A stretch of 64,000 bases of DNA, from positions 1 to 64,000 of the forward strand of contig CAMAZP010000016.1 of assembly GCA_945863605.1 (NCBI GenBank). The letters run 5' to 3'. Within the stretch, counting starts at the first letter, position 1; each line of letters starts with the position of its first letter. Shown in pieces: positions 1 to 64,000 of this stretch. Source of the stretch: Chitinophaga pinensis (lineage in GTDB: Bacteria; Bacteroidota; Bacteroidia; Flavobacteriales_D; Crocinitomicaceae). The position numbers were made by a program, and so were the translations under genes. Below the pieces are notes generated by a model. It was given only the letters and a program-made list of their open reading frames with translations. It searched no databases and was not told the origin of the DNA.

Positions 1-503
1 AAGATTTATTAGATCGAATGCCTCCTTATCAAGGTGGTGGAGATATGATTTCGAAAGTAACTTTTGAACGCACAACCTACAATGAATTACCTTTCAAATT
101 TGAAGCAGGTACTCCTCATATAGCTGGTGGAATTTGTCTTGGAACGGCATTTGAATACCTTGAAAGTATTGATATGGTAGCAGCTGAAAAACACGAAAGA
201 GAGCTTGCAAAATATGCAGAGGATATTCTTGATACGTTTGAAGGACTTCATATTATTGGTGAAGCAAAAAATAAAACAAGTGTAGTTTCTTTTACTGTTG
301 ATGGTTTACATCCATTTGACATTGGAACGTTATTAGATAAACAAGGAATTGCTGTTCGAACAGGTCATCATTGTACGCAACCCTTAATGGATTTCTTTAA
401 AATCCCCGGAACCGTAAGAGCGTCTTTTGCATTTTATAACACGCGACAAGAAATCGAATTATTTGTAGAAGCATTTGAGAAGAGTTTATCGATGTTAAAA
501 TAG
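1..503 (+). CDS. sufS: Cysteine desulfurase SufS, C-terminal part (5' end outside window)
   Basis: PLP-dependent cysteine desulfurase that supplies sulfur to the SUF iron-sulfur assembly machinery in the cytoplasm. The reading frame is open from base 3, before the first internal ATG at 18, and already reads SufS sequence there, so the gene starts upstream of the window. Visible hallmarks are the PPYQGGGDMI segment, the AGTPHIAG segment, and the active-site loop RTGHHCTQPLMDFF with its catalytic Cys codon at 372-374. The C-terminal helix ends normally at a TAG. sufE starts 4 bases later and a SufT gene overlaps sufE, so this is the tail of a suf operon whose sufBCD genes would be expected upstream. 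Confidence 0.95.
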   Translation, partial: DLLDRMPPYQGGGDMISKVTFERTTYNELPFKFEAGTPHIAGGICLGTAFEYLESIDMVAAEKHERELAKYAEDILDTFEGLHIIGEAKNKTSVVSFTVDGLHPFDIGTLLDKQGIAVRTGHHCTQPLMDFFKIPGTVRASFAFYNTRQEIELFVEAFEKSLSMLK

Positions 504-507
504 CTTT

Positions 508-924
508 ATGACTATAGAAGAAAAACAACAAGAAATAATCGATGCATTCAACGTTTTTGACGATTGGATGGAAAAGTATGAGTACATTATTGATTTGGGA
601 AAGGATTTACCATTGATTAAACCTGAGTTCAAAACAGAAGATCGTCTAATAGAAGGATGTCAATCACGCGTTTGGTTGCACTCGGAGTTCAAAAATAATT
701 TGATGGAATATACTGCTGATTCAGATGCAATCATTACAAAAGGAATTATTGGGATATTGATTCAGGTAATGAACAAAGAAACCCCTGAAACGATTTTAAA
801 AACGGATTTACATTTCATCAAAGAAATTGGCTTACAAGAACACCTTTCCCCTACTCGTGCAAACGGATTAGTAGGCATGGTTAAACGAATGAAAACTGAA
901 GCAATTAAATACATAAACAACTAA
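508..924 (+). CDS. sufE: Sulfur acceptor protein SufE
   Basis: SufE takes the persulfide from SufS and passes it to the SufBCD scaffold. The 138-residue length fits the family. The acceptor cysteine is Cys51 in the motif IEGCQSRVWL, the same motif (and position) as in well-studied SufE proteins. The gene starts 4 bases after the sufS stop, and its TAA shares one base with the next ATG (TAATG), so translation of the three genes is probably coupled. Confidence 0.95.
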   Translation: MTIEEKQQEIIDAFNVFDDWMEKYEYIIDLGKDLPLIKPEFKTEDRLIEGCQSRVWLHSEFKNNLMEYTADSDAIITKGIIGILIQVMNKETPETILKTDLHFIKEIGLQEHLSPTRANGLVGMVKRMKTEAIKYINN

Positions 925-1235
925 TGGGAACTCAACAATTAGAAGATAAAATTGTCGCAATATTAAAGACAATATTTGATCCAGAAATCCCTGTGGATAT
1001 TTATGAACTGGGATTAATTTATGAAGTTAAAATCGATAAAGAAAATAATGTTTCTATTGACATGACCTTGACATCTCCAAATTGTCCTGTAGCGGAAAGC
1101 TTACCTAAAGATGTTGAAGATAAAGTTGCTTCTGTTGAAGGGGTTTTATCTGCGAAAGTGAATATTGTATTTGACCCGTCTTGGGATAAAGATATGATGA
1201 GTGAAGAAGCTAAATTAGAGTTAGGTTTCCTTTAA
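924..1235 (+). CDS. sufT: SufT/MIP18-family (DUF59) Fe-S assembly protein
   Basis: A 103-residue DUF59/MIP18-family protein. The family is implicated in iron-sulfur cluster maturation or delivery. The typical segments are DPEIPVDIYELGLIY (residues 19-33) and LTSPNCPVAESL with the conserved Cys54. It overlaps the sufE stop codon by one base and ends the operon; the next gene is convergent. The symbol rests on this operon position as much as on sequence. Confidence 0.88.
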   Translation: MGTQQLEDKIVAILKTIFDPEIPVDIYELGLIYEVKIDKENNVSIDMTLTSPNCPVAESLPKDVEDKVASVEGVLSAKVNIVFDPSWDKDMMSEEAKLELGFL

Positions 1236-1288
1236 TTATCAATAAATTACAGAGTAATTAAAGTTGGCTTGATAATTTTAAAAAATAA

Positions 1289-3121
1289 CTATTCTTTAAA
1301 ATAAACTTCAACCCGTCGGTTTAATGACCTACCGTTTGTTGTTGTATTTAAAAACTTAGGTTTTGATTCTCCAAATGAACCAAATAATACTCTATTTGGA
1401 TCTACTCCATTAGCTAACAAATAAGCTCTAATTGATTGTGTTCTTTTCTCAGATAGTAATTTATTGAAATCGTCTTCACCACTTGAATCAGTGTGTCCCT
1501 CAAGAACAATTTTAGAATTAGGATTAGCTTTTAATAGTGCTACAACCTCATTCAAAACAGCATAAAAATTAGGTTTAATCTTTGATTCATTCAAGTTAAA
1601 ATTAATGTCGGTTAAACTAGTTAAACCATCTTTGCTAGTAAGAACTTGATTATTCTGTCCTGAATTATTGTTACCATTCTGACCTACATTATTGTTACCA
1701 TTCTGACCTGAATTGTTGTTGCCATTCTGACCTGAATTATTGTTGCCATTCTGACCTACATTATTGTTACCATTCTGACCTGAATTATTGTTGCCATTCT
1801 GACCTGAATTGTTGTTGCCATTCTGACCTGAATTATTGTTGCCGTTCTGACCTACATTATTGTTACCATTCTGACCTGAATTGTTGTTGCCGTTCTGACC
1901 TACATTATTGTTACCATTCTGACCTACATTATTGTTGGCATTCTGACCTGAATTGTTGTTGCCATTCTGACCTACATTATTGTTTCCATTCTGACCTGAA
2001 TTGTTGTTGCCATTCTGACCTGAATTGTTGTTCCCGTTCTGTCCTACATTATTGTTGCCGTTCTGACCTGAATTATTGTTACCATTCTGATCTACATTAT
2101 TGTTACCATTCTGACCTACATTATTGTTACCATTCTGATTTTCAGAAATTATTCTGTCTTTTTCATTGTTTTTTAATGCTATCAATAAATCTTGCGGACA
2201 ACCTTCATTCTCTTTTGCACCTGGTATATCTACACATTTATCAATATAATCAGAAACTCCATCACCATCAGTATCTATATTTTTAAGACTTACACCTCTT
2301 TTATTTACAATGTTTCCGATCGGAGTTTCCTTCTCATCGTCCATAAAATTAGCAACTCCATCTCCGTCATCATCACGCAGATTTGATTGTAATTTTTTAT
2401 TTAAACTATCTAAATTTCTGTTTTCAACTTCCAAGTAAGACATATCAGGGAAACATGGTGTGAATGCCCAATCCATATGTGTTTTATTCTTACCTAAGTA
2501 GTAATTTAAACCAATTGTTCCATTAGCATAAAATCCATCGAATCCTCTTTTGAATACACTATTGTACATATCCCAAGTATACTGTTGATAAATGTGCCAA
2601 ACAAATGAAACATCTGTTGTAATCGAAAATCGCTCATTTATTTTATATTGTGGTGCAAAACCAAACATAAAATTTACCATGTTATCAGTATCAGGATTAA
2701 CTTTACTAGATAACCATGACATCCCCCCACCAGTATGAAATAGCAAACTAACTTTTTCAGAAAAATTTTCAAATTGCATAAGTCTACCTATATCCAAAAC
2801 AAATTGTAAGGATGTTCTAGTGTAATTAGATTTAAAAGGAGCACTATTTCCTGTATTTGTGAAAATTCCAATTTTGTCATGACTAATTCTGTCATAACCA
2901 ATATCCCATTTTAATCCAAATTTATTATTAAACATAAATCTTGTACCCATAGAAATATGATAAAGTCCAATTGTATTTGACCAATACCCTGTAGAATAAG
3001 GTTTTACGGCGTTGGAAACTCCTGGATTTAATTCAATAGACCAACGATTATTATATCCCTGAGAGAAAAAAGAATTTGAGATTAGAAAAAAAATAATATG
3101 TAGGAATGAAGCTCGAAGCAT
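1289..3121 (-). CDS. OmpA-family outer-membrane protein with 20-copy octapeptide repeat
   Basis: Predicted outer-membrane protein of 610 residues. Residues 1-20 look like a signal peptide (ending near FFSQG). About 21-225 is beta-barrel-like with a PorV/OmpA-barrel flavour. About 248-305 carries Ca2+-type DxDGDG motifs (DDDGDGVANFMDD, DTDGDGVSDYID), as in thrombospondin type 3 repeats. Residues 328-487 are 20 tandem copies of an octapeptide of the form GQNGNNN(S/V). About 495-610 is an OmpA C-terminal peptidoglycan-binding domain (LEGHTDSSG, NRRVEVYF). The N/Q/G linker between barrel and periplasmic domain is unusually long and regular. A -7 promoter element lies 17 bases upstream of the ATG. 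The substrate or partner is unknown. Confidence 0.85.
   Translation of the reverse strand: MLRASFLHIIFFLISNSFFSQGYNNRWSIELNPGVSNAVKPYSTGYWSNTIGLYHISMGTRFMFNNKFGLKWDIGYDRISHDKIGIFTNTGNSAPFKSNYTRTSLQFVLDIGRLMQFENFSEKVSLLFHTGGGMSWLSSKVNPDTDNMVNFMFGFAPQYKINERFSITTDVSFVWHIYQQYTWDMYNSVFKRGFDGFYANGTIGLNYYLGKNKTHMDWAFTPCFPDMSYLEVENRNLDSLNKKLQSNLRDDDGDGVANFMDDEKETPIGNIVNKRGVSLKNIDTDGDGVSDYIDKCVDIPGAKENEGCPQDLLIALKNNEKDRIISENQNGNNNVGQNGNNNVDQNGNNNSGQNGNNNVGQNGNNNSGQNGNNNSGQNGNNNVGQNGNNNSGQNANNNVGQNGNNNVGQNGNNNSGQNGNNNVGQNGNNNSGQNGNNNSGQNGNNNSGQNGNNNVGQNGNNNSGQNGNNNSGQNGNNNVGQNGNNNSGQNNQVLTSKDGLTSLTDINFNLNESKIKPNFYAVLNEVVALLKANPNSKIVLEGHTDSSGEDDFNKLLSEKRTQSIRAYLLANGVDPNRVLFGSFGESKPKFLNTTTNGRSLNRRVEVYFKE
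1661..2140 (-). repeat. 24-bp coding tandem repeat, 20 units
   Basis: Exactly 480 bp = 20 x 24 bp, each unit encoding (G/N/D)QN(G/A)NNN(S/V). The final residue alternates between Ser and Val; one unit has Ala for Gly, one starts with Asp and the first starts with Asn. Differences between units are mostly third-position changes (for example GTT/GTA and GGC/GGT on the coding strand). A 24-bp unit keeps the frame whatever the copy number, so slippage would change linker length without disrupting the OmpA domain. Confidence 0.95.
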
Positions 3122-3137
3122 TCTGATTTAGTTTATA

Positions 3138-3145
3138 CAAATGTA
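3138..3145 (-). promoter_or_regulatory. -7 promoter element (TACATTTG) for the OmpA-repeat gene
   Basis: Exact match to the Bacteroidota -7 consensus TAnnTTTG on the minus strand, ending 17 bases before the ATG at 3121. No TTG at the expected -33 spacing was found. Confidence 0.5.
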
Positions 3146-3378
3146 GGAAATTTATTGTTTTTTCTATAATTTATGACCTTAAACATTATAAACATAAACC
3201 CAAACTATCAAAAAACAAATTCATTCTAGAAATTTTTTCTTTTTATCATTAGTAAATGATTGAATAAAATTATTCCGAAAATAACAATCATTCACACAAT
3301 TAGAAGTTATTGAATAATGATTTACAAAATTTCAATTGTCGCTTTTTACTTTTTATTTATATGATTTTAATTTAATAA

Positions 3379-3801
3379 TCACTTGAAAAGTATGAATCTA
3401 ACTAACTTGTATTTAGTCATATCGTAATACTCAAATTCTAATGATTTTTTTGTTAAAAGTATTATTCTAGCATTAATTAATTCAAAATTATAATTAAAGA
3501 TTATTCTATCCGATTTTGAATTAAAAACATAATTTTCGTGGATTAATTTAAAGCTATCAATAACATTATAGCCATTTAAGTTGACATAATTATATATGAT
3601 GTTAGCATTAATATTTTTTTGATTTGAAATAAATTCAATTGTTCCATTTGGCAAAGAGTCGAAGTACATAAAACCCTCTCCATCTTCTATTTGTATTATT
3701 TTTACCGACCATTTTCCATGTAATTTTTTATTAACTCGTTGTTCCTTTGAACATGAAATATAAGTAAATAACAAAATAAAAAAAAATAAACTATTTTTCA
3801 T
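3379..3801 (-). CDS. Small lipoprotein, lipocalin-like (hypothetical)
   Basis: 140 residues with a lipoprotein signal ending in a YISC lipobox (Cys17). After it comes a KKLHGKWSVKIIQIEDG segment typical of lipocalin-like domains, then beta-rich sequence. The ATG overlaps the stop of the upstream peptidase gene (ATGA), so it belongs to that operon. I cannot assign a function. The lipocalin-like reading rests on the GKW motif and length only. Confidence 0.6.
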   Translation of the reverse strand: MKNSLFFFILLFTYISCSKEQRVNKKLHGKWSVKIIQIEDGEGFMYFDSLPNGTIEFISNQKNINANIIYNYVNLNGYNVIDSFKLIHENYVFNSKSDRIIFNYNFELINARIILLTKKSLEFEYYDMTKYKLVRFILFK

Positions 3802-4988
3802 TGTAAACCAGCTAATACCATTGCATGAATTCCTGTTTTTATTGATGTCGTATCAATATCAAATCTTGGATGATGAACACCATAATTTATTCCTTTTTCG
3901 TTATTAGCAACCCCAATTCGAAAAAATACAACAGGTATAATTTGACTGTAAAATGCAAAATCTTCAGCAGTCATTCTAATTGGGAGTTCGTGAACAAAGT
4001 CATTTCCAAAATTATCATTAAAGCAATTTTTTAATAAAGATGTTAAATGTTCATCATTTTTTAAAAAGGGGTACCCTTTTGAGATTAATAATGAGATAGT
4101 ACCGTTATAATCAGCTGAAATCTTTTCTGCTAACTCATGTAATTTATTATGGACTATAGCTCGCCACTCTTCATTCATTGTACGAAATGTGCCTTTAATT
4201 TCACATGTAGATGGCACTATATTAGTTGAACCTAATGCTTCAAAACGTCCAAATGAAAGAACATATGGAATTTCTTTAGGAACTATTGAATTCAATAGTT
4301 CGGTGGATTCATTAATAAATGTAACGCCCATCATTAAGGGATTAATACACTTTTCGGGTAAGGCACCATGACCTCCAATTCCATGAATTGAAATGTGAAT
4401 TTCGTCACTCGAGGCCATATATAATCCAGAACGAACTCCTAATTGACCTGCTTCAAAATCAGGAAAAACATGCAAGCCATACATTCTAACTACTTTTGGG
4501 TTTTCTAGTACGCCTTCATTAATCATTAAGCTTGCACCACCGGGATTTGTTTCTTCTCCAGGCTGAAAAATTAATTTAATAGGTTGAGTAAGTTCTTCTT
4601 TTAATTCGTTTAGTATTTCTGCCGCTCCAAGTAAAACGGAAGTATGAACATCATGTCCACAGCCATGCATTATTCCATCGTTTAGAGATTTGTATTCCAC
4701 ATCGTTCTCTTCATGAATAGGTAAAGCATCTAAATCAGCTCTCAAGCCAATGCAACTTTGATTTTCTTTGTGATGACTAGCTTTTATTAACCCAACAATT
4801 CCTGTACCTGCAATTCCTTTTTGATAGGGAATATTCAATTTATCTAATTTATCAGCAACAAATTCCATCGTTTTTATCTCTTGAAACGATAATTCAGGAT
4901 GTTTGTGCAAATGTTCACGATAACTTATTATTCGTGGATAAATTGCTTCTATCTTTTTAAGTATTATTGAATTTAATTTATGTTTCAT
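3798..4988 (-). CDS. M20-family amidohydrolase / aminoacylase-type metallopeptidase
   Basis: 396-residue cytoplasmic metal-dependent amidohydrolase of the M20D type (N-acyl amino acid or hippurate hydrolase group). Metal-binding motifs are MHGCGHDVHTS (Cys110, His112), the catalytic and metal pair GEETNPGG (Glu145, Glu146), MTAEDFAFY, and a C-terminal HHPRFDID His. It overlaps the next gene downstream by four bases (ATGA) and the end of the TauE/SafE gene upstream by 11 bases. The substrate cannot be read from the sequence. Confidence 0.88.
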   Translation of the reverse strand: MKHKLNSIILKKIEAIYPRIISYREHLHKHPELSFQEIKTMEFVADKLDKLNIPYQKGIAGTGIVGLIKASHHKENQSCIGLRADLDALPIHEENDVEYKSLNDGIMHGCGHDVHTSVLLGAAEILNELKEELTQPIKLIFQPGEETNPGGASLMINEGVLENPKVVRMYGLHVFPDFEAGQLGVRSGLYMASSDEIHISIHGIGGHGALPEKCINPLMMGVTFINESTELLNSIVPKEIPYVLSFGRFEALGSTNIVPSTCEIKGTFRTMNEEWRAIVHNKLHELAEKISADYNGTISLLISKGYPFLKNDEHLTSLLKNCFNDNFGNDFVHELPIRMTAEDFAFYSQIIPVVFFRIGVANNEKGINYGVHHPRFDIDTTSIKTGIHAMVLAGLQ

Positions 4989-5373
4989 TTGAATTTACTG
5001 CTGTATAACCTGATATTATTAATCGAAATGAAACATATGCGAGTAATATTCCAAATACTAATTTAACTACACCTGGAGATAATTTTAAGGAAAGTTTAGA
5101 ACCTAAATAAGCACCAAGAACAAAAGTGGAAGCAACAATCAATCCGAACTTCCAATTGACATTATCAGTTTTCCAATAATTGACAACTGCAAAAAGAACT
5201 ACGGGCATTGATAAAACAAACAAACTAGTTCCTTGTGCTTGATGTTGGGTTAATCCGAGAAAAAAAACTAATGCAGGAACTATAATTATACCTCCTCCTA
5301 CTCCAACAAATCCACTTAAAATTCCAGCAAATAATCCAATTAAAACAAGAATTACTATTGTCTGAATGGTCAT
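4978..5373 (-). CDS. TauE/SafE-family permease, single-repeat form
   Basis: 131-residue integral membrane protein with about four transmembrane helices. It carries the family hallmark GILSGFVGVGGGIIIVPAL near the N terminus, with QAQGTSLF in the loop. Classical TauE/SafE sulfite/organosulfonate exporters have about 250 residues and two such repeats. This one is half length, a common form that would work as a dimer. The transported anion is not predictable. It overlaps the start of the M20 gene by 11 bases. Confidence 0.82.
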   Translation of the reverse strand: MTIQTIVILVLIGLFAGILSGFVGVGGGIIIVPALVFFLGLTQHQAQGTSLFVLSMPVVLFAVVNYWKTDNVNWKFGLIVASTFVLGAYLGSKLSLKLSPGVVKLVFGILLAYVSFRLIISGYTAVNSNET

Positions 5374-5415
5374 AATTAAAATTTAACAAAATTAAGAAAG
5401 AATATTGTAATTATT

Positions 5416-5925
5416 TTAAATTGGAACACTAGCATTTGATTTAGGAATATTTTTTGAAATTAGAACAGTGATAGAAAAAAGAATGTAAGTTAGCATTTGT
5501 AGTATTATCCAAATTGAAGATGATGAAAAAATAGAAAAGATGAATAAAAATAAAGAAATTAATACTAATGTTAATAAAAGCAGTTTATTCCTTTTTTTAA
5601 AACATACTGAAATTGATAAAATATAAATAAAAATTGAAATCGGATATAACAACCATCTCCAATTTTTTATTAAAACAACTGAATTATGTATAATTGTGTA
5701 ATTCAAAAAGAGTTGAATGATAAAAAAAAACAATAATGCTAACTGAATTATTTTGTTTTTCCCTTTAACGAAAAAACTTAAAACAAACACAATGAAACTT
5801 AAAGTACTAGTAATTAATAAATTAATCCAAGGAAACAAATCTACGATAGTAACTTTATAAGCAGAATAAATAACAACAAACCCTAAAAGAACTGTCAAAA
5901 AAAATGTTATACGTTTAAAATTCAA
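5416..5925 (-). CDS. Hypothetical membrane protein, about six TM helices
   Basis: 169 residues, almost entirely hydrophobic. Predicted membrane spans lie near residues 6-23, 31-52, 60-80, 89-107, 115-133 and 137-156, separated by short basic loops such as KGKNK and FKKRNK. No motif I recognise. It sits 42 bases after the TauE/SafE start on the same strand and 38 bases downstream of the ureohydrolase gene, so it is probably co-transcribed. Confidence 0.6.
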   Translation of the reverse strand: MNFKRITFFLTVLLGFVVIYSAYKVTIVDLFPWINLLITSTLSFIVFVLSFFVKGKNKIIQLALLFFFIIQLFLNYTIIHNSVVLIKNWRWLLYPISIFIYILSISVCFKKRNKLLLLTLVLISLFLFIFSIFSSSSIWIILQMLTYILFSITVLISKNIPKSNASVPI

Positions 5926-5963
5926 AGTGTTCTATTTATTAACTAAGCTAAAGCAAAATTTAA

Positions 5964-7007
5964 TTACTGTTCTTTTCTTCTTGATTTTTCAGTTGCGCAA
6001 ACCAATTGCCATAAAGCTCTAGCACCAACATTTGCATCCCAATCACCCTTTTCTCCAGGTGCAACTTCATTGAGGTCAAAACCAATAATCGTTCTCCCTG
6101 ATGCCACTAACTTGAAAAAAAGATAAGAAACTTCTTGTAAATCAAAACCTCCAATTACAGGAGTCCCTGTGCTAGGACATAATTCAGGGCGTAATCCATC
6201 GATGTCAAACGAAATATAAACAAAATGAGGTAAGTTATTAATAATTTCTTCCACTTGCTCTTTCCATGTTTTTCCTTCGTATTGATCTGATTTTAAATCC
6301 CAATCATAAAATATTTTAATTCTATCTTCTGAGTGACTGTAATGAACTTCACGTTCAGAAATATCTCTAATTCCAACCTGCACTAATTTTCGCATATTGG
6401 AACATTTTTTTAATACATTGTCCATTATGCTTGCGTGTGATTGATTGAATCCTTCATACGCAACTCTTAGATCTGCATGTGCATCAATTTGCAAGATACC
6501 AAAATGCTCGTACTTTTCATTCAATGCTTCAATTAACCCTAAAGGAGTTGAATGTTCTCCACCTAAGACAGCAGGAATTTTTCCTGATTCCAATATACCG
6601 AGACAACGATGTTTCAAATTCTCTTTCAATGCAAGATGTACTGCATTTATCTCATCAATCTGAGATTGATACTTTTTCATTGCAATTTCCTCACCTTTTT
6701 CTTCCAAGAAAGAAATGTATTCAATACTTAACTCACAACAATGGTCATTTATTTCTTTCCATTCATTAGAAATTGGTGCCATAAATACTTTTGTATTATA
6801 TGCCTTATCAAGATTTGGATGAAAAAAATCCAATTGTGTTGAAGCATCTAAAATTGCATTTGGACCGTTACTAGTACCTTTTCCATATGAAGCTGTTGCG
6901 TCCCAAGGAATTGGAATAATAACAATTGAAGCTTCCTCCTCTGAATATGGAAATCCAAAAATATTTCCATTTGCTACACCAACGCCATTTGGATCGAAAT
7001 CTGTCAT
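5964..7007 (-). CDS. Ureohydrolase (arginase/agmatinase/formiminoglutamase family)
   Basis: 347-residue Mn-dependent hydrolase. Metal ligands are visible as GGEHST (His152), DAHADLR (Asp175, His177, Asp179) and SFDIDGLRP (Asp268, Asp270). Family enzymes hydrolyse arginine, agmatine or formiminoglutamate. The length and STGTPVIGG segment resemble the Bacteroidota formimidoylglutamase/agmatinase group, but the substrate is unproven. No hut gene is adjacent, which weakens the histidine-degradation reading. The ATG overlaps the murQ stop (ATGA). Confidence 0.85.
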   Translation of the reverse strand: MTDFDPNGVGVANGNIFGFPYSEEEASIVIIPIPWDATASYGKGTSNGPNAILDASTQLDFFHPNLDKAYNTKVFMAPISNEWKEINDHCCELSIEYISFLEEKGEEIAMKKYQSQIDEINAVHLALKENLKHRCLGILESGKIPAVLGGEHSTPLGLIEALNEKYEHFGILQIDAHADLRVAYEGFNQSHASIMDNVLKKCSNMRKLVQVGIRDISEREVHYSHSEDRIKIFYDWDLKSDQYEGKTWKEQVEEIINNLPHFVYISFDIDGLRPELCPSTGTPVIGGFDLQEVSYLFFKLVASGRTIIGFDLNEVAPGEKGDWDANVGARALWQLVCATEKSRRKEQ

Positions 7008-7819
7008 TTATTCTTTTGTTTATAAAACTCTACTGCATTTCTGACTGAGCCATGAAACTTTAATAATTCCTTTGCATGCTCATAAGGAATATCAATTTCA
7101 CTCATAATCATTTTAGTTCCCCTGTCTACTAATTTATGATTACTTAATTGCATATCCACCATTTTATTGCCTTTTACCTTACCTAATTTTATCATCAAGG
7201 AAGTGGAAATCATATTAAGTACCAATTTCTGAGCTGTTCCTGATTTCATTCGTGTACTACCCGTAATAAATTCTGGCCCTACTTCTAGTGTAATTGCATG
7301 ATCTACTAATTCAGCTAATGGAGAATTTGGGTTACATGAAATACCAGCAGTTAGTAAGCTTTTTTTCTTTGCTGTTTCAATGGCACCAAGTACATAAGGT
7401 GTTCTACCAGAAGCAGCAATTCCTACAACAGTATCTAATTCAGAAACTTCAAATTCAGTTAAATCTTTCCACCCTTGTTCATTATCATCCTCGGCAAATT
7501 CAACTGCTTTTCGGATAGCTTTATCACCACCAGCAATTAAACCAACAATAATCCCAGGATCTATTCCAAAAGTTGGTGGGCATTCACTAGCATCTACTAT
7601 ACCAAGTCGTCCACTTGTACCTGCACCGATATAAAACAGTCTACCACCCCTTTTCATTCTTTCATAACAAGCATCAACAAAAAACTGAATTTCAGATATC
7701 TCATTTTCAACAGCGAATGCAACTTTTTTATCCTCTGAATTTATCCCTTGCAATAATTCAAGAGTTGACATTTTATCCAAATGATCAAAGTTAGATACTG
7801 ATTCAGTAATATTTTTCAT
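7004..7819 (-). CDS. murQ: N-acetylmuramic acid 6-phosphate etherase MurQ
   Basis: Cleaves the D-lactyl ether of MurNAc-6-P to give GlcNAc-6-P during cell-wall recycling. It is a 271-residue SIS-domain protein, at the short end of the family. Diagnostic segments are YIGAGTSGRLGIVDASECPP, with the catalytic Glu79 in ASECPPT, and GSTRMKSGTAQKLVLN. It starts 2 bases after the phosphoribosyltransferase stop and overlaps the ureohydrolase start. No MurNAc kinase (AnmK/MurK) is visible in this window. Confidence 0.95.
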   Translation of the reverse strand: MKNITESVSNFDHLDKMSTLELLQGINSEDKKVAFAVENEISEIQFFVDACYERMKRGGRLFYIGAGTSGRLGIVDASECPPTFGIDPGIIVGLIAGGDKAIRKAVEFAEDDNEQGWKDLTEFEVSELDTVVGIAASGRTPYVLGAIETAKKKSLLTAGISCNPNSPLAELVDHAITLEVGPEFITGSTRMKSGTAQKLVLNMISTSLMIKLGKVKGNKMVDMQLSNHKLVDRGTKMIMSEIDIPYEHAKELLKFHGSVRNAVEFYKQKNK

Positions 7820-7821
7820 AC

Positions 7822-8316
7822 TTAAATTAAATAGGCCTTTGAATCTGTGTCAGATAAATCAACTTCTACTCTATCTTTTATAGTTGTCGAAAGACTTAAA
7901 CCCACAAAATCAGCTTTAATTGGATAACGACGATGTTGTCTATCAACTAAAGTAACTGTTTTGATTGCTTTTGTAGGATGTTCTAAAAACTTCAATAACG
8001 AATACTGCATCGTTTTTCCAGAATTTATTACATCATCTACAAGTACTATATACCCTTTTTTAATTACGACTTTATCAATTGAAAGTTGAATAGGTTCATT
8101 CCAGGGTTCTTCTTTATTAACATTAACTTCAAAACAAACAACTTCTAACTTTGAATTATTTTCTATTATATCTTTAAACTTTTTTGCTAATTCAAATCCA
8201 TTTCCGACAATTCCACCAATAAATATAATTTCCTCTTCAAAACTATTTTCTAGAATCTGATGTCCTAGTCGAATAATTTTTTGTTGAATTTGAGAGTGGT
8301 TTAAAAATACCTGCAT
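7822..8316 (-). CDS. Phosphoribosyltransferase-family protein (PyrR/Hpt-like fold)
   Basis: 164-residue type I phosphoribosyltransferase. The PRPP-binding loop is VLVDDVINSGKTMQ (residues 91-104), with an upstream FIGGIVGNGFELAKKF hood and P-loop region. The base acceptor cannot be determined from the sequence; PyrR-like or xanthine/guanine-type are possible. It is the first gene of the run with murQ and the ureohydrolase, and a -7 element lies 17 bases upstream of its ATG. Confidence 0.82.
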   Translation of the reverse strand: MQVFLNHSQIQQKIIRLGHQILENSFEEEIIFIGGIVGNGFELAKKFKDIIENNSKLEVVCFEVNVNKEEPWNEPIQLSIDKVVIKKGYIVLVDDVINSGKTMQYSLLKFLEHPTKAIKTVTLVDRQHRRYPIKADFVGLSLSTTIKDRVEVDLSDTDSKAYLI

Positions 8317-8333
8317 ATCAATTTTTAATTAGG

Positions 8334-8341
8334 CAAAGATA
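8334..8341 (-). promoter_or_regulatory. -7 promoter element (TATCTTTG) for PRT-murQ operon
   Basis: Exact TAnnTTTG on the minus strand, 17 bases before the ATG at 8316. No -33 TTG at the ideal spacing was seen. Confidence 0.5.
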
Positions 8342-8390
8342 TAATTTTTGAATATGTTAAATTAAAATAAATCCTGGTTTAATTGTTTTG

Positions 8391-8424
8391 AAAAAAAAAG
8401 GCTACCATAAAATGATAGCCTTTA
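8391..8424 (-). terminator. Intrinsic terminator after the PorE-like gene
   Basis: On the minus strand, a stem of about 12 bp with one C-A mismatch and a 3-base loop (arms 8397-8408 and 8412-8423) is followed directly by a run of nine T. It lies 17 bases after the stop of the PorE-like gene and upstream of the PRT operon promoter. Confidence 0.85.
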
Positions 8425-8440
8425 GAATAAATTAAATATT

Positions 8441-10753
8441 TTATTTCTTAATCAAGAATTCTGTTCTTCTGTTTTCTTGATGTTCTAATTCTGAACAATT
8501 TACGTTGTCTGAACATTTGTTTAACAATTTGCTTTCACCATAACCATTAAAAGTTATTCTAGAAGGATCTTTGATTTTTTTCTGTATGTACTTAGCAGCT
8601 GAGTTAGCGCGTTTTTGTGATAATGATTTATTGTAATCATAAGAACCTCTTGAATCTGTATGTGAACCTAATTCTACTTTTATTGTTGGATTGTCATTCA
8701 ATACTTTTACAACTTTATCTAAAATTACTTTAGCGTCTTGACGTATGTTATGTTTGTCAAAATCATATAAAATTAAGAACGGTCCAATATCTATAGAATC
8801 TTTATCAATTGTTAACAAATAAGATAATTTAATAATTGAATCCATTCCCAGTTTCTGATTTAATTCAAATGTTTGGCTTAAATAACCATCAGCAGAAACA
8901 AAAACCTCATATTTAAGCTCATCAGAGAAGTTCTTCCCTTTTGTTATATCTGAAGTAAAATCACCCTTTTTTCCTGTGTTGCGTTCTTCTTGTGTTTTAG
9001 ACTTAATTCTAAAATCAACTTTTGCATTTTCAATTCCAACACCAGAATTTTTATCAGCAACTGTTCCTTCAACAGTATATTTGAAGAAGGGGAAAATCAT
9101 TTTCATCTCGTCATCTAACAATACTTTTTTGTTTATTTCTTGGTAAGCAAGATCACAATTTGTTGAGAATTTTTCTGAATATGGATTTTTCGCATTCGAA
9201 TTGTAATAATAAACTAATTCATATTCTTTACATTTTTCTAGTTTTGAAAAGAAACCACCATCTCTAACTCTAGGTGTTATCACAGTTGCACTTTGATCTT
9301 CACAATTTAAACATTTTACCGTAATGTATGAGTTTTCAGGTATCAATTTACCACCACTGTGAACAATTTGACCATTTAAAAAAGCAACATTTTTAACCTT
9401 AGAGTCAGCAATATTTACTTCATAAACATCTTTATCTCCTAATCCTCCTTTTCTGAAAGAAGTCAAATATGCTTTTTCTCCATCAGCAGTATGCGTATAA
9501 AAATAATCATCACCCACACTGTTTATTGGATAACCTAAATTTGTTGGTGCGGACCAAATACCGTTTTCATCACGTACTGACATAAAAACATCAAATAACC
9601 CCATACTTGTTGAATCTGAACTAGAAAAATAAAGTATTGAATTATCTAACCCCATAAACGGCGACTCTTCATCAGTCCAAGTATTAATATTTCCTCCGAT
9701 ATTTTTTGCTTCTGTCCAAGTACCTCCTACTCTTTCCATGAAATAAATGTCTCTTTTCCCAAATCCACCTTTTTTATCTGACACAAAGAATATCATATTT
9801 CCATCAGGAGAAACTGTGTAATGAGTTTCCCACCAATTGCCATCATTTACTTTAGAATTTTCAACTGACTTTGCATTTGAAAATTTATTATCAGTAAATT
9901 CCGAAAAATAAATATCTCCCATTCCACTTTTATCATTAAATAAATAAAATTTTCTTTCATCAATACTTACGCTTACAGATGATTCATTTGACTGTGGTCG
10001 ATTTAAACTTAATCTAGTTGGTGAATTCCATGTTTGATTTGTATTAATATTTGACTGATAAATATCATCTGTTAAATGATTTAACATCGGATCTCTGAAA
10101 TTTTCACTCGATTTGTCCTCCCAAGGTCTTCTTGATGTATAATATAAGGCATTACCATCAATTGAAATGTTGGATGAGTAATCCGCAAAGTTTGAATTAA
10201 TAGTTTCACCACAATTTTTTACCACATCAGCTGTAGGATTAGCTATCAACTTTTTGGCAACTTTACACTGTGAAATTCTTTTTTTAGCTTCAACAATTAA
10301 TTCTGATTGTTTTGTTGTATTTTCAAGAAATTTGTTATAATTTTCAATAGCTTTATCTAATTGTTCATCTAAATGATATGCTCTACCTAAGTGATAAAAT
10401 ACATCTGCAGGAACTGAACCCTCTCTGGTTGAATACATATCATAGTTTTTATCAATCGGAAAGCTGGAAGCTTTTGTTAAATGCTTAATTGCCTTTACAT
10501 GATCTTGACGCATTTCAAGTTCAATAAAACCTTTTCTGTAGTTATAATTTCCACTCTCGGGTTTAATTTCTAGTAAACGATTAGTTACTAAATCTGCATA
10601 ATGATAAAAATTCTCTTGAAGTAAACGAGAGGACTGGACCACTAAATCTTTTTCGTTTGAAGAAGTAATAAGATTTTTAACTTCTGACTCAGAATATTGA
10701 GCAAAAGCAGTGAATGTTGAAGTTATTAAAACTAAAAATAATAATTTTTGCAT
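8441..10753 (-). CDS. PorE-like OmpA-family protein (TPR, PD40 propeller, CRD, OmpA)
   Basis: 770-residue envelope protein. In order: signal peptide (cleavage near AFAQ), TPR region about 60-170 (AIKHLTKAS; KAIENYNKFLE), PD40/WD40-type beta-propeller about 185-450 (repeated YFSS/IYFME/GDIYFSE blades), carboxypeptidase-regulatory-like beta-sandwiches about 455-640, and an OmpA C-terminal domain about 650-770 (ELGSHTDSRGSYDYN, YGESKL). This is the domain order of PorE, which tethers the type IX secretion machinery to peptidoglycan. Flavobacteria carry several paralogues, so orthology to PorE itself is an inference. T9SS cargo elsewhere in the window fits. Confidence 0.8.
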   Translation of the reverse strand: MQKLLFLVLITSTFTAFAQYSESEVKNLITSSNEKDLVVQSSRLLQENFYHYADLVTNRLLEIKPESGNYNYRKGFIELEMRQDHVKAIKHLTKASSFPIDKNYDMYSTREGSVPADVFYHLGRAYHLDEQLDKAIENYNKFLENTTKQSELIVEAKKRISQCKVAKKLIANPTADVVKNCGETINSNFADYSSNISIDGNALYYTSRRPWEDKSSENFRDPMLNHLTDDIYQSNINTNQTWNSPTRLSLNRPQSNESSVSVSIDERKFYLFNDKSGMGDIYFSEFTDNKFSNAKSVENSKVNDGNWWETHYTVSPDGNMIFFVSDKKGGFGKRDIYFMERVGGTWTEAKNIGGNINTWTDEESPFMGLDNSILYFSSSDSTSMGLFDVFMSVRDENGIWSAPTNLGYPINSVGDDYFYTHTADGEKAYLTSFRKGGLGDKDVYEVNIADSKVKNVAFLNGQIVHSGGKLIPENSYITVKCLNCEDQSATVITPRVRDGGFFSKLEKCKEYELVYYYNSNAKNPYSEKFSTNCDLAYQEINKKVLLDDEMKMIFPFFKYTVEGTVADKNSGVGIENAKVDFRIKSKTQEERNTGKKGDFTSDITKGKNFSDELKYEVFVSADGYLSQTFELNQKLGMDSIIKLSYLLTIDKDSIDIGPFLILYDFDKHNIRQDAKVILDKVVKVLNDNPTIKVELGSHTDSRGSYDYNKSLSQKRANSAAKYIQKKIKDPSRITFNGYGESKLLNKCSDNVNCSELEHQENRRTEFLIKK

Positions 10754-10791
10754 GCTGTAATTTTTATTTGTAGGTAAGTAATTGATTATGA

Positions 10792-12150
10792 TTAAAATTC
10801 GGTGTTTACATCAAAAGCTTCTAAGTAATCGGCAACTCTTCGCACAAATTGTCCACCCAATGCACCATCAACAACACGGTGGTCGTATGAATGTGATAGG
10901 AACATTTTGTGACGAATTCCAATAAAATCTCCATCTGGCGTTTCGATTACAGCTGGCACTTTACGTATTGCACCTAGCGCTAAAATGGCAACTTGCGGTT
11001 GATTTATAATAGGAGTACCCATAACATTTCCAAATGAACCTACATTGGTTACAGTGTAAGTTCCACCTTGAATATCTTCTGGTTTTAATTTATTTGCTCT
11101 AGCATTATTTGCTAATCCATTAACTGATTTCGTTAATCCTGTTAAATTCATTCTATCAGCATTTTTAATTACTGGAACAATTAAATTACCAGATGGAAGT
11201 GCCGTTGCCATTCCTATATTTATGTCTTTTCTTTTAATTATATTATTACCTGAAACAGAAACATTTACCATAGGGAAATCTTTTATAGCTTTCACTATTG
11301 CTTCGATCATTATTGGGGTAAATGTGATATTTTCTCCTTCTCGTTCCAAGAACTTCTTTTTGACCTTGTTACGCCAATTAACAATATTTGTTACATCAGC
11401 TTCAACGTAAGATGTTACGTGAGGTGAAACATGAACTGACATCAACATGTGATCTGCAATTAATTTACGCATACGATCCATTTCGATGATTTCATCTCCA
11501 GGATTTGGTAAAACAATTGGCTCTTTTATGTTACTTAGGAAATTTCCTGGTAGATTATTATTTGTAGTAATTACCTCAGGAGTTTGAACTGAAATTACTT
11601 CTTTCTTTAAATCTTCATTTACAGAAGCTGCACTAACATTTGATTTCGTTTCAAGTAATAAAAGTATATCTTTCTTTGTAATTCTTCCTTCTAAGCCAGT
11701 TCCTGAAATTGAATTTAACTGTGTTTGAGATATACCTTCTTTTTCTGCTATACTTCTTACTAGAGGAGAAAGGAATTTTCCAGAATCACTGTTTTTTGAT
11801 AGCTTTTCGGAAGAATCACTATTTTTTGAATTTGCAGTATTTGTTGAAACTTCAACTTTAATTTCTGATTGAACTTCAGTTGGTAAAGATTCTTTAGTTG
11901 AATTTTCACCCCCTGTTGACAAAATTGCAATTACATCACCTACTTGTGCGACTTGATCTTTGTCAAATAAAATTTTCACTAAAACACCAGCAGACTCTGA
12001 TGGAAGCTCATTATCAACTTTATCAGTTGCAACCTCAACAAGTGGTTCATCAACACTTACACTATCACCAACATTTTTCAACCAATTAGTAATAGTTGCC
12101 TCTGTAACACTCTCCCCCATTTTAGGAAGTCTAATCTCGATTTCTGCCAT
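10792..12150 (-). CDS. 2-oxo acid dehydrogenase E2 (BCKDH/OGDH-type dihydrolipoyl acyltransferase)
   Basis: 452 residues with one lipoyl domain (MGESVTEATI, lipoylated Lys44 in VATDKVDNE). A Ser/Asn-rich linker follows, then the E3/E1-binding domain about 126-165 (FLSPLVRSIAEKEG, GTGLEGRITKKDI) and the catalytic domain ending in HSYDHRVVDGALGG (His424). The GESVTEATI lipoyl signature is the type seen in branched-chain or 2-oxoglutarate complexes rather than PDH. The fused E1 at 45683-48127 is the natural partner candidate; the two are unlinked here. Confidence 0.85.
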   Translation of the reverse strand: MAEIEIRLPKMGESVTEATITNWLKNVGDSVSVDEPLVEVATDKVDNELPSESAGVLVKILFDKDQVAQVGDVIAILSTGGENSTKESLPTEVQSEIKVEVSTNTANSKNSDSSEKLSKNSDSGKFLSPLVRSIAEKEGISQTQLNSISGTGLEGRITKKDILLLLETKSNVSAASVNEDLKKEVISVQTPEVITTNNNLPGNFLSNIKEPIVLPNPGDEIIEMDRMRKLIADHMLMSVHVSPHVTSYVEADVTNIVNWRNKVKKKFLEREGENITFTPIMIEAIVKAIKDFPMVNVSVSGNNIIKRKDINIGMATALPSGNLIVPVIKNADRMNLTGLTKSVNGLANNARANKLKPEDIQGGTYTVTNVGSFGNVMGTPIINQPQVAILALGAIRKVPAVIETPDGDFIGIRHKMFLSHSYDHRVVDGALGGQFVRRVADYLEAFDVNTEF

Positions 12151-12223
12151 AACTTATAATACTCAAAATAGAAAGCGCGGTAAAGATAGTAAATACGTTT
12201 GAATTATGAGCGATATATAGACT

Positions 12224-14164
12224 TTATCTATCTAACTCATGCCAATTGTTTATTATTATCATTAAATCTAATCCAATTTTATAATTTTTAGCATAAAATA
12301 AATTACTATCGTGCTCTGCATCTAAATTGACTTTAAAAGGCCTTAAAATGCCTTGTTTTATTATTGGTAGTCTCTTTACATACATTTCTTTTGTGGTAAA
12401 ATAACCAACGAACGATTTTCTTCCTATCAGAATTTCAACTAGATTCTTAACGAATTTTATTCTTCTTTTAAAATAAAAAATTAACAAAGGAGTAACTAAA
12501 AGTAAACCAAAACTTAATGTAAAATCTAAAATTCGCTTTGATCTCAAATTTTCCGGTTTGCTGATAGCATTAAAATTCAATGCATACATATCACCAGAAG
12601 TATCAATTGAGTTACTGCCAATTAAATAGCTTGTTTCAGGTGGTGCAATTTTAAAGTCTATTTCAATTGATTTGATTTTCGTCATAACTTCAATTATTTC
12701 TTTGGAAGTTAAATCTTTTGAGCAAAAAATAAGTTCATTAATCTTATAAAAATCAACAATTGGATCAATCTGTTCTTTTAATCCAATTGATTTTGGGTAA
12801 GCATCATCAATTCCAATTCCGTAGACAACTTCAATTGAAGGATAGGTATTACTCAAAATGAACTCAACCCGCTTAAACTCTTCTTCGTTACCAATAATAG
12901 CAAAACGCTTTTTGGGTGCCTTAGGGAAACTAAATGAATTAGTTTTAAATAAATTCCAAAAAATCCGAGTTAAATAAAATCCAAAAATTACCCATGAAGT
13001 ACCTATTAGTATATATAACCTTGAAAATTGCCAATCCTTTGGAAGTAAAGCATAAATTGTCAAAATAAATATAGTTCCAAAAAATGTAGATTTTATAATT
13101 GTTTTTCTACTTACACCCTTGTCATAAACTCCAAAAATCAGTGCAGATATTAACCAAACTAAAGCGTAAAGGGGAATTTGTACTTTTAATACTAAATCAG
13201 GAAAATGAATATCGTGATTTGACCAATGATTCGTAATTAAAAGCAAACCCAAAAGGAAAATTATAAAATCAATAAGTGGAAGCGCTGCTTTTTTAATCAA
13301 ACGATTTCCAAGTGCAATTGAAGCTCTAAAGTAGATTGCAAAATTAATTGCAAATGAAAAAAGCTTGGCGTTGTTGTTAGAGAAATGTTTATTTGCAAAT
13401 AATATCATCGCTCTGTAAAACACAAAGACATAATTAACACTACTTTTTTTTGTGCTCTCTCCCTTATAATGAATTATCTTAGTTTGAGGAAAATAGTAGT
13501 TTTTGTATCCTCCTTGCTGGATTCTGTAGGATAAATCAATATCCTCTCCATACATAAAAAATTGCTCGTCAAGTAAACCAACTTTATCCAATGTTTCTGA
13601 ACGCATCAGCATAAATGCACCACTTAAAACGTCAATTTCATTTATCTCAAATTCACTTAAATATCCTAGGTGATATTTACCAAATATTCTCGATTTAGGA
13701 AAAACACGCGCTAAACCAAATATTTTATAAAATGAAACTCTTGGTGTTGGCAAACCACGTTTTGATTCTGGTAAAAACTTCCCTTTACCATCCACCATCC
13801 TCACTCCTAGCCCACCTGCATCAGGGTGTTCATCCATAAATGCAACGGTTTTAACAAAAGTATCCTCTTCAATTACTGTATCTGGATTCAATAATAAAAC
13901 ATACCGTGCATCGCTTAAATGAATTGCTTGATTGTTTGCTTTTGAAAATCCTACATTATCTTTATTTGCGATGACATTTACTGTAGGAAACTTCTCACGG
14001 ACCATTGCAACTGAACTATCAATGGAATTATTATCAACAACGAATACTTGTACTTTTAATTGTTTTGAAGCAGATTTAACAGCATTTAAACATTGTTCTA
14101 AAAAATATACTACATTGTAATTAACAATGACAACTGATAAATCAAATGAATACGTTTTATTCAT
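12224..14164 (-). CDS. Composite protein: GT2 glycosyltransferase + membrane/phosphoglycosyltransferase-like C terminus
   Basis: 646 residues. Residues 1 to about 235 are a family 2 glycosyltransferase of the rhamnosyltransferase type (VVIVNYNV, VFVVDNNSIDSS, NKDNVGFSKANN, LLNPDT, then a GEDIDLSYR acceptor motif). About 285-400 has several membrane helices. About 415-520 reads as a Rossmann-like nucleotide-sugar domain (KRFAIIGNEEEFKR) as in WbaP/WcaJ-type proteins. From about 540 the sequence starts like a bacterial sugar transferase (RSKRILDFTLSFGLLLVTPL, GRKSFVGY, IKQGILRPF). The part between membrane hairpin and C terminus is shorter than in active phosphoglycosyltransferases, so this half may be degenerate. 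The ATG overlaps the RidA stop by one base. Confidence 0.78.
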   Translation of the reverse strand: MNKTYSFDLSVVIVNYNVVYFLEQCLNAVKSASKQLKVQVFVVDNNSIDSSVAMVREKFPTVNVIANKDNVGFSKANNQAIHLSDARYVLLLNPDTVIEEDTFVKTVAFMDEHPDAGGLGVRMVDGKGKFLPESKRGLPTPRVSFYKIFGLARVFPKSRIFGKYHLGYLSEFEINEIDVLSGAFMLMRSETLDKVGLLDEQFFMYGEDIDLSYRIQQGGYKNYYFPQTKIIHYKGESTKKSSVNYVFVFYRAMILFANKHFSNNNAKLFSFAINFAIYFRASIALGNRLIKKAALPLIDFIIFLLGLLLITNHWSNHDIHFPDLVLKVQIPLYALVWLISALIFGVYDKGVSRKTIIKSTFFGTIFILTIYALLPKDWQFSRLYILIGTSWVIFGFYLTRIFWNLFKTNSFSFPKAPKKRFAIIGNEEEFKRVEFILSNTYPSIEVVYGIGIDDAYPKSIGLKEQIDPIVDFYKINELIFCSKDLTSKEIIEVMTKIKSIEIDFKIAPPETSYLIGSNSIDTSGDMYALNFNAISKPENLRSKRILDFTLSFGLLLVTPLLIFYFKRRIKFVKNLVEILIGRKSFVGYFTTKEMYVKRLPIIKQGILRPFKVNLDAEHDSNLFYAKNYKIGLDLMIIINNWHELDR

Positions 14165-14550
14165 CAGGCATTTTCAATTGCAATACACGAAATCTCAATT
14201 GTAACATCCAAAGGAAGTCTTGCTACTTGCACTGTTTCTCTAGCTGGTGGAATACCAAGAAAATAACTAGCATAAATTTCATTTACCTTGGAAAAATCAT
14301 TTAAATCCTTAAGGAAAATACTACATTTCACCACATTTTCAAAAGTCATTTCTGCTGCTTCTAACAAACGTTCAATGTTTTTCAATACACGATGAGTCGC
14401 TCCCTCAATTGTTTCAATTTCAAGCTGTCCAGTTTCAGGATTTAACGGAATTTGACCACTCACAAAATACATCCCATTCATTAAAATAGCTTGACTATAT
14501 GGACCAACGGGTGCAGGTGCATTTGGTATTTGAATTGCTTTTTTGCTCAT
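14164..14550 (-). CDS. ridA: RidA family enamine/imine deaminase
   Basis: 128 residues. RidA hydrolyses reactive 2-aminoacrylate and other enamines released by PLP enzymes. Visible signatures are APAPVGPYSQ (10-20), FVSGQIPLNPETG, and PPARETVQVARLP, which carries the carboxylate-binding Arg104. It shares one base with the downstream glycosyltransferase start (TGATG) and faces the pabA-like gene across a short divergent spacer. Confidence 0.92.
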   Translation of the reverse strand: MSKKAIQIPNAPAPVGPYSQAILMNGMYFVSGQIPLNPETGQLEIETIEGATHRVLKNIERLLEAAEMTFENVVKCSIFLKDLNDFSKVNEIYASYFLGIPPARETVQVARLPLDVTIEISCIAIENA

Positions 14551-14585
14551 TTAAAAAGTAAAATTTTTTGTTAGATTCAAATTTC

Positions 14586-14593
14586 TACATTTG
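14586..14593 (+). promoter_or_regulatory. -7 promoter element (TACATTTG) for the pabA/trpG-like gene
   Basis: Exact TAnnTTTG in the divergent spacer, 23 bases before the GTG start. A TTTG at 14567-14570 is only 15 bases upstream, shorter than the usual -33/-7 spacing. Confidence 0.5.
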
Positions 14594-14616
14594 CAAAGAA
14601 ACAAAATTCAATTAAA

Positions 14617-15174
14617 GTGAAAGTGTTAATTGTAGATTTTTATGACTCATTTACTTACAATTTAGCTCACTATTTCGAAAAGCTCGATTGTGAGGTAAGT
14701 GTAATAAGAAATGATAAACTCGATTTATCTAGACTAAAACAATTCGATAAATTTGTGCTTTCACCCGGTCCTGGTCTTCCTAAAGAAAAGAAAAATCTAT
14801 TTGAATTACTTGAAAAATTTAGTGGAAAAATTCCAATTTTAGGAATTTGTTTAGGAATGCAGGCAATTGGTGAATTTATGGGTGGAAATATTCAAAATCA
14901 ATCAATAGTGAAACATGGTATATCTGAGAAAATTAATATTTCTAACACTAATTGTTTATTTTATACTTTTCCAAACTTCATGAATGTTGGACTTTATCAC
15001 AGTTGGGAAGTAATAAACATTCCCTCTCAAAATATCACTTCTACTTCTGAAAATAAAGTTACAATGTCCATAGAATTTCCTGAACAAAAACTTTATGGCG
15101 TTCAATTTCATCCTGAGTCTATTTTGACCGAAAATGGCATAGCACTTCTACGTAATTTCTTAAACCATAACTAA
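14617..15174 (+). CDS. Class I glutamine amidotransferase, PabA/TrpG type
   Basis: 185-residue glutaminase subunit that supplies ammonia for 4-amino-4-deoxychorismate or anthranilate synthesis. The catalytic triad is visible: Cys78 in ILGICLGMQAIG and His165/Glu167 in VQFHPES, with the oxyanion strand SPGPGLP at 49-55. It starts with GTG. No PabB/TrpE partner is adjacent, so PabA versus TrpG cannot be decided. The next gene starts 1 base after its stop. Confidence 0.88.
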   Translation: MKVLIVDFYDSFTYNLAHYFEKLDCEVSVIRNDKLDLSRLKQFDKFVLSPGPGLPKEKKNLFELLEKFSGKIPILGICLGMQAIGEFMGGNIQNQSIVKHGISEKINISNTNCLFYTFPNFMNVGLYHSWEVINIPSQNITSTSENKVTMSIEFPEQKLYGVQFHPESILTENGIALLRNFLNHN

Positions 15175-15175
15175 T

Positions 15176-15613
15176 ATGAAATCACTAATCCTAATTATCT
15201 CGTTACTATTTACAATAAATTCTTTTGCTCAATCTTGCTTAGGTCAATGGGTAACAATTGATGATGAAACGGGTGAAAAAAAATCAGTAGTTGAACTATA
15301 TAAAAAAGACGACAAAATGTATGGGAAAATCGTTTACTTATTTCCAAGAAAAGGTGTTGAAAAGGACCCAAAATGCAAAGAATGCCCCGGTGATTTAAAA
15401 AACAAACCGATCGAAGGGATGATTATAGCTAAAAACTTGAAATGGAATGAAAGTGAATGGGCAGGAGGTACGATTTTAGACCCCGAAAATGGAAAAGTCT
15501 ATTCAGTAAAAATTTGGATTAACCCAGAAAATTTTAAAAGACTAAATGTGAGAGGATATATTGGTCCTTTTTATCGCACACAAACGTGGTTAAAAGCTGA
15601 AAAAGAATATTAA
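15176..15613 (+). CDS. DUF2147 secreted protein
   Basis: 145 residues with a signal peptide (cleavage near SFAQS). After it is the DUF2147 pattern: GQWVTIDDETGEKKSVVELY, a Lys/Cys-containing CKECPGDLKNKP loop, GMIIAKNLKW, then ENGKVYSVKI and LNVRGYIGPFYRTQTW. The family is periplasmic with unknown function. It is coupled to the amidotransferase gene with a one-base gap. Confidence 0.85.
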   Translation: MKSLILIISLLFTINSFAQSCLGQWVTIDDETGEKKSVVELYKKDDKMYGKIVYLFPRKGVEKDPKCKECPGDLKNKPIEGMIIAKNLKWNESEWAGGTILDPENGKVYSVKIWINPENFKRLNVRGYIGPFYRTQTWLKAEKEY

Positions 15614-15671
15614 ACTAATTATTATGTAAACTTTTTTTATCCGTTTTTGTTTATTCAAAAAAAACATTTGA

Positions 15672-18107
15672 ATGAAAAACGTTTTCCTACTTCTAACTTA
15701 TACTTTACTTTCATTTACCTTAATTTCTCAAAATAGTCTTGTTAAAGGGAAAGTAACAAACATCCTCAACAATCAGGCTATTCCTTTCGCTAAAATTATT
15801 GCAATTGATCAACAAAAAGGATCCATTTCAGATGAGACTGGAAATTTCGAAATTACCGGCTTAAAACCAGGTGTTTATTCATTTAAAGCAACAGCTTCAG
15901 GATTTAAAGAATTAGTTATAAACGAAATAACTGTGACTAATGCGCGTTCTATCGAATTGAATTTTGCTTTAGAAGAAATTGTTTTGGAACAAGAAGAAGT
16001 GGTTGTTAAAGCATCACCTTTTCAACGTAAATCAGAATCGCCAGTTTCTTTAAAAACTTTGAATGCTACCGAAATCGAACGTTTACCAGGCGCAGGCCGT
16101 GACGTAAGTAAAGTTATCGCAGCGTTACCTGGTGTTGCTTCACGTGCAACTTTTAGAAACGATATCATTATTCGCGGTGGTTCACCTGGAGAAAACAAAT
16201 TTTACCTTGATGGAATCGAAGTTCCGAACATTAATCACTTTGCGACCCAAGGAAGTAGCGGTGGTCCTGTTGGTCTTTTGAATGTAAATTTTATTCGTGA
16301 AGTTGATTTTTATTCTGGTGCCTTTCCAGCAAATCGTGCCAATGGTTTAAGTTCTGTTCTTTCTTTCAAGCAAAAAGACGGAAATCAAGATGCATTTATT
16401 ACGAATTTCGCTTTAGGATCAAGTGATGCCGCATTAACCTTCGATGGTCCGATTGGTAAAAAAGTTGACTTTATTTTCTCAGCAAGACGTTCTTATCTAC
16501 AATTTCTATTTGCAGCTTTACAATTGCCAATTCTACCAACTTATAATGACTTTCAATACAAAATCAACTATAAGTTAAACGATAAAAACAAAATTACGTT
16601 CATTGGTTTAGGTGCAATTGATGATTTCAGATTAAATGCAAAAGTGAACGAAAACGTTACTGATTCGGCAACAAGAGAAAGTAACAATTATATTTTGAAC
16701 AATTTACCTCTTCAAAAACAATGGAATTACACGGTTGGTATTAATTGGCTTCATTATTCAAAGAATTCATACCAAAATATTATCGTTAGTAGAAATATGT
16801 TGAATAATTCAGCAACTCGAACTTCTAATAAAATTCCTGCTCCAGACAATATAATTCTCGATTACTCTTCATTTGAGGCAGAAAATAAATTCCGTTTTGA
16901 ACACACTTACAATAAAAATGGATGGAGATTAAATGCTGGTGTTGGTTACGAATATGCGAAGTATTTCAATTCAACATTTAATAGAGTTACGATTCAGGGA
17001 GTTCCTGTTTTGATTGACTTCGAATCCACTTTAGGTTTACATAAAGTTGCACTATTCGGGCAGCTTAGTAAATCACTTCTGAAAGAAAAATTGAATTTAT
17101 CACTTGGTTTAAGAACAGATGTGAATAGTTATGCAAAAAGTATGATGAATCCATTGGATCAATTATCTCCTAGCTTTTCTGTTAACTACCGTTTCAATAG
17201 TCAATGGGCGCTTAATGGGAATATTGCTCGCTACCATCAGTTACCAGCTTACACTATTTTAGGTTATCGTGATGCAAACGGCGTTCTAAAAAACAAAGAA
17301 AATGATTTAAGATATATCAGTGCGGATCATTTTGTTTTAGGAACAGAATATTTAACCAAATTTGATTCTCGTTTTACTTTAGAAGGATTTTTCAAAAGCT
17401 ATAACAGATACCCTTTCTCACTTAAAGACTCTTTGAGTTTAGCTAACATTGGTTCAGATTTTGGCGTTGTTGGTAACGAGGAAGTAAAATCAATTTCTAC
17501 AGGGAGAACTTACGGAGTTGAATTTTTATACCAACAAAAAATGTACAAAGGATTCTATGCGATTCTAGCTTACACGTACGTTGTTTCGGAATTTAAAGAC
17601 AAAAACAATTCGTATGTTCCAACCTCTTGGGATAGCCGTAATATCGTTTCCTTAACTGGAGGTAAACGTTTCAAAAAAGGTTGGGAAGTTGGTTTCCGTT
17701 GGTTATTTTCTGGAGGTTCTCCTTATACGCCAATCGATGTTGCAACTTCAAGTTTGATTCAAAACTGGGATATCAACGGCCAAGGACTTTTGGATATCAA
17801 TCGATTGAATACTCAAAGTGAATCTAATTTCCATCAATTGAATTTACGTGTTGATAAGAAAATTTACTTGGATAAATTCAATATGAACTTCTATCTAGAT
17901 ATTCAAAATGCGTATGGCTACAAAGCGAAGTTGGCACCTATTCTTTTGGTTGAAACAGATGCAAATGACAATCCGATTGTTGACCCGAACGACCCAACTC
18001 GCTACAAAACGAAGTTTATCGAAAACACGAACGGAATTGTTCAACCGACTTTGGGGATAATTTTAGAGTTTGCAGTGAAGAGAAAACCGATTGTTGGGGA
18101 TAAATAA
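15672..18107 (+). CDS. TonB-dependent receptor with carboxypeptidase-like N-terminal domain
   Basis: 811-residue outer-membrane receptor. Signal peptide 1-19, a CarboxypepD_reg-like beta-sandwich about 22-110 (VKGKVTNILNNQAIPFAKI, GSISDETGNFEITGL), a plug domain about 125-235 (LPGAGRDVSKVIAALPG, IIIRGGSPGENKFYLDGIEV), then a beta-barrel to the C terminus. The substrate is not evident and no SusD-like lipoprotein follows, so this is not a standard SusCD glycan pair. Downstream lies the valS-tail remnant and the accessory segment. Confidence 0.9.
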   Translation: MKNVFLLLTYTLLSFTLISQNSLVKGKVTNILNNQAIPFAKIIAIDQQKGSISDETGNFEITGLKPGVYSFKATASGFKELVINEITVTNARSIELNFALEEIVLEQEEVVVKASPFQRKSESPVSLKTLNATEIERLPGAGRDVSKVIAALPGVASRATFRNDIIIRGGSPGENKFYLDGIEVPNINHFATQGSSGGPVGLLNVNFIREVDFYSGAFPANRANGLSSVLSFKQKDGNQDAFITNFALGSSDAALTFDGPIGKKVDFIFSARRSYLQFLFAALQLPILPTYNDFQYKINYKLNDKNKITFIGLGAIDDFRLNAKVNENVTDSATRESNNYILNNLPLQKQWNYTVGINWLHYSKNSYQNIIVSRNMLNNSATRTSNKIPAPDNIILDYSSFEAENKFRFEHTYNKNGWRLNAGVGYEYAKYFNSTFNRVTIQGVPVLIDFESTLGLHKVALFGQLSKSLLKEKLNLSLGLRTDVNSYAKSMMNPLDQLSPSFSVNYRFNSQWALNGNIARYHQLPAYTILGYRDANGVLKNKENDLRYISADHFVLGTEYLTKFDSRFTLEGFFKSYNRYPFSLKDSLSLANIGSDFGVVGNEEVKSISTGRTYGVEFLYQQKMYKGFYAILAYTYVVSEFKDKNNSYVPTSWDSRNIVSLTGGKRFKKGWEVGFRWLFSGGSPYTPIDVATSSLIQNWDINGQGLLDINRLNTQSESNFHQLNLRVDKKIYLDKFNMNFYLDIQNAYGYKAKLAPILLVETDANDNPIVDPNDPTRYKTKFIENTNGIVQPTLGIILEFAVKRKPIVGDK

Positions 18108-18140
18108 TACCAATCAATTATTGAAATAAATAGTTATTTC

Positions 18141-18182
18141 TCAATTTAGCGAAGCCATTTTCTCCTCCAATAAAGCGATTTT
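18141..18182 (-). pseudogene. Second copy of the valS 3' end (13 codons + stop)
   Basis: Read on the minus strand this 42-bp stretch encodes [13 protein letters not shown] and a stop, identical to the C terminus of the ValS encoded at 22340-24967. All six base differences from the real valS tail are silent (AAA/AAG, ATC/ATT, TTA/TTG, TCG/TCA, CTA/CTT, and TGA/TAA as stop). A 20-bp core is identical (18151-18170 versus 22350-22369). Homology stops abruptly at 18182/18183. It is the same orientation as valS, so the copies are direct repeats bounding about 4.2 kb. Confidence 0.85.
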
Positions 18183-18239
18183 TCTAAATTATACGCTCTA
18201 CTATGATAAGTCTGTTTCAAAAGTTGTTAATCGAGGCTT

Positions 18240-18295
18240 TTCAAAAATTTAATACAGGAGTTAACCCTTGTTAATGAGGATATTAAATTTTTGAA
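18240..18295. repeat. Perfect 15-bp inverted repeat with nested hairpin
   Basis: Arms 18240-18254 and 18281-18295 are perfect reverse complements (TTCAAAAATTTAATA). The 26-base spacer contains a second small inverted repeat, TTAAC/GTTAA (18261-18265 and 18270-18274). There is no GC-rich stem or flanking T-run typical of an intrinsic terminator. It may be a protein-binding site, an element end or a structured RNA. Confidence 0.7.
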
Positions 18296-18517
18296 GTAAC
18301 GATGAGAAACGGGTTTTGCAACGGTCTTATGATATATAGTTGAATTTTTTATCAAATCAAACTCAGGTTCAAAGGATTGTTTTTTCTATTTAGTTCAGTT
18401 TTTGTTTCAAACCACCATTTTTGGATAGGACAGAAAAAGATTAAAATAGTTGTAGAAAAATCAATGATTTTCTATATAAAATTTTCGAAGCTAATAGTTT
18501 GATTCAAACAGGGCGCG

Positions 18518-18535
18518 AATAATGTTCATTAATGT
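18518..18535 (-). promoter_or_regulatory. Operator-like motif, copy 1
   Basis: On the minus strand this reads ACATTAATGAACATTATT, 17 of 18 identical to the site at 20990-21007. The motif is two ACATTAAT-like half-sites 10 bp apart, one helical turn. It lies 25 bases upstream of the -7 element of the 18588 operon. Confidence 0.55.
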
Positions 18536-18560
18536 TTTTTTTTTGAATTGATTTGCCAAC

Positions 18561-18568
18561 TAAATTTG
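18561..18568 (+). promoter_or_regulatory. -7 promoter element (TAAATTTG) for the 18588 operon
   Basis: Exact TAnnTTTG, 19 bases before the ATG at 18588. The nearest TTTG upstream (18542-18545) is 15 bases away. Confidence 0.5.
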
Positions 18569-18587
18569 AAGAAAAAATAAAATATAA

Positions 18588-19223
18588 ATGGCAAAAAGCA
18601 ATTTTGGCAAAGCCTTAGGACGGGAATTAGGTAAAAATACGGGAAAACTTATTTCTAATAAATTGTTTGGGAATGGGCATGCAACTCCATATCGAGTTAC
18701 TGGAAGAGCGCAAGCAGCTCAAATTAGAGCAGATGGGATGAAGGCTCAGGCTGAGGCATTAAAAGCTCAAGCCAATGCTCAATTAGAGATTGAAGAAATT
18801 AGACTTAAGCAGGAAAATACATTAAGAGAAATTTCTACTATAGGAGAAATTGCTAATGTTGAATTTTCTGAAAATCCAAAAGAAATATCTAGCCAACTGA
18901 ATCAAATAATTAGTTTGTTAAGTGCTCAAAAATCAAGAGAGGTTTTAAAAGCAGGAATAGAGAAAATTGATTTTGGAATTTTAACACTAACAAAATATGA
19001 TTTAGCACAAGCCAATTATTTTGAAACGAAGCTAAAAAAATTAAAATTTAGATATAATTTTCCTTATTATTCATTAATTGGAGGAGTCGTTTTACTTGGT
19101 TTAGGCGCTCTTTTTATGAATTTACAGAAATCAGGAGGTTTATTTAATATCGGTATTGGTTTATTGCTTGTTGGTATGTACGCATCGTTATTTACATTAA
19201 TTAAACTCTTTAAAAAAGATTAA
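18588..19223 (+). CDS. Hypothetical protein: coiled coil plus two C-terminal TM helices
   Basis: 211 residues. The N terminus is Gly/Lys-rich (FGKALGRELGKNTGKLISNK), followed by an HATPYRVT segment. About 45-90 is an Ala/Gln/Glu-rich coiled coil (AEALKAQANAQLEIEEIRLK). About 95-155 is a helical region, and two membrane helices lie near 160-180 and 185-207. No known motif. The next gene starts 1 base after its stop, so the two proteins probably act together, perhaps at the inner membrane. It is the first gene of the valS-bounded segment. Confidence 0.7.
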   Translation: MAKSNFGKALGRELGKNTGKLISNKLFGNGHATPYRVTGRAQAAQIRADGMKAQAEALKAQANAQLEIEEIRLKQENTLREISTIGEIANVEFSENPKEISSQLNQIISLLSAQKSREVLKAGIEKIDFGILTLTKYDLAQANYFETKLKKLKFRYNFPYYSLIGGVVLLGLGALFMNLQKSGGLFNIGIGLLLVGMYASLFTLIKLFKKD

Positions 19224-19224
19224 T

Positions 19225-19647
19225 ATGGAGCTAATTTATAATAAATTCAAAGAAGAACTTGATACAGAAATGACTTTTGACGAATTTCAAATACTTGTTT
19301 TAATTTATCCTGTTTTTCTTGTAGCAATAGCAGATGGTGCGTTTGATAACGACGAGAAAGAATTTGTTAAAGAAATTTTATTGAACTTTTTGCATCCATT
19401 ATATAACGACGAAATCAATGATGAACAATATGAGAATTTGGTTGAAAATTATTTAACTGATTTGGCATTTTTAAATGAAAATAAAGCACGATATGAAGAC
19501 GATTTTTTAAGAGCGCTTTCATCTTTTGATTTAGAAATAAAAAATAGTATTTTGGAATTATTGACGGATGTTGCTAATGCATCTGAAGGATTAAGCGAAG
19601 AAGAATTTAAGATTATCGAATCAATAAAAGTGAATTACCTCAGCTAA
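19225..19647 (+). CDS. TerB-like acidic helical protein
   Basis: 140 residues, acidic and all-helical. Two related segments, VAIADGAFDNDEKEFVKEI and DVANASEGLSEEEFKIIESI, match the duplicated TerB/TerB-like pattern (hydrophobic, xADG, then acidic helix). TerB-like domains occur in tellurite-resistance and phage-defence or stress modules, but here the assignment is by pattern only. It is translationally coupled to the membrane coiled-coil gene. Its 3' end overlaps the convergent gene by 27 bases. Confidence 0.6.
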   Translation: MELIYNKFKEELDTEMTFDEFQILVLIYPVFLVAIADGAFDNDEKEFVKEILLNFLHPLYNDEINDEQYENLVENYLTDLAFLNENKARYEDDFLRALSSFDLEIKNSILELLTDVANASEGLSEEEFKIIESIKVNYLS

Positions 19648-19992
19648 AAATTTCTTCGAAAATAATTTATTTTTAATGGCTTGATAGATTATTTTTGAAA
19701 AAACAATTAACAAAGAAATTTTCAAAAAAAAAGTTAATCCAATGATTTTGGAATCTGGTTCATTCAAAGAAACAGTACTCAGTGATGCTCCTGATGTAAA
19801 ACCACCGTTTATTGTGTTTCCTTGTGAGTCGCTTTGTGAGATTACTACCAATTCACCAATCGTAAAACCAATTCCAATATTGTTTACAACTGAATGTTTA
19901 CCCGCACTATTAACAGTTTGTGGTGCAATTGATTGCCCATTCAAATGAACTGTCACCAATAATGAAATACCAAATAAAATTATTTTTTCCAT
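19621..19992 (-). CDS. Secreted-protein N-terminal module, apparently truncated T9SS cargo
   Basis: I choose the ATG at 19992 (123 residues) because it opens a clean signal peptide (MEKIILFGISLLVTVHLNGQ); a longer reading from 20046 puts 18 extra residues in front. The segment SIAPQTVNSAGKHSVVNN, GFTIGELVVISQSDSQGN, INGGFTSGASLSTVSLNEPD is the typical start of small Bacteroidota secreted proteins, which normally continue into a T9SS sorting domain with FPNP. Here, right after NEPD, there is a T-run and then a hydrophobic or basic tail without that domain. Decay or a frameshift at the T9 run (about 19725-19733) is likely. It overlaps the upstream gene by 13 bases. Confidence 0.5.
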   Translation of the reverse strand: MEKIILFGISLLVTVHLNGQSIAPQTVNSAGKHSVVNNIGIGFTIGELVVISQSDSQGNTINGGFTSGASLSTVSLNEPDSKIIGLTFFLKISLLIVFSKIIYQAIKNKLFSKKFLAEVIHFY

Positions 19993-20456
19993 ACCAAATA
20001 TATTATCCTTAAAACTCCAAAACTTATAAAAATTAATCCTCCCCAAAAAAAAGTTCGGATTGCAGCTTTTTTCCGGTCGAGCGATTCTTGTAACGACAAA
20101 TAAATTTTCTGATTCGTTTTTACTTCATAAACATTTACAGTTTCTTCGTCATTCGAAATTGCTTTAGGAACTTTCAACTCAATTTGACCCCCTTTTTTAA
20201 TGGTTTTTTCAAAGCCTTCTTTCTTGAAAATGAAGAGTAATTCTTCCTCGATCACAAAATCTTTTTTGGCTTCTGCAATTTTAATTGTGAATTTATCTCC
20301 TGACCATTTTGATCTAGAAAAAGCAAACGATTTAACTTTTCCCGAAACTGTTTTGAAATCATTTAATTCTAGGGATGGCGTCGTATAAGATTTGAATAAC
20401 AAAAACAGACCCAACGGTAATGCAAGAATTAGAAATCTAAATTTACTTTTCTTCAT
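19980..20456 (-). CDS. Hypothetical protein with N- and C-terminal TM helices
   Basis: 158 residues. A hydrophobic N-terminal segment (about 7-23) and a C-terminal one (about 136-155) flank a beta-rich, Lys/Glu-rich middle (SGKVKSFAFSRSKW, FTIKIAEAKKDFVIEEELLF, GGQIELKVPKA). This looks like a small periplasmic domain anchored at both ends. No family is recognised. It is 5 bases downstream of the 20462 gene and therefore in the same operon. Confidence 0.6.
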   Translation of the reverse strand: MKKSKFRFLILALPLGLFLLFKSYTTPSLELNDFKTVSGKVKSFAFSRSKWSGDKFTIKIAEAKKDFVIEEELLFIFKKEGFEKTIKKGGQIELKVPKAISNDEETVNVYEVKTNQKIYLSLQESLDRKKAAIRTFFWGGLIFISFGVLRIIYLVWKK

Positions 20457-20461
20457 TCAAA

Positions 20462-20941
20462 TTAAAATAAGCTGTTATTTTTAGTTTCTTCCGCTATTTT
20501 GATTCCTACAGCGCTTAAACGATCAATATTTCCTTCAGGTAATGAAGATTTGAAGTTTTCGGGAGCATCAACAATTTTTTGCTCATTGCGAGTGATAACA
20601 ACTATTTCATTCTCATCAAGAATTGCTTTAACCGAATCGAGTGAGACTTTATTTGTTTTAATTAAATCGAGAAGTTTTTCTTTAGTGATTTTAAGCGGAA
20701 CTAAATGTTCAAAATACAAATCATCTAATTGATTTTTTGACTTCCAAGCATTTTCTGAGTAGCGATAATGCAACGACATTTTTGAAATTCTGCGATACAC
20801 CTTGTCTCCGTTCAAATTGAATTGGTGATAATTCCGCAATATTTTATCAAATGCATTGCCACTATCAATTAATCTCAGATACAATTCACCATTCTTTAAA
20901 ATATAGTGCACTAAATCAGTAATTGCATCGTGATAATTCAT
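20462..20941 (-). CDS. Hypothetical cytoplasmic protein
   Basis: 159 residues from the preferred ATG at 20941. An in-frame ATG at 20959 would overlap one candidate -7 box, whereas the TAATTTTG box at 20972-20965 sits 23 bases before 20941. The protein has no signal or membrane helix. Distinct segments are YRYSENAWKSKNQLDDLYFE, HLVPLKITKEKLLDLIKTN, AILDENEIVVITRNEQKIVD and SSLPEGNIDRLSAVGIKIA. The EHLVPLK and IVVITRNE pattern recalls uncharacterised nuclease-like proteins, but I cannot name the family. It is divergent from the helix-turn-helix gene. Confidence 0.6.
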   Translation of the reverse strand: MNYHDAITDLVHYILKNGELYLRLIDSGNAFDKILRNYHQFNLNGDKVYRRISKMSLHYRYSENAWKSKNQLDDLYFEHLVPLKITKEKLLDLIKTNKVSLDSVKAILDENEIVVITRNEQKIVDAPENFKSSLPEGNIDRLSAVGIKIAEETKNNSLF

Positions 20942-20964
20942 TTTTGTAATTTTTCTCAAAACTA

Positions 20965-20972
20965 CAAAATTA
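20965..20972 (-). promoter_or_regulatory. -7 promoter element (TAATTTTG) for the 20462 operon
   Basis: Exact TAnnTTTG on the minus strand, 23 bases before the ATG at 20941. A second exact match (TAGTTTTG, 20964-20957) abuts it. The operator-like site at 20990-21007 occupies the expected -33 region. Confidence 0.5.
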
Positions 20973-20989
20973 TATCTATTTAAAAATGT

Positions 20990-21007
20990 ACATTAATGAA
21001 CATTAAT
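20990..21007 (+). promoter_or_regulatory. Operator-like motif, copy 2
   Basis: ACATTAATGAACATTAAT, two ACATTAAT half-sites separated by GA. It is in the divergent spacer between the 20462 operon and the helix-turn-helix gene, and matches the site at 18518-18535 in 17 of 18 positions in opposite orientation. Confidence 0.6.
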
Positions 21008-21037
21008 CTGTATTGATTTTCTTACGATTTTTGGAGT

Positions 21038-22237
21038 ATGCCCAGAACGAAGTTTAAAGTTAACCTTGAAAGTCTTGAAAAATTAAAGGCTCAATTGCTA
21101 AAGCGCACAGAGATAAATTTGTCGAGGCCAACAGACTGTCAACTTTTGACAGAGGTAATTTCAAATTATCAAGGTGAATTGATTAATCCAATTACGTTTA
21201 AACGAATTTTTGGGTTTGTAAAATATCCATTTAGTCCTTCCTTGCAGACCTTGAATATTTTGTCTAAGTTTTTAGGGTTTAAAGATTGGTATGATTTTGA
21301 GCAAGCTTGTTCTGACTTTTCATCAATTTCAACGAATGAATTGGCAATATATTTATCTTTTTTTGAATTTGACTCCATCAATCGAATAGAAGAACACGAC
21401 GGTGGAGTACAATCGTTTTCGAGAAAAATCGCACTTCGCTTTCGAGAAGATCCTGAAACCTTTAAACAAGTAATTCCTACACTCGCGAGTAATTCGTTTG
21501 CTCAAACGTTTTTCATTGAACATTTCCCGGATTATGATAATTTGGTTAGCTATTACTATCTTCTTTATGAGGCTTACCTCAAAAATAAAAAAACAACGGA
21601 AGCGCAACTTTTCGGAAACTCTATTTTGTTTTTAAAAGCACTTTGGACTTTAAATAAGAAGGAAGCCAACGTTTCCATTCAAAAAATGGATAGCTTTTCT
21701 TTACACAAAAATATTCATCCATATATCATCGGCAGGATTTACGCTTGTAAACTAGTTCACAATTACAGTTTCGGAAATCAAAAACTTATTCCAGAATTAA
21801 TAAAAGAATTCAATGACAAAACAGCCATTCTTCCAATCGATGGAAATCACTTCCGAGATTTTCCGGCGGCTCATTATATCTTTGCCGAAGCATTATTTTT
21901 GACAAAACAATATCAAAGTTGCATTTCGGCTGTTGAAGAAGCATTATCAAAATTTCCAATTCGAACAGAATTCATTAGAAAAGGCTATTATCGGCAAATG
22001 CAAATCTTTTGGTATCTGTCAAAATGTAAATTGGGCGAAAGTCAACTAGAGTATGACTTTTTATTAAAAATTAATCCTGAGAATTATTATTTTATTTCAA
22101 AGAGACACTTTTCTATTTACTTCTATTGGGCAAGATTTCTAAATAATCAGAATATTAAATATTTGAATAAGGCAAAGAAATTAGCCATTTTGAATAAGAA
22201 TCAATTTCTCACTAATTTATTAGATTCAGAATTGTAA
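21038..22237 (+). CDS. Helix-turn-helix-like N-terminal domain with TPR-like helical C terminus (candidate regulator)
   Basis: 399 residues. Residues 30-95 follow a pattern I associate with Bacteroidota DNA-binding-like domains: a helix, then NPITFKRIFGFVKYPFSPSL, then TLNILSKFLGFKDWYDFEQ. It resembles an XRE-type helix-turn-helix with a following FKDW helix. Residues from about 125 to 399 are a run of amphipathic helices resembling TPR or SEL1 solenoids (AAHYIFAEALFLTKQYQSCI, AVEEALSKFP). There is no signal peptide. A GGAG sequence sits just before the ATG. The operator-like site upstream suggests that it, or another factor, controls the segment. DNA binding is inferred. Confidence 0.6.
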   Translation: MPRTKFKVNLESLEKLKAQLLKRTEINLSRPTDCQLLTEVISNYQGELINPITFKRIFGFVKYPFSPSLQTLNILSKFLGFKDWYDFEQACSDFSSISTNELAIYLSFFEFDSINRIEEHDGGVQSFSRKIALRFREDPETFKQVIPTLASNSFAQTFFIEHFPDYDNLVSYYYLLYEAYLKNKKTTEAQLFGNSILFLKALWTLNKKEANVSIQKMDSFSLHKNIHPYIIGRIYACKLVHNYSFGNQKLIPELIKEFNDKTAILPIDGNHFRDFPAAHYIFAEALFLTKQYQSCISAVEEALSKFPIRTEFIRKGYYRQMQIFWYLSKCKLGESQLEYDFLLKINPENYYFISKRHFSIYFYWARFLNNQNIKYLNKAKKLAILNKNQFLTNLLDSEL

Positions 22238-22339
22238 AAAAAGATTCAATTGGAAGTTACTTCTTAAAGTTTATTCAAGTAAATAAAATACAACCTAAAT
22301 ATTACCACAACCCAAATTTAGAAATGAAATTCTACATTC

Positions 22340-24967
22340 TTAATTAAGTGAAGCCATTTTCTCCTCCAACAAAGCAATCTTAGCCAAAGCATCCGCTTCT
22401 TTCTTGCGTTCGTTTGTAATAACAGCTTCTGGTGCGCCTGCTACAAATCGTTCGTTGCTTAATTTCGATTGAACACTTTTCAAGAATCCTTTTGTATAAG
22501 TCAATTCTTCAGAGATTTTTGCTTTTTCTGCTTCCACATCAATCGTATCTCCAAAAGGAATAAAGTACTCATTTCCAGCAACAATGAACGAGTTTGCATT
22601 GGCAACTTTGTCTTGAACGTATTCCAAAACGGATAAATTACCCATTTTCACATTAATCGAATCAAAACCTGTTTCAATCGTTTGCGTTTTGCGAATGAAT
22701 AATTCCAATTTCACTTTCGTTGCAATGTTGTTGCTTTTGCGAATGTTACGGATGTTTGTAATCACTTCCGAAGCTAAATCAAATTGTTTTAAATTTTGAG
22801 CATCAAATGATTTTACAGTTGGCCAAGTAGCGATAATAATGTCGTCACCTTCTGCTCTTTCGCGCAATGCATGCCACAATTCTTCTGCAACAAAAGGCGT
22901 AAACGGATGCAACACTTTCAATAAATTCTCAAAGAAAGATTTCGTTGCTTCCAACGTTTTTGCGTCAATTGGTTGCTCATATCCTGGTTTTACCATTTCT
23001 AAATACCACGAACAGAAATCGTCCCAAACCAATTTATAAATCGCCATTAACGCCTCAGAAATTCTGAATTTATCAAACAAGTCATTGATTTCAACCACTA
23101 CTTTTTGGAAACGATTTTCGAACCATTCAATCGCCACAACTGATGATTTTGGTTGCTCGATGTCGCGTACTTCCCAAGAGGAAACCAATCGGAACGCATT
23201 CCAGATTTTATTCGTAAAGTTACGTCCTTGCTCGCATTGAGAACTGTCAAAAGGCAAGTCATTTCCAGCAGGAGAAGAAATCAAAATTCCAACACGAACG
23301 CCATCTGCACCATATTTTTCAATCAATTCAATCGGATCTGGAGAATTCCCCAACGATTTAGACATTTTACGTCCTAACTTATCGCGTACAATTCCTGTAT
23401 AATATACGTTTTTGAACGGAATATCACCCAAGTATTCATAACCTGCAATGACCATTCTTGCTACCCAGAAAAACATAATTTCAGGCGCTGTCACTAAATC
23501 ATTTGTAGGATAATAGTAGTTGATTTCTTCGTTTCCAGGTCGTGTCAATCCGTTGAAAACCGAAATCGGCCACAACCAACTTGAGAACCACGTATCCAAA
23601 ACGTCTTCGTCTTGACGTAAATCTGCCAGTTCAATTGTTTTTCCTGCGCGTTCAATCGCTAAAACCAACGCTTCTTCTGCTGTTTTCGCAACAACGTAAT
23701 CGTTTGTTCCGTTTCCGAAATACCAAGCTGGAATGCGATGCCCCCACCACAATTGACGTGAAATACACCAATCTTTTACATTTTCCATCCAGTGACGATA
23801 TGTATTCTTGAACTTGTCTGGATGAAATTGAATGTTTCCATTCATAACATTATCCAAAGCCGGTTGCGCCAATTCTTTCATCGACACAAACCATTGCAAG
23901 GATAATTTTGGTTCAATTACCGCATTCGTTCTTTCTGAAAAACCAACTTTATTGATATGATCCTCGGTTTTCACCAAATAACCTTTTTCGTCTAATTCTT
24001 TTTCAATCAATTTACGTACCTCAAAACGATCTTTTCCTTCGTAATGCAAGCCATTTTTATTCAAAGTTCCGTTCTCATTGAAAACGTCGATTGTTTCTAA
24101 ATTGAATTTAATTCCCAATTCATAATCGTTGATATCGTGAGCTGGAGTTACTTTCAAACATCCTGTTCCAAATTCCATATCAACGTATTCATCTGCAATG
24201 ATTTGAATCTCGCGATTGATTAACGGAACCAAGGCTTTTTTACCGTGTAAATGTTTGTAGCGTGCATCGTTAGGATTCACACAGATCGCAGTATCACCCA
24301 AAATTGTTTCAGGACGCGTCGTTGCAATCGTCAACCATTCATCATCCGAACCAGCAACTTTATAACGTATATAAAACAAGCGAGAATTCACTTCTTTATA
24401 TAAAACTTCTTCATCTGAAACGGCAGTCAAAGCTTCCGGATCCCAGTTTACCATTCGAACACCACGGTAGATTTTTCCTTTTTTGAATAAGTCCACAAAC
24501 ACATCCAAAACTGATTCTGAATATTCAGCATCCATCGTGAAATGCGTGCGTTCCCAATCACAAGAAGCACCTAATTTTTTCAATTGTTCTAAGATGATTC
24601 CGCCGTGTTTGTCTTTCCATTCGAAAGCGTGTTTTAAAAACTCATCGCGTGTCAAATCTGTTTTTTTGATACCTTCCGCTTTCAATTTCTGAACAACTTT
24701 TGCCTCTGTAGCAATCGATGCGTGATCCGTTCCAGGAACCCAACAAGCGTTTTTACCCAACATTCTCGCACGACGAACCAAAACGTCTTGAATCGTATTA
24801 TTCAACATGTGTCCCATGTGTAAGACTCCTGTCACATTTGGTGGAGGAATGACGATTGTGTAAGCTTCTCTGCTGTCAGGTGTTGAATGAAAATAATTCT
24901 TTTCCATCCAGTATTTATACCATTTTTGTTCCGCTGCTCCAGGCTCGTACGTCTTTGGGATTTCCAT
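22340..24967 (-). CDS. valS: Valyl-tRNA synthetase
   Basis: 875-residue class I aminoacyl-tRNA synthetase that charges tRNA-Val. The HIGH signature is HMGH (residues 50-53) after PPPNVTGVL, and [12 protein letters not shown] lies near 533. The editing domain ([19 protein letters not shown]) and C-terminal coiled-coil arm ([20 protein letters not shown]) are present, so the gene is full length. Its last 13 codons are duplicated 4.2 kb away at 18141-18182. Confidence 0.97.
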
Positions 24968-24987
24968 TTTAAATTAATTTAGAGTTG

Positions 24988-24995
24988 CAAAGATA
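24988..24995 (-). promoter_or_regulatory. -7 promoter element (TATCTTTG) for valS
   Basis: Exact TAnnTTTG on the minus strand, 20 bases before the valS ATG at 24967. Confidence 0.5.
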
Positions 24996-25077
24996 AGTAT
25001 TTGATTTTATTGAGAAGTGGTTTTCAATAGTTGAAAATTGGTCCTTCAAAGTGCCCTAAAATCGATAAGTTCAAGAT

Positions 25078-25686
25078 TTACTTCACCTTAAACTCAAACA
25101 TTTCCTCCCCATTTAAAGTGGCTGTCAAAACATCACCAATCGCAACTTTACCAACGCCTGAAGGTGTGCCTGTATAAATTAAGTCGCCTGTTTTTAAGGT
25201 TACGAATTTTGAAATGTAGGCAATCAATTGATCGATGGTGAAAATCATATCGGAAGTTTTACCTATTTGACGAACTTCACCATTTTGTGAAAAGATAAAT
25301 TCGGTGTTTTCAAAATCTAGATCAGCAATTTTAATCCATTTAGAAGAAATCGGTGCGCTGTTGTCGAATGCTTTTGCTTTTTCCCAAGGAAGACCTTTTT
25401 CTTTGCATTGACTTTGTAAATCTCTTGCTGTAAAATCAATTCCTAAAGTAATTTCTGAGTAATATTTGGAGGCAAATTTCTCTTCGATATTTTTACCAAC
25501 TTTATCAATTTTCACAACAATTTCACATTCAAAATGCAAGTCGTTCGTGAAATTTGGGTAATAAAAATCACCTTCTTTTAACAAGGCGACATCAGGTTTC
25601 ATGAAAAAAATGGGTTCTGTTGGAACAGCGCTATTCATTTCTTTGGCATGTTCGGCGTAATTTCTTCCGATGCAAATTATCTTCAT
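25078..25686 (-). CDS. Fumarylacetoacetate hydrolase (FAH) family protein
   Basis: 202-residue single-domain FAH-fold protein, the type that acts as an acylpyruvase or oxaloacetate decarboxylase. It has the opening MKIICIGRNYAEHAKEM, metal ligands Glu53 and Glu55 (HFECEIVVK) and Asp84 (LGIDFTARDLQ), and the closing TGTPSGVGKVAIGDVL. The exact substrate is not readable. The ATG overlaps the exonuclease stop (ATGA), so the two are co-translated. Confidence 0.88.
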   Translation of the reverse strand: MKIICIGRNYAEHAKEMNSAVPTEPIFFMKPDVALLKEGDFYYPNFTNDLHFECEIVVKIDKVGKNIEEKFASKYYSEITLGIDFTARDLQSQCKEKGLPWEKAKAFDNSAPISSKWIKIADLDFENTEFIFSQNGEVRQIGKTSDMIFTIDQLIAYISKFVTLKTGDLIYTGTPSGVGKVAIGDVLTATLNGEEMFEFKVK

Positions 25687-26543
25687 TTGGAATTGAATTT
25701 ATTTTTTAAACTTTCTAAACTATTTTCAGTAATGGGTGCGTCTTTTTTCTCTGCTTCTTTGATTTTTTCCATTTCTCGACGCAAACATTCTTTGGTGTAT
25801 CTTGGAAAATCCGTTTGATCGGAGGTCATCCAACCAAAATAACCGGGTTCGATTTTGCTAACTTCTTTGATGGTTTTGCCCTTGTGTTTCCCGAAATTAT
25901 AAACAGCTTCTCCTTTTTCATTTTTCGCCAAACGACCCGCTAAGTCAATCAATTCAAAAGTTCCAGCGCGAGAAAATTCAGCTAAACTCGTTACGTCTGT
26001 TTTACTTTTTAACTCAGGCGTTTCTTTGTAACGTTCCAATTGCGCAAGAAAAACATCCAACGTTGCTTGCGTATCATACAAGGCATCGTGTGCGTTTTTC
26101 ATTTCTTCTCCACAATAAAATTTGTAAGCTGCAGCAAGTGTTCTTTGCTCCATTTTGTGAAAAATGTTCTGAATATCTATGAATTTACGAAAGGAAAAAT
26201 CAAAGTTGATTCCAACTCTCAAAAACTCTTCTGCTAAAACAGGAATGTCAAACTTATTGGAATTATAACCAGCTAAATCCGCATCGCCAATAAATTCAAT
26301 CAAATCAGGAGCAAACTGGCTAAAAGTAGGTTTGTCTTGGATTAATTCATTTGAAACTCCATGAATATCAATCACTTCTTGAGGAATTGTAATTTCTGGA
26401 TTTATCAGTTGATTTAATTCCGTTCGCTCACCTGAAGGATTCAATTTAATTATCGCGATTTGAACGATTCTGTCGGTATTGATTTGAAGTCCTGTGGTTT
26501 CCAAATCAAATACACACAGCGATTTTGTAAGTTGTAAATTCAT
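25683..26543 (-). CDS. DEDDh 3'-5' exonuclease (DnaQ-like) with C-terminal DUF3820-like domain
   Basis: 286 residues. The exonuclease core has Asp13/Glu15 (FDLETTGL), Asp99 (YNSNKFDIPVL) and His152/Asp157 (NAHDALYDTQAT), the full DEDDh set. The C-terminal part (about 205-260) reads YNFGKHKGKTIKEV, PGYFGWM and RREMEKI, which resembles the small DUF3820 nuclease-associated domain. The polymerase domain is absent, so it is a stand-alone nuclease, possibly a DNA polymerase III proofreading homologue or an RNA trimming enzyme. Confidence 0.85.
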   Translation of the reverse strand: MNLQLTKSLCVFDLETTGLQINTDRIVQIAIIKLNPSGERTELNQLINPEITIPQEVIDIHGVSNELIQDKPTFSQFAPDLIEFIGDADLAGYNSNKFDIPVLAEEFLRVGINFDFSFRKFIDIQNIFHKMEQRTLAAAYKFYCGEEMKNAHDALYDTQATLDVFLAQLERYKETPELKSKTDVTSLAEFSRAGTFELIDLAGRLAKNEKGEAVYNFGKHKGKTIKEVSKIEPGYFGWMTSDQTDFPRYTKECLRREMEKIKEAEKKDAPITENSLESLKNKFNSK

Positions 26544-26587
26544 AGTTTAAAAGTAATAAATACTTTGATTTTGGTGGGTATTTCAAC

Positions 26588-26621
26588 AAAAAAGCCTTTC
26601 CGAATTTCGAAAAGGCTTTTT
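26588..26621 (-). terminator. Intrinsic terminator after rpmE
   Basis: Arms 26589-26604 and 26606-26621 form a 16-bp stem with one mismatch, followed by a T-run on the minus strand. It lies 20 bases after the L31 stop. The A-rich 5' side also allows termination in the opposite direction. Confidence 0.85.
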
Positions 26622-26641
26622 AAGTATTTTTTTGTCACTAA

Positions 26642-26896
26642 TTATTTCATGTGACGACCATAACGGTTTTTGAACTTGTCAATACGTCCTGCAGTATCCA
26701 CGAACTGTGCAATACCTGTAAAGAACGGGTGAGATTTGTGAGAGATATCCAATTTCACTAAAGGATATTCGTTTCCGTCTTCCCAAGTGATTGTTTCTTT
26801 TGTTGTTGTACAAGAAGGGCAAAGAAATGCATATTCATTAGACATGTCTTTAAAAACAACTAGTCTATAATCAGATGGATGTATATCGTTTTTCAT
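26642..26896 (-). CDS. rpmE: Ribosomal protein bL31, type B
   Basis: 84-residue 50S subunit protein. [17 protein letters not shown], then [20 protein letters not shown] and [11 protein letters not shown], are the type B signature. Type B L31 usually lacks zinc-binding cysteines, yet this one has a CPSC pair (Cys26, Cys29), an unusual detail. It is a single-gene unit with its own promoter and terminator. Confidence 0.93.
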
Positions 26897-26929
26897 TTTA
26901 AATTTATTTTAAGTGCTAAAAATGGATTG

Positions 26930-26959
26930 CAAATTTAGACAAATCTTTTTAAAACACAA
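26930..26959 (-). promoter_or_regulatory. Complete Bacteroidota promoter for rpmE
   Basis: On the minus strand, a -33 TTG (26959-26957) is followed after exactly 19 bases by TAAATTTG (26937-26930). The ATG lies 33 bases further on. Confidence 0.65.
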
Positions 26960-27055
26960 GCGTTTTTATTTTTTCTAATCTTTTTACTGAACTATTTGAA
27001 CATTTCTAAGGTGATAACTCCAACGAAACTACTGAATATTTGTGATTTCAATGCT

Positions 27056-27063
27056 TATTTTTG
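27056..27063 (+). promoter_or_regulatory. -7 promoter element (TATTTTTG) for the lpxD-like gene
   Basis: Exact TAnnTTTG, 16 bases before the ATG at 27080. Confidence 0.45.
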
Positions 27064-27079
27064 ATTTTAAGAATATTGT

Positions 27080-28003
27080 ATGAAGTTACCCAAAGCCATT
27101 ACCCTAAAAGAAATCAGTGAGTTGTTAGCTTGTGAATTCGTTGGAAATCCGTCGAATTTAGTTACAGGCATCAACGAAATTCACATGGTTGAAGTGGGTG
27201 ATATTGTTTTCGTAGACCATCCAAAATATTATGATAAAGCTCTAAATTCAGCGGCAACAACCATCATTATTGATAAAATTGTGGATTGTCCTCCAGGAAA
27301 AGGCTTACTAATTTCTGAAAAACCGTTCGATAGTTATAACAAGTTAACGCAACATTTTGCGCCTTTGAGTGCACCAAATAACCAAGTTCTTCAATTCATT
27401 GATGAGTCTGCAATTATTTATCCAAATGTATTTATTGGAAAAAATGTTATAATTGGCAAAAATGCAAGAATTTATGCAGGCGTTTCCATTTTAGATAATA
27501 CAGAAATTGGAGATAATGTGGTAATTGGTGCCAATACAGTCATTGGTCATTTTGCGTTTTATTACAAAAAGAAAACAGAAGGATACGAGCGAATGCATAC
27601 GTGTGGAGGCGTTAAAATAGAAGACAACGTTGAAATTGGTGCGCTTTGTACGATTGACGCAGGTGTCTCTGGAATCACGAAAATAGGAAAAGGCACTAAA
27701 CTAGACAATCAAGTTCACATTGGTCACGATACGGTTGTTGGCGAAAATTGCTTAATGGCTGCTGGAGTTGGATTGGCTGGTTGTGTTCGTGTAGGAAACA
27801 ATGTTATTCTCTGGGGTCAAGTTGGTTGCGCAAGTGATGTAACTATTGGTGATGGAGCAATTATTTTGGCACAGTCAGGTGTTTCAAAAGATTTAGAAGG
27901 CGGAAAAACGTATTTCGGAAGTCCTTGCGGAGAAGTGAGAGATAAATTTAAAGAAATGGCAGCTTTGAGAATGTTGCCTAATTTTATAAAAGGACAAAAG
28001 TGA
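27080..28003 (+). CDS. LpxD-like UDP-3-O-acylglucosamine N-acyltransferase
   Basis: 307 residues. An N-terminal Mur-ligase-like domain about 1-100 (KEISELLACEFVGNP, NEIHMVEVGDIVFVDHPKY) precedes left-handed beta-helix hexapeptide repeats from about 115 (IGKNVIIGKNARIYAGV). The catalytic region LDNQVHIGHDTVVGENC holds the expected His. LpxD adds a 3-hydroxyacyl chain to the lipid A precursor. At 307 residues it is shorter than classical LpxD (about 340), and Bacteroidota often carry a second shorter paralogue, so this may not be the main enzyme. GTGA overlap with the next gene. Confidence 0.78.
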   Translation: MKLPKAITLKEISELLACEFVGNPSNLVTGINEIHMVEVGDIVFVDHPKYYDKALNSAATTIIIDKIVDCPPGKGLLISEKPFDSYNKLTQHFAPLSAPNNQVLQFIDESAIIYPNVFIGKNVIIGKNARIYAGVSILDNTEIGDNVVIGANTVIGHFAFYYKKKTEGYERMHTCGGVKIEDNVEIGALCTIDAGVSGITKIGKGTKLDNQVHIGHDTVVGENCLMAAGVGLAGCVRVGNNVILWGQVGCASDVTIGDGAIILAQSGVSKDLEGGKTYFGSPCGEVRDKFKEMAALRMLPNFIKGQK

Positions 28004-29217
28004 TTATTCAACATCGAAATATTCTTAATCCCGACATCAAGGACACGAAACTACAGTCTTTGTTGGAGATAACGAATGCCATCAACTCTAATTTATCGAT
28101 TGAACAACTCATTAAAATTTTCTCCTTCATTCTCAAAGAACAGCTTGGTTTTTCGAAGTTCGTTCTGTTTTTATACCAAGAAGATTGGAAAGTTTTAGCG
28201 AAATCGGGCTACAAAGGTAAAATTGATTTACAACTCGTTGACCAACAATTAGTTCGATTCAAAGAAATTACCTTGGTGGAATCTTCAAATTCAATGGTCT
28301 TAAAAGAGTTTCAAGCGGTAATTCCAGTATATCACCAAGAGAAACCTTTAGCTTATTTATTGATTTCAACACTTGGAAACACCGATTATTTAGAAGCAAG
28401 TCACTTTAATTTTGCGCAAACTTTGTGTAATATCATTGCTGTAGCTGTTGAAAATCGACGTTTGTTCAAGCAAAGTATGATCAAGGAACGCATATCGAAG
28501 GAATTAGAAGTTGCTTCAGAAATGCAAAAATTGTTGTTCCCTTCCGATTTACCTTCCAACCGCAAAATGGATTTGTCGGCGAAGTATATTCCGCGTCACG
28601 CTGTCGGTGGAGATTACTACGATTTTATTCCTTTGGGCGACGAAGAATACATTATTTGCATTGCGGACGTTTCTGGAAAAGGAATCAGCGCAGCTTTGTT
28701 AATGGCAAATTTTCAAGCAACAATTCGCACGTTATTCAAGTACCAACGATTCGAAATGCCTTTCTTATTGGAAGAATTGAATAAAATCGTGATGCGAAGT
28801 GCGAAAGGCGAGAAATTCATTACTTTTTTTATTGCTCATTACAACGCACATACACGTAAAATGAATTACGTCAATGCAGGTCACAATCATCCGTTTTTAT
28901 TGAATGGAAGAAAAGTGACGATGCTCAAAGATGGTTGTATTGGCTTGGGAATGCTAGATGAATTGCCTTATGTAAACGTTGGAAAAATGGTTTTGAATCC
29001 AAATACGACTTTTGTACTTTTTACTGACGGTGTCGTTGAACTTGAAAATGGAGAAGGCGAACAATTCGGAATCGAACGTTTGGTGAAAAATGCACAAGCC
29101 TACTCACCGTTGAAGATGGAGGACATGAACAATATCATCTTCTCTAAACTCGATGAATGGCGCGGGAACCTAACTTTTGTAGACGATACAGCGATTTTTA
29201 GTTGTAAGTTTTTTTAA
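28000..29217 (+). CDS. GAF + SpoIIE/PP2C-type serine phosphatase (RsbU-like)
   Basis: 405 residues, starting at a GTG that overlaps the upstream stop (GTGA). About 15-150 reads as a GAF-like sensor. A short coiled linker (RISKELEVASEMQKLL) leads into the PP2C/SpoIIE domain with metal-binding motifs VGGDYYDF, IADVSGKGISAALLM, NAGHNHPF and FTDGVVELEN. It probably dephosphorylates an anti-sigma-antagonist-type protein in a partner-switching pathway. No such partner is adjacent. Confidence 0.87.
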   Translation: MIIQHRNILNPDIKDTKLQSLLEITNAINSNLSIEQLIKIFSFILKEQLGFSKFVLFLYQEDWKVLAKSGYKGKIDLQLVDQQLVRFKEITLVESSNSMVLKEFQAVIPVYHQEKPLAYLLISTLGNTDYLEASHFNFAQTLCNIIAVAVENRRLFKQSMIKERISKELEVASEMQKLLFPSDLPSNRKMDLSAKYIPRHAVGGDYYDFIPLGDEEYIICIADVSGKGISAALLMANFQATIRTLFKYQRFEMPFLLEELNKIVMRSAKGEKFITFFIAHYNAHTRKMNYVNAGHNHPFLLNGRKVTMLKDGCIGLGMLDELPYVNVGKMVLNPNTTFVLFTDGVVELENGEGEQFGIERLVKNAQAYSPLKMEDMNNIIFSKLDEWRGNLTFVDDTAIFSCKFF

Positions 29218-29227
29218 GCTCTAAAAC

Positions 29228-29779
29228 TTATTTCCCTCTTGAAACTCCTGTTTTAACAGGTGCTGATTTTTTAACATTTGCTGGTTTAACAGACTTAGTT
29301 GATGCTGATGGGGTTGCTTTTTTAGTCTCTTCTTTTTTAGGTTTAGCTTCTTTTACTGGTTTTTCTGCCTCCTCAACAACTGTTGTTTCCTCTTCCACTA
29401 AAGTCAATAAACCTTCGCTGTGCAGTAAATTATACCATTGAAATATTTTTTTTACATCAGAAGGATAAACTCTTTCTTGATCATAATTAGGTAAAATTTC
29501 AATTAATGTTTTAGATAATTCTTTAGCTTCTGATTTATGTGAAATACATTGCCCTCCATCATATTTTTCAAAAATTAATTTAAAAACATCTAATAACTTA
29601 ACATCATCATCGTAGGTAAAAATGCTAATATCTTCCAAAGTTGATATCTTCTCTGATGCATAAGCTGGAAAACGTTTTTTATCAATCATTGACTCAACGA
29701 TTACACTGTTTTTGCTTTGAGCGACAACTTTAAAAAGACCCGGACGACCAGAAATAGCTATTATACCTTTAATATTCAT
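29228..29779 (-). CDS. DUF5606-type protein
   Basis: 183 residues. The N-terminal part (NIKGIIAISGRPGLFKVV, IVESMIDKKRFPAY, SEKISTLEDISIFTYDDD, VFKLIFEKYDGGQ) matches what I know as DUF5606, a Bacteroidota-restricted cytoplasmic family of unknown function. The C terminus (about 130-183) is a low-complexity Glu/Lys/Pro/Ala tail. It is convergent with the phosphatase gene, leaving only 10 bases between them. Confidence 0.8.
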   Translation of the reverse strand: MNIKGIIAISGRPGLFKVVAQSKNSVIVESMIDKKRFPAYASEKISTLEDISIFTYDDDVKLLDVFKLIFEKYDGGQCISHKSEAKELSKTLIEILPNYDQERVYPSDVKKIFQWYNLLHSEGLLTLVEEETTVVEEAEKPVKEAKPKKEETKKATPSASTKSVKPANVKKSAPVKTGVSRGK

Positions 29780-29796
29780 AAATTTTTGATTTTTGC

Positions 29797-29804
29797 CAAA
29801 AATA
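29797..29804 (-). promoter_or_regulatory. -7 promoter element (TATTTTTG) for the DUF5606 gene
   Basis: Exact TAnnTTTG on the minus strand, 17 bases before the ATG at 29779. Confidence 0.45.
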
Positions 29805-30015
29805 GAAAAACTTTCGATTGTAAATGTAAGAAGTATATATTTTAATGTCGATTGTCATTTAATTTTTAATTAAATAATGCTTCAATTTCATTAACTGGGA
29901 GTGATATTAAATATTAATCAAAACATAATCTCAGTGTATCACTTAATTTTTGTGAAAAATGAATATTTATTTTGATATTTGTAAAAATTATTAGTTTTCA
30001 ATTTATACAAGAAAT

Positions 30016-30954
30016 ATGAAAATATTAGTTACAGGAGGAGCTGGTTTCATTGGAAGCAACTTAACCAAAAGATTACTCAAAGACGGACATGAAGTTGTAG
30101 TTTTAGATTCCCTTTTGAGAGGAAATAAAATTGACGATGAGACCCTAACCAAAATTACTTTTTACCAGGCAGATGTTAGAGATCAAGAAATTGTAAATAA
30201 AGCAAGTGAGGGGTGTGATTTCGTTTTTCATTTAGCTGCTGTCTTAGGAGTGGATGTTGTTGCTGAAAGTCCAGTTGAAACAATGGATGTAGAAGTTATT
30301 GGAACTAGAAATGTAATAAATGCTTGTTATCAAAATGGAATTAACAATCTGCTTTATGCTTCAACATCTGGAATTTATAGTTCAACAGAAATAATTGACG
30401 ATGTATTAACTGAGAAAATGTTAGTTGATCCGCACACCTCTTATGCGATGGCTAAAAGATACAATGAGCTTTATTTAAAATCAAATTTTGATGAAAAAGG
30501 TTTGAATTCAGTTTCTGTTCGTTTTTTCAATGTATACGGCCATAATCAAGATAACAGAATGGTAGTACCTCGTTTTTTTGAACAAGCTATTAAAGGAGAA
30601 GATATTACAGTTTATGGAAATGGGAAGCAAACAAGAGATTTTACATATATAGACGATACAGTTGAATCTTGTATAAGACTAATGAACACTAAAGGATGGA
30701 ATATTGTTAATATAGCAAATGAAGCAGAATGGAGTGTTGCAGATTTAGCTATTGCAATCAAAGAAGTTACAAATTCAAACTCTGAAATAAAATTCGTTGA
30801 AAATGCTCATGAATTAAATGGATATGAAGTAGCTAGAAGAATTGGTAGCTCAGAAAAATTGTTTGAATTAACAGGTTTTAAACCTTTGATGTCTCTGAAA
30901 GATGGATTAGAAAAAATATGTCAAATTAACTACGCAACTCAAATGCATTATTAA
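30016..30954 (+). CDS. NAD-dependent epimerase/dehydratase (extended SDR)
   Basis: 312 residues. NAD-binding Rossmann motif [10 protein letters not shown] (6-15), with Asp31-type specificity region VLDSLLRG. Catalytic Tyr143 and Lys147 in [13 protein letters not shown], and Ser/Thr in [12 protein letters not shown]. The family interconverts nucleotide sugars (GalE or UDP-glucuronate epimerase type). The substrate is not predictable. glyA starts 2 bases after its stop. Confidence 0.87.
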
Positions 30955-30956
30955 AT

Positions 30957-32231
30957 ATGAGTACAGAAACTGAAGTTTTTAAATTAATTGAGGAGGAAAA
31001 AACAAGACAAACTCAAGGTATAGAATTAATTGCATCAGAAAACTTTGTTAGTGAACAAGTCATGTTGGCAGCAGGAAGTGTACTAACAAATAAATATGCT
31101 GAAGGTTTGCCCGGTAAAAGATACTACGGAGGTTGTGAAGTCGTTGACAAAGTAGAACAACTTGCAATTGATCGTTTGTGTAAATTGTTTGGTGCAACTT
31201 GGGCAAACGTTCAACCACACTCAGGTGCTCAGGCTAATGCTGCAGTTTTTTTAGCATGTTTACAACCAGGTGATAAAATTCTTGGTTTTGATTTATCCCA
31301 TGGTGGACATCTGACACACGGATCTCCAGTTAATTTTTCTGGAAAATTATATAAACCATTTTTTTATGGTGTCAATAAAGAAACCGGTTTGGTAGATTAC
31401 AATGTACTCGAAGAAGTTGCACTTAGAGAACAACCAAAGATGATTATTTGTGGAGCATCCGCTTACTCTAGAGATTGGGATTATGCTCGAATTCGAAAAG
31501 TAGCAGATGCAATTGGAGCTTTGTTACTAGCTGATATTTCTCACCCAGCAGGTCTAATTGCTGCTGGAATATTAAATGACCCATTAGAATACTGTCATAT
31601 CGTTACATCAACAACTCATAAAACATTGAGAGGTCCAAGAGGTGGGATAATTATGATGCGTCACAATTTTGACAATCCTTTCGGTTTAAAATGGAACAAC
31701 GGAAATCCAAAATCTATGGCAGCTTTACTTGATGCAGCTGTTTTCCCTGGTATTCAAGGTGGACCATTAGAACATGTAATTGCTGCAAAAGCTGTTGCAT
31801 TCGGAGAAGCACTAAGACCAGAATTTAAAATTTACATGAAACAAGTTCAAACAAATGCTGCTGTTATGGCAAAATATTTTAAAGAGCTTGGATACACCAT
31901 TATTTCCGGTGGAACTGAAAATCATTCTATGCTAATCGATTTACGTTCGAAAGGAATCACAGGGAAAGATGCTGAAAACGCGTTAGTTAAAGCTGATATT
32001 ACAGTTAACAAAAACATGGTTCCATTTGATACAGAATCACCTTTTGTTACATCAGGAATTAGAATTGGTACACCTGCAATTACTTCACGTGGTATAAAAG
32101 AAAATGAAATTCAAATGATTGTGAACTTAATAGACCGCGCTTTAATGAATAAAGATAATGATTCTGAAATTCAAAATATCAAAGCTGAAGTAAACCAATT
32201 TATGTCAGACAGACCACTATTTACTTGGTAA
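30957..32231 (+). CDS. glyA: Serine hydroxymethyltransferase
   Basis: 424 residues. PLP enzyme converting serine and tetrahydrofolate to glycine and 5,10-methylene-THF. Signatures are [38 protein letters not shown], and [13 protein letters not shown], in which Lys222 forms the Schiff base. The C-terminal domain is complete ([13 protein letters not shown]). It starts 2 bases after the epimerase stop, so it shares a transcript. Confidence 0.96.
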
Positions 32232-32589
32232 ATTACACTAAATTACTTTTCAAAACTAAAATAGATTTAGTCTATAGATTAGAAATTTGATGAATTATTA
32301 ATTCCACCAGTAAACGAATTAACTTTTATAGAGGAAATGAATAAACACATAAAAAAGAATACCTAATAATTTTCGATTTTATTATAAATCCATTTTTAGA
32401 TAAGTTGTCATAATTCATAAAAATCAAACCTAAAATATACAGTTAATTAAATACAACTAATTATAGCCTATTAATATCTAACTGATTAAGAAAAATTCTT
32501 GTAAATCTTAAAATCCAAAAAATTAATTTGTAATTTATTTTTTTGGAATAAAATTATTTTTAATAAAAGTCGGAAAGAAATAAATAAAC
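32232..32589. other. A+T-rich intergenic region with nothing identified
   Basis: 358 bases between glyA and the promoter of the small Cys/Lys-rich gene. Nothing in it reads as a coding region above about 10 codons with a start. No terminator-like hairpin after glyA was found. Confidence 0.5.
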
Positions 32590-32597
32590 TATATTTG
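32590..32597 (+). promoter_or_regulatory. -7 promoter element (TATATTTG) for the small Cys/Lys-rich gene
   Basis: Exact TAnnTTTG, 19 bases before the ATG at 32617. This spacing matches the other genes in the window and supports the short gene being real. Confidence 0.55.
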
Positions 32598-32616
32598 TTT
32601 AGAATTATTCTAAATA

Positions 32617-32757
32617 ATGAAACAGAATCAACATCTTTCGGAATCTATTCCATCACAATTTATGATTGAATCATGTGTTTGTGAGAAAAAGAAAAAATGT
32701 TGCAAAAAATACAAAACGAAAGGAGATCCTTGCAAAAAGTGTCCGAAATTTGGCTAA
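32617..32757 (+). CDS. Small Cys/Lys-rich protein, 46 residues
   Basis: A short gene with ATG at 32617 and TAA at 32755-32757. The first 18 residues are ordinary. The second half has seven cysteines (CVC, CC, PCKKCP) among many lysines (KKKKCCKKYKTKGD), suggesting metal or cluster binding, or nucleic acid contact. I recall similar KCCKKYK...CKKCPK tails in other flavobacterial small proteins, but have not verified this. It ends 5 bases before the next ATG, so they form an operon. Confidence 0.6.
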   Translation: MKQNQHLSESIPSQFMIESCVCEKKKKCCKKYKTKGDPCKKCPKFG

Positions 32758-32762
32758 AAGTC

Positions 32763-33290
32763 ATGAGGTATATTTTTTATTTTTTTTTAATTATAGCTAC
32801 ACAAGCAAGAGCACAGGAATTTATCTTAAAAGAAAAATCACATTTTTTTGGAACTGAATTCAGTATTTCATACCGAAGTAATGAAATTTTTCATGGAATA
32901 AATTACTCATTAATAAAAAAAAGATTCCTTTTGTTTACAGGAATTAAATTTGGTGTCAAGTCAAGTTATTTTCAACTAAATATTTTTCCTCAATTTAACT
33001 TAAAATCAGCTTATTTCATTTTTAACAAAGAAGGGATAAAAAAAAATAAAACTTTAAATTTAGGACCAATGCTGTTGATAAATTATGGCCTTCAAAGAAT
33101 TGAAAAAACACACTCCTTTACAGACTTAATTTTTGGATATGAATTTAATATTGGAGATAAAATTCGATTTAATCATAATTTAGGAATAGGTCCTTATATT
33201 GAAACATACACCGATCAATTAAATAATCGTCAAAAACTAAATTCAATAAATATTCAATTTTCAATTGGACTAAATTATGCTTTTAATTAG
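32763..33290 (+). CDS. Outer-membrane beta-barrel-like protein (hypothetical)
   Basis: I choose the ATG at 32763 (175 residues). It opens a signal peptide (MRYIFYFFLIIATQARAQ), while the longer in-frame start at 32697 would overlap the small Cys/Lys-rich gene. The mature part is aromatic/hydrophobic beta-strand-like sequence (FGTEFSISYRS, FTGIKFGVKSSYFQLNIFPQ, NLGIGPYIETYT) ending in SIGLNYAFN, typical of small outer-membrane barrels. The function is unknown. The 3' end overlaps the next gene by 14 bases. Confidence 0.68.
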   Translation: MRYIFYFFLIIATQARAQEFILKEKSHFFGTEFSISYRSNEIFHGINYSLIKKRFLLFTGIKFGVKSSYFQLNIFPQFNLKSAYFIFNKEGIKKNKTLNLGPMLLINYGLQRIEKTHSFTDLIFGYEFNIGDKIRFNHNLGIGPYIETYTDQLNNRQKLNSINIQFSIGLNYAFN

Positions 33291-34074
33291 AATATTTTTT
33301 TTACTATTAATCCTACTTTTTTCTTGCCAGAAAACTCAAAATTATAGTAAAATTCTTGTTTTTGGTCACGCAGGAATGGGGTTAGAAATGAGCAACTCAA
33401 TTTATCACAATAATTCAATAGAAGCAATTGAACTTGCATTAAATATTCCCGGTTCTAATGGAGTAGAAATTGACATACAGCAAGATCTAAATGGAGTACT
33501 ATGGCTTTTTCATGATGAAAAATTAGATAATACAGTAAACTCTTCAGGTTGTATTTCTAATAAAACGACTGCAGAATTAGAAAATTTAATTTACTTAAGT
33601 CACAAAAAAGAAAAACTCAGAAAATTAGCTGAAATAAATTTTGATAATTATCCTGATAAAACTATTTTTCTAGATTTAAAATTTTGGAATTCTTGTGTTG
33701 AAAATTATTCATCTGCAGCTAAGTTTAAAGAAGCACTTTTATTATTGAATATTAATCAAAAAGATAATTGTTTTTTGATAATCCCAAATGAGCTATTTTT
33801 AGACGAATTTAGCAATGACTTTAATGTGCTTTTTGCTAGTGATAATTTTGATTTAGCAAATAATTTACTAGTACAAGACACACTTATAAAAGGAGTTGTT
33901 ATAAGAAATTCAAAAATAAACTCAAATCAAGTAAACTTAATTTTAAATTTAAAACGACTTATTTTTCTTTTTGAAATGCGTTCACCAAAAGGAATAAAAT
34001 CAGCATTGAATAAGAATCCAACTGGAATAATTAGTGATGATTTAAGAGCGGCAATCATTCAAAAAAGAAATTGA
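33277..34074 (+). CDS. Glycerophosphodiester phosphodiesterase-like lipoprotein
   Basis: 265 residues. Lipoprotein signal with lipobox LLFSC (Cys17). The GDPD/PLC-like pattern is visible: GHAGM (His31), NGVEIDIQQD (Glu64, Asp66), LWLFHDEKL (His79), and SSGCISNKTTAELEN in place of the usual GxIxDxT segment. Such enzymes hydrolyse glycerophosphodiesters in the periplasm. The later barrel strands are poorly conserved (DLKFWNS, GIISDDL), so catalytic activity is likely but not certain. Confidence 0.72.
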   Translation: MLLIRIFFLLLILLFSCQKTQNYSKILVFGHAGMGLEMSNSIYHNNSIEAIELALNIPGSNGVEIDIQQDLNGVLWLFHDEKLDNTVNSSGCISNKTTAELENLIYLSHKKEKLRKLAEINFDNYPDKTIFLDLKFWNSCVENYSSAAKFKEALLLLNINQKDNCFLIIPNELFLDEFSNDFNVLFASDNFDLANNLLVQDTLIKGVVIRNSKINSNQVNLILNLKRLIFLFEMRSPKGIKSALNKNPTGIISDDLRAAIIQKRN

Positions 34075-34110
34075 TTTTACCTAAAATGAATGGATTTAAC
34101 ATATTAAATC

Positions 34111-34118
34111 TAATTTTG
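34111..34118 (+). promoter_or_regulatory. -7 promoter element (TAATTTTG) for the GT2 gene
   Basis: Exact TAnnTTTG, 34 bases before the ATG at 34153. Confidence 0.45.
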
Positions 34119-34152
34119 TATTCTATCGTTTTTATTAACCTTAAATAAAATC

Positions 34153-34893
34153 ATGTTAAACGGAAAAAAAATAGGAATTGTTCTACCTGCTTATAATGCA
34201 GCTTCAACTTTAGAAAAAACATATTCAGAAATTCCATTTGATATTATAGATGAAATTATTTTAGTTGATGACAATAGTAAAGACAATACTTCTGAAGTTG
34301 CCAAAAAACTGGGAATAAAGCACATAATTCGTCATGAAAAAAATAAAGGATATGGAGGGAATCAAAAAACTTGTTACGCAAAAGCATTGGAATTAGAAAT
34401 GGATATTATAATAATGTTGCATCCTGATTATCAATATACTCCAAAATTAATTCACGCTATTTCTGGAATCATTGCCTATGATGTTTACCCTGTTGTTCTA
34501 GCATCTCGAATACTTGGAAATGGAGCTTTGAGAGGAGGAATGCCTCTATATAAGTACATCGCAAACCGAGCCTTAACACTCAGTCAAAATATATTAATGG
34601 GCCAAAAATTATCCGAATATCACTCTGGCTATCGTGCATTTTCAAAAGAAATTTTTAAGAAAATAAATATTGAAGTAAACTCAGATGACTTTGTTTTTGA
34701 TAATCAAATGCTTGCTCAAATATTTTACGCGGGATATGAAATTGGTGAGATTACCTGTCCAACAAAATATTTTGAAGAAGCTTCATCAATAAATTTTAAG
34801 AGGTCTGTAGAATATGGTTTTGGAGTTTTGGGAGTTTCAATAAAATATAGACTTGCAAAATGGAAAATACACATTTCGAAAATTTTTAAGTAA
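34153..34893 (+). CDS. Family 2 glycosyltransferase (polyprenyl-phosphate-type)
   Basis: 246 residues with no strong membrane segment. GT2 motifs are IGIVLPAYNAASTL (7-20), IILVDDNSKDNT with Asp39/Asp40, HEKNKGYGGNQKTCYAKAL, and the metal-binding MLHPDYQYTP (Asp92). The arrangement resembles DPM1-like transferases that load a sugar on polyprenyl phosphate. Donor and acceptor are not readable. The metallophosphatase gene begins 1 base after its stop. Confidence 0.85.
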   Translation: MLNGKKIGIVLPAYNAASTLEKTYSEIPFDIIDEIILVDDNSKDNTSEVAKKLGIKHIIRHEKNKGYGGNQKTCYAKALELEMDIIIMLHPDYQYTPKLIHAISGIIAYDVYPVVLASRILGNGALRGGMPLYKYIANRALTLSQNILMGQKLSEYHSGYRAFSKEIFKKINIEVNSDDFVFDNQMLAQIFYAGYEIGEITCPTKYFEEASSINFKRSVEYGFGVLGVSIKYRLAKWKIHISKIFK

Positions 34894-34894
34894 A

Positions 34895-35800
34895 ATGAAC
34901 AGAAGAAATTTCGTAAAAAAAATAGCCTTTGGATCAACAGGTTTTCTTATTTCTAATACTTTGATCTCCTCTTCTTTTTTGAATCAAAAGAATAAAAAAT
35001 TAATTATTCTACATACCAATGATACGCATTCTAATATCGAATCATTTCCATCAAATCACCCAAAGTTTCCGGGTATGGGTGGCGTTGCAAAAAGATTTTC
35101 ATTAATCCAAAAAATAAGAAATGAAAATGAACATGTTTTGTTATTGGATGCTGGTGATATTTTTCAAGGAACTCCCTATTTTAACACATTTAATGGTGAA
35201 CTTGAATTAAAATTAATGTCAAAAATGGGATATGATGCAGCCACAATGGGAAATCATGACTTTGACATTGGTTTAGATGGATTTTTAAATGCGAAAAAAC
35301 ATGCAAATTTTCCTTTTTTATGTTCAAATTATGATTTCTCTAAAACAATTCTAAAAGATGAAACTCTTCCTTATAAAATATTTAAAAAAGGTGGCCTTAA
35401 AATTGGTGTTTTTGGAATTGGAATTGAATTAAATGGATTAGTACCAGCAGATAAATTCGGAGCAACAATACACAAAGAACCAATTGATACTGCAAATATT
35501 ATTGCCAAAGAACTTAAAGATTTTGGCTGTGATTTAATCATTTGTTTATCTCATTTAGGGTATAACTACGAGGATAAAACAAGGGTTTCAGATTTAATCT
35601 TAGCACAAAAAACAAATAATATTCATTTAATTTTAGGTGGTCATACCCATACATTTTTAGATAAACCTACAATTATAAAAAACTCGAACAATCAATCGGT
35701 TATTGTAAACCAAGTTGGATGGGCAGGAATTAATTTAGGAAAAATTGAAATTGATATTGAAAAAGGATTTTTTAGTAGTGATTCTATTGATATTATATAG
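34895..35800 (+). CDS. Metallophosphatase, 5'-nucleotidase N-terminal domain
   Basis: 301 residues from the ATG at 34895, chosen because it follows the glycosyltransferase stop and begins a Tat-like signal (NRRNFVKKIAFGSTGFLIS); the longer start at 34853 lies inside the upstream gene. Calcineurin-type motifs are HTNDTHSN, LLDAGDIFQG, MGNHDFDIG, CLSHLGY and LGGHTHTF. Typical 5'-nucleotidases also have a C-terminal substrate domain of about 200 residues, which is missing here, so this is a stand-alone phosphatase core. The substrate is unknown. Confidence 0.85.
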   Translation: MNRRNFVKKIAFGSTGFLISNTLISSSFLNQKNKKLIILHTNDTHSNIESFPSNHPKFPGMGGVAKRFSLIQKIRNENEHVLLLDAGDIFQGTPYFNTFNGELELKLMSKMGYDAATMGNHDFDIGLDGFLNAKKHANFPFLCSNYDFSKTILKDETLPYKIFKKGGLKIGVFGIGIELNGLVPADKFGATIHKEPIDTANIIAKELKDFGCDLIICLSHLGYNYEDKTRVSDLILAQKTNNIHLILGGHTHTFLDKPTIIKNSNNQSVIVNQVGWAGINLGKIEIDIEKGFFSSDSIDII

Positions 35801-35836
35801 TAATAACCAAAATTGACCGAATAGAAATTTATTAAA

Positions 35837-36097
35837 TTAATGCCGATTCTTTCTCAATTCTTTTCGTAATGCTCTTATTTTTCTTTTCATCATCTTTCGC
35901 ATTTGTGGAGATTGATGTTTAATGTGGTCTTTATAACGTTTTTCAATAGCTTTTCTTTTTAGTTTTTCTTCTTGTTTTAACTCTTTCTGCATTGTTCTTT
36001 TCGCAGAATTAGAGTATGCGTTTCGATTTGATTTACAACTCAAAAACAAAAGGATTAAAATAAAAACTATAAAAAATCGTCTGTAATGTATTTTCAC
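35837..36097 (-). CDS. Small basic lipoprotein (hypothetical)
   Basis: 86 residues from a GTG start at 36097. A hydrophobic stretch ends in a lipobox LLFLSC (Cys21), then a short, highly basic tail follows with many Lys/Arg (MQKELKQEEKLKRKAIEKRY, RKMMKRKIRALRKELRKNRH). Its charge suggests interaction with membrane lipid or nucleic acid, but nothing specific can be said. It is divergent from the 36114 gene with only 16 bases between starts. Confidence 0.55.
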   Translation of the reverse strand: MKIHYRRFFIVFILILLFLSCKSNRNAYSNSAKRTMQKELKQEEKLKRKAIEKRYKDHIKHQSPQMRKMMKRKIRALRKELRKNRH

Positions 36098-36113
36098 TTT
36101 GTAATTTTACACT

Positions 36114-36542
36114 ATGAATTTAAAATTAATCTATCTTTCTTTTACTTTAATGCTTTTGAGTAGTTGCATTAAATATAATCAAACACCTGTTCCAAATATT
36201 CCATTTGATCTAACTATTGACTTAAACCTTCCTTCTTTTGATGCTTTAAACGGTACAGGAGGTTGGGCATATGTGAATGGAGGTTCAAGAGGGATTATCG
36301 TTTACAGGAGATCGATTGATGAGTTTGTAGCTTTTGACAGACATTCACCTGCAGATGAGGATGGAATTTGTTCACAACCTTTGTTTCCAACTTTAGATAA
36401 TTTCTTAGTTCTTAAAGATACTTGCAATAATGCAACATTTTCATTGTACGACGGAATGCCAATGAGCGGGAGTGCTTTTAATCTAAGACAATATCAAACA
36501 AACTACAACGGAAGCAATTTATTAAGAATATTTAATCAATAA
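36114..36542 (+). CDS. Rieske-like-fold lipoprotein lacking clear cluster ligands
   Basis: 142 residues. Lipoprotein signal ends in LLSSC (Cys18). The mature sequence (NGTGGWAYVNGGSRGIIVYR, DEFVAFDRHSPADEDG, FSLYDGMPMSGSAF) follows a Rieske-like beta pattern, but the CxH...CxxH ligand pairs are absent. It is probably a structural relative rather than a [2Fe-2S] protein. The next gene starts 2 bases after its stop. Function unknown. Confidence 0.6.
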   Translation: MNLKLIYLSFTLMLLSSCIKYNQTPVPNIPFDLTIDLNLPSFDALNGTGGWAYVNGGSRGIIVYRRSIDEFVAFDRHSPADEDGICSQPLFPTLDNFLVLKDTCNNATFSLYDGMPMSGSAFNLRQYQTNYNGSNLLRIFNQ

Positions 36543-36544
36543 CA

Positions 36545-36868
36545 ATGAATGAAGTAAAAGTTACGATAATTGATAGAGAGGGTGTTTCACACGAGCTTGT
36601 TGGTCCTACAGATATGAATATGAATATCATGGAGTTATGTAAAGCATTTGATCTTCCTGTACTTGGAGAATGCGGTGGAATGGCAATGTGTGCAACATGC
36701 CAATGTTATTTAGAATCAACTACCGATTTACCCGAACAAAGTGATGCTGAACTAGATATGTTAGATCAAGCTTTTTATGTAAAATCAAATAGTCGACTGG
36801 GCTGTCAAATTTATTTATCTGATGAGATTGATGGTATCGTTTTGAGATTAGCTCCTGAAAATAATTAA
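36545..36868 (+). CDS. [2Fe-2S] ferredoxin, adrenodoxin type
   Basis: 107 residues. Cluster ligands are Cys43, Cys49 and Cys52 in GECGGMAMCATCQCY, plus Cys87 in RLGCQIYL. It is an electron carrier for a reductase or Fe-S assembly chain. The neighbouring Rieske-like lipoprotein gene is co-directional and only 2 bases away. It converges on the SDR gene with a 4-base overlap of stops. Confidence 0.92.
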   Translation: MNEVKVTIIDREGVSHELVGPTDMNMNIMELCKAFDLPVLGECGGMAMCATCQCYLESTTDLPEQSDAELDMLDQAFYVKSNSRLGCQIYLSDEIDGIVLRLAPENN

Positions 36869-37617
36869 TCTCTTTTACTGTTTAATAACAAACCACCATC
36901 CATTCGTATGGTTGTTCCTGTAATCCATTTTGATAAATCACTCAACAAAAACGCAATAGTGTTTGCAACATCTTGTGGTTCACCAACTCCTAAAGGATAG
37001 TGAGCGATAAATTTTTCAAAATCTGCTTCGTCGTAGGCACTTTTCGTTTGTTCAAACATTTCTGTTTTTACCAAAGCTGGAGAAACGATATTTGCTCTAA
37101 TTTTCATTGGTGCATTTTCTAAAGCAAATGATCGAGCAAAAGATTCCAAAGCTGATTTACTAGCTGAATAAAGTGAACCACCCATGTATGGAAACTCAGC
37201 AGAGATGGAAGAAATGAAAACAACAGATGCTCCTTGATTTAACTTCTTTGATTTTAGTAAACCAGAACTCAACAGAATTGCACTGTTTAAATTGATTGAG
37301 AAAAGATCATCAATATGTTTTTGTTTTATAAACTTAATCGGAAATGGTTGAATTTTACCAGCGCAATGAACAAAACCATCAATTTGAGGAAGTTCAGAAA
37401 TCAATTGCTGTAATTCAGTTTCAAGAGTTAAATCTGCAAGAATAATCTTTGAACGTGAACTCATTTTGGAAACTACAGAATTAAGCTTATCGGTAGATCT
37501 AGCTGAAAGAATAACGTTTGCTCCTAGTTCATCACAAAACCTTGCTATACAAGCTCCTATACCAGAGGAAGCACCTGTCACTAAAATAGTTTTTTCTTTC
37601 AAATCAAACATACTCAA
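36865..37617 (-). CDS. Short-chain dehydrogenase/reductase (FabG-like)
   Basis: 250 residues. NAD(P)-binding TGASSGIGA (14-22). Catalytic Ser in SSISAEFPY, Tyr150 and Lys154 in SLYSASKSAL. C-terminal WITGTTIRMDGG is typical of 3-oxoacyl-ACP reductases. It is the last gene of the KAS III-ACP-KAS III-SDR run, overlapping the upstream gene by 14 bases, so it probably reduces the 3-ketoacyl product made by the two synthases. Confidence 0.87.
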   Translation of the reverse strand: MSMFDLKEKTILVTGASSGIGACIARFCDELGANVILSARSTDKLNSVVSKMSSRSKIILADLTLETELQQLISELPQIDGFVHCAGKIQPFPIKFIKQKHIDDLFSINLNSAILLSSGLLKSKKLNQGASVVFISSISAEFPYMGGSLYSASKSALESFARSFALENAPMKIRANIVSPALVKTEMFEQTKSAYDEADFEKFIAHYPLGVGEPQDVANTIAFLLSDLSKWITGTTIRMDGGLLLNSKRD

Positions 37618-38656
37618 TCATTTTTGTTTTAACATTTGAAAGATTTAGTAAAACTGAAGCCCAAGAAAAACCAACACCAAAACCAGAAACTAAGAATTTA
37701 TTGTTTTCAACTAAAACTTGATTTGATAATTCTTTACAAATTGTAAGTGGTATTGAAGCTGAACTGGTATTACCAAAGTAATCGATTGATAATGGAACTT
37801 TTGCTTCTTCAATTTTTAGTTTTTTACGAACGCTATCGTTAATCAGTTTATTTGCTTGATGAAAAACGAAATAATCAACTTCTTCAATATCTTTCTGAGA
37901 GTAAGTTAACAGTTCTCTAATTGATGGAGCAACTTCTTTTAATGCAAAATTAAATACTTCCATACCGTTTAATTTTAAATGCTTTTTAGAACGTATTATT
38001 CCTGGTTCAATTTCAAGCGTTTCGTCTTCAATTGTACCATAAGGATGACGTGAATGTCCGTGTTCAATTATGATTGCATCTTTTCCTTTGCCATCTGATG
38101 CCATTGAATAAAACCAAGTTTTTGCTGTTTCATCAAATTCAAGTAAGGTTGCAGAACCCGCATCTCCAAAAAGAGGAAAAGTACTTTTATCCTCATAATT
38201 GGTGGAAATAGTTGATTTATCACCAGCCATTAAAAGCACTTTTTTAATATTTCCACTTTGTATAAAATGAGAAGCTATCGAAAGTCCGTAAACATAGCCT
38301 GAACAGCCTAAATTGACATCAAAAGCCAAAGCATTCGTTGGAATTCCTAATCGATTTTGAAGAATTATTGATGTTGCCGGTAAAAAATAATCAGGAGATT
38401 GAGAAACAAAAAGTACCAAATCTATTTCATTTTTACACTTTAAATCATTTAATAATTGATTTGCTGCTTCGAAACATAAATCAGAGCATGTAGTTGACTC
38501 TGAGGCAACTCTTCTTTCAATTATTCCTGTTGTTTTTGAAAAAAGTTCTCGTTCATGCAATGAAATCCATTCGTAATCTTCTGTTCTTTCAATAGTTTGA
38601 GGAACACATGTATAAATGGCAGAAATGCGTGTATTTTCAGTTTTTAAGAAAGCCAC
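37604..38656 (-). CDS. 3-oxoacyl-ACP synthase III-like (KAS III), copy B
   Basis: 350 residues. Catalytic triad visible: Cys118 (LGCSGYVYG), His266 (VFHQANKLI), Asn296 (FGNTSSASIPL). KAS III enzymes condense an acyl-CoA starter with malonyl-ACP. It overlaps the ACP stop by one base. A second KAS III lies just upstream at 38920, so this cluster has two non-identical synthases, which is more than housekeeping FabH alone requires. Confidence 0.87.
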   Translation of the reverse strand: MAFLKTENTRISAIYTCVPQTIERTEDYEWISLHERELFSKTTGIIERRVASESTTCSDLCFEAANQLLNDLKCKNEIDLVLFVSQSPDYFLPATSIILQNRLGIPTNALAFDVNLGCSGYVYGLSIASHFIQSGNIKKVLLMAGDKSTISTNYEDKSTFPLFGDAGSATLLEFDETAKTWFYSMASDGKGKDAIIIEHGHSRHPYGTIEDETLEIEPGIIRSKKHLKLNGMEVFNFALKEVAPSIRELLTYSQKDIEEVDYFVFHQANKLINDSVRKKLKIEEAKVPLSIDYFGNTSSASIPLTICKELSNQVLVENNKFLVSGFGVGFSWASVLLNLSNVKTKMIEYV

Positions 38657-38889
38657 TATGCTTTTTTAGATACTAGTAAATCATATAAATCTTGAATAGT
38701 ATCTAAAACTCGCAATTCCTCACCTGTTAACAAAACATCAAAATGATTATCAATCAGAGCGATTAAAATTAAAGCGTGCATACTACTCCACCCTTCCATT
38801 TGACGAAAAGAACTCGTTGGAGTTAATGTTTCTTTTTCAACTTCGTCAAATTCCTCTTCGATAATTGAGATAAATTCCTGCATATTCAT
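38656..38889 (-). CDS. Acyl carrier protein-like, dedicated
   Basis: 77 residues. The carrier-site segment is GWSSMHALILIALI, where Ser36 takes the place of the usual DSL phosphopantetheine serine; the Asp is replaced by Ser35. The helix pattern and length fit an ACP. It is between two KAS III genes and is probably a dedicated carrier for this pathway. Met3 (38883) is an alternative start. Confidence 0.78.
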   Translation of the reverse strand: MNMQEFISIIEEEFDEVEKETLTPTSSFRQMEGWSSMHALILIALIDNHFDVLLTGEELRVLDTIQDLYDLLVSKKA

Positions 38890-38893
38890 GAAC

Positions 38894-38901
38894 CAAAGAT
38901 A
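38894..38901 (-). promoter_or_regulatory. Possible -7 element (TATCTTTG) before the ACP gene
   Basis: Exact TAnnTTTG on the minus strand, in the 30-base gap after the first KAS III. It is only 4 bases from the ATG at 38889 and 10 from the alternative ATG at 38883, so it may be coincidental. Confidence 0.3.
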
Positions 38902-38919
38902 TTAAAATTTAAACATAGA

Positions 38920-39933
38920 TTAAACCCATTCAACAATTGTTCCTCCCCAAGTGTAACCAACTCCAAATCCTAATAACATGAGTTTGTCACCTTTTTTTAA
39001 TTTTCCTTCTAATTGTGCGTTCTTTAGTGCAATTGGGATACTACAAGAGACGGTATTTCCAACATTCTCATAAAATTCATAGAATTTTTCTTTTGGAATT
39101 TTACATTTTCTTTTAAGAGCTGAAAGTATAAATTTACTAGCTTGATGAAAAACAAATAAATCAATTTCATCGAATGTCAAATTATTTTTTTTTAGGGTTT
39201 CTTCCAACAATTTAGGCACTCTTTGTAAAGAAAAACGAGCAATTTCTAAACCGTTCATTTCCATTTTACCATGAGCCAAATAACCAGGTTCATTTTGATA
39301 TAACTCTATCCATTCTCTATCTATTGGTGATCTAGTTGAACCTCTTTCAACAATTAGATTCTTTGCACCTTCACCATCGTTACCAAAAACAAAACTCCCT
39401 ATTCCTTTTACTTCACTAGCTTGAATTAAAGTCGCTGCGCCTGCATCACCGAAAATACAACGTAAATCAAAATCTTGAGAATGAATTACCGAACTAGGTA
39501 TATCTGATACTAATAACAAAACGTTAGTGGCATTGCCAGAAACGATCATCGCATTAGCAAGACTTAATCCGTAAACATAACCAGCACATCCCATAGGCAT
39601 ATCAATACAACCACAATTTTCATTTAATCCTAAACGGTAATGAAGGACACTTGAGGAGGTTGGAGCTTTATAATCTAAACCTTCAGTACAAAAAATTAAA
39701 AAATCAATTTTACTTTTGTCAAAATCCAAATTTTCCTCAAAAAAACATTCAGCAGCTTTAAAAGCAAGATCAGAACCAGTTTGATTTGGTAAACGAATAT
39801 GTCTTTTTTTTATACCAAATGACTTATAAATTGTTTCCTCCGAATTTTTTGGAAATAATTGAGCTAAATCTTTGTTTTCAATGATTTCTGATGGTAAATG
39901 GTATGAAATATTTTTAATTATTGAATAACTCAA
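38920..39933 (-). CDS. 3-oxoacyl-ACP synthase III-like (KAS III), copy A
   Basis: 337 residues. Catalytic Cys116 (MGCAGYVYGL), His263 (FHQASKFI) and Asn293 (VGNTVSCSIP) are all present. It is the first gene of the minus-strand cluster and differs substantially from copy B, so the two probably use different starters or perform successive condensations. There is no nearby MAT, dehydratase or thioesterase. Confidence 0.86.
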   Translation of the reverse strand: MSYSIIKNISYHLPSEIIENKDLAQLFPKNSEETIYKSFGIKKRHIRLPNQTGSDLAFKAAECFFEENLDFDKSKIDFLIFCTEGLDYKAPTSSSVLHYRLGLNENCGCIDMPMGCAGYVYGLSLANAMIVSGNATNVLLLVSDIPSSVIHSQDFDLRCIFGDAGAATLIQASEVKGIGSFVFGNDGEGAKNLIVERGSTRSPIDREWIELYQNEPGYLAHGKMEMNGLEIARFSLQRVPKLLEETLKKNNLTFDEIDLFVFHQASKFILSALKRKCKIPKEKFYEFYENVGNTVSCSIPIALKNAQLEGKLKKGDKLMLLGFGVGYTWGGTIVEWV

Positions 39934-40066
39934 AGCTTTTTGTTTTTACTAAATTACAAAATTTAAGTAAATTTAGAGTGTTAATTAGTTTTTTTAAGTT
40001 AATGTTTAAAAAGGCAACTTTTTTGTATATTAGCCGTCAAAACAACAAATTATAACAATTCCAAAT

Positions 40067-40396
40067 ATGAAAGTACTTGCTTTATCGATTTTTTGTTTAG
40101 TTACTATTTCAACTTTTTCACAAGTTAAAGAAATTAAACAACCAAAAAAAGTAACATTTGATAAACAAACATCACAACCTATAGTTAAAGAACCTAAAGG
40201 TGTGTATATGAGCGAATACATTATCTATCCTGAAAAATTAAAAACATACTTTATAACAGGAGAAATTCCTGTGGATTTCCCAAAGTATGATAAACAAAAA
40301 TCACACGAAGAAAATAAGGTAATTGCAAGAACATGGTCAAAAGCCAATAAAAATTTAATAAAATCTGAATTCTGGCATTTATTTGAAAATAAATAA
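40067..40396 (+). CDS. Hypothetical secreted protein
   Basis: 109 residues with a signal peptide (MKVLALSIFCLVTISTFSQ). The mature part is short, Lys-rich and charged (KQPKKVTFDKQTSQPIVKEP, YMSEYIIYPEKLKTYFITGE). No motif is recognised. The stop is 8 bases before the start of the large repetitive protein, which suggests a joint transcript. Confidence 0.6.
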   Translation: MKVLALSIFCLVTISTFSQVKEIKQPKKVTFDKQTSQPIVKEPKGVYMSEYIIYPEKLKTYFITGEIPVDFPKYDKQKSHEENKVIARTWSKANKNLIKSEFWHLFENK

Positions 40397-40404
40397 ACTA
40401 ACTA

Positions 40405-43400
40405 ATGAGGAGTATAATACTATTTATTTTTGCATTAGTATCATGGAGTGTATCCGCACAGTGTATTGGTGCAGATCCATTTTGTACAGGTACGACATAC
40501 AATTTCCCAAATACAACTGGTGTTCCAAATTTAGGTTCAGTTAATTGTTTAAGTACCACACCTAACCCGGCTTGGTACTATATGGAAATTGATCAAAATG
40601 GTTCGATGGTAATTGATATAAGCCAACAAAATGCTAGTGGTACTGGTTTAGATGTTGATTTTATTCTTTGGGGACCTTTCTCATCACTTAATTCGGCATG
40701 TGCTGGAGCTAACCCATTTCCAGCTGGAAGCGCTGTTGATTGTAGTTATTCTGCAAATGCCACTGAAACAGCTACTATTCCAAATGCTCAAGTAGGACAA
40801 GTTTATGTCATGTTGATCACAAATTTTTCAAATCAACCAGGAAATATTTCATTCAGTCAAACTAGTGGATCTGGTTCCGCCGATTGTTCTTTTACATGTG
40901 GAGTTAATTTAACAGCCACTCCAAGCGTCTGTAATAATAATACTTACTCGATCAGTGGTAACCTCACGGTCACAGCTGGTCCCGGGATTTCTGTTCCAAA
41001 TTCTGGAACAGTCACCATTGCAAATAGTTGTGGAGGTTCCCAGACTTTCAATGCACCTTTTACAAACATACCATACAATTTTACAGGACTGACAGCAAAT
41101 GGTGCAGGTTGTGTTGTTACAGCTACATTTTCTAATTTCCCCAATTGTAATACCTTTCAGAATTATACAGCGCCCGCTAGTTGTGTTACTCCTTGTTCGG
41201 TATCATCTGTTACTGCAACACCCACAGCCTGTTCGGCGAATCAATATAACGTAAATGGACAAGTTAGTTTTACTAATCCACCTACAACTGGTACGTTAAC
41301 CGTTACGGGTTCTTGTGGAGGAACTCAAACTTTTAATGCACCCTTTACGTCGCCTTTAAGTTACTCTTTTTCAAATTTAACTGCAAATGGTGCTGCTTGT
41401 TCTGTTACCGCAACCTTTTCATCAAACACTTCTTGCACGAATATAGGGAATTATTCAGCTCCTCAATCTTGTAACTGTTCTGTTACTGGAATTACAGCTA
41501 CACCCACGGCATGTTCAGCTAACCAGTTCTCTTTAAGTGGTAACATAAGTTTTTCAAATCCACCAACTACTGGAACACTTACTGTTTCTTCTTCTTGCGG
41601 TGGAACACAGACTTTTAATGCTCCATTTACTTCTCCATTGGCTTATTCTTTATCTGGATTACCAGCGAATGGTGCAGGATGTACAGTAACCGCAACATTT
41701 TCAGCAAATACTAGTTGTGCATTGACTCAAAACTTTACAGCTCCTCAATCTTGTAACTGTTCTGTTACAGGTATTACAGCTACACCCACGGCATGTTCAT
41801 CTAACCAGTTCTCTTTAAATGGTAATATAAGTTTTTCAAATCCACCAACAACTGGAACACTTACTGTTTCTTCTTCTTGCGGTGGAACACAGACTTTTAA
41901 TGCACCATTTAGTTCTCCATTGGCTTATTCCTTATCTGGATTACCAGCGAATGGAGCAGGATGTACAGTAACCGCAACATTTTCAGCAAATACTAGTTGT
42001 GCATTGACTCAAAACTTTACAGCTCCTTCTTCATGTAACTGCTCAATATCTGGTATTACAGCAACTCCTACCTCATGTTCAAGTAATCAATATTCTTTAG
42101 GAGGAAATATTTCATTTGCTAATGCACCAGCAACAGGTACATTAACAATAACAGGTTCTTGTGGTGGTACTCAAACTTTTAATGCTCCCTTTACGTCACC
42201 TCAAGCATACAATCTAACAGGATTAACAGCAAATGGGGCTGGATGCACAGTAACAGCAACGTTTTCAGCAAATACAAGTTGTACACTCACACAAAACTAT
42301 ACTGCTCCTGCATCTTGTAACTGTTCAATTACCTCATTATCAGCGACTCCAACTGCTTGTTCAAATAATTTATATAATGTTTCTGGTGCTATAACTTTTA
42401 ATTCAGCTCCTGCAACTGGTACTTTAACTGTTTCTGGATGTGGAGGAACCCAAACCTTTAATGCACCATTCACATCACCTCAAGCTTATAACTTTACTGG
42501 TTTAACAGCTAATGGAGCTAACTGTAATGTAACTGCTACATTCTCTGCTCTGCCAGCTTGTACAATATCTCAAACTTACACAGCACCAGTGGCATGCTTA
42601 AATGCTCCTTGTGTACAAAATCCTTTTTGCTCTAACAATGGAGTTACAACTTTTCCTGCAGGGACAAATCAAGTACCCGCAGATATTACCTATCCTAATA
42701 ATGATTATGGCTGTTTGTTTTCAACACCTAATCCTGAGTGGTATTACATGCAAGTTGCAGCACCTGGAACTTTAGGAATCAATATGTCAAATTCATCAAA
42801 TGTTGATATTGATTATATCTTATACGGTCCATATACAAGTTTAAATAATGCGCTTACTTATTGTGACAATTTTGGTACAGCGACAACAGGTTCTAATACT
42901 AATTTAATTGTAGATTGTAGTTTTAGTGGTTCAGCAAATGAAACTGCAAATATTGCAAATGCACAAACTGGTCAAGTATATGTTTTGCTGATAACAAACT
43001 TTTCAAATCAACCAACAAATATTTCATTTACAAGTAGTGGAACAGCAACTACAGATTGTAATATTGTTACTCCATCTACATGCGTTGCTGAAATTGGAAC
43101 ATATAATTATAATTTAACAGGAGATACCCAATCACAAACTATGCTTTGTTTTGGTGATCAATTAAATATTACTTCTAACAATGACTTCGTAGTGCCTGCT
43201 GAAATAACTCAGGTAACAACACCGCCTCAACCTACCTATGACCCAGGAGTGTCTTGGCTGATCTATAGTTGTCCACCATCAGTTGCTGTAACCCCAGCTC
43301 AAGCAACTGCTACAGGTACAGAGATAGGTGATGACCCATGTCTTGTTGGTATTTATTCAAATACTGCAAATCTTACTGACATCAATGATATGTCGTTGAT

Positions 43401-44574
43401 TAATAGTTTACCTCCAGGAACTTTCACAAATAATACAGTTTATTTTGTACCAATAACAATGTATAGTATTGTTGACGGATTATATAGTAACGTAATCTTA
43501 CCAGCAGATGGCTGCTATGAATTAGGAATACCTATTGCAGTTCAATATTTACCAGCAATCAACTCTGTACAAACCCCAAATTGTGCAAATGGTACAGTTA
43601 CCGTAACATTAACAGGTGGTTCACCTCAAGTAAATGGTACTAATTTTAATGTAGTTCCAGGTTCACTCCTACCAACATCAGCAACTTTTGTAAATACAAG
43701 TACAGGAAATGGTGGTTCAATTATAATAGGTAACTTAACTAGTGGTCCGTATTCATTTGACATTATTGATGATAATGGTTGTCCTACAAGTATTACTGGA
43801 AATTATACAGGACCAGAAACTGCATCAATAAGCTATCCAGATATATTTTATTGTTTAAATGATCCAAATCCTTTACCTACTTTGATAGGAAATACTGGTG
43901 GAACATACACTAGTGGCGCAGGATTAAACATAAACTCATCAACAGGTCAAATTTCACTGGCAACATCTACACCTGGGGCTTATACAATTACCTATACAAC
44001 ACCAGGTAATATTTGTCCTGCAACAAGTACTTTCAATTTAACTATTGAAGATTTTCCAATAGTAGATGCTGGTCAAGACACTACCGTTTGCGTCGGTAAA
44101 CCTATAGTTTTAAGTGGAACTGGAGCTGTATCTTACAGTTGGAACAATGGGCTTCTAAACAATGTTCCTTATTTACCTAATCTTGGATTATCTCAATTTG
44201 TACTCATTGGAACGAGTAATGCTGGATGTATTGGTACCGATTCAATAAACGTTATAGTTATATCCGATTGTGATTCATTAAACGATGTAATTTATTGGGT
44301 GCCAAATACTTTTACACCTGACGGAGATCAATACAATCAAACATTTTTACCAATTTTTTATTCGGGAATTGACCAATATTTTTATGATTTTTTCATTTAC
44401 AACAGATGGGGAGAATTAATTTGGGAAAACCACGATACATCTTATGGTTGGGATGGTTCATATAATGATGGTATGAAATGCCCAGATGGAACATATACTT
44501 GGAAAATAAGATTTAAATTATTATACAACGATGAGAAACAAACAATTCACGGTCATGTAAATCTTTTGAGATAG
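40405..44574 (+). CDS. Large repetitive secreted protein with T9SS type B (gliding-type) C-terminal domain
   Basis: 1389 residues. Signal peptide 1-18 (ends VSAQ). An N-terminal module (about 20-160: NPAWYYMEIDQNG, DVDFILWGPFSSLNSACAG, VYVMLITNFSNQPGNISF) is followed by six about 94-residue Cys-containing repeats (DNA 40885-42597). A second copy of the opening module (about 733-890) and further beta-sandwich sequence come next. The C terminus (about 1295-1389: VPNTFTPDGDQYNQTF, YNRWGELIWENHDT, WDGSYNDGMKCPDGTYTWKI) is the CHU_C/gliding motility-type T9SS sorting domain. It is a surface or secreted cargo, probably adhesive; no enzymatic motif. Confidence 0.88.
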   Translation: MRSIILFIFALVSWSVSAQCIGADPFCTGTTYNFPNTTGVPNLGSVNCLSTTPNPAWYYMEIDQNGSMVIDISQQNASGTGLDVDFILWGPFSSLNSACAGANPFPAGSAVDCSYSANATETATIPNAQVGQVYVMLITNFSNQPGNISFSQTSGSGSADCSFTCGVNLTATPSVCNNNTYSISGNLTVTAGPGISVPNSGTVTIANSCGGSQTFNAPFTNIPYNFTGLTANGAGCVVTATFSNFPNCNTFQNYTAPASCVTPCSVSSVTATPTACSANQYNVNGQVSFTNPPTTGTLTVTGSCGGTQTFNAPFTSPLSYSFSNLTANGAACSVTATFSSNTSCTNIGNYSAPQSCNCSVTGITATPTACSANQFSLSGNISFSNPPTTGTLTVSSSCGGTQTFNAPFTSPLAYSLSGLPANGAGCTVTATFSANTSCALTQNFTAPQSCNCSVTGITATPTACSSNQFSLNGNISFSNPPTTGTLTVSSSCGGTQTFNAPFSSPLAYSLSGLPANGAGCTVTATFSANTSCALTQNFTAPSSCNCSISGITATPTSCSSNQYSLGGNISFANAPATGTLTITGSCGGTQTFNAPFTSPQAYNLTGLTANGAGCTVTATFSANTSCTLTQNYTAPASCNCSITSLSATPTACSNNLYNVSGAITFNSAPATGTLTVSGCGGTQTFNAPFTSPQAYNFTGLTANGANCNVTATFSALPACTISQTYTAPVACLNAPCVQNPFCSNNGVTTFPAGTNQVPADITYPNNDYGCLFSTPNPEWYYMQVAAPGTLGINMSNSSNVDIDYILYGPYTSLNNALTYCDNFGTATTGSNTNLIVDCSFSGSANETANIANAQTGQVYVLLITNFSNQPTNISFTSSGTATTDCNIVTPSTCVAEIGTYNYNLTGDTQSQTMLCFGDQLNITSNNDFVVPAEITQVTTPPQPTYDPGVSWLIYSCPPSVAVTPAQATATGTEIGDDPCLVGIYSNTANLTDINDMSLINSLPPGTFTNNTVYFVPITMYSIVDGLYSNVILPADGCYELGIPIAVQYLPAINSVQTPNCANGTVTVTLTGGSPQVNGTNFNVVPGSLLPTSATFVNTSTGNGGSIIIGNLTSGPYSFDIIDDNGCPTSITGNYTGPETASISYPDIFYCLNDPNPLPTLIGNTGGTYTSGAGLNINSSTGQISLATSTPGAYTITYTTPGNICPATSTFNLTIEDFPIVDAGQDTTVCVGKPIVLSGTGAVSYSWNNGLLNNVPYLPNLGLSQFVLIGTSNAGCIGTDSINVIVISDCDSLNDVIYWVPNTFTPDGDQYNQTFLPIFYSGIDQYFYDFFIYNRWGELIWENHDTSYGWDGSYNDGMKCPDGTYTWKIRFKLLYNDEKQTIHGHVNLLR
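40885..42597 (+). repeat. Six coding repeats of about 282 bp
   Basis: Unit starts at 40885, 41182, 41470, 41752, 42034 and 42316. Units 3, 4 and 5 are exactly 282 bp; the others vary (297, 288, 282 less 3). Units 3 and 4 are nearly identical in DNA, differing by only scattered bases, which indicates recent duplication. Each unit has conserved cysteines and a CGGTQTFNAPF core. Confidence 0.9.
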
Positions 44575-44877
44575 AAAAAAAGTTATTTGAAACTAAACAG
44601 TTGTTTACCCTATCATTAATATTAATAGACGTGGATTTTGAAAGTAAAAGTACTCTTAGATAAGTTGATTTTACTTACAATACAAAAGATATTCATTTAT
44701 GTTGCTCATATTTTATCTTTAATTGTTGTAAATTTCTTTCTTAAGTCTAAAGTAACTAACAAGAAACTTTTTAAAATTCACATCTATTTAAAAAGTAGTA
44801 CAAAGTTAAAGTTTAATTAAATTGGAGAATGGTTGTGATTTTAAAATAAGTTTAAGGTTCAAAGATTGAGTCAATCG
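44575..44877. other. A+T-rich spacer with nothing identified
   Basis: 303 bases between the large secreted protein and the convergent PIN gene. A 60-codon frame at 44638-44820 has a TTG start, hydrophobic composition and no motif; I do not regard it as a gene. No clear terminator hairpin. Confidence 0.5.
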
Positions 44878-45288
44878 CTACTTTCCTTTTAAATACTCAT
44901 TTGCATTCATTACTGGTATTGTTGAATTTTTAAAATTCTTTATATTTCTTGTAATAATTGAATCACAACCAAATTGTAAAGCAACAAAAATTTGCAAACC
45001 ATCTTCAAAATCATCAAAATTTGAAGCTAAAGCCAATTCTATCGATTTATGTTCTAATGGTAATATTTCAACTAAAACTTTGAACCGAAGTAAAAACTTT
45101 TTTGCTTCAATCGATTTATGATGTTTAACGATAGAATAATAAGCGTTTGCAAAAGACAAAGATGAGATAAAGAGTTTAATTTCTTTTTTGTCAGCCAATG
45201 TAAACAAATCCTGAGCGTCTCTAAAAAATGGTTCTCTTTTCGCTAAAAGATCGATGATAATGTTCGTATCAACAAATACCTTTTCCAT
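44878..45288 (-). CDS. PIN-domain protein, VapC toxin-like
   Basis: 136 residues. PIN-like motifs are VDTNIIIDLL (Asp7), an ISSLSFANAYYSI helix in place of the usual Glu-bearing SxxxxxE, DDFEDGLQ (Asp96) and IITRNIKNF. In related Bacteroidota PIN proteins the last motif is normally KDF; here Asn118 occupies that acidic position. VapC ribonucleases require four acidic residues, so activity may be reduced or lost. The ATG overlaps the stop of a decayed antitoxin gene (TAATG). Confidence 0.75.
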   Translation of the reverse strand: MEKVFVDTNIIIDLLAKREPFFRDAQDLFTLADKKEIKLFISSLSFANAYYSIVKHHKSIEAKKFLLRFKVLVEILPLEHKSIELALASNFDDFEDGLQIFVALQFGCDSIITRNIKNFKNSTIPVMNANEYLKGK

Positions 45289-45520
45289 TACTTATATTTT
45301 TCATCAATGAAATTCCTATAGGCTTCTTTTTCATTATAATCATTCGGAATAATCCCTGTAAGATTCTCTACCAATGGACTTACTGAAGATTAATTCTTTG
45401 AATCTTTAGTTAAGGAATTGAGATAATTTTAAAATAATTTCGAAAGACTTACCTTATGATTTTTAGCATACGATTTTGCTTCAAAAATTACTTCGGAATT
45501 TAAATTCAAAACGCTAGTCT
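45288..45520 (-). pseudogene. Decayed antitoxin gene upstream of the PIN gene
   Basis: Read on the minus strand, one frame gives VLNLNSEVIFEAKSYAKNHK, then VSLSKLF, stop, NYLNSLTKDSKN, stop, SSVSPLVENLTGIIPNDYNE and KEAYRNFIDEKYK before the real TAA. This is the pattern of a VapB-like/DUF6364-type antitoxin. The two in-frame TAA codons are at 45431-45429 (expected Glu) and 45392-45390 (expected Leu or similar). The start and first residues are also lost or frameshifted near 45519. The last TAA (45290-45288) overlaps the PIN ATG, the normal toxin-antitoxin arrangement. Confidence 0.75.
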
Positions 45521-45651
45521 AATTTGGTTAAATTATACAAGATATCCTCGTTTTCGTCCTCATTTATCTTACAACTCAAACAAAGTTGAGGTTTTGGGAA
45601 CAAATTTGGATTTATTGCCGTTCCGTCGTCGTCGAAATAGTTTGATTCGTT
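45514..45651 (-). pseudogene. Remnant of a small flavobacterial gene (C-terminal 45 codons)
   Basis: Minus-strand frame of 45 codons between stops: NESNYFDDDGTAINPNLFPK, then PQLCLSCKINEDENEDILYN, then LTKLD and TAG. The PxLCLxCK...NEDEx...NLTxLD pattern is what I recall from short cytosolic proteins in flavobacteria (unverified). There is no ATG in the frame and it is preceded by TGA, so the start is missing. Its 3' end overlaps the damaged start of the antitoxin remnant in another frame. Confidence 0.5.
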
Positions 45652-45682
45652 TCAACAGGTTGATTTAGCTATAACCAAACTT

Positions 45683-48127
45683 CTAATAAATACTCGGAAA
45701 CTCCTCTGAATCAAATTCATTCATGATAGAATATGCTTTTTCAACGATATCATCGATACTTGGTTTAGAGAAATAATCTCCATCCGAACCATAAGCAGGG
45801 CGGTGGTCTTTAGCGCTCATCGTTTCTGGGGCAGCATCCAAGAAATAATATCCTTTTTGTTCCACCATAATTTTATCCAAGATAAATGCTGTTGCTCCAC
45901 TGCTAACGTCTTCATCAACAATCAATAATCGATTCGTTTTCTTTAAAGAATCCGCAATTATATGATTGATATCAAAGGGCAATAAAGTTTGAACGTCAAT
46001 TAGTTCCACATCAATTCCTAATTCTAACAAGGTTTTTGCTGCTTGTTCACACAAATTAAAGGTTGAACCATAAGAAACAATTGTCAAATCATTTCCTGAT
46101 TTTACGATTTCTGGAACGCCTAATGCTTCTCTAAATTCTCCCACATTGATTGGTAAACGTTCTTTTGTGCGGTAACCATTCAAAGGCTCAACTACCAATG
46201 CAGGCTCGTCAGAAGCTAAAAGCGTATTGTAGAATCCGGCAGCTTTTGTCATATTTCTCGGTACACATACGTGCATTCCACGAACGGAATTTACAATCAT
46301 TCCCATCGGTGAACCACTGTGCCAAATTCCTTCCAAACGGTGACCTCTTGTTGAAATAATCAAAGGCGCTTTTTGTCCACCTTTTGTACGGTATTGTAAA
46401 GTCGATAAATCATCCGATAGAATTTGAATCGCGTACAGTAAGTAATCTAAATATTGTATTTCCGCAATCGGGCGTAAACCTCTCATTGCCATCCCAATAC
46501 CTTGACCTATAATGGTACATTCACGAATTCCTGTGTCAAAAACTCGAATATCGCCAAATTGATCTTGTAATCCTTCTAAGGTTTGATTTACGCCACCAAT
46601 TTTTCCAGCATCTTCCCCAAAAACAATAACTTCTGGATAATCTTCAAGGATTTTACGGTAATTTTCCCTCAAGATAATTCGTCCATCTTCCATTTTAACC
46701 TCGTTATCATAAACAGGCGCCACCGGTTGAATTTTTAGCGCTGACTGTTCTGATTGTGAATATAAATGTGAACTGTAACGATCAAAATTTTCACCAATTA
46801 AACCTTTAACCCAATTGGAAAGTGCCGTTTTTGATGGAATTGATTCTTCCCGCACCATTCTCAATACTTTACGCGCAATTGTCAAAATATCTTTACGAAT
46901 TGGTTCAAATGCTTTTTCAAGTGATTCTGCTTCTTTCTGAATGAAAACACCATTTTCACTTTCTGTTGAAACTGCTTTAATCAAGGCAACTGCTTGAGCC
47001 AAATCTTCTTTAATTGAACCTGTAAATGCACTCCAAGCTTTATTTTTTGAATCGCGAACAAAAGTTTTCGCATCTGCACTAATTTGATCCAATTCTTCAA
47101 CTGAAGCTAGTGTTAATCCATCAGCGTTGAAAGCTAAAATCCATTCTTTAAATTTATTGATACAGTCGAAATCGTGTTCCCATTGTAAACGCTCTTCTGA
47201 TTTGTAGCGTTCGTGAGAACCAGAGGTAGAATGTCCTTGCGGTTGATTTACTTCTTTCACATGCACCAAAACAGGAACGTGTTCTTCACGCGCTAGTTTT
47301 ACCGCTTTTTCATACGTTTCACACAAATGCGCATAATCCCAGCCTTTTGTAACAAAAATCTCATATCCACTTTGATCTTCTGTGCGTTGCATTCCTGCTA
47401 ATGCTTGAGAAATACTTCCTGTTGTTGTTTGAAATTCGCGAGGAACAGAAATTCCAAAACCATCATCCCAAACTGACATTACCATCGGTACTTGTAAAAC
47501 ACCAGCAGCATTTATAGATTCCCAAAAAGGACCTTCAGAAGTTGAAGCGTCACCGATTGTTCCAAAAGCAACTTCGTTTCCTTCGTTACTGAATTTCTTA
47601 AATTGAGGCAAATCTCTTAAAGCAGGATTATTGCGGTACATTTTTGAAGCATGCGCCAAACCAACTAATCGAGGCATTTGACCAGCAGTCGGGGAAATAT
47701 CAGCAGAGCTATTTTTTTGTTCCATCAGATTTTTCCAGTTACCTTTTTCATCCAAATTTCGTGTTGCAAAATGTCCTCCCATTTGACGACCAGCAGATTG
47801 AGGCTCTAAAGTTACATCTGTATGAGCGTATAAACCAGCAAAATATTGTTGAATGGTTAATTCGCCAATTGCCATCATAATCGTTTGATCTCGGTAGTAA
47901 CCCGAACGAAAATCTCCATTTTGAAACTGTTTAGCAAGAGCAATTTGCGCTAATTCTTTTCCGTCACCAAAAATTCCAAATTTTGCTTTTCCAGTTAATA
48001 CTTCCTTTCTTCCTAAAAGTGAAGTTTCACGGGATTCACAAGCTAATTTATAATCTGCTAAAACTTGTGATTTGAAGGACTCAAAATCAATGTTTGATGC
48101 TGTTTGCGTTGCTGATGCTTTTGCCAT
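45683..48127 (-). CDS. Fused E1 alpha/beta of a 2-oxoacid dehydrogenase (BCKDH-type)
   Basis: 814 residues with the thiamine-PP alpha half first (about 30-400) and the beta half second (about 475-800). The TPP-binding motif GDASTSEGPFWESINAAGVL ends in a DDGFGIS segment, where classical GDG...NN is replaced. The beta half shows VFGEDAGKIGGVNQTLEG, FDTGIRECTIIGQGIGMA and KAPLIISTRG. Fusion of the two E1 subunits is common in Bacteroidota. The E2 at 10792 is a plausible partner. The stop lies next to the degenerate zone. Confidence 0.88.
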   Translation of the reverse strand: MAKASATQTASNIDFESFKSQVLADYKLACESRETSLLGRKEVLTGKAKFGIFGDGKELAQIALAKQFQNGDFRSGYYRDQTIMMAIGELTIQQYFAGLYAHTDVTLEPQSAGRQMGGHFATRNLDEKGNWKNLMEQKNSSADISPTAGQMPRLVGLAHASKMYRNNPALRDLPQFKKFSNEGNEVAFGTIGDASTSEGPFWESINAAGVLQVPMVMSVWDDGFGISVPREFQTTTGSISQALAGMQRTEDQSGYEIFVTKGWDYAHLCETYEKAVKLAREEHVPVLVHVKEVNQPQGHSTSGSHERYKSEERLQWEHDFDCINKFKEWILAFNADGLTLASVEELDQISADAKTFVRDSKNKAWSAFTGSIKEDLAQAVALIKAVSTESENGVFIQKEAESLEKAFEPIRKDILTIARKVLRMVREESIPSKTALSNWVKGLIGENFDRYSSHLYSQSEQSALKIQPVAPVYDNEVKMEDGRIILRENYRKILEDYPEVIVFGEDAGKIGGVNQTLEGLQDQFGDIRVFDTGIRECTIIGQGIGMAMRGLRPIAEIQYLDYLLYAIQILSDDLSTLQYRTKGGQKAPLIISTRGHRLEGIWHSGSPMGMIVNSVRGMHVCVPRNMTKAAGFYNTLLASDEPALVVEPLNGYRTKERLPINVGEFREALGVPEIVKSGNDLTIVSYGSTFNLCEQAAKTLLELGIDVELIDVQTLLPFDINHIIADSLKKTNRLLIVDEDVSSGATAFILDKIMVEQKGYYFLDAAPETMSAKDHRPAYGSDGDYFSKPSIDDIVEKAYSIMNEFDSEEFPSIY

Positions 48128-48146
48128 ATCGGTTTTAAAAGGTAGA

Positions 48147-48154
48147 CAAATATA
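48147..48154 (-). promoter_or_regulatory. -7 promoter element (TATATTTG) for the fused E1 gene
   Basis: Exact TAnnTTTG on the minus strand, 19 bases before the ATG at 48127, in the divergent spacer with cutC. Confidence 0.5.
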
Positions 48155-48172
48155 CGGAAAATCGCTCCTTAA

Positions 48173-48205
48173 TTGAGGCTAGTAATAATGAATTTCTCAT
48201 ATTTG
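48173..48205 (+). promoter_or_regulatory. Probable cutC promoter
   Basis: TTG at 48173-48175 and, after 22 bases, CATATTTG (48198-48205), 7 of 8 to TAnnTTTG. The GTG at 48205 is part of this element, which argues against it as a start codon. Confidence 0.4.
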
Positions 48206-48231
48206 TGAGAACAAAAAAAATCATATCGCTT

Positions 48232-48939
48232 ATGTCCATCAAAATTGAATTGTGCGCAGCCTCGATTGAAGCGATTGAAATTGCAAGAGAATTAAACATT
48301 GACCGAATAGAACTATGTCAAGATTTGGAGCAAGGTGGTTTAACTCCCTCCGCGGGCTTAATTAAATTTGCTATATCTAAGAACATTGAAACGCATGTAC
48401 TTATCAGACCAAGAGCAGGTGGTTTTCACTATTCAGAAATGGAATTAGAAGTCATTTTAAACGATATTTTAATAGCTAAAAAATTAGGCGCTAAAGGAAT
48501 TGTTGTAGGAGTTTTGCAAGCCAATTTTGAATTAGATATTCCCGCTTTGCAAAAAATAAAAGCTGGTTCAGAGGGTTTAGAATTAACATTTCACCGTGCC
48601 TTTGATGAAAGTATTAATTGGAAAAAATCGATTGATACATTGGTAGAACAAGGATTTAATCGAATTCTAACCTCTGGTTTTGCTTCAAATGTTGAAATCG
48701 GAATGGACATTTTAAAACTAATGACGGAATATGCTAAAGATCGAATAGAAATTATGCCTGGTGGTGGTATTAGCGCTGCAAATGTCAATAAATTAATAAA
48801 TTACATACTTCCAGCAGGTATCCATTTTTCAGGAACAACAAAGCAAATTTTAGATGAAGATTCGAACTTTTCAGAAACAATTTTAAAAGTGGATAAAAAT
48901 AAGGTAAAGCGAATACTTGATATGATAAAATTAAATTGA
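48232..48939 (+). CDS. cutC: CutC family protein
   Basis: 235 residues from the ATG at 48232, chosen because family members begin at IELCAAS; a GTG at 48205 would add nine residues and lies inside the promoter. Signatures are IELCAASIEAIEIARE, DRIELCQDLEQGGLTPSAGL, FHRAFDESINW, ILTSGFASN and EIMPGGGISAANV. CutC is a TIM-barrel protein once linked to copper homeostasis; its enzymatic role is not established. It is divergent from the fused E1 gene. Confidence 0.88.
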   Translation: MSIKIELCAASIEAIEIARELNIDRIELCQDLEQGGLTPSAGLIKFAISKNIETHVLIRPRAGGFHYSEMELEVILNDILIAKKLGAKGIVVGVLQANFELDIPALQKIKAGSEGLELTFHRAFDESINWKKSIDTLVEQGFNRILTSGFASNVEIGMDILKLMTEYAKDRIEIMPGGGISAANVNKLINYILPAGIHFSGTTKQILDEDSNFSETILKVDKNKVKRILDMIKLN

Positions 48940-49516
48940 TTCCTATCAAGTTGTAAATAAATATAAATCAAAAATTTACGAATAAAAATAAATACAGATC
49001 CTTTACTTATTGGGCTTCTCTGCTATTATGTGGTGTTTTTTATTAAGAAAAAAAGAAAGTCAAAATTAGTAATTACTCAACATGCGTTTTTTTTTCGAGT
49101 TATGAATTACAGTTGTATTATTTTTTTGTTTTACGAAAGTTGTTAAACAAAAGAATGCTTACCTTATCATTTTAAAAAGGAAATTATTTTGAAAAATGTA
49201 CAATTGATTTACACAATTTAAACGAACAAGATTTAAAAAATCTTAACATAAAAATTCAACCTTAATAATTCCTTAAATTAACTCTCATGTATTTGTAATA
49301 CTAGTTTTGTGTATCATAAATCAAAATTTATTCTTTTTATTAGTGTGTATTTCAAGAGATATCTATTCTTAAATTTACTAAAAAGCTAATTTTATATTAA
49401 GTCAATATAACTAGCGTATTACTTTCAACATCAACAAGTTAAAACATTTCTATTTGATAACATTATGTTAAAACTTTCAAAATAAAGAATTAGCATTTTT
49501 GTAAAAAACAATTGAA
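48940..49516. other. Long A+T-rich intergenic region
   Basis: 577 bases with no convincing gene. It contains an exact -7 element (49302-49309) 207 bases upstream of the next ATG and a small 7-bp inverted repeat (49228-49234/49238-49244). A long leader or a small RNA from the internal promoter is possible. No tRNA or known ncRNA was recognised. Confidence 0.5.
49302..49309 (+). promoter_or_regulatory. -7 promoter element (TAGTTTTG) in the long spacer
   Basis: Exact TAnnTTTG, 207 bases before the ATG at 49517. It would give a long 5' leader or a separate transcript. Confidence 0.35.
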
Positions 49517-50371
49517 ATGTCAGAAAAAAGAAAAATAAAAATAGCTGTTATATCAGATGTTCATCTAGGAACTTATGGATCAAGAGCTAAGGACCTTGTC
49601 AATTATTTAAGATCAATTCAACCAGAAATTTTGATATTAAATGGTGATATCATTGATATTTGGCAGTTTAGTAAACATTATTTTCCGCAAGATCATATGC
49701 AGGTTGTAAAAGAGATAACATCAATGTTATCAAATGGCACTAAAGTGTATTATATTACTGGAAATCATGATGAAATGTTAAGGAAATTTAAAGGCTTTAA
49801 TATTGGTAATTTTGAAATTCAAAATAAATTAATACTTGAACTTGACTCAGGAAATGCTTGGTTTTTTCATGGCGATGTATTTGATACAACTATGAAACAT
49901 TCAAAATGGATTGCAAAACTTGGAGGTAAAGGTTATGATCTATTAATCATGTTAAATACGATAGTGAACTGGTTCAGTGAAAAATTAGGAAGAGGAAGAG
50001 TATCTCTATCAAAAAAAGTTAAAGATAGTGTGAAAGGTGTAATTAAGTATGTAAATAATTTTGAAGAAACTGCTGCAGAAATTGCAATTCAAAATGGATT
50101 TAAATACGTGATCTGTGGACATATTCACCAACCTGCAATTCGAAAAATAGCAAATTCTAAAGGAGAAACCGTTACTTATTTAAATTCAGGTGATTGGGTT
50201 GAAAACTCTACTGCTTTGGAGTATATGGATGGAAAATGGACTTTATACAGGCATGATCCTAATAAAAAGATAGATATTTTGAAATCCCAAGAAAATGTGC
50301 CTATTAACTATTTAAGCTACGAGCAACTATTCGAGGATGTTGTATCAAACTTAAATTTCAATTCAAAATGA
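49517..50371 (+). CDS. LpxH-like metallophosphoesterase (UDP-diacylglucosamine diphosphatase type)
   Basis: 284-residue calcineurin-fold phosphatase. Metal-binding motifs are ISDVHLGTYG, LNGDIIDIWQF, TGNHDEMLR, WFFHGDVFD and CGHIHQPA. This order, including the HGDVFD block, fits LpxH-type enzymes that cleave UDP-2,3-diacylglucosamine in lipid A synthesis. No signal peptide, consistent with a cytosolic or peripheral enzyme. Its stop overlaps the next ATG by four bases (ATGA). Confidence 0.82.
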   Translation: MSEKRKIKIAVISDVHLGTYGSRAKDLVNYLRSIQPEILILNGDIIDIWQFSKHYFPQDHMQVVKEITSMLSNGTKVYYITGNHDEMLRKFKGFNIGNFEIQNKLILELDSGNAWFFHGDVFDTTMKHSKWIAKLGGKGYDLLIMLNTIVNWFSEKLGRGRVSLSKKVKDSVKGVIKYVNNFEETAAEIAIQNGFKYVICGHIHQPAIRKIANSKGETVTYLNSGDWVENSTALEYMDGKWTLYRHDPNKKIDILKSQENVPINYLSYEQLFEDVVSNLNFNSK

Positions 50372-51435
50372 AAGTTCTATATGCAATCCAAGGTACTGGC
50401 AATGGTCACTTATCTCGGGCAGAGGAGATTGTTCCTATTTTAAAAAAATATACTGAAACTACAGTTTTAGTGAGTAGCTCACAATCACAAATCTCCTCTA
50501 ATTTTGAAATAGATTATAAAAAACAAGGTCTTACATTTTTTAGTGGGAAAAATGGGAAAGTGAATTTAATGAATACTGTATTTAAATCACACCCAATAGA
50601 TTTTTTTAACGAGATTCGTACATTTCCTGTTTGGAATTATGATTTAGTTCTAACTGACTTTGAACCAGTTTCTGCTTGGTCTGCATTAATGCATGGTATA
50701 CCGTGTATAGAAATGAGCCATCAAGCAGCAGTCATTAACCCGAATTCTCCTAAGCCAGATGAAAAAAATCTCGTTGGAAAATACATATTAAATCACTATT
50801 GTCCTTCGAAAGAAAAAATTGGATTTCATTTTGAAGCATATGATAATAAAATTTATACACCAGTTATTCGAAAGGAAATTCTGGATGCTGATGCAAATAA
50901 ACAAGATTATTACACTGTTTATTTACCTGCATTTAGTGATGAAGCAATCTTGCATTTTTTAAAACAATTTCCTGTTAAGTGGGAAGTTTTTTCTAAATAT
51001 ACCGCGCAAAAACAACAATTTGGCAATGTTATATTCAATCCAATAAACCAAAATGATTTTCAAAAAAGTTTAATTAATTGTACCGGTGTTTTGTGTGGTG
51101 CTGGATTTGAGTTACCTGCAGAGGCAATCTATTTAAGAAAAAAACTACTTGTCATTCCTATGAAAGGGCAATATGAACAACAGTGTAATGCATTTGCGCT
51201 AAAAAATCTTGGTGTAACGGTAATTGAAAATCTAAATTTAATTCAACATAGGACATTGAATATGTGGTTAAATTCAGAAAATAAATTAGAAATAAATTAT
51301 GAAAATCACATTGAAACGTTAATCTTAAAAACACTTCACGATTTTGAATTAAAATTAAGTCAAAAAAGAAATTATGAATTATACACTGAAAAATCAATTT
51401 TAGAAAAACTTTCAGTACTAAAATACCTTTTTTGA
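50368..51435 (+). CDS. GT28/GT1-like glycosyltransferase
   Basis: 355 residues of GT-B type. MKVLYAIQGTGNGHLSRAEEI, with the GxGHxxRA motif at 9-18, is the typical N-terminal domain. The C-terminal domain has GVLCGAGFELPAEAIYLRKK, the sugar-nucleotide binding region. Similar Bacteroidota proteins are annotated as MurG/MGT-like, but donor and acceptor are unknown. Co-translated with the LpxH-like gene, which suggests a glycolipid or lipid A decoration role. Confidence 0.78.
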   Translation: MKVLYAIQGTGNGHLSRAEEIVPILKKYTETTVLVSSSQSQISSNFEIDYKKQGLTFFSGKNGKVNLMNTVFKSHPIDFFNEIRTFPVWNYDLVLTDFEPVSAWSALMHGIPCIEMSHQAAVINPNSPKPDEKNLVGKYILNHYCPSKEKIGFHFEAYDNKIYTPVIRKEILDADANKQDYYTVYLPAFSDEAILHFLKQFPVKWEVFSKYTAQKQQFGNVIFNPINQNDFQKSLINCTGVLCGAGFELPAEAIYLRKKLLVIPMKGQYEQQCNAFALKNLGVTVIENLNLIQHRTLNMWLNSENKLEINYENHIETLILKTLHDFELKLSQKRNYELYTEKSILEKLSVLKYLF

Positions 51436-51439
51436 AAAC

Positions 51440-51472
51440 AAAAAAGACCTGTATTGCTACAAGTCTTTTTTT
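51440..51472 (+). terminator. Intrinsic terminator after the GT-B gene
   Basis: Arms 51440-51453 and 51458-51471 form a 14-bp stem with one C-A mismatch and a TTGC loop, followed by a T-run. The A-rich opposite side can also serve the convergent pdhC gene. Confidence 0.85.
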
Positions 51473-51491
51473 AATATTTATGAGGTTATTC

Positions 51492-52754
51492 CTACAATAA
51501 CATTGAAACCGGATTTTCCATAAATTGTTTGAAGGATTGTAAAAATGCTGCACCATTTGCGCCATCAACTACTCGGTGGTCGCACGAAAGCGTTACTTTC
51601 ATCACATTGCCAGGAACAACTTGCCCGTTTTTCACAACAGGAACTTCTTTAATTCCGCCAATTGCTAAAATACAGCTATCTGGTGGATTTACAATTGCTG
51701 TGAAAGATTCAATTCCAAACATACCTAGATTTGAAATAGTGAATGTATTTCCTTCCCAATCAGTTGGTTGTAATTTTTTATCTTTTGCTTTCTTAGCATA
51801 TTCTCTAACTTCAGCTGAAATTTGAACCAAGCCTTTGGTATCTGCAAAACGAACAACTGGAACTAATAATCCATCTTCAACTGCAACCGCAACACCAATG
51901 TGAACATGTTGATTTCTTCTAATGAAATCTCCCATCCAAGAGCTGTTTACATTTGGATTTTGTTTCAATGCGTGTGCTACAGCTTTGATTACCATATCGT
52001 TGAAAGAAACTTTAATTCCTTCCATTGCATTTAGTGCTTTACGAGCGGCCATTGCATTTTCCATATTGATGTCTAATGTCAAATAGAAATGAGGTGCAGT
52101 AAACTTACTTTCAGCTAATCTTCTTGCAATCGTTTTACGCATTTGACTTACTGGTTCATCTGTATAAGATTCTACGCCAGAAACCGAATTATTTGTAATT
52201 GGAGCTCTTTCAGCTGGTGTATAAGGTGTATAATGATCTACATCGCGTTTAACGATACGTCCGCCTTCACCTGTGCCACCAACAGCAATTAAGTCTATTC
52301 CTTTTTCTTCAGCAATTTTCTTAGCCAATGGAGATGCAAAAACACGTCCACTTGTATTTGATGCTAATGGTGCTGCTTTAGGTGTTTCAGCAACAACTGT
52401 TGGAGTCGCAGGAGCGGGATTAGGAACAGATACAGCATTAGGTGCTTCTTCTACTACTTTTTCTTCAACTGGAGCTGATGTAGGAGCATTTGCCAATAAG
52501 CCAGAAATGTCTTCTCCAGCTTGACCAATAATAGCCAAAATACTATTTACAGGAGCAGACTTTCCAGTTTCAACGCCAATGTGCAACAAAACACCGTCGA
52601 AGAATGATTCGAACTCCATCGTTGCTTTATCGGTTTCAATTTCAGCGAGAATTTCTCCTTCTTTTACTGCATCACCAACTTTTTTATTCCAAGCCGCGAC
52701 AACTCCTTCTACCATTGTGTCGCTCAATTTCGGCATGTAAACTACTTCAGCCAT
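51492..52754 (-). CDS. pdhC: Pyruvate dehydrogenase E2 (dihydrolipoyl acetyltransferase)
   Basis: 420 residues from the ATG at 52754, which begins the lipoyl domain (MAEVVYMPKLSDTMVEGVVA); the longer frame back to 52907 overlaps pdhA and has no domain. Lipoylated Lys in EIETDKATMEFES. Ala/Pro-rich linker, then E3-binding domain (FASPLAKKIAEEKG, GTGEGGRIVKRDV), then catalytic domain with LSCDHRVVDGANGAAF. The PKLSDTM lipoyl pattern is that of PDH rather than 2-oxoglutarate E2. It starts 13 bases after pdhA, so they are an operon. Confidence 0.92.
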   Translation of the reverse strand: MAEVVYMPKLSDTMVEGVVAAWNKKVGDAVKEGEILAEIETDKATMEFESFFDGVLLHIGVETGKSAPVNSILAIIGQAGEDISGLLANAPTSAPVEEKVVEEAPNAVSVPNPAPATPTVVAETPKAAPLASNTSGRVFASPLAKKIAEEKGIDLIAVGGTGEGGRIVKRDVDHYTPYTPAERAPITNNSVSGVESYTDEPVSQMRKTIARRLAESKFTAPHFYLTLDINMENAMAARKALNAMEGIKVSFNDMVIKAVAHALKQNPNVNSSWMGDFIRRNQHVHIGVAVAVEDGLLVPVVRFADTKGLVQISAEVREYAKKAKDKKLQPTDWEGNTFTISNLGMFGIESFTAIVNPPDSCILAIGGIKEVPVVKNGQVVPGNVMKVTLSCDHRVVDGANGAAFLQSFKQFMENPVSMLL

Positions 52755-52767
52755 ATTTTTTTTCTTT

Positions 52768-53817
52768 TTAGTATTCTTTAATATAGGGATAATCAGATTG
52801 AATATAAACATCTTCATAAAGCTCGTGCGCTTCGGGATATGGAGAATTTTCAGCAAATTCAACTGATTCATCCACTTCTTTTTTAACCCAAATGCTGATG
52901 TCTTCAATTTCTTTTTCTGACAACCAATTATTTTCTTTAATCACGTGTAAACAGTGCTCAATTGGATCTTGTTCCATCCAATCACTCACTTCTTCTTTCG
53001 TTCTGTATTTTTGTGGATCAGACATCGAGTGACCTTTGTAACGGTAAGTACGAATATCCAATAAAGTTGGACCATCCCCTCTTCTACCTCTTTCTGCGGC
53101 TTCGAAAATTGCATCATGTACATCTTCAGGACGCATCCCGTTTACGATTTTTGATGGCATTTCATAAGATAGACCAATTTTTGATAGATCAGTCACGTTA
53201 GTTGTACGTTCTACTGAAGTTCCCATTGCGTAATTATTGTTTTCGATGATAAATACCACAGGAAGTTTCCACATCATCGCCATGTTGAATGTTTCATGCA
53301 ATGCACCCTGACGAACAGCACCATCACCCATTGATACAAATGCAACGTTTTCTGTACCTAAATATTTCTCAGCAAATGCAACACCTGCACCCATAGCAAT
53401 TTGAGCGCCCACAATTCCGTGTCCTCCCATAAAGTTTTTCTCTTTATCAAAGAAGTGCATTGAACCACCTTTTCCTTTAGAACATCCTGTTGAACGACCA
53501 AATAATTCAGCCATTAAAACACGAGTATCTGTTCCTAAAGCAATTGGATGTGCGTGGTCACGATAAGCAGTCATGTGTTTATCTGAGGGGCGACATGCAC
53601 TTGCTGTACCAGCAACTATAGCCTCTTGACCAATGTATAAATGGCAGAATCCTCCAAATTTTTGTTGAATGTAAAGTTGACCTGTCTTCTCCTCAAACTT
53701 TCGAATGAGCAACATATCTTTATACCATTTTACGTAAACTTCTTTAGGGAATTTAGTGCTGTTTGAAACTATAATTTTACTTGTTTTTTTACTCGTAGTC
53801 ACTTTTTTTTCTGGCAT
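52768..53817 (-). CDS. pdhA: Pyruvate dehydrogenase E1 alpha
   Basis: 349 residues from Met7 (53817). The first ATG (53835) is only 4 bases from the -7 element, while Met7 leaves 22 bases. TPP motif GDGAVRQGALHETFNMAMMW, then VFIIENNNYAMGTSV; GHGIVGAQIAMGAG precedes it. It needs E1 beta (PdhB), which is not in this window. The N terminus has a short Lys/Ser-rich extension before the KWYKDMLLIRKFEEK helix. pdhC follows on the same transcript. Confidence 0.92.
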   Translation of the reverse strand: MPEKKVTTSKKTSKIIVSNSTKFPKEVYVKWYKDMLLIRKFEEKTGQLYIQQKFGGFCHLYIGQEAIVAGTASACRPSDKHMTAYRDHAHPIALGTDTRVLMAELFGRSTGCSKGKGGSMHFFDKEKNFMGGHGIVGAQIAMGAGVAFAEKYLGTENVAFVSMGDGAVRQGALHETFNMAMMWKLPVVFIIENNNYAMGTSVERTTNVTDLSKIGLSYEMPSKIVNGMRPEDVHDAIFEAAERGRRGDGPTLLDIRTYRYKGHSMSDPQKYRTKEEVSDWMEQDPIEHCLHVIKENNWLSEKEIEDISIWVKKEVDESVEFAENSPYPEAHELYEDVYIQSDYPYIKEY

Positions 53818-53839
53818 AGCTAATTTCTTTTTCAATTGA

Positions 53840-53847
53840 CAAATATA
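53840..53847 (-). promoter_or_regulatory. -7 promoter element (TATATTTG) for pdhA-pdhC
   Basis: Exact TAnnTTTG on the minus strand, 22 bases before the preferred ATG at 53817. Confidence 0.5.
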
Positions 53848-53888
53848 AGAATCAATTTAAAACATAAAGACTAAAAATAACCTTTACA

Positions 53889-54716
53889 CTAACTCTCTTT
53901 TTTCGTTCGTTTTAAATCTATTTTTAAAAGTGATTTAATTTTTAAAATAGGGATTTCAACAACTATTATGCCCATGGAATATGGACCAATTTCATATTGG
54001 TTGTATACAAAAACCATTTTGTTGTTTTGAAAATAAAAATTTTCATTTAATTCAAATCCATTTGTAAACCAAAAACCTTGTTCTTCTAAGTCATCTGTTG
54101 GATTGATTTCAACTGTTTCTCTGAAATATTTCTCTGCTATTTTTGTTAATTTAGGAACGCTAGAAATGAAATCTTTCAAATTAAGTTGTTCACCTGTTTC
54201 TCTGCTGAATAGATTATTAGCATTAAAAGCATTACCATGCGCACCACCTGTGAACACATAACCATATCTCATAACTTGCACAAACTGTTCAAAAGATTCA
54301 TCAATGAAAGTTGAGTCAAAATACGACCATGGTAATTCGTCATCATAATTATCATATACAGTTTTAAATTTTCTTAAAATTGACTTGAAATAACTGGGAG
54401 ATAATTGAATATTTCCTGTTGGATTATTCTGTTCTTCCAATCCTGTTGTTATCGTACTTGCTAAGTATTTATTTATTTCTTCTTCGTATTTTAAACTTTC
54501 TTTTGATAATTCATAGTAGGAATAAGCAATTTTTAATTCTTCTTTTTCTTCTCCATTTCCAATTTTCAATCCAACAACACCTGATGTGATTTCTGGTTTG
54601 TAGACAGGTTTTTGAGTATCTACTTTAGTTGGTTTATCTTTTTTTGTCTTTGGTGCTTTTGTTTCACAAGAAATTAAAAATAAAATAAGCGAAAGAAAAA
54701 AAATACTAATTTTCAT
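53889..54716 (-). CDS. DUF3298/DUF4163-type lipoprotein
   Basis: 275 residues from the ATG at 54716, chosen because it begins a lipoprotein signal (MKISIFFLSLILFLISC, Cys17). A Lys/Pro/Thr-rich linker leads into a domain with the RsiV-like pattern: EEEINKYLASTI, VMRYGYVFTGGAHGNAFNAN, FSRETGEQLNLKDF, FWFTNGFELNENFYFQNN and YEIGPYSMGI. These proteins bind or resemble lysozyme-type ligands or peptidoglycan, but the function is unproven. It overlaps the end of lgt by 11 bases, which fits a lipoprotein gene next to its own lipidation enzyme. Confidence 0.75.
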   Translation of the reverse strand: MKISIFFLSLILFLISCETKAPKTKKDKPTKVDTQKPVYKPEITSGVVGLKIGNGEEKEELKIAYSYYELSKESLKYEEEINKYLASTITTGLEEQNNPTGNIQLSPSYFKSILRKFKTVYDNYDDELPWSYFDSTFIDESFEQFVQVMRYGYVFTGGAHGNAFNANNLFSRETGEQLNLKDFISSVPKLTKIAEKYFRETVEINPTDDLEEQGFWFTNGFELNENFYFQNNKMVFVYNQYEIGPYSMGIIVVEIPILKIKSLLKIDLKRTKKES

Positions 54717-55569
54717 TTGATAATGTTTTATGTTTATTCGCAAGTAAAATTAAATATATTCCAACCAAAACAAAAGGGATACTTAACATTTGACCTGTAT
54801 TAATTACATAAATTGAATCACGAGCTGTTTGTCCTAACTTCATAAACTCAATAATGAATCTAAAGCCAAATATGAAGATTAAAAACCAACCAAAAATGAA
54901 ACCTGGTTTTTTCCAAAGATCTTTTTTCCAGTAAAGAAAAAGTAGAATCAAAAAAGAAATGAAATAACACATCGCTTCATATAACTGTGCTGGATGTCTT
55001 ACCGGAATTGACTCCCAATTTCCATTCCACAAGTTGATGTCATGATTTCTAAAACGGAAACCCCAAGGAACAGTTGTGATATCACCAACCATTTCGTGAT
55101 TAACCAAATTTCCAAGGCGTATGAACGTCCCCCCAATTGCTACTGGTGCAGAAATACGATCTAAAATCCATAAAAATGGCTTTCTTATTACATATCTAGA
55201 AAATAAATAAAGAGAAATTAAAATTGTTATCGCTGCTCCATGGCTTGCTAAACCACCTTCCCATATTTTAATAATATCTTCAGGGTGAGAAAAATATCCT
55301 CTCTCAATTACCTGTCCATTGTTAATAGTATCATAATAAGGTCCATAAAATAAAACATGTCCCAAACGGGCACCCACAATTGTTGCAAGGACAACATACA
55401 TTACGAGTTTATCCAAAATTTCATTGGAAATATTTTCTCTTTTGAACATTTTCTTTACGACAAAATATCCTAAAACTAATCCTGAAACGAATAGAAGTCC
55501 GTATAGATTTGGGGTACGAAAGCCATCGATTATTTCAGAATCTACGGACCAATTGATTGCTAAATTCAC
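54706..55569 (-). CDS. lgt: Prolipoprotein diacylglyceryl transferase
   Basis: 287-residue inner-membrane enzyme that transfers diacylglycerol to the lipobox cysteine of prolipoproteins. Hallmarks are VGARLGHVLFYGPYYD, GGLASHGAA, FIRLGNLVNHEMVG (the R-GN-N-E signature), RHPAQLYEA and a series of membrane helices. Several lipoproteins in this window (33277, 35837, 36114, 54716) depend on it. A -7 element lies 22 bases upstream. Confidence 0.96.
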   Translation of the reverse strand: MNLAINWSVDSEIIDGFRTPNLYGLLFVSGLVLGYFVVKKMFKRENISNEILDKLVMYVVLATIVGARLGHVLFYGPYYDTINNGQVIERGYFSHPEDIIKIWEGGLASHGAAITILISLYLFSRYVIRKPFLWILDRISAPVAIGGTFIRLGNLVNHEMVGDITTVPWGFRFRNHDINLWNGNWESIPVRHPAQLYEAMCYFISFLILLFLYWKKDLWKKPGFIFGWFLIFIFGFRFIIEFMKLGQTARDSIYVINTGQMLSIPFVLVGIYLILLANKHKTLSNEN

Positions 55570-55591
55570 GCGTTTTAAATTGAAATTCTTT

Positions 55592-55599
55592 CAAATATA
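55592..55599 (-). promoter_or_regulatory. -7 promoter element (TATATTTG) for lgt
   Basis: Exact TAnnTTTG on the minus strand, 22 bases before the ATG at 55569. Confidence 0.5.
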
Positions 55600-55667
55600 A
55601 AAGGTTTTTTTTGAATAGGGGTTATTGAATGGATTAATGGAGATTTTAAGATTTATTTTGAGCAAAA

Positions 55668-56438
55668 TCAAACCATCTTTCTAAAATACCTTGGAGCTTC
55701 AAGCATACGAGAACCATACCAAGAAAAGGGTTCACCATCTACTAACAGTATTTTTGAAGCTGGAAATAATTCTTGATATTTCAAAAAATGTTCTTCCTTA
55801 AATGGAAAAGGTTCAGAACTTAGAAAAATGAAGTCTGGATTTATTGGTTCTAAATCACTTAAAGCAGGGTAACGTTTTTTTTGACAAGCGTTTACAAAAC
55901 CAATTTTTGTCAAAACAGAATCAATGAAGGTTGATTTTCCAACCACAAAAGAAGGTTCATCCCAAATAAAATAGAGCACACTTTTACCTTTTCCAATGTT
56001 ACCAAGTTGCTTAAATTCTTGCGTAATTCCAGTATTCAATACTTTTGCAATTTGCTGTTTATCCGTCAATTGACCAATCAAATCAATCATTTCAACGGCC
56101 TCTTCAAAGGTATTGATATCACTCATCCAAACAGGAACGTGTTGCTCCAAAAAATCAATGTCTTCTTTGGTGTTTTCTTCCTTGTTTCCAACAATTAAAT
56201 CAGGTTTTAAAGCTAAAATTTCATCTAATTTTAATTGTTTTGTTCCACCAATTCGTTGTTTGCTCCGAAACCAATCATCAGGATAAATACAGAATTTGGT
56301 GATTCCAATAACCACATCTTCTAACCCAAAATAATGCAAAAGCTCCGTTTGAGAAGGAACTAAAGAAATAATTCTTTTAGGAGAAAAAGGAACGACAACA
56401 TTTCGTCCCATTTGATCGACGAACGTGCGTTTTTCCAT
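55668..56438 (-). CDS. BtuF/FecB-like helical-backbone metal-ligand-binding protein without signal peptide
   Basis: 256 residues of ABC substrate-binding fold: RTFVDQMGRNVVVPFSPKRI, ISLVPSQTELLHYFG, IGGTKQLKLDEILALKPDLI, then DSVLTKIGFVNACQ. BtuF/FecB-type proteins bind vitamin B12, heme or siderophores and are normally exported, but this one starts directly with the domain and has no signal or lipobox. The ATG overlaps the CBS-type stop by one base (TAATG), so it may be a cytosolic variant. Ligand unknown. Confidence 0.72.
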   Translation of the reverse strand: MEKRTFVDQMGRNVVVPFSPKRIISLVPSQTELLHYFGLEDVVIGITKFCIYPDDWFRSKQRIGGTKQLKLDEILALKPDLIVGNKEENTKEDIDFLEQHVPVWMSDINTFEEAVEMIDLIGQLTDKQQIAKVLNTGITQEFKQLGNIGKGKSVLYFIWDEPSFVVGKSTFIDSVLTKIGFVNACQKKRYPALSDLEPINPDFIFLSSEPFPFKEEHFLKYQELFPASKILLVDGEPFSWYGSRMLEAPRYFRKMV

Positions 56439-57799
56439 TAAGACATCGCAGAAATAACGTCGTATCGAGAAACGATATGGTATTTTCCATTGGATAATTC
56501 AACCAAAACTGCTGGCGTTTGCTTGTTTATTAGTTTACAAACGTCTTCAATATGTGTACTTGTTTGAACAATTGGAAAAGGTTCTCCCATAATAGAAGAG
56601 ATTGGTGCATCGCGTAAATCTGGAGAATCAACTAATACTTGATATACGTGGCTATCATCCACAGAACCAACGAATTTACCATCTTTCATTACTGGAATTT
56701 GAGAGATTCCAAAATTGCGCATCTTAGCAATGGCATGAGAAACCAATTCTTCAGCATACAAAGAAACGAGTGGTTTGTCAGCGTGTTTTGCAACTAAATC
56801 ACCTGCTGTAATAATATTTTCATCTAAGAAACCTCTTTCACGCATCCAATCGTCGTTAAAGATTTTACCAATGTATCTACTTCCATGATCGTGAAATAGT
56901 ACAACCACAACATCATCAGTAGTTAATTTATCCTTTAATTGAATTAATCCTTTTATTGCTGAACCTGCTGAGTTTCCTACAAAAATTCCTTCTTCTCGCG
57001 CTAAACGACGTGTGTAAACAGCTGCATCTTTATCTGTTACTTTTTCAAACAAATCAATTACATCAAAATCAACATTTGCCGGTAGGATATCTTCACCAAT
57101 TCCTTCAGTGATATAAGGATATATCTCATTTTCATCAAAAATACCTGTTTCTTTATATTTCTTGAAAACAGAACCATAGGTATCAATTCCCCAAATTTTG
57201 ATGTTTGGATTTTTCTCTTTTAGGTATTTCCCCACGCCTGAAATTGTACCACCAGTACCAACTCCTACTACAAAATGGGTAACTTTTCCCTCAGTTTGTT
57301 CCCAAATTTCAGGACCTGTAGATTCGTAATGCGCTTGACGATTGGATAAATTATCATATTGATTTACATACCAAGAATTCGGTATTTCGGTAGCCAATCT
57401 TTTTGAAACCGAGTAATATGAACGTGGATCAGTTGGTTCAACTGCTGTTGGACAAACCACTACTTCAGCACCAACTGCTCGAAGAATATCCATTTTCTCC
57501 TTTGATTGTTTATCGCTCAGAACACAAATCAATTTATAACCTTTAATGATACAAGCCAAGGCTAATCCCATACCAGTATTTCCAGAAGTTCCCTCAATTA
57601 AAGTACCTCCGGGTTTCAATAAACCTGCTTTTTCAGCATCTTCAATCATTTTCAGCGCCATCCTGTCTTTCACTGAGTTACCAGGATTTGTAGTTTCTAC
57701 TTTTGCGAAAACTTGAGCAGGAAGATCTGCAGCTAATTTATTGATACGAACTAATGGAGTATTTCCAATAGTTTCAAGGATGTTGTTATAAACTTGCAT
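56438..57799 (-). CDS. Cystathionine beta-synthase-type PLP enzyme with C-terminal CBS domains
   Basis: 453 residues. PLP Lys44 in NPGNSVKDRMA, phosphate loop EGTSGNTGMGLA, and VGTGGTISGVGK. From about 335 the tail (AEELVSHAIAKMRNFGISQI, PVMKDGKFVGSVDDSHVYQV) forms a CBS pair. It makes cystathionine from serine and homocysteine, or acts as a cysteine synthase with a regulatory tail. The BtuF-like gene is coupled by a one-base overlap. Confidence 0.9.
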   Translation of the reverse strand: MQVYNNILETIGNTPLVRINKLAADLPAQVFAKVETTNPGNSVKDRMALKMIEDAEKAGLLKPGGTLIEGTSGNTGMGLALACIIKGYKLICVLSDKQSKEKMDILRAVGAEVVVCPTAVEPTDPRSYYSVSKRLATEIPNSWYVNQYDNLSNRQAHYESTGPEIWEQTEGKVTHFVVGVGTGGTISGVGKYLKEKNPNIKIWGIDTYGSVFKKYKETGIFDENEIYPYITEGIGEDILPANVDFDVIDLFEKVTDKDAAVYTRRLAREEGIFVGNSAGSAIKGLIQLKDKLTTDDVVVVLFHDHGSRYIGKIFNDDWMRERGFLDENIITAGDLVAKHADKPLVSLYAEELVSHAIAKMRNFGISQIPVMKDGKFVGSVDDSHVYQVLVDSPDLRDAPISSIMGEPFPIVQTSTHIEDVCKLINKQTPAVLVELSNGKYHIVSRYDVISAMS

Positions 57800-57813
57800 T
57801 AAAATAATTTTAA

Positions 57814-57821
57814 CAAATATA
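57814..57821 (-). promoter_or_regulatory. -7 promoter element (TATATTTG) for the CBS-type gene
   Basis: Exact TAnnTTTG on the minus strand, 14 bases before the ATG at 57799. Confidence 0.5.
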
Positions 57822-57930
57822 GTAGTTTAATGAGGAATGAAAAGTCTTAAGTTTATTTTTGAAAAAAATGATATAATCGCATAAGTATCAAATAAATCTT
57901 CTAAAACTAAAAAACAATCAATTTATCTTT

Positions 57931-57938
57931 TAGTTTTG
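57931..57938 (+). promoter_or_regulatory. -7 promoter element (TAGTTTTG) for the subtilase gene
   Basis: Exact TAnnTTTG, 18 bases before the ATG at 57957. Confidence 0.5.
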
Positions 57939-57956
57939 TTTGACTTAACCTAAAAA

Positions 57957-60110
57957 ATGAAAAAAATAATCTTTTTGCTAGCTCTGAATTTAAGTTTTTT
58001 TTCTGTTTCTCAAGTAAAAATGAGTAACGCTGACAAAGCTGAACTTAAAGCAATCGAATTTAACTTAAAATCTAATCATTCAACTAATTGGAAAAGTAAA
58101 TATGCAATCAACACTATCAATAAAGTTGAATATTTGTCTTTTGTAGGGAAAATCAATACAAACTTCAATCCTACTACAGCGAAAGAAAATGGAATTTTGA
58201 TTGGAAAAGCAATTGATAAAATTGTAAGCGTTAGAATTCCCTTGAATCAATTAAATAGTTGGAATGAATTGTCTGGTTTTGATTATTTATCCTTGTCTAC
58301 TAAATTTCAAGCCATGAACGACCGCGGCGTAAAAGATATGCGTGCGGACAGCGTCCAGCAAGGAATTGGTTTGCCCGAAGGATATACAGGAAAAGATGTT
58401 TACATTGGCATCACTGATTGGGGATTTGATTATACATCGCCTATGTTTTACGACACTTCTTTAACTCAAACTCGAATTATTGCTGCTTGGGATCAGTTTA
58501 AAACAAGTGGACCAAATCCGCAAGATTTCAATTATGGTACAGAATACGTTGGTGCTTCTGCCCTACTTGCTGCTGGTTCAGATACCGCGAATATTTATTC
58601 TTACAGTACACATGGAACACACGTTGCAGGAATTTGCGGAGGAAGTGGTGCAGGTACAATTTACCGAGGCGTAGCTTTCGAATCGAAGTTTCTTTTTGTA
58701 ACTTTTTTAGTCGATGAAGCTGCTGTTTTAGATGCTTGGCAATGGATGTATGACAAAGCAACTGCCGATGGAAAACGCTTGGTAATTAATATGAGTTGGG
58801 GTCTTTACCATTTTGGAACTTTAGATGGAACTTCTACTTTAAGCCAAGCAATTAGTGCTTTTTCAGATTTAGGGGTTATTTTCGTTAATTCTGGAGGTAA
58901 CAACGGAAATGTCAATTTTCACCTTAAAAAAACCTTTACAAATAATTTATTAAAATCAAAAATTGATTTTTATTCCTACACTGCAAACGAAAATATGTGG
59001 GGACAAAGTATCCACGCTTGGGGAGAAGTTGGTCAAAGTTTTGAGAATGGAATCATCGTTACGAACAGTTCAAATGCAGTTTTGGTGGAAAGTCCATTTT
59101 ACAACACAAGTACCACCACATCATACATAGATACTTTTTTAGTGACTGGTACGGACACTATCTGGTATAATATTTCTGCTGATGCTGTTCATCCATTGAA
59201 CCAACGTCCACAAATGCGTTTACGTGTAAAAAACACAGACACTGGTTTGAAAGTCTTGTTAAAATCGCAAGCTAGTTCTGGAACAGTGCATTATTGGAAT
59301 GTAACCGAACTTTCAAATGATGTTGGCAATTGGGGAATGCCTTTTTCAGTTGCGGGGACAGGAACAACGGCAGGAGATAATATGAATGGAATCAGTGAGC
59401 CTTCTTGTTCAGATGATGTGATTAGCGTTGCTGCCTATTCACCGCAATATTCAAGCTCGGGTGGAAATTTAGTTGGTGGTGCCATTGCATCTTTTTCAAG
59501 TATTGGCCCACGTTATGATGGTATAATGAAACCCGACATTGCTGCTCCTGGTGTTTCAATTGCTTCTTCTATATCTTCCTTTACAAACAGTTCATACACT
59601 TCTATTGCTTCGGTTCCTTTTAACAACAGAACCTATCATTTTGCAAAATTTTCTGGAACGTCGATGGCTTCCCCAATGGTTGCTGGAGTTGTAGCGTTAA
59701 TCTTAGATGCGAATCCATATTTGATGCCGCAACAAGTTAAAGACATCATTATGCAAACAGCTCGCGAGGACAATTACACGCAAGTAATTCCAATAGAAGG
59801 AAGTCCGAAATGGGGAGCTGGAAAAATCAATGCCTATGCAGCAGTTCAATTGGCTTTGATAACTGTTGGAACCAATGAAATAAAACAAGAAAAAAAGATT
59901 GAAATTTACCCAAATCCAAGTAGTTCGGTCTTGAATTTCAAGGGAGATTTTATTCCAAATACAATTGAATTAATTGGTTCAAACGGCTCTCGTATAAATA
60001 GAGAAATTCTAAATGGAAGCACATCAATTGCTGATTTAAAAGCTGGAACTTATTTTGTTCGTTTCTTAAAAGAGGGTAAAGTCTATCAAGAAAAAATAAT
60101 CAAATTGTAA
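57957..60110 (+). CDS. Subtilisin-like S8 protease with T9SS type A sorting domain
   Basis: 717 residues. Signal peptide 1-19 (FFSVSQ). Catalytic triad: Asp154 (GITDWGFDY), His219 (STHGTHVAGIC), Ser569 (FSGTSMASPMVAG). An inserted beta-rich domain lies between about 320 and 460. The C terminus (about 640-717: KIEIYPNPSSSVLNFKG, then LKAGTYFVRFLKEGKVYQEK) is the T9SS type A sorting signal, so it is exported and anchored or released by the type IX system. The next gene overlaps its stop by one base. Confidence 0.9.
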   Translation: MKKIIFLLALNLSFFSVSQVKMSNADKAELKAIEFNLKSNHSTNWKSKYAINTINKVEYLSFVGKINTNFNPTTAKENGILIGKAIDKIVSVRIPLNQLNSWNELSGFDYLSLSTKFQAMNDRGVKDMRADSVQQGIGLPEGYTGKDVYIGITDWGFDYTSPMFYDTSLTQTRIIAAWDQFKTSGPNPQDFNYGTEYVGASALLAAGSDTANIYSYSTHGTHVAGICGGSGAGTIYRGVAFESKFLFVTFLVDEAAVLDAWQWMYDKATADGKRLVINMSWGLYHFGTLDGTSTLSQAISAFSDLGVIFVNSGGNNGNVNFHLKKTFTNNLLKSKIDFYSYTANENMWGQSIHAWGEVGQSFENGIIVTNSSNAVLVESPFYNTSTTTSYIDTFLVTGTDTIWYNISADAVHPLNQRPQMRLRVKNTDTGLKVLLKSQASSGTVHYWNVTELSNDVGNWGMPFSVAGTGTTAGDNMNGISEPSCSDDVISVAAYSPQYSSSGGNLVGGAIASFSSIGPRYDGIMKPDIAAPGVSIASSISSFTNSSYTSIASVPFNNRTYHFAKFSGTSMASPMVAGVVALILDANPYLMPQQVKDIIMQTAREDNYTQVIPIEGSPKWGAGKINAYAAVQLALITVGTNEIKQEKKIEIYPNPSSSVLNFKGDFIPNTIELIGSNGSRINREILNGSTSIADLKAGTYFVRFLKEGKVYQEKIIKL

Positions 60111-60610
60111 TGCATTCAATTCGCTCACTTTCAATTGAAGAAGCACCATTAATTCAATATTTAGCTCACAAAATTTGGCCTATTGCTTATAAAGAAATTC
60201 TAAGCCAAGCACAATTGGATTATATGTTGAATTGGATGTATTCACTTGAATCATTGACCCAACAAATGCAGGAAGGACATCACTATTTTGGAATTTATGA
60301 AGCTGATGAAATCGTTGGGTTTTTGGATGTTCAACCGAATCACCCTGAAATTGGCGTTTTGAAACTCAACAAGATTTATATTATACCTGCTTGTCACGGC
60401 AAAGGTTTCGGCTATCAATTGATGCAATTTGCGATTAGTTTTGCTAAAAAAGAGCAACAAAAAACAATAGAACTACAAGTAAACCGCTATAACAAAGCAA
60501 AAGATTTTTATTCAAAAATTGGTTTTACAATAAAAGAAGAAAAAGATTTTGACATAGGTAATGGTTATTTCATGAATGATTATGTTATGGAATACTTTTT
60601 AAAAGCATAA
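60110..60610 (+). CDS. GNAT-family N-acetyltransferase
   Basis: 166 residues, GNAT fold. VLKLNKIYIIPACHGKGFGY contains the R/QxxGxG/A acetyl-CoA loop (HGKGFGYQLM). The C-terminal helices (YNKAKDFYSKIGFTIKEE) are typical of the RimI-like group. The acceptor is unknown. Its ATG overlaps the protease stop by one base (TAATG). Confidence 0.85.
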   Translation: MHSIRSLSIEEAPLIQYLAHKIWPIAYKEILSQAQLDYMLNWMYSLESLTQQMQEGHHYFGIYEADEIVGFLDVQPNHPEIGVLKLNKIYIIPACHGKGFGYQLMQFAISFAKKEQQKTIELQVNRYNKAKDFYSKIGFTIKEEKDFDIGNGYFMNDYVMEYFLKA

Positions 60611-60676
60611 TAAAATTTAGAAAATCTACCTTCTTCTATAAAGAATTAAATAGTTAATAAAAAAACAAATTACCCC

Positions 60677-60706
60677 TTGCTATTCAAAAGTCATTTCTTA
60701 CTTTTG
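60677..60706 (+). promoter_or_regulatory. Complete Bacteroidota promoter for sucD
   Basis: TTG (60677-60679), then exactly 19 bases, then TACTTTTG (60699-60706). The ATG is 23 bases further on. Confidence 0.65.
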
Positions 60707-60729
60707 AGCAACAAAAAATTGAAACGAAA

Positions 60730-61608
60730 ATGAGTGTATTAGTAAACAAAAACTCGAAAGTAATCGTGCAAGGTTTCACTGGTAGTGAAGGTACTTTCCA
60801 TGCTGGTCAAATGATTGATTACGGAACAAACGTTGTAGGTGGTGTTACGCCAGGTAAAGGTGGTTCAACTCACTTGGATAGACCTGTTTTTAACACTGTT
60901 GCAGATGCAGTTAACACAACTGGCGCAGATGTTTCAATTATTTTTGTTCCACCTGCATTTGCTGCTGACGCAATTATGGAAGCTGCAGAAGCTGGTATCA
61001 AAGTAATCGTTTGTATTACAGAGGGTATTCCAGTGAATGACATGGTGAAAGCAAAAGAATACATCAAAGGATTTGAGACGCGTTTAATCGGTCCAAATTG
61101 TCCAGGAGTTATAACAGCAGGTGAAGCGAAAGTTGGTATTATGCCAGGATTCGTATTCAAAAAAGGTAAAATCGGTATCGTTTCTAAATCAGGAACTTTA
61201 ACGTATGAAGCTGCTGACCAAGTTGCTAAAGCTGGTTTAGGTATAACAACGGCAATCGGAATCGGTGGAGATCCAATTATTGGAACAACTACGAAAGAAG
61301 CGGTTGAATTATTGATGAACGATCCTGAAACTGAAGGAATCGTTATGATTGGTGAAATCGGTGGAAACTTAGAAGCTATTGCTGCACGTTGGATTAAAGA
61401 AAACGGAACAAAACCAGTTGTTGGATTTATCGCAGGTGAAACAGCTCCAGCAGGACGTACAATGGGTCACGCAGGTGCAATCGTTGGTGGAACTGATGAT
61501 ACAGCTGAAGCTAAAAAACGTATCATGAGAGAATGTGGAATTCACGTAGTTGATTCTCCAGCTCAAATCGGTGCTAAAATGGCAGAAGTAATGAGCGTTA
61601 ATGCTTAA
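60730..61608 (+). CDS. sucD: Succinyl-CoA synthetase alpha subunit
   Basis: 292 residues. CoA-binding N-terminal domain ([32 protein letters not shown]), [20 protein letters not shown], and the phosphohistidine loop GHAGAIVGG. It is a single gene with its own promoter and terminator. sucC is not adjacent, which is usual in Bacteroidota. Confidence 0.96.
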
Positions 61609-61626
61609 TATAAAATAGTTTATTTT

Positions 61627-61652
61627 AAAAGCGACCTAGTGTCGCTTTTTTT
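61627..61652 (+). terminator. Intrinsic terminator after sucD
   Basis: Nine-bp perfect stem AAAAGCGAC/GTCGCTTTT (61627-61635 and 61641-61649), CTAGT loop, followed by a T-run. Confidence 0.88.
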
Positions 61653-62110
61653 ATTTCAAATTCTTTTTTCCTTTTTCTTGGATTCCAATAAATTTTATAA
61701 TACAGAAAATCTTATTAAGAATTCATTTTACCTTTCTTTTTGCATGATCAAAAAGAAACAAAAACCTAGAAATTCAAGACCATGAAAGATCGCTTTATTG
61801 TATTAACTTAAACATTTATTTTTAACATTACAATAAATAATTGATTCGTTTAAGAATACTTAAATTTAAAATAAATGGAACAAAAATAATTTACCCTTTC
61901 AGCTAAGATTAGATTATCCAAAATCTACACATGGTTTTTTGGTCATTGAAGGACATGAGTTGGGCGATGGGCTGGAAAACAATAGGTATGATTATGATTG
62001 ATACTACTTTATTTTAATAAATGAATTGCTTTTTTGATTATTGATCATTGATTATTTGTTAAATGTTAAAACTTTATTTATAATACAATATAGAATTATT
62101 CTTTAAGTTT
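61653..62110. other. Long intergenic region with repeat-like sequence
   Basis: 458 bases. It contains a perfect 10-bp inverted repeat at 61733-61758 and, near 61910-62000, a 40-codon open stretch without a start (STHGFLVIEGHELGDGLENN) that might be a gene remnant. No tRNA or other RNA gene was identified. Confidence 0.5.
61733..61758. repeat. Inverted repeat TTTCTTTTTG...CAAAAAGAAA
   Basis: Arms 61733-61742 and 61749-61758 are perfect reverse complements with a 6-base loop. A CTTTTTGCxTGATCAAAAAGAAAC-type sequence is one I recall as dispersed in Bacteroidota intergenic DNA (not verified here). Confidence 0.5.
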
Positions 62111-62115
62111 ATGGT

Positions 62116-62898
62116 ATGGAAAATAAACCAAAAACAAATTGGGATTATACAAATGGGCAAGTTTCTATAGATCCCTACAGACAAAAAATAATTCATCAAT
62201 CCGGTAACGACCGTCATTCAGATGCAATGGAAAGTGAAGTATTATTATCGAAATTTACCATTGAGTCAAATCTTATTTCAGATTTTATTCGTACCAATAT
62301 TGAACTTAAAAAATTTGTAGATGAAATAAATCATTCAGTAAAATACTATTCATCAGAATCTTATTTCAAAGACAATAAAACGATTTTTAATATTGAGCAA
62401 CAAGACCTTATTGATTTCTCTCAAACACTCAAAACTCTTCAAAGAAAAAAGAAACAAGCATTAATCCTTTACTCGTTATTTATAATTACTTTGAATGGAG
62501 GAATTTATCTTGCAACATTTCTCAATGAAAGAATAGTTTATCTGTTTATTGTTAGTGCTCTAGTGACAATCATCCTATTATACACGATGATTTCTAATTT
62601 TTTAGAGCAGCCAAAATTCGGAAAAGGAGTAATTGTTTCGTTTAAAAGAAATGAATCCACTGTGCTTGCTGGCAAAAATATTCATTCAACTAGTTTATTT
62701 ATCGAAATTGGCCAACATCATTTGTATAATTTTAGAAATTATCAAATTGACTCAGAGAATTATTCTACAATTTTCGAAAATACAAATTATCAACTAAATA
62801 AGGAAATGCTTGAGAAAATAAGTAAATATGATTCTTACGTCAATTTCATTACTTCTTCAAAAAATGAAATTTATTTAATTATCAATTCATATAGGTGA
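62116..62898 (+). CDS. Hypothetical membrane protein
   Basis: 260 residues. Soluble acidic N-terminal region (about 1-115), a basic hinge (LKTLQRKKKQALI), two membrane helices near 120-136 and 140-160, then a soluble C-terminal domain rich in beta-like sequence (KFGKGVIVSFKRNESTVLAG). No family is recognised. The ATG at 62116 was chosen; an overlapping ATG at 62111 is in a different frame. The next gene follows on the same strand. Confidence 0.6.
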   Translation: MENKPKTNWDYTNGQVSIDPYRQKIIHQSGNDRHSDAMESEVLLSKFTIESNLISDFIRTNIELKKFVDEINHSVKYYSSESYFKDNKTIFNIEQQDLIDFSQTLKTLQRKKKQALILYSLFIITLNGGIYLATFLNERIVYLFIVSALVTIILLYTMISNFLEQPKFGKGVIVSFKRNESTVLAGKNIHSTSLFIEIGQHHLYNFRNYQIDSENYSTIFENTNYQLNKEMLEKISKYDSYVNFITSSKNEIYLIINSYR

Positions 62899-62939
62899 TT
62901 TTTAATGTTGAAATATATAGATTTGTTAAAAATATAATT

Positions 62940-63965
62940 ATGAAACATATAACATTAATATCAATATTCTTTATTTACTCTTTTTATGGAAATAGTCAAG
63001 ATTTATTAAGATTTACAACTACTCCGATTACATCAACCGATTTATCTAGTGTTTCATCTGCAAAAAGTTTTACAGCAACTGATCCCATTTTCTTTGCGTT
63101 TGAATTACATTCTGTTCAAAAAATGAATTTACATGCGCATGAATCAATTTTAATTGCTTTCAAAGTATTGGAAAATGGTACTCAGTCAATCGAAGACTAT
63201 GAGGTACTTGCTACACAAGATGAAAACGGTGTTATCCGCGGGAAAGGAGTCATTCTACCTCAAGAAAACATCAGTGAATCTTTTGAAATAAATACAATTT
63301 ATAAAGATGATTTTCATTATCGATTTTTAATGGAAATGAGAAGTGAAAGTGAAAAGACATCAAAATGGAAATTAGCAATTGATCAGTTTAGAGTGAGCAT
63401 ATATGATAATTTGAAAAAAAGAGCTATTACTATTGATTTTGGTGTGATGTCTGAAGATGTAAAACGTTTCCCTCAATTTGCCAATAAAATGCAACCAATT
63501 TTTCCTCTGAAAAAACCTTCAATTTTTACAATGGAAATCTCAAAAAATTATCCATTTGAAAAAATGATTGAAAAAACAAATGAAATCGCTATTGCTACAA
63601 AAAATTCAATCTACGATAAATTATCAGGTGAGACAAAAGCTCCAACAGAATTTTTATCAGATGATTTTGTAGGATTTGAGAATGAAATCATGCGTCCTCA
63701 AGTTGAGAAACTTACTACAAAATTCTTTGAAGGTACTGCATACACTTGGTCGAAATTATCCTATTTTAGTAATGTTGTAAACATCGATAAAAATGAACTT
63801 GGAATTCCAAACTATAAGTATTTTTACCTTGGTTTTTATGCAAAGAAAAACGATGGTAAATGTGCATATGGAACAATTACAATAGAAGCAGTTTATTTAG
63901 GCTCCGGGAAATACGGAAACTACAAAACTGGCAACTATCAACTAACAGATTGTAAGTGCGATTGA
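62940..63965 (+). CDS. Hypothetical secreted protein
   Basis: 341 residues from the ATG at 62940, which begins a signal peptide (MKHITLISIFFIYSFYGNSQ); an in-frame GTG at 62895 would add 15 residues. The mature part is acidic and mixed alpha/beta (FFAFELHSVQKMNLHAHES, YEVLATQDENGVIRGKG, WKLAIDQFRVSIYDN) ending in a TGNYQLTDCKCD Cys pair. No family is recognised. It follows the 62116 membrane protein by about 41 bases, so a joint transcript is likely. Confidence 0.65.
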   Translation: MKHITLISIFFIYSFYGNSQDLLRFTTTPITSTDLSSVSSAKSFTATDPIFFAFELHSVQKMNLHAHESILIAFKVLENGTQSIEDYEVLATQDENGVIRGKGVILPQENISESFEINTIYKDDFHYRFLMEMRSESEKTSKWKLAIDQFRVSIYDNLKKRAITIDFGVMSEDVKRFPQFANKMQPIFPLKKPSIFTMEISKNYPFEKMIEKTNEIAIATKNSIYDKLSGETKAPTEFLSDDFVGFENEIMRPQVEKLTTKFFEGTAYTWSKLSYFSNVVNIDKNELGIPNYKYFYLGFYAKKNDGKCAYGTITIEAVYLGSGKYGNYKTGNYQLTDCKCD

Positions 63966-64000
63966 TCATTCCAGCTTATTTTTTTTTGATTAACAACGTT

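Follow-up and report, generated by a model that had tools for sequence, protein, structure and literature searches.

The window analysed here, which is the whole stretch of 64,000 nucleotides, carries valS, the gene of valyl-tRNA synthetase, on its minus strand (22340..24967; Pfam PF00133, PF08264, and PF10458). The terminus of this 875-aa open reading frame, the resident tail (22340..22381, minus strand; reverse complement AAGATTGCTTTGTTGGAGGAGAAAATGGCTTCACTTAATTAA), has a displaced counterpart consisting of the final 13 codons and the stop (18141..18182, also on the minus strand; reverse complement AAAATCGCTTTATTGGAGGAGAAAATGGCTTCGCTAAATTGA). The two tails are identical at 36/42 positions, with a longest identical run of 20 bases, and encode the same 13 amino acids; all six base differences, TAA/TGA included, are silent. 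A 29-base pattern of the tail, with two degenerate positions and three mismatches tolerated, has no match in the window beyond these two tails and was found 0 times in 100 dinucleotide shuffles. Read upstream from the displaced tail, the frame of valS is interrupted by a stop after three codons. The tail duplication claimed in a preliminary description of this DNA is thereby borne out and, because every change is silent, the displaced tail fits the origin from a functional valS that was proposed there. The valS product shares 98% amino acid identity with a fragment from genome G033. The 4-fold divergence of valS from G033 is 0.13-0.22, compared with 0.24 for the GAF gene and 0.48 for the FAH gene, and the differences increase toward the 3' end, with small counts. 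Since the divergence of valS is not clearly beyond the range of the other genes, import of the valS end from a donor is not claimed on this basis.

Six open reading frames lie between the tails, as had been described; one of them has a Pfam match, and a Pfam search of the six proteins gave no recombinase, in agreement with the earlier remark that no integrase is visible. Five of them form a conserved gene set, orfA-TerB-orfD-orfE-orfF, of 3.7 kb (~18518 to 22237). The segment had been drawn from tail to tail; an accessory gene set does lie between the tails, but its limits are those of the conserved set. The spacer between the displaced tail and the gene set (18183-18517) holds a separate hairpin element (18205..18329, plus strand), which is dispersed, with three further matches in the genome of the window (G000; one of just 52 nt), one in G029, and one in G033. 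As single-stranded DNA, 18141-18360 folds better than 199/200 shuffles, and no RNA family reached the gathering threshold in 17900-22600.

The first gene of the set, orfA (18588..19223, plus strand; 211 aa), has a conserved N-terminal motif, GRELGKNTGK, and hydrophobic segments at the C-terminus as judged by eye. It is 86% identical to its counterpart at L153, a locus of genome G271; its relatives form 20 protein clusters among the matches listed, the first probably orfA's own, and no family was found in Pfam, NCBIfam, PADLOC, or PHROGs. It is followed by a TerB-like protein of 140 aa (19225..19647, plus strand; PF05099, E 3e-6; 76% in L153). On the minus strand, orfC (19621..19992), which looks like a secreted or membrane protein by eye, was seen in the window copy only, with no Pfam match and no BLASTP counterpart in L151-L160. 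Two further minus-strand genes follow, orfD (19980..20456; 158 aa), with 36% identity in L153 and no Pfam match, and orfE (20462..20941; 159 aa), which belongs to a conserved family with an EHLxP motif (44 homologues among the matches listed; 72% in L153 and 49% in L151). The structure model of orfE has a pLDDT of 94.5 and found no match in the PDB at E<=0.001. None of the six window proteins matched a known defence model.

The last gene, orfF (21038..22237, plus strand), encodes a 399-aa protein modelled as all-helical, with an N-terminal part that may be an HTH and a TPR-like superhelix. An operator-like palindrome, ATTAATGAACATTAAT, lies 5' of orfF (20990..21007, plus strand), and a similar site with one mismatch to ACATTAATGNACATTAAT lies 5' of orfA (18518..18535, minus strand), with a counterpart at 5419-5436 in L212 of G271. 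The palindrome 5' of orfF is kept at 11/11 loci, with its centre 37-52 bp ahead of the ATG and 0-3 mismatches, which suggests from sequence that OrfF may be an HTH-TPR autoregulator; the palindrome and OrfF make a candidate regulator-operator pair. The RRNPP regulators AimR, Rap, and PlcR resemble the OrfF model in having N-terminal helices (an HTH in the case of OrfF would be predicted) and a TPR-like superhelix; however, OrfF has no sequence family match. Foldseek gave no match to the OrfF model at E<=0.001, and the weak fold match is driven by the TPR part, with the N-terminal part barely covered by VIA-align. OrfF is likely the regulator of the gene set. The set itself would probably be an accessory module under regulation, with OrfF acting on it by way of the palindromic sites, perhaps with a role in defence or stress.

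Full-length orfF is present in just 2/86 genomes of the genus, that of the window and G271; the gene set is accessory, as the preliminary description held. In both genomes it stands beside a displaced tail of a core gene. In G271 (L153/L212) the set has the same order and orientation, adjoining aspS instead of valS, and the window DNA matches L212 over 18520-19737 and 19999-22220. The aspS 3' tail recurs downstream in G271 as two clear copies and one degraded copy. The two displaced tails in L212 (10187-10228 and 12678-12771, the latter 94 nt) agree with one another at every position over 42 nt and differ from the resident aspS tail; the identical core of tail t2 is 21 bp. A 58-nt hairpin sequence found 3' of aspS, which looks terminator-like by eye, reappears together with the degraded aspS tail directly after orfF, and the end of orfF meets this degraded tail at AATTGAA. 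Left of the module, L212 has aspS, the hairpin, and a 3' fragment of an ATPase gene, an arrangement shared with G004, and an intact ATPase gene lies right of the module. From the sequence, it appears as if a G004-like donor segment had entered. Among the defence models, PDC-S01 is matched by the ATPase that neighbours an aspS tail. Carriage of the set by phages or plasmids was considered and rejected, as tblastn with orfF (1e-5) found 0 matches in 72,556 plasmid and 50,697 phage records; alignments of orfA and of orfF, scanned against IMG/VR, likewise gave no relative.

Three more tail duplications, at polA, hflX, and a restriction-modification-like (RM-like) gene in L241, each with other genes between the tails, were found among 498 sampled open reading frames of G000 and G271. 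The sample was picked by contig number (the first 20 kb, or the entire contig where this was short, and one G000 stretch at 40-60 kb) with a threshold of 33/42. Two of five tail rows (tandem paralogues at L245), two of three head rows (L245), and six of seven middle rows (L245 and the collagen-like L256) were dropped. Outside tandem paralogues and collagen-like repeats, the controls gave one repeated gene head and one repeated gene middle (33 and 35 of 42); because these also occur, the excess of three tails is small in numbers. A separate sample, biased because it contains the loci of interest, had a threshold of 34/42; 12/16 tail rows were dropped (tandem paralogues at L217 and L058, collagen-like repeats at L068), and the four kept were one at valS, two at aspS, and one at the L212 ATPase fragment. 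The repeats are 42 nt long at valS, 94 nt at aspS, and 122 nt at polA. The polA copies are 97% identical with 4/4 changes silent, while 0/5 changes are silent at hflX, where the displaced piece includes the start of a neighbouring zeta-toxin gene and another piece lies close by downstream. Had the copies begun identical and then drifted, the silent excess would have, under a simple model, a P of 0.0013 for valS, 0.0089 for polA, and 0.011 for aspS t3. The cargo at the tail loci includes ParD/ParE, a zeta toxin, and the candidate defence ATPase; by Pfam, no recombinase family was found in the scanned cassette proteins of the aspS, polA, and hflX loci.

An island at an ancestral junction of valS and the TonB receptor, with relatives in which the two adjoin, had been predicted. 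No such empty site was seen in 38 valS flanks of 37 relatives (0 to ~15 kb downstream, L082 having no downstream DNA), and tblastn found neither the TonB receptor nor a segment gene near valS in them. The 3' neighbour of valS in many of the listed flanks is what we take, from its sequence, to be an OmpA-like gene, presumably with gyrB further on, and FAH was not seen beside valS in the relatives read. In 14/17 fetched loci the TonB receptor sits elsewhere, as part of a GT-Rid-GATase-TonB block, and gene order in the genus is heavily shuffled. An empty site was also not found for aspS (29 relatives, 12 read further) or for polA (29 relatives, <=1.5 kb behind the gene, with the DUF2975 neighbour as the only usable query). 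Since a native neighbour was thus never seen at valS, aspS, or polA, the direction of displacement is a presumed one. The valS locus reads better as a tail displacement belonging to a recurrent series than as an island at that junction.

The preferred scheme, to which we give about even chances, is that donor DNA with a gene end and accessory genes enters by homologous recombination on the gene side and an illegitimate joint on the other, pushing the native tail downstream. DNA from a related strain would bring in a core-gene 3' end, that of valS in the window, with an accessory cassette behind it, and would recombine with the resident gene through homology on the gene side. Both the geometry and the silent differences agree with such an anchor. 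The other side would be joined without long homology, within the resident gene's own tail, so that the native last codons would remain beyond the cassette. With an end provided by the donor, the core gene would remain intact. Repeated rounds at one gene would give an array in which older tails lie ever farther from the gene, and aspS in G271 would be such a case. The observed basis comprises the duplicated tails, the silent differences at young tails, the shared cassette, the multiple tails at a single gene, and the lack of a recombinase in the scanned proteins; from it we infer how the DNA was taken up, the direction of displacement (with the resident tail derived from the donor and the distal one native), and a crossover on one side only.

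Insertion with long target duplication, in which the cassette copies 40-120 bp of the gene end and the tails begin identical and later diverge, is unlikely. It would yield the same geometry, with long direct repeats flanking the insert, and the toxin and defence-like cargo, the close identity of the polA copies, and the wholly non-silent differences at hflX are consistent with it. However, free drift of one copy would be unlikely to leave only silent changes at valS and polA, and mostly silent changes at aspS t3, the two displaced aspS tails match each other rather than the resident tail, and the aspS-hairpin-ATPase fragment arrangement is common to another genome. Improbable, too, is a site-specific integrase, since lost or acting from elsewhere, with the tails as its attachment sites. 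Gene-end targeting, direct repeats, array growth, and the identical cores at valS and aspS t2 fit integrative elements, but no recombinase family was found among the scanned cassette proteins, several integrases would have been required to target five different genes, and tail length varies from 42 to 122 nt.

It is quite improbable that the distal tail is all that is left of a second full valS, derived from duplication or an acquired xenologue and later deleted. Silent-only changes fit a once functional gene and the genus is strongly rearranging; against this, a 3'-only remnant also occurs at aspS, polA, hflX, and the RM-like gene, and no larger distal remnant of valS, aspS, or polA is among the matches listed. 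Chance or an assembly artefact is hardly credible. The genome is a 63-contig draft, but the shuffles refute a chance origin of the tail repeat, and another assembly has the same architecture and module.

The same set beside valS and aspS tails points to recurrent integrase-free gene addition at the ends of essential genes. In the genus as a whole, we tentatively suggest, at somewhat less than even chances, that the valS, aspS, polA, and hflX 3' ends may be recurrent entry points of integrase-free cassettes, with a donor end replacing the gene end at each entry and the native tail staying behind as a dated scar, and that one cassette may be an undescribed five-gene module under an HTH-TPR autoregulator that has palindromic operators of its own. 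For many accessory genes, no mobility machinery is apparent. If integrase-free insertions bear a scar at both ends, one that a script can look for, such events could be counted and put in order. The scar could also be used to test whether essential-gene ends are preferred since only gene-restoring insertions survive, and reveal defence-like cassettes without recombinases.

Among known systems, integrase-type islands at tDNA and gene 3' ends (Islander; excerpts of PMC4383910) are similar in that a regenerated gene end and a displaced fragment mark both ends, and a target-gene 3' end duplicated at both ends is found at valS and aspS. In contrast, the present loci have varied protein-gene targets and diverged tails, and no integrase gene was found by Pfam in the six segment proteins or the scanned aspS, polA, and hflX cassette proteins. 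A search of the literature on islands and integrases found no paper using the phrase 'end of valS' and nothing closer. Restriction-modification genes of Helicobacter pylori inserted with long target duplication (Nobusato et al. 2000, as cited in the excerpts of PMC3154945 and PMC1643837) likewise lie between long direct repeats; however, a simple target duplication should begin identical, whereas the young differences here are silent and tails at a single gene form a series. For the T6SS effector-immunity arrays of Vibrio cholerae, homology-facilitated illegitimate recombination has been proposed and a shifted 3' end of an effector gene is mentioned in the available portion of PMC5361080. These arrays and Rhs loci share with the scheme proposed here one homologous anchor, an illegitimate other end, shifted old 3' ends, and arrays formed by repetition. 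The displaced gene there is a variable toxin and immunity genes are kept, whereas at the present loci the anchor would be an intact housekeeping gene of which just the last 42-122 nt are left behind.

The 3' end of valS is present twice on the minus strand of the window, at 18141-18182 and at 22340-22381, and both copies encode the same 13-residue peptide. Six of 42 bases differ, all silently, and a core of 20 bases is identical; the duplication claimed in the preliminary description is real. A 29-base valS-tail pattern matched these two sites only in the window, and nothing in 100 shuffles. Since the C-terminal ValS peptide of the window is common to one relative alone (G033) among the valS ends compared, the tail copy came from either a close relative or an earlier version of this gene.

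Between the two tails lie, in order, orfA, TerB, orfC, orfD, orfE, and orfF. A Pfam match was found for TerB alone; NCBIfam and PADLOC gave no match for any of the six proteins, and PHROGs gave weak matches for TerB and orfF and none for the others. At least 44 homologues of orfE (20462-20941) were found, and its structure model is confident, with no solved relative found; its EHLxP motif is, in our view, reminiscent of HNH nucleases. Palindromic operator-like sites are located upstream of orfA (18518-18535) and orfF (20990-21007); all 11 orfF loci have the palindrome ahead of that gene, and orfA has it in each of the two full modules (the window's genome and G271). A dispersed hairpin element (18205-18329) occupies the spacer adjoining the valS tail copy. 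It occurs at four places in the window's genome (G000; 3.09 Mb, 63 contigs, the window being on C16), three besides this one, and once each in G029 and G033; it may be a MITE-like element.

When named genomes were scanned, the same module was found directly 3' of a different gene, which we take to be aspS partly from its sequence and partly from sequence matches, in VEQH01000051.1 (Flavobacteriales MAG ZLKRG09), a sequence identical to the beginning of G271 contig C8. Order and orientation are as in the window, with identities of 86% (orfA), 76% (TerB), 36% (orfD), 72% (orfE), and 58% (orfF), and at the DNA level the two modules match from the site ahead of orfA through to the orfF end. Among 86 genomes in the genus, many being incomplete drafts, these two alone have orfF at full length (E about 1e-180); two more gave partial matches (about 1e-28). 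Across the order, 21 of 399 genomes matched the orfA profile, with E values of about 1e-98 for these two and 6e-32 for the next best.

At this G271 locus (L212), the aspS end is repeated at 10187-10228 and 12678-12771 (the latter 94 nt, 89%), and the two displaced tails are identical to each other over 42 nt, unlike the resident tail. Directly behind orfF are a degraded aspS tail and a 58-nt hairpin sequence (91%) that also follows aspS and looks terminator-like by eye. To the left of the module come aspS, its hairpin and the 3' end of an ATPase gene (AAA_14/DUF4143, PDC-S01-like), an order shared with G004; such a fragment lies directly behind the aspS hairpin in two genomes (L212:5149-5316, L220:2723-2896). 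To the right, the same ATPase, a homologue of PDC-S01 (candidate defence), is present intact. Together, these flanks read as if a donor segment that brought an aspS end along had entered where cassettes already followed aspS. The DUF255 gene beyond the last aspS tail was not found beside aspS in 29 relatives, 12 of them read beyond 1.5 kb.

Tail repeats were also sought at other genes. In 85 sequences weighted to loci of interest (1.27 Mb, 922 ORFs; threshold 34/42), only valS, aspS (twice), and the ATPase fragment gave them, with tandem paralogues and collagen-like genes set aside; gene heads gave none, and gene middles 33 matches, all in two collagen-like genes. In 40 stretches of G000 and G271 picked by contig number (669 kb, 498 ORFs; threshold 33/42), three were found, against one head and one middle match once paralogues and collagen-like repeats were excluded. 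The two polA tails (122 nt, 97%; locus L278:11555-14349) enclose a GHKL ATPase and ParD/ParE; those of hflX enclose zeta toxin, ORF6N, DUF5122, and HTH genes with one unknown; and those of a presumed RM-like methylase gene, recognised by sequence (L241:1-3493), one nuclease-like gene. Changes between copies are silent in 4/4 cases for polA, 8/11 and 5/7 for aspS tails t3 and t2, and 0/5 for hflX, whose displaced piece extends into the start of the neighbouring zeta-toxin gene. In both the hflX (L252:3402-7299) and aspS (L212:10844-12670) cassettes, genes for a secreted DUF5122 protein and an HTH protein immediately precede the displaced tail. One gene head is repeated 6.9 kb away (L256:12508-12837; 33/42), possibly as a 5' counterpart of tail displacement, or by chance.

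The predicted empty site, a TonB receptor joined to valS, was not found: by tblastn, neither this receptor nor any segment gene was near valS in 38 flanks from 37 relatives, which extend up to about 15 kb downstream of valS (not at all in L082). Among the flanks listed, the 3' neighbour of valS is in many cases a presumed OmpA-like gene, with what we take to be gyrB further along. TonB belongs to a GT-Rid-GATase-TonB block in 14 of 17 fetched loci, with exo and/or FAH beyond its far side in 12 of the 14, the contig ending earlier in the other two. FAH and exo adjoin valS in the window, an arrangement not seen among the relatives read. The ValS proteins of G033 and the window share 98% identity, but in G033 FAH-exo-LpxD-GAF are contiguous on contigs apart from valS, and the valS neighbours differ on both sides. 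A dispersed repeat of roughly 300 bp (L057:1458-1874) lies there between valS and a PhoD-like gene; G000 has 21 matches to it with E values no higher than 2e-39.

We favour one-sided homologous recombination as the origin of the tail duplications, in which one side would be joined by homology and the other by an illegitimate joint. Such an event would explain why the core gene stays intact, why its 3' end alone is left behind, why the differences of young tails are silent, and why one gene may carry several tails; the direction of displacement and DNA uptake are what we infer from it. The main rival is an insertion that duplicated a long target, while an integrase that has since been lost, or a second gene copy that was later deleted, is less likely to have left the repeated ends. 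The nearest published model found for one-sided recombination with an illegitimate joint was proposed for toxin genes (PMC5361080), and the general idea is described in PMC2884548.
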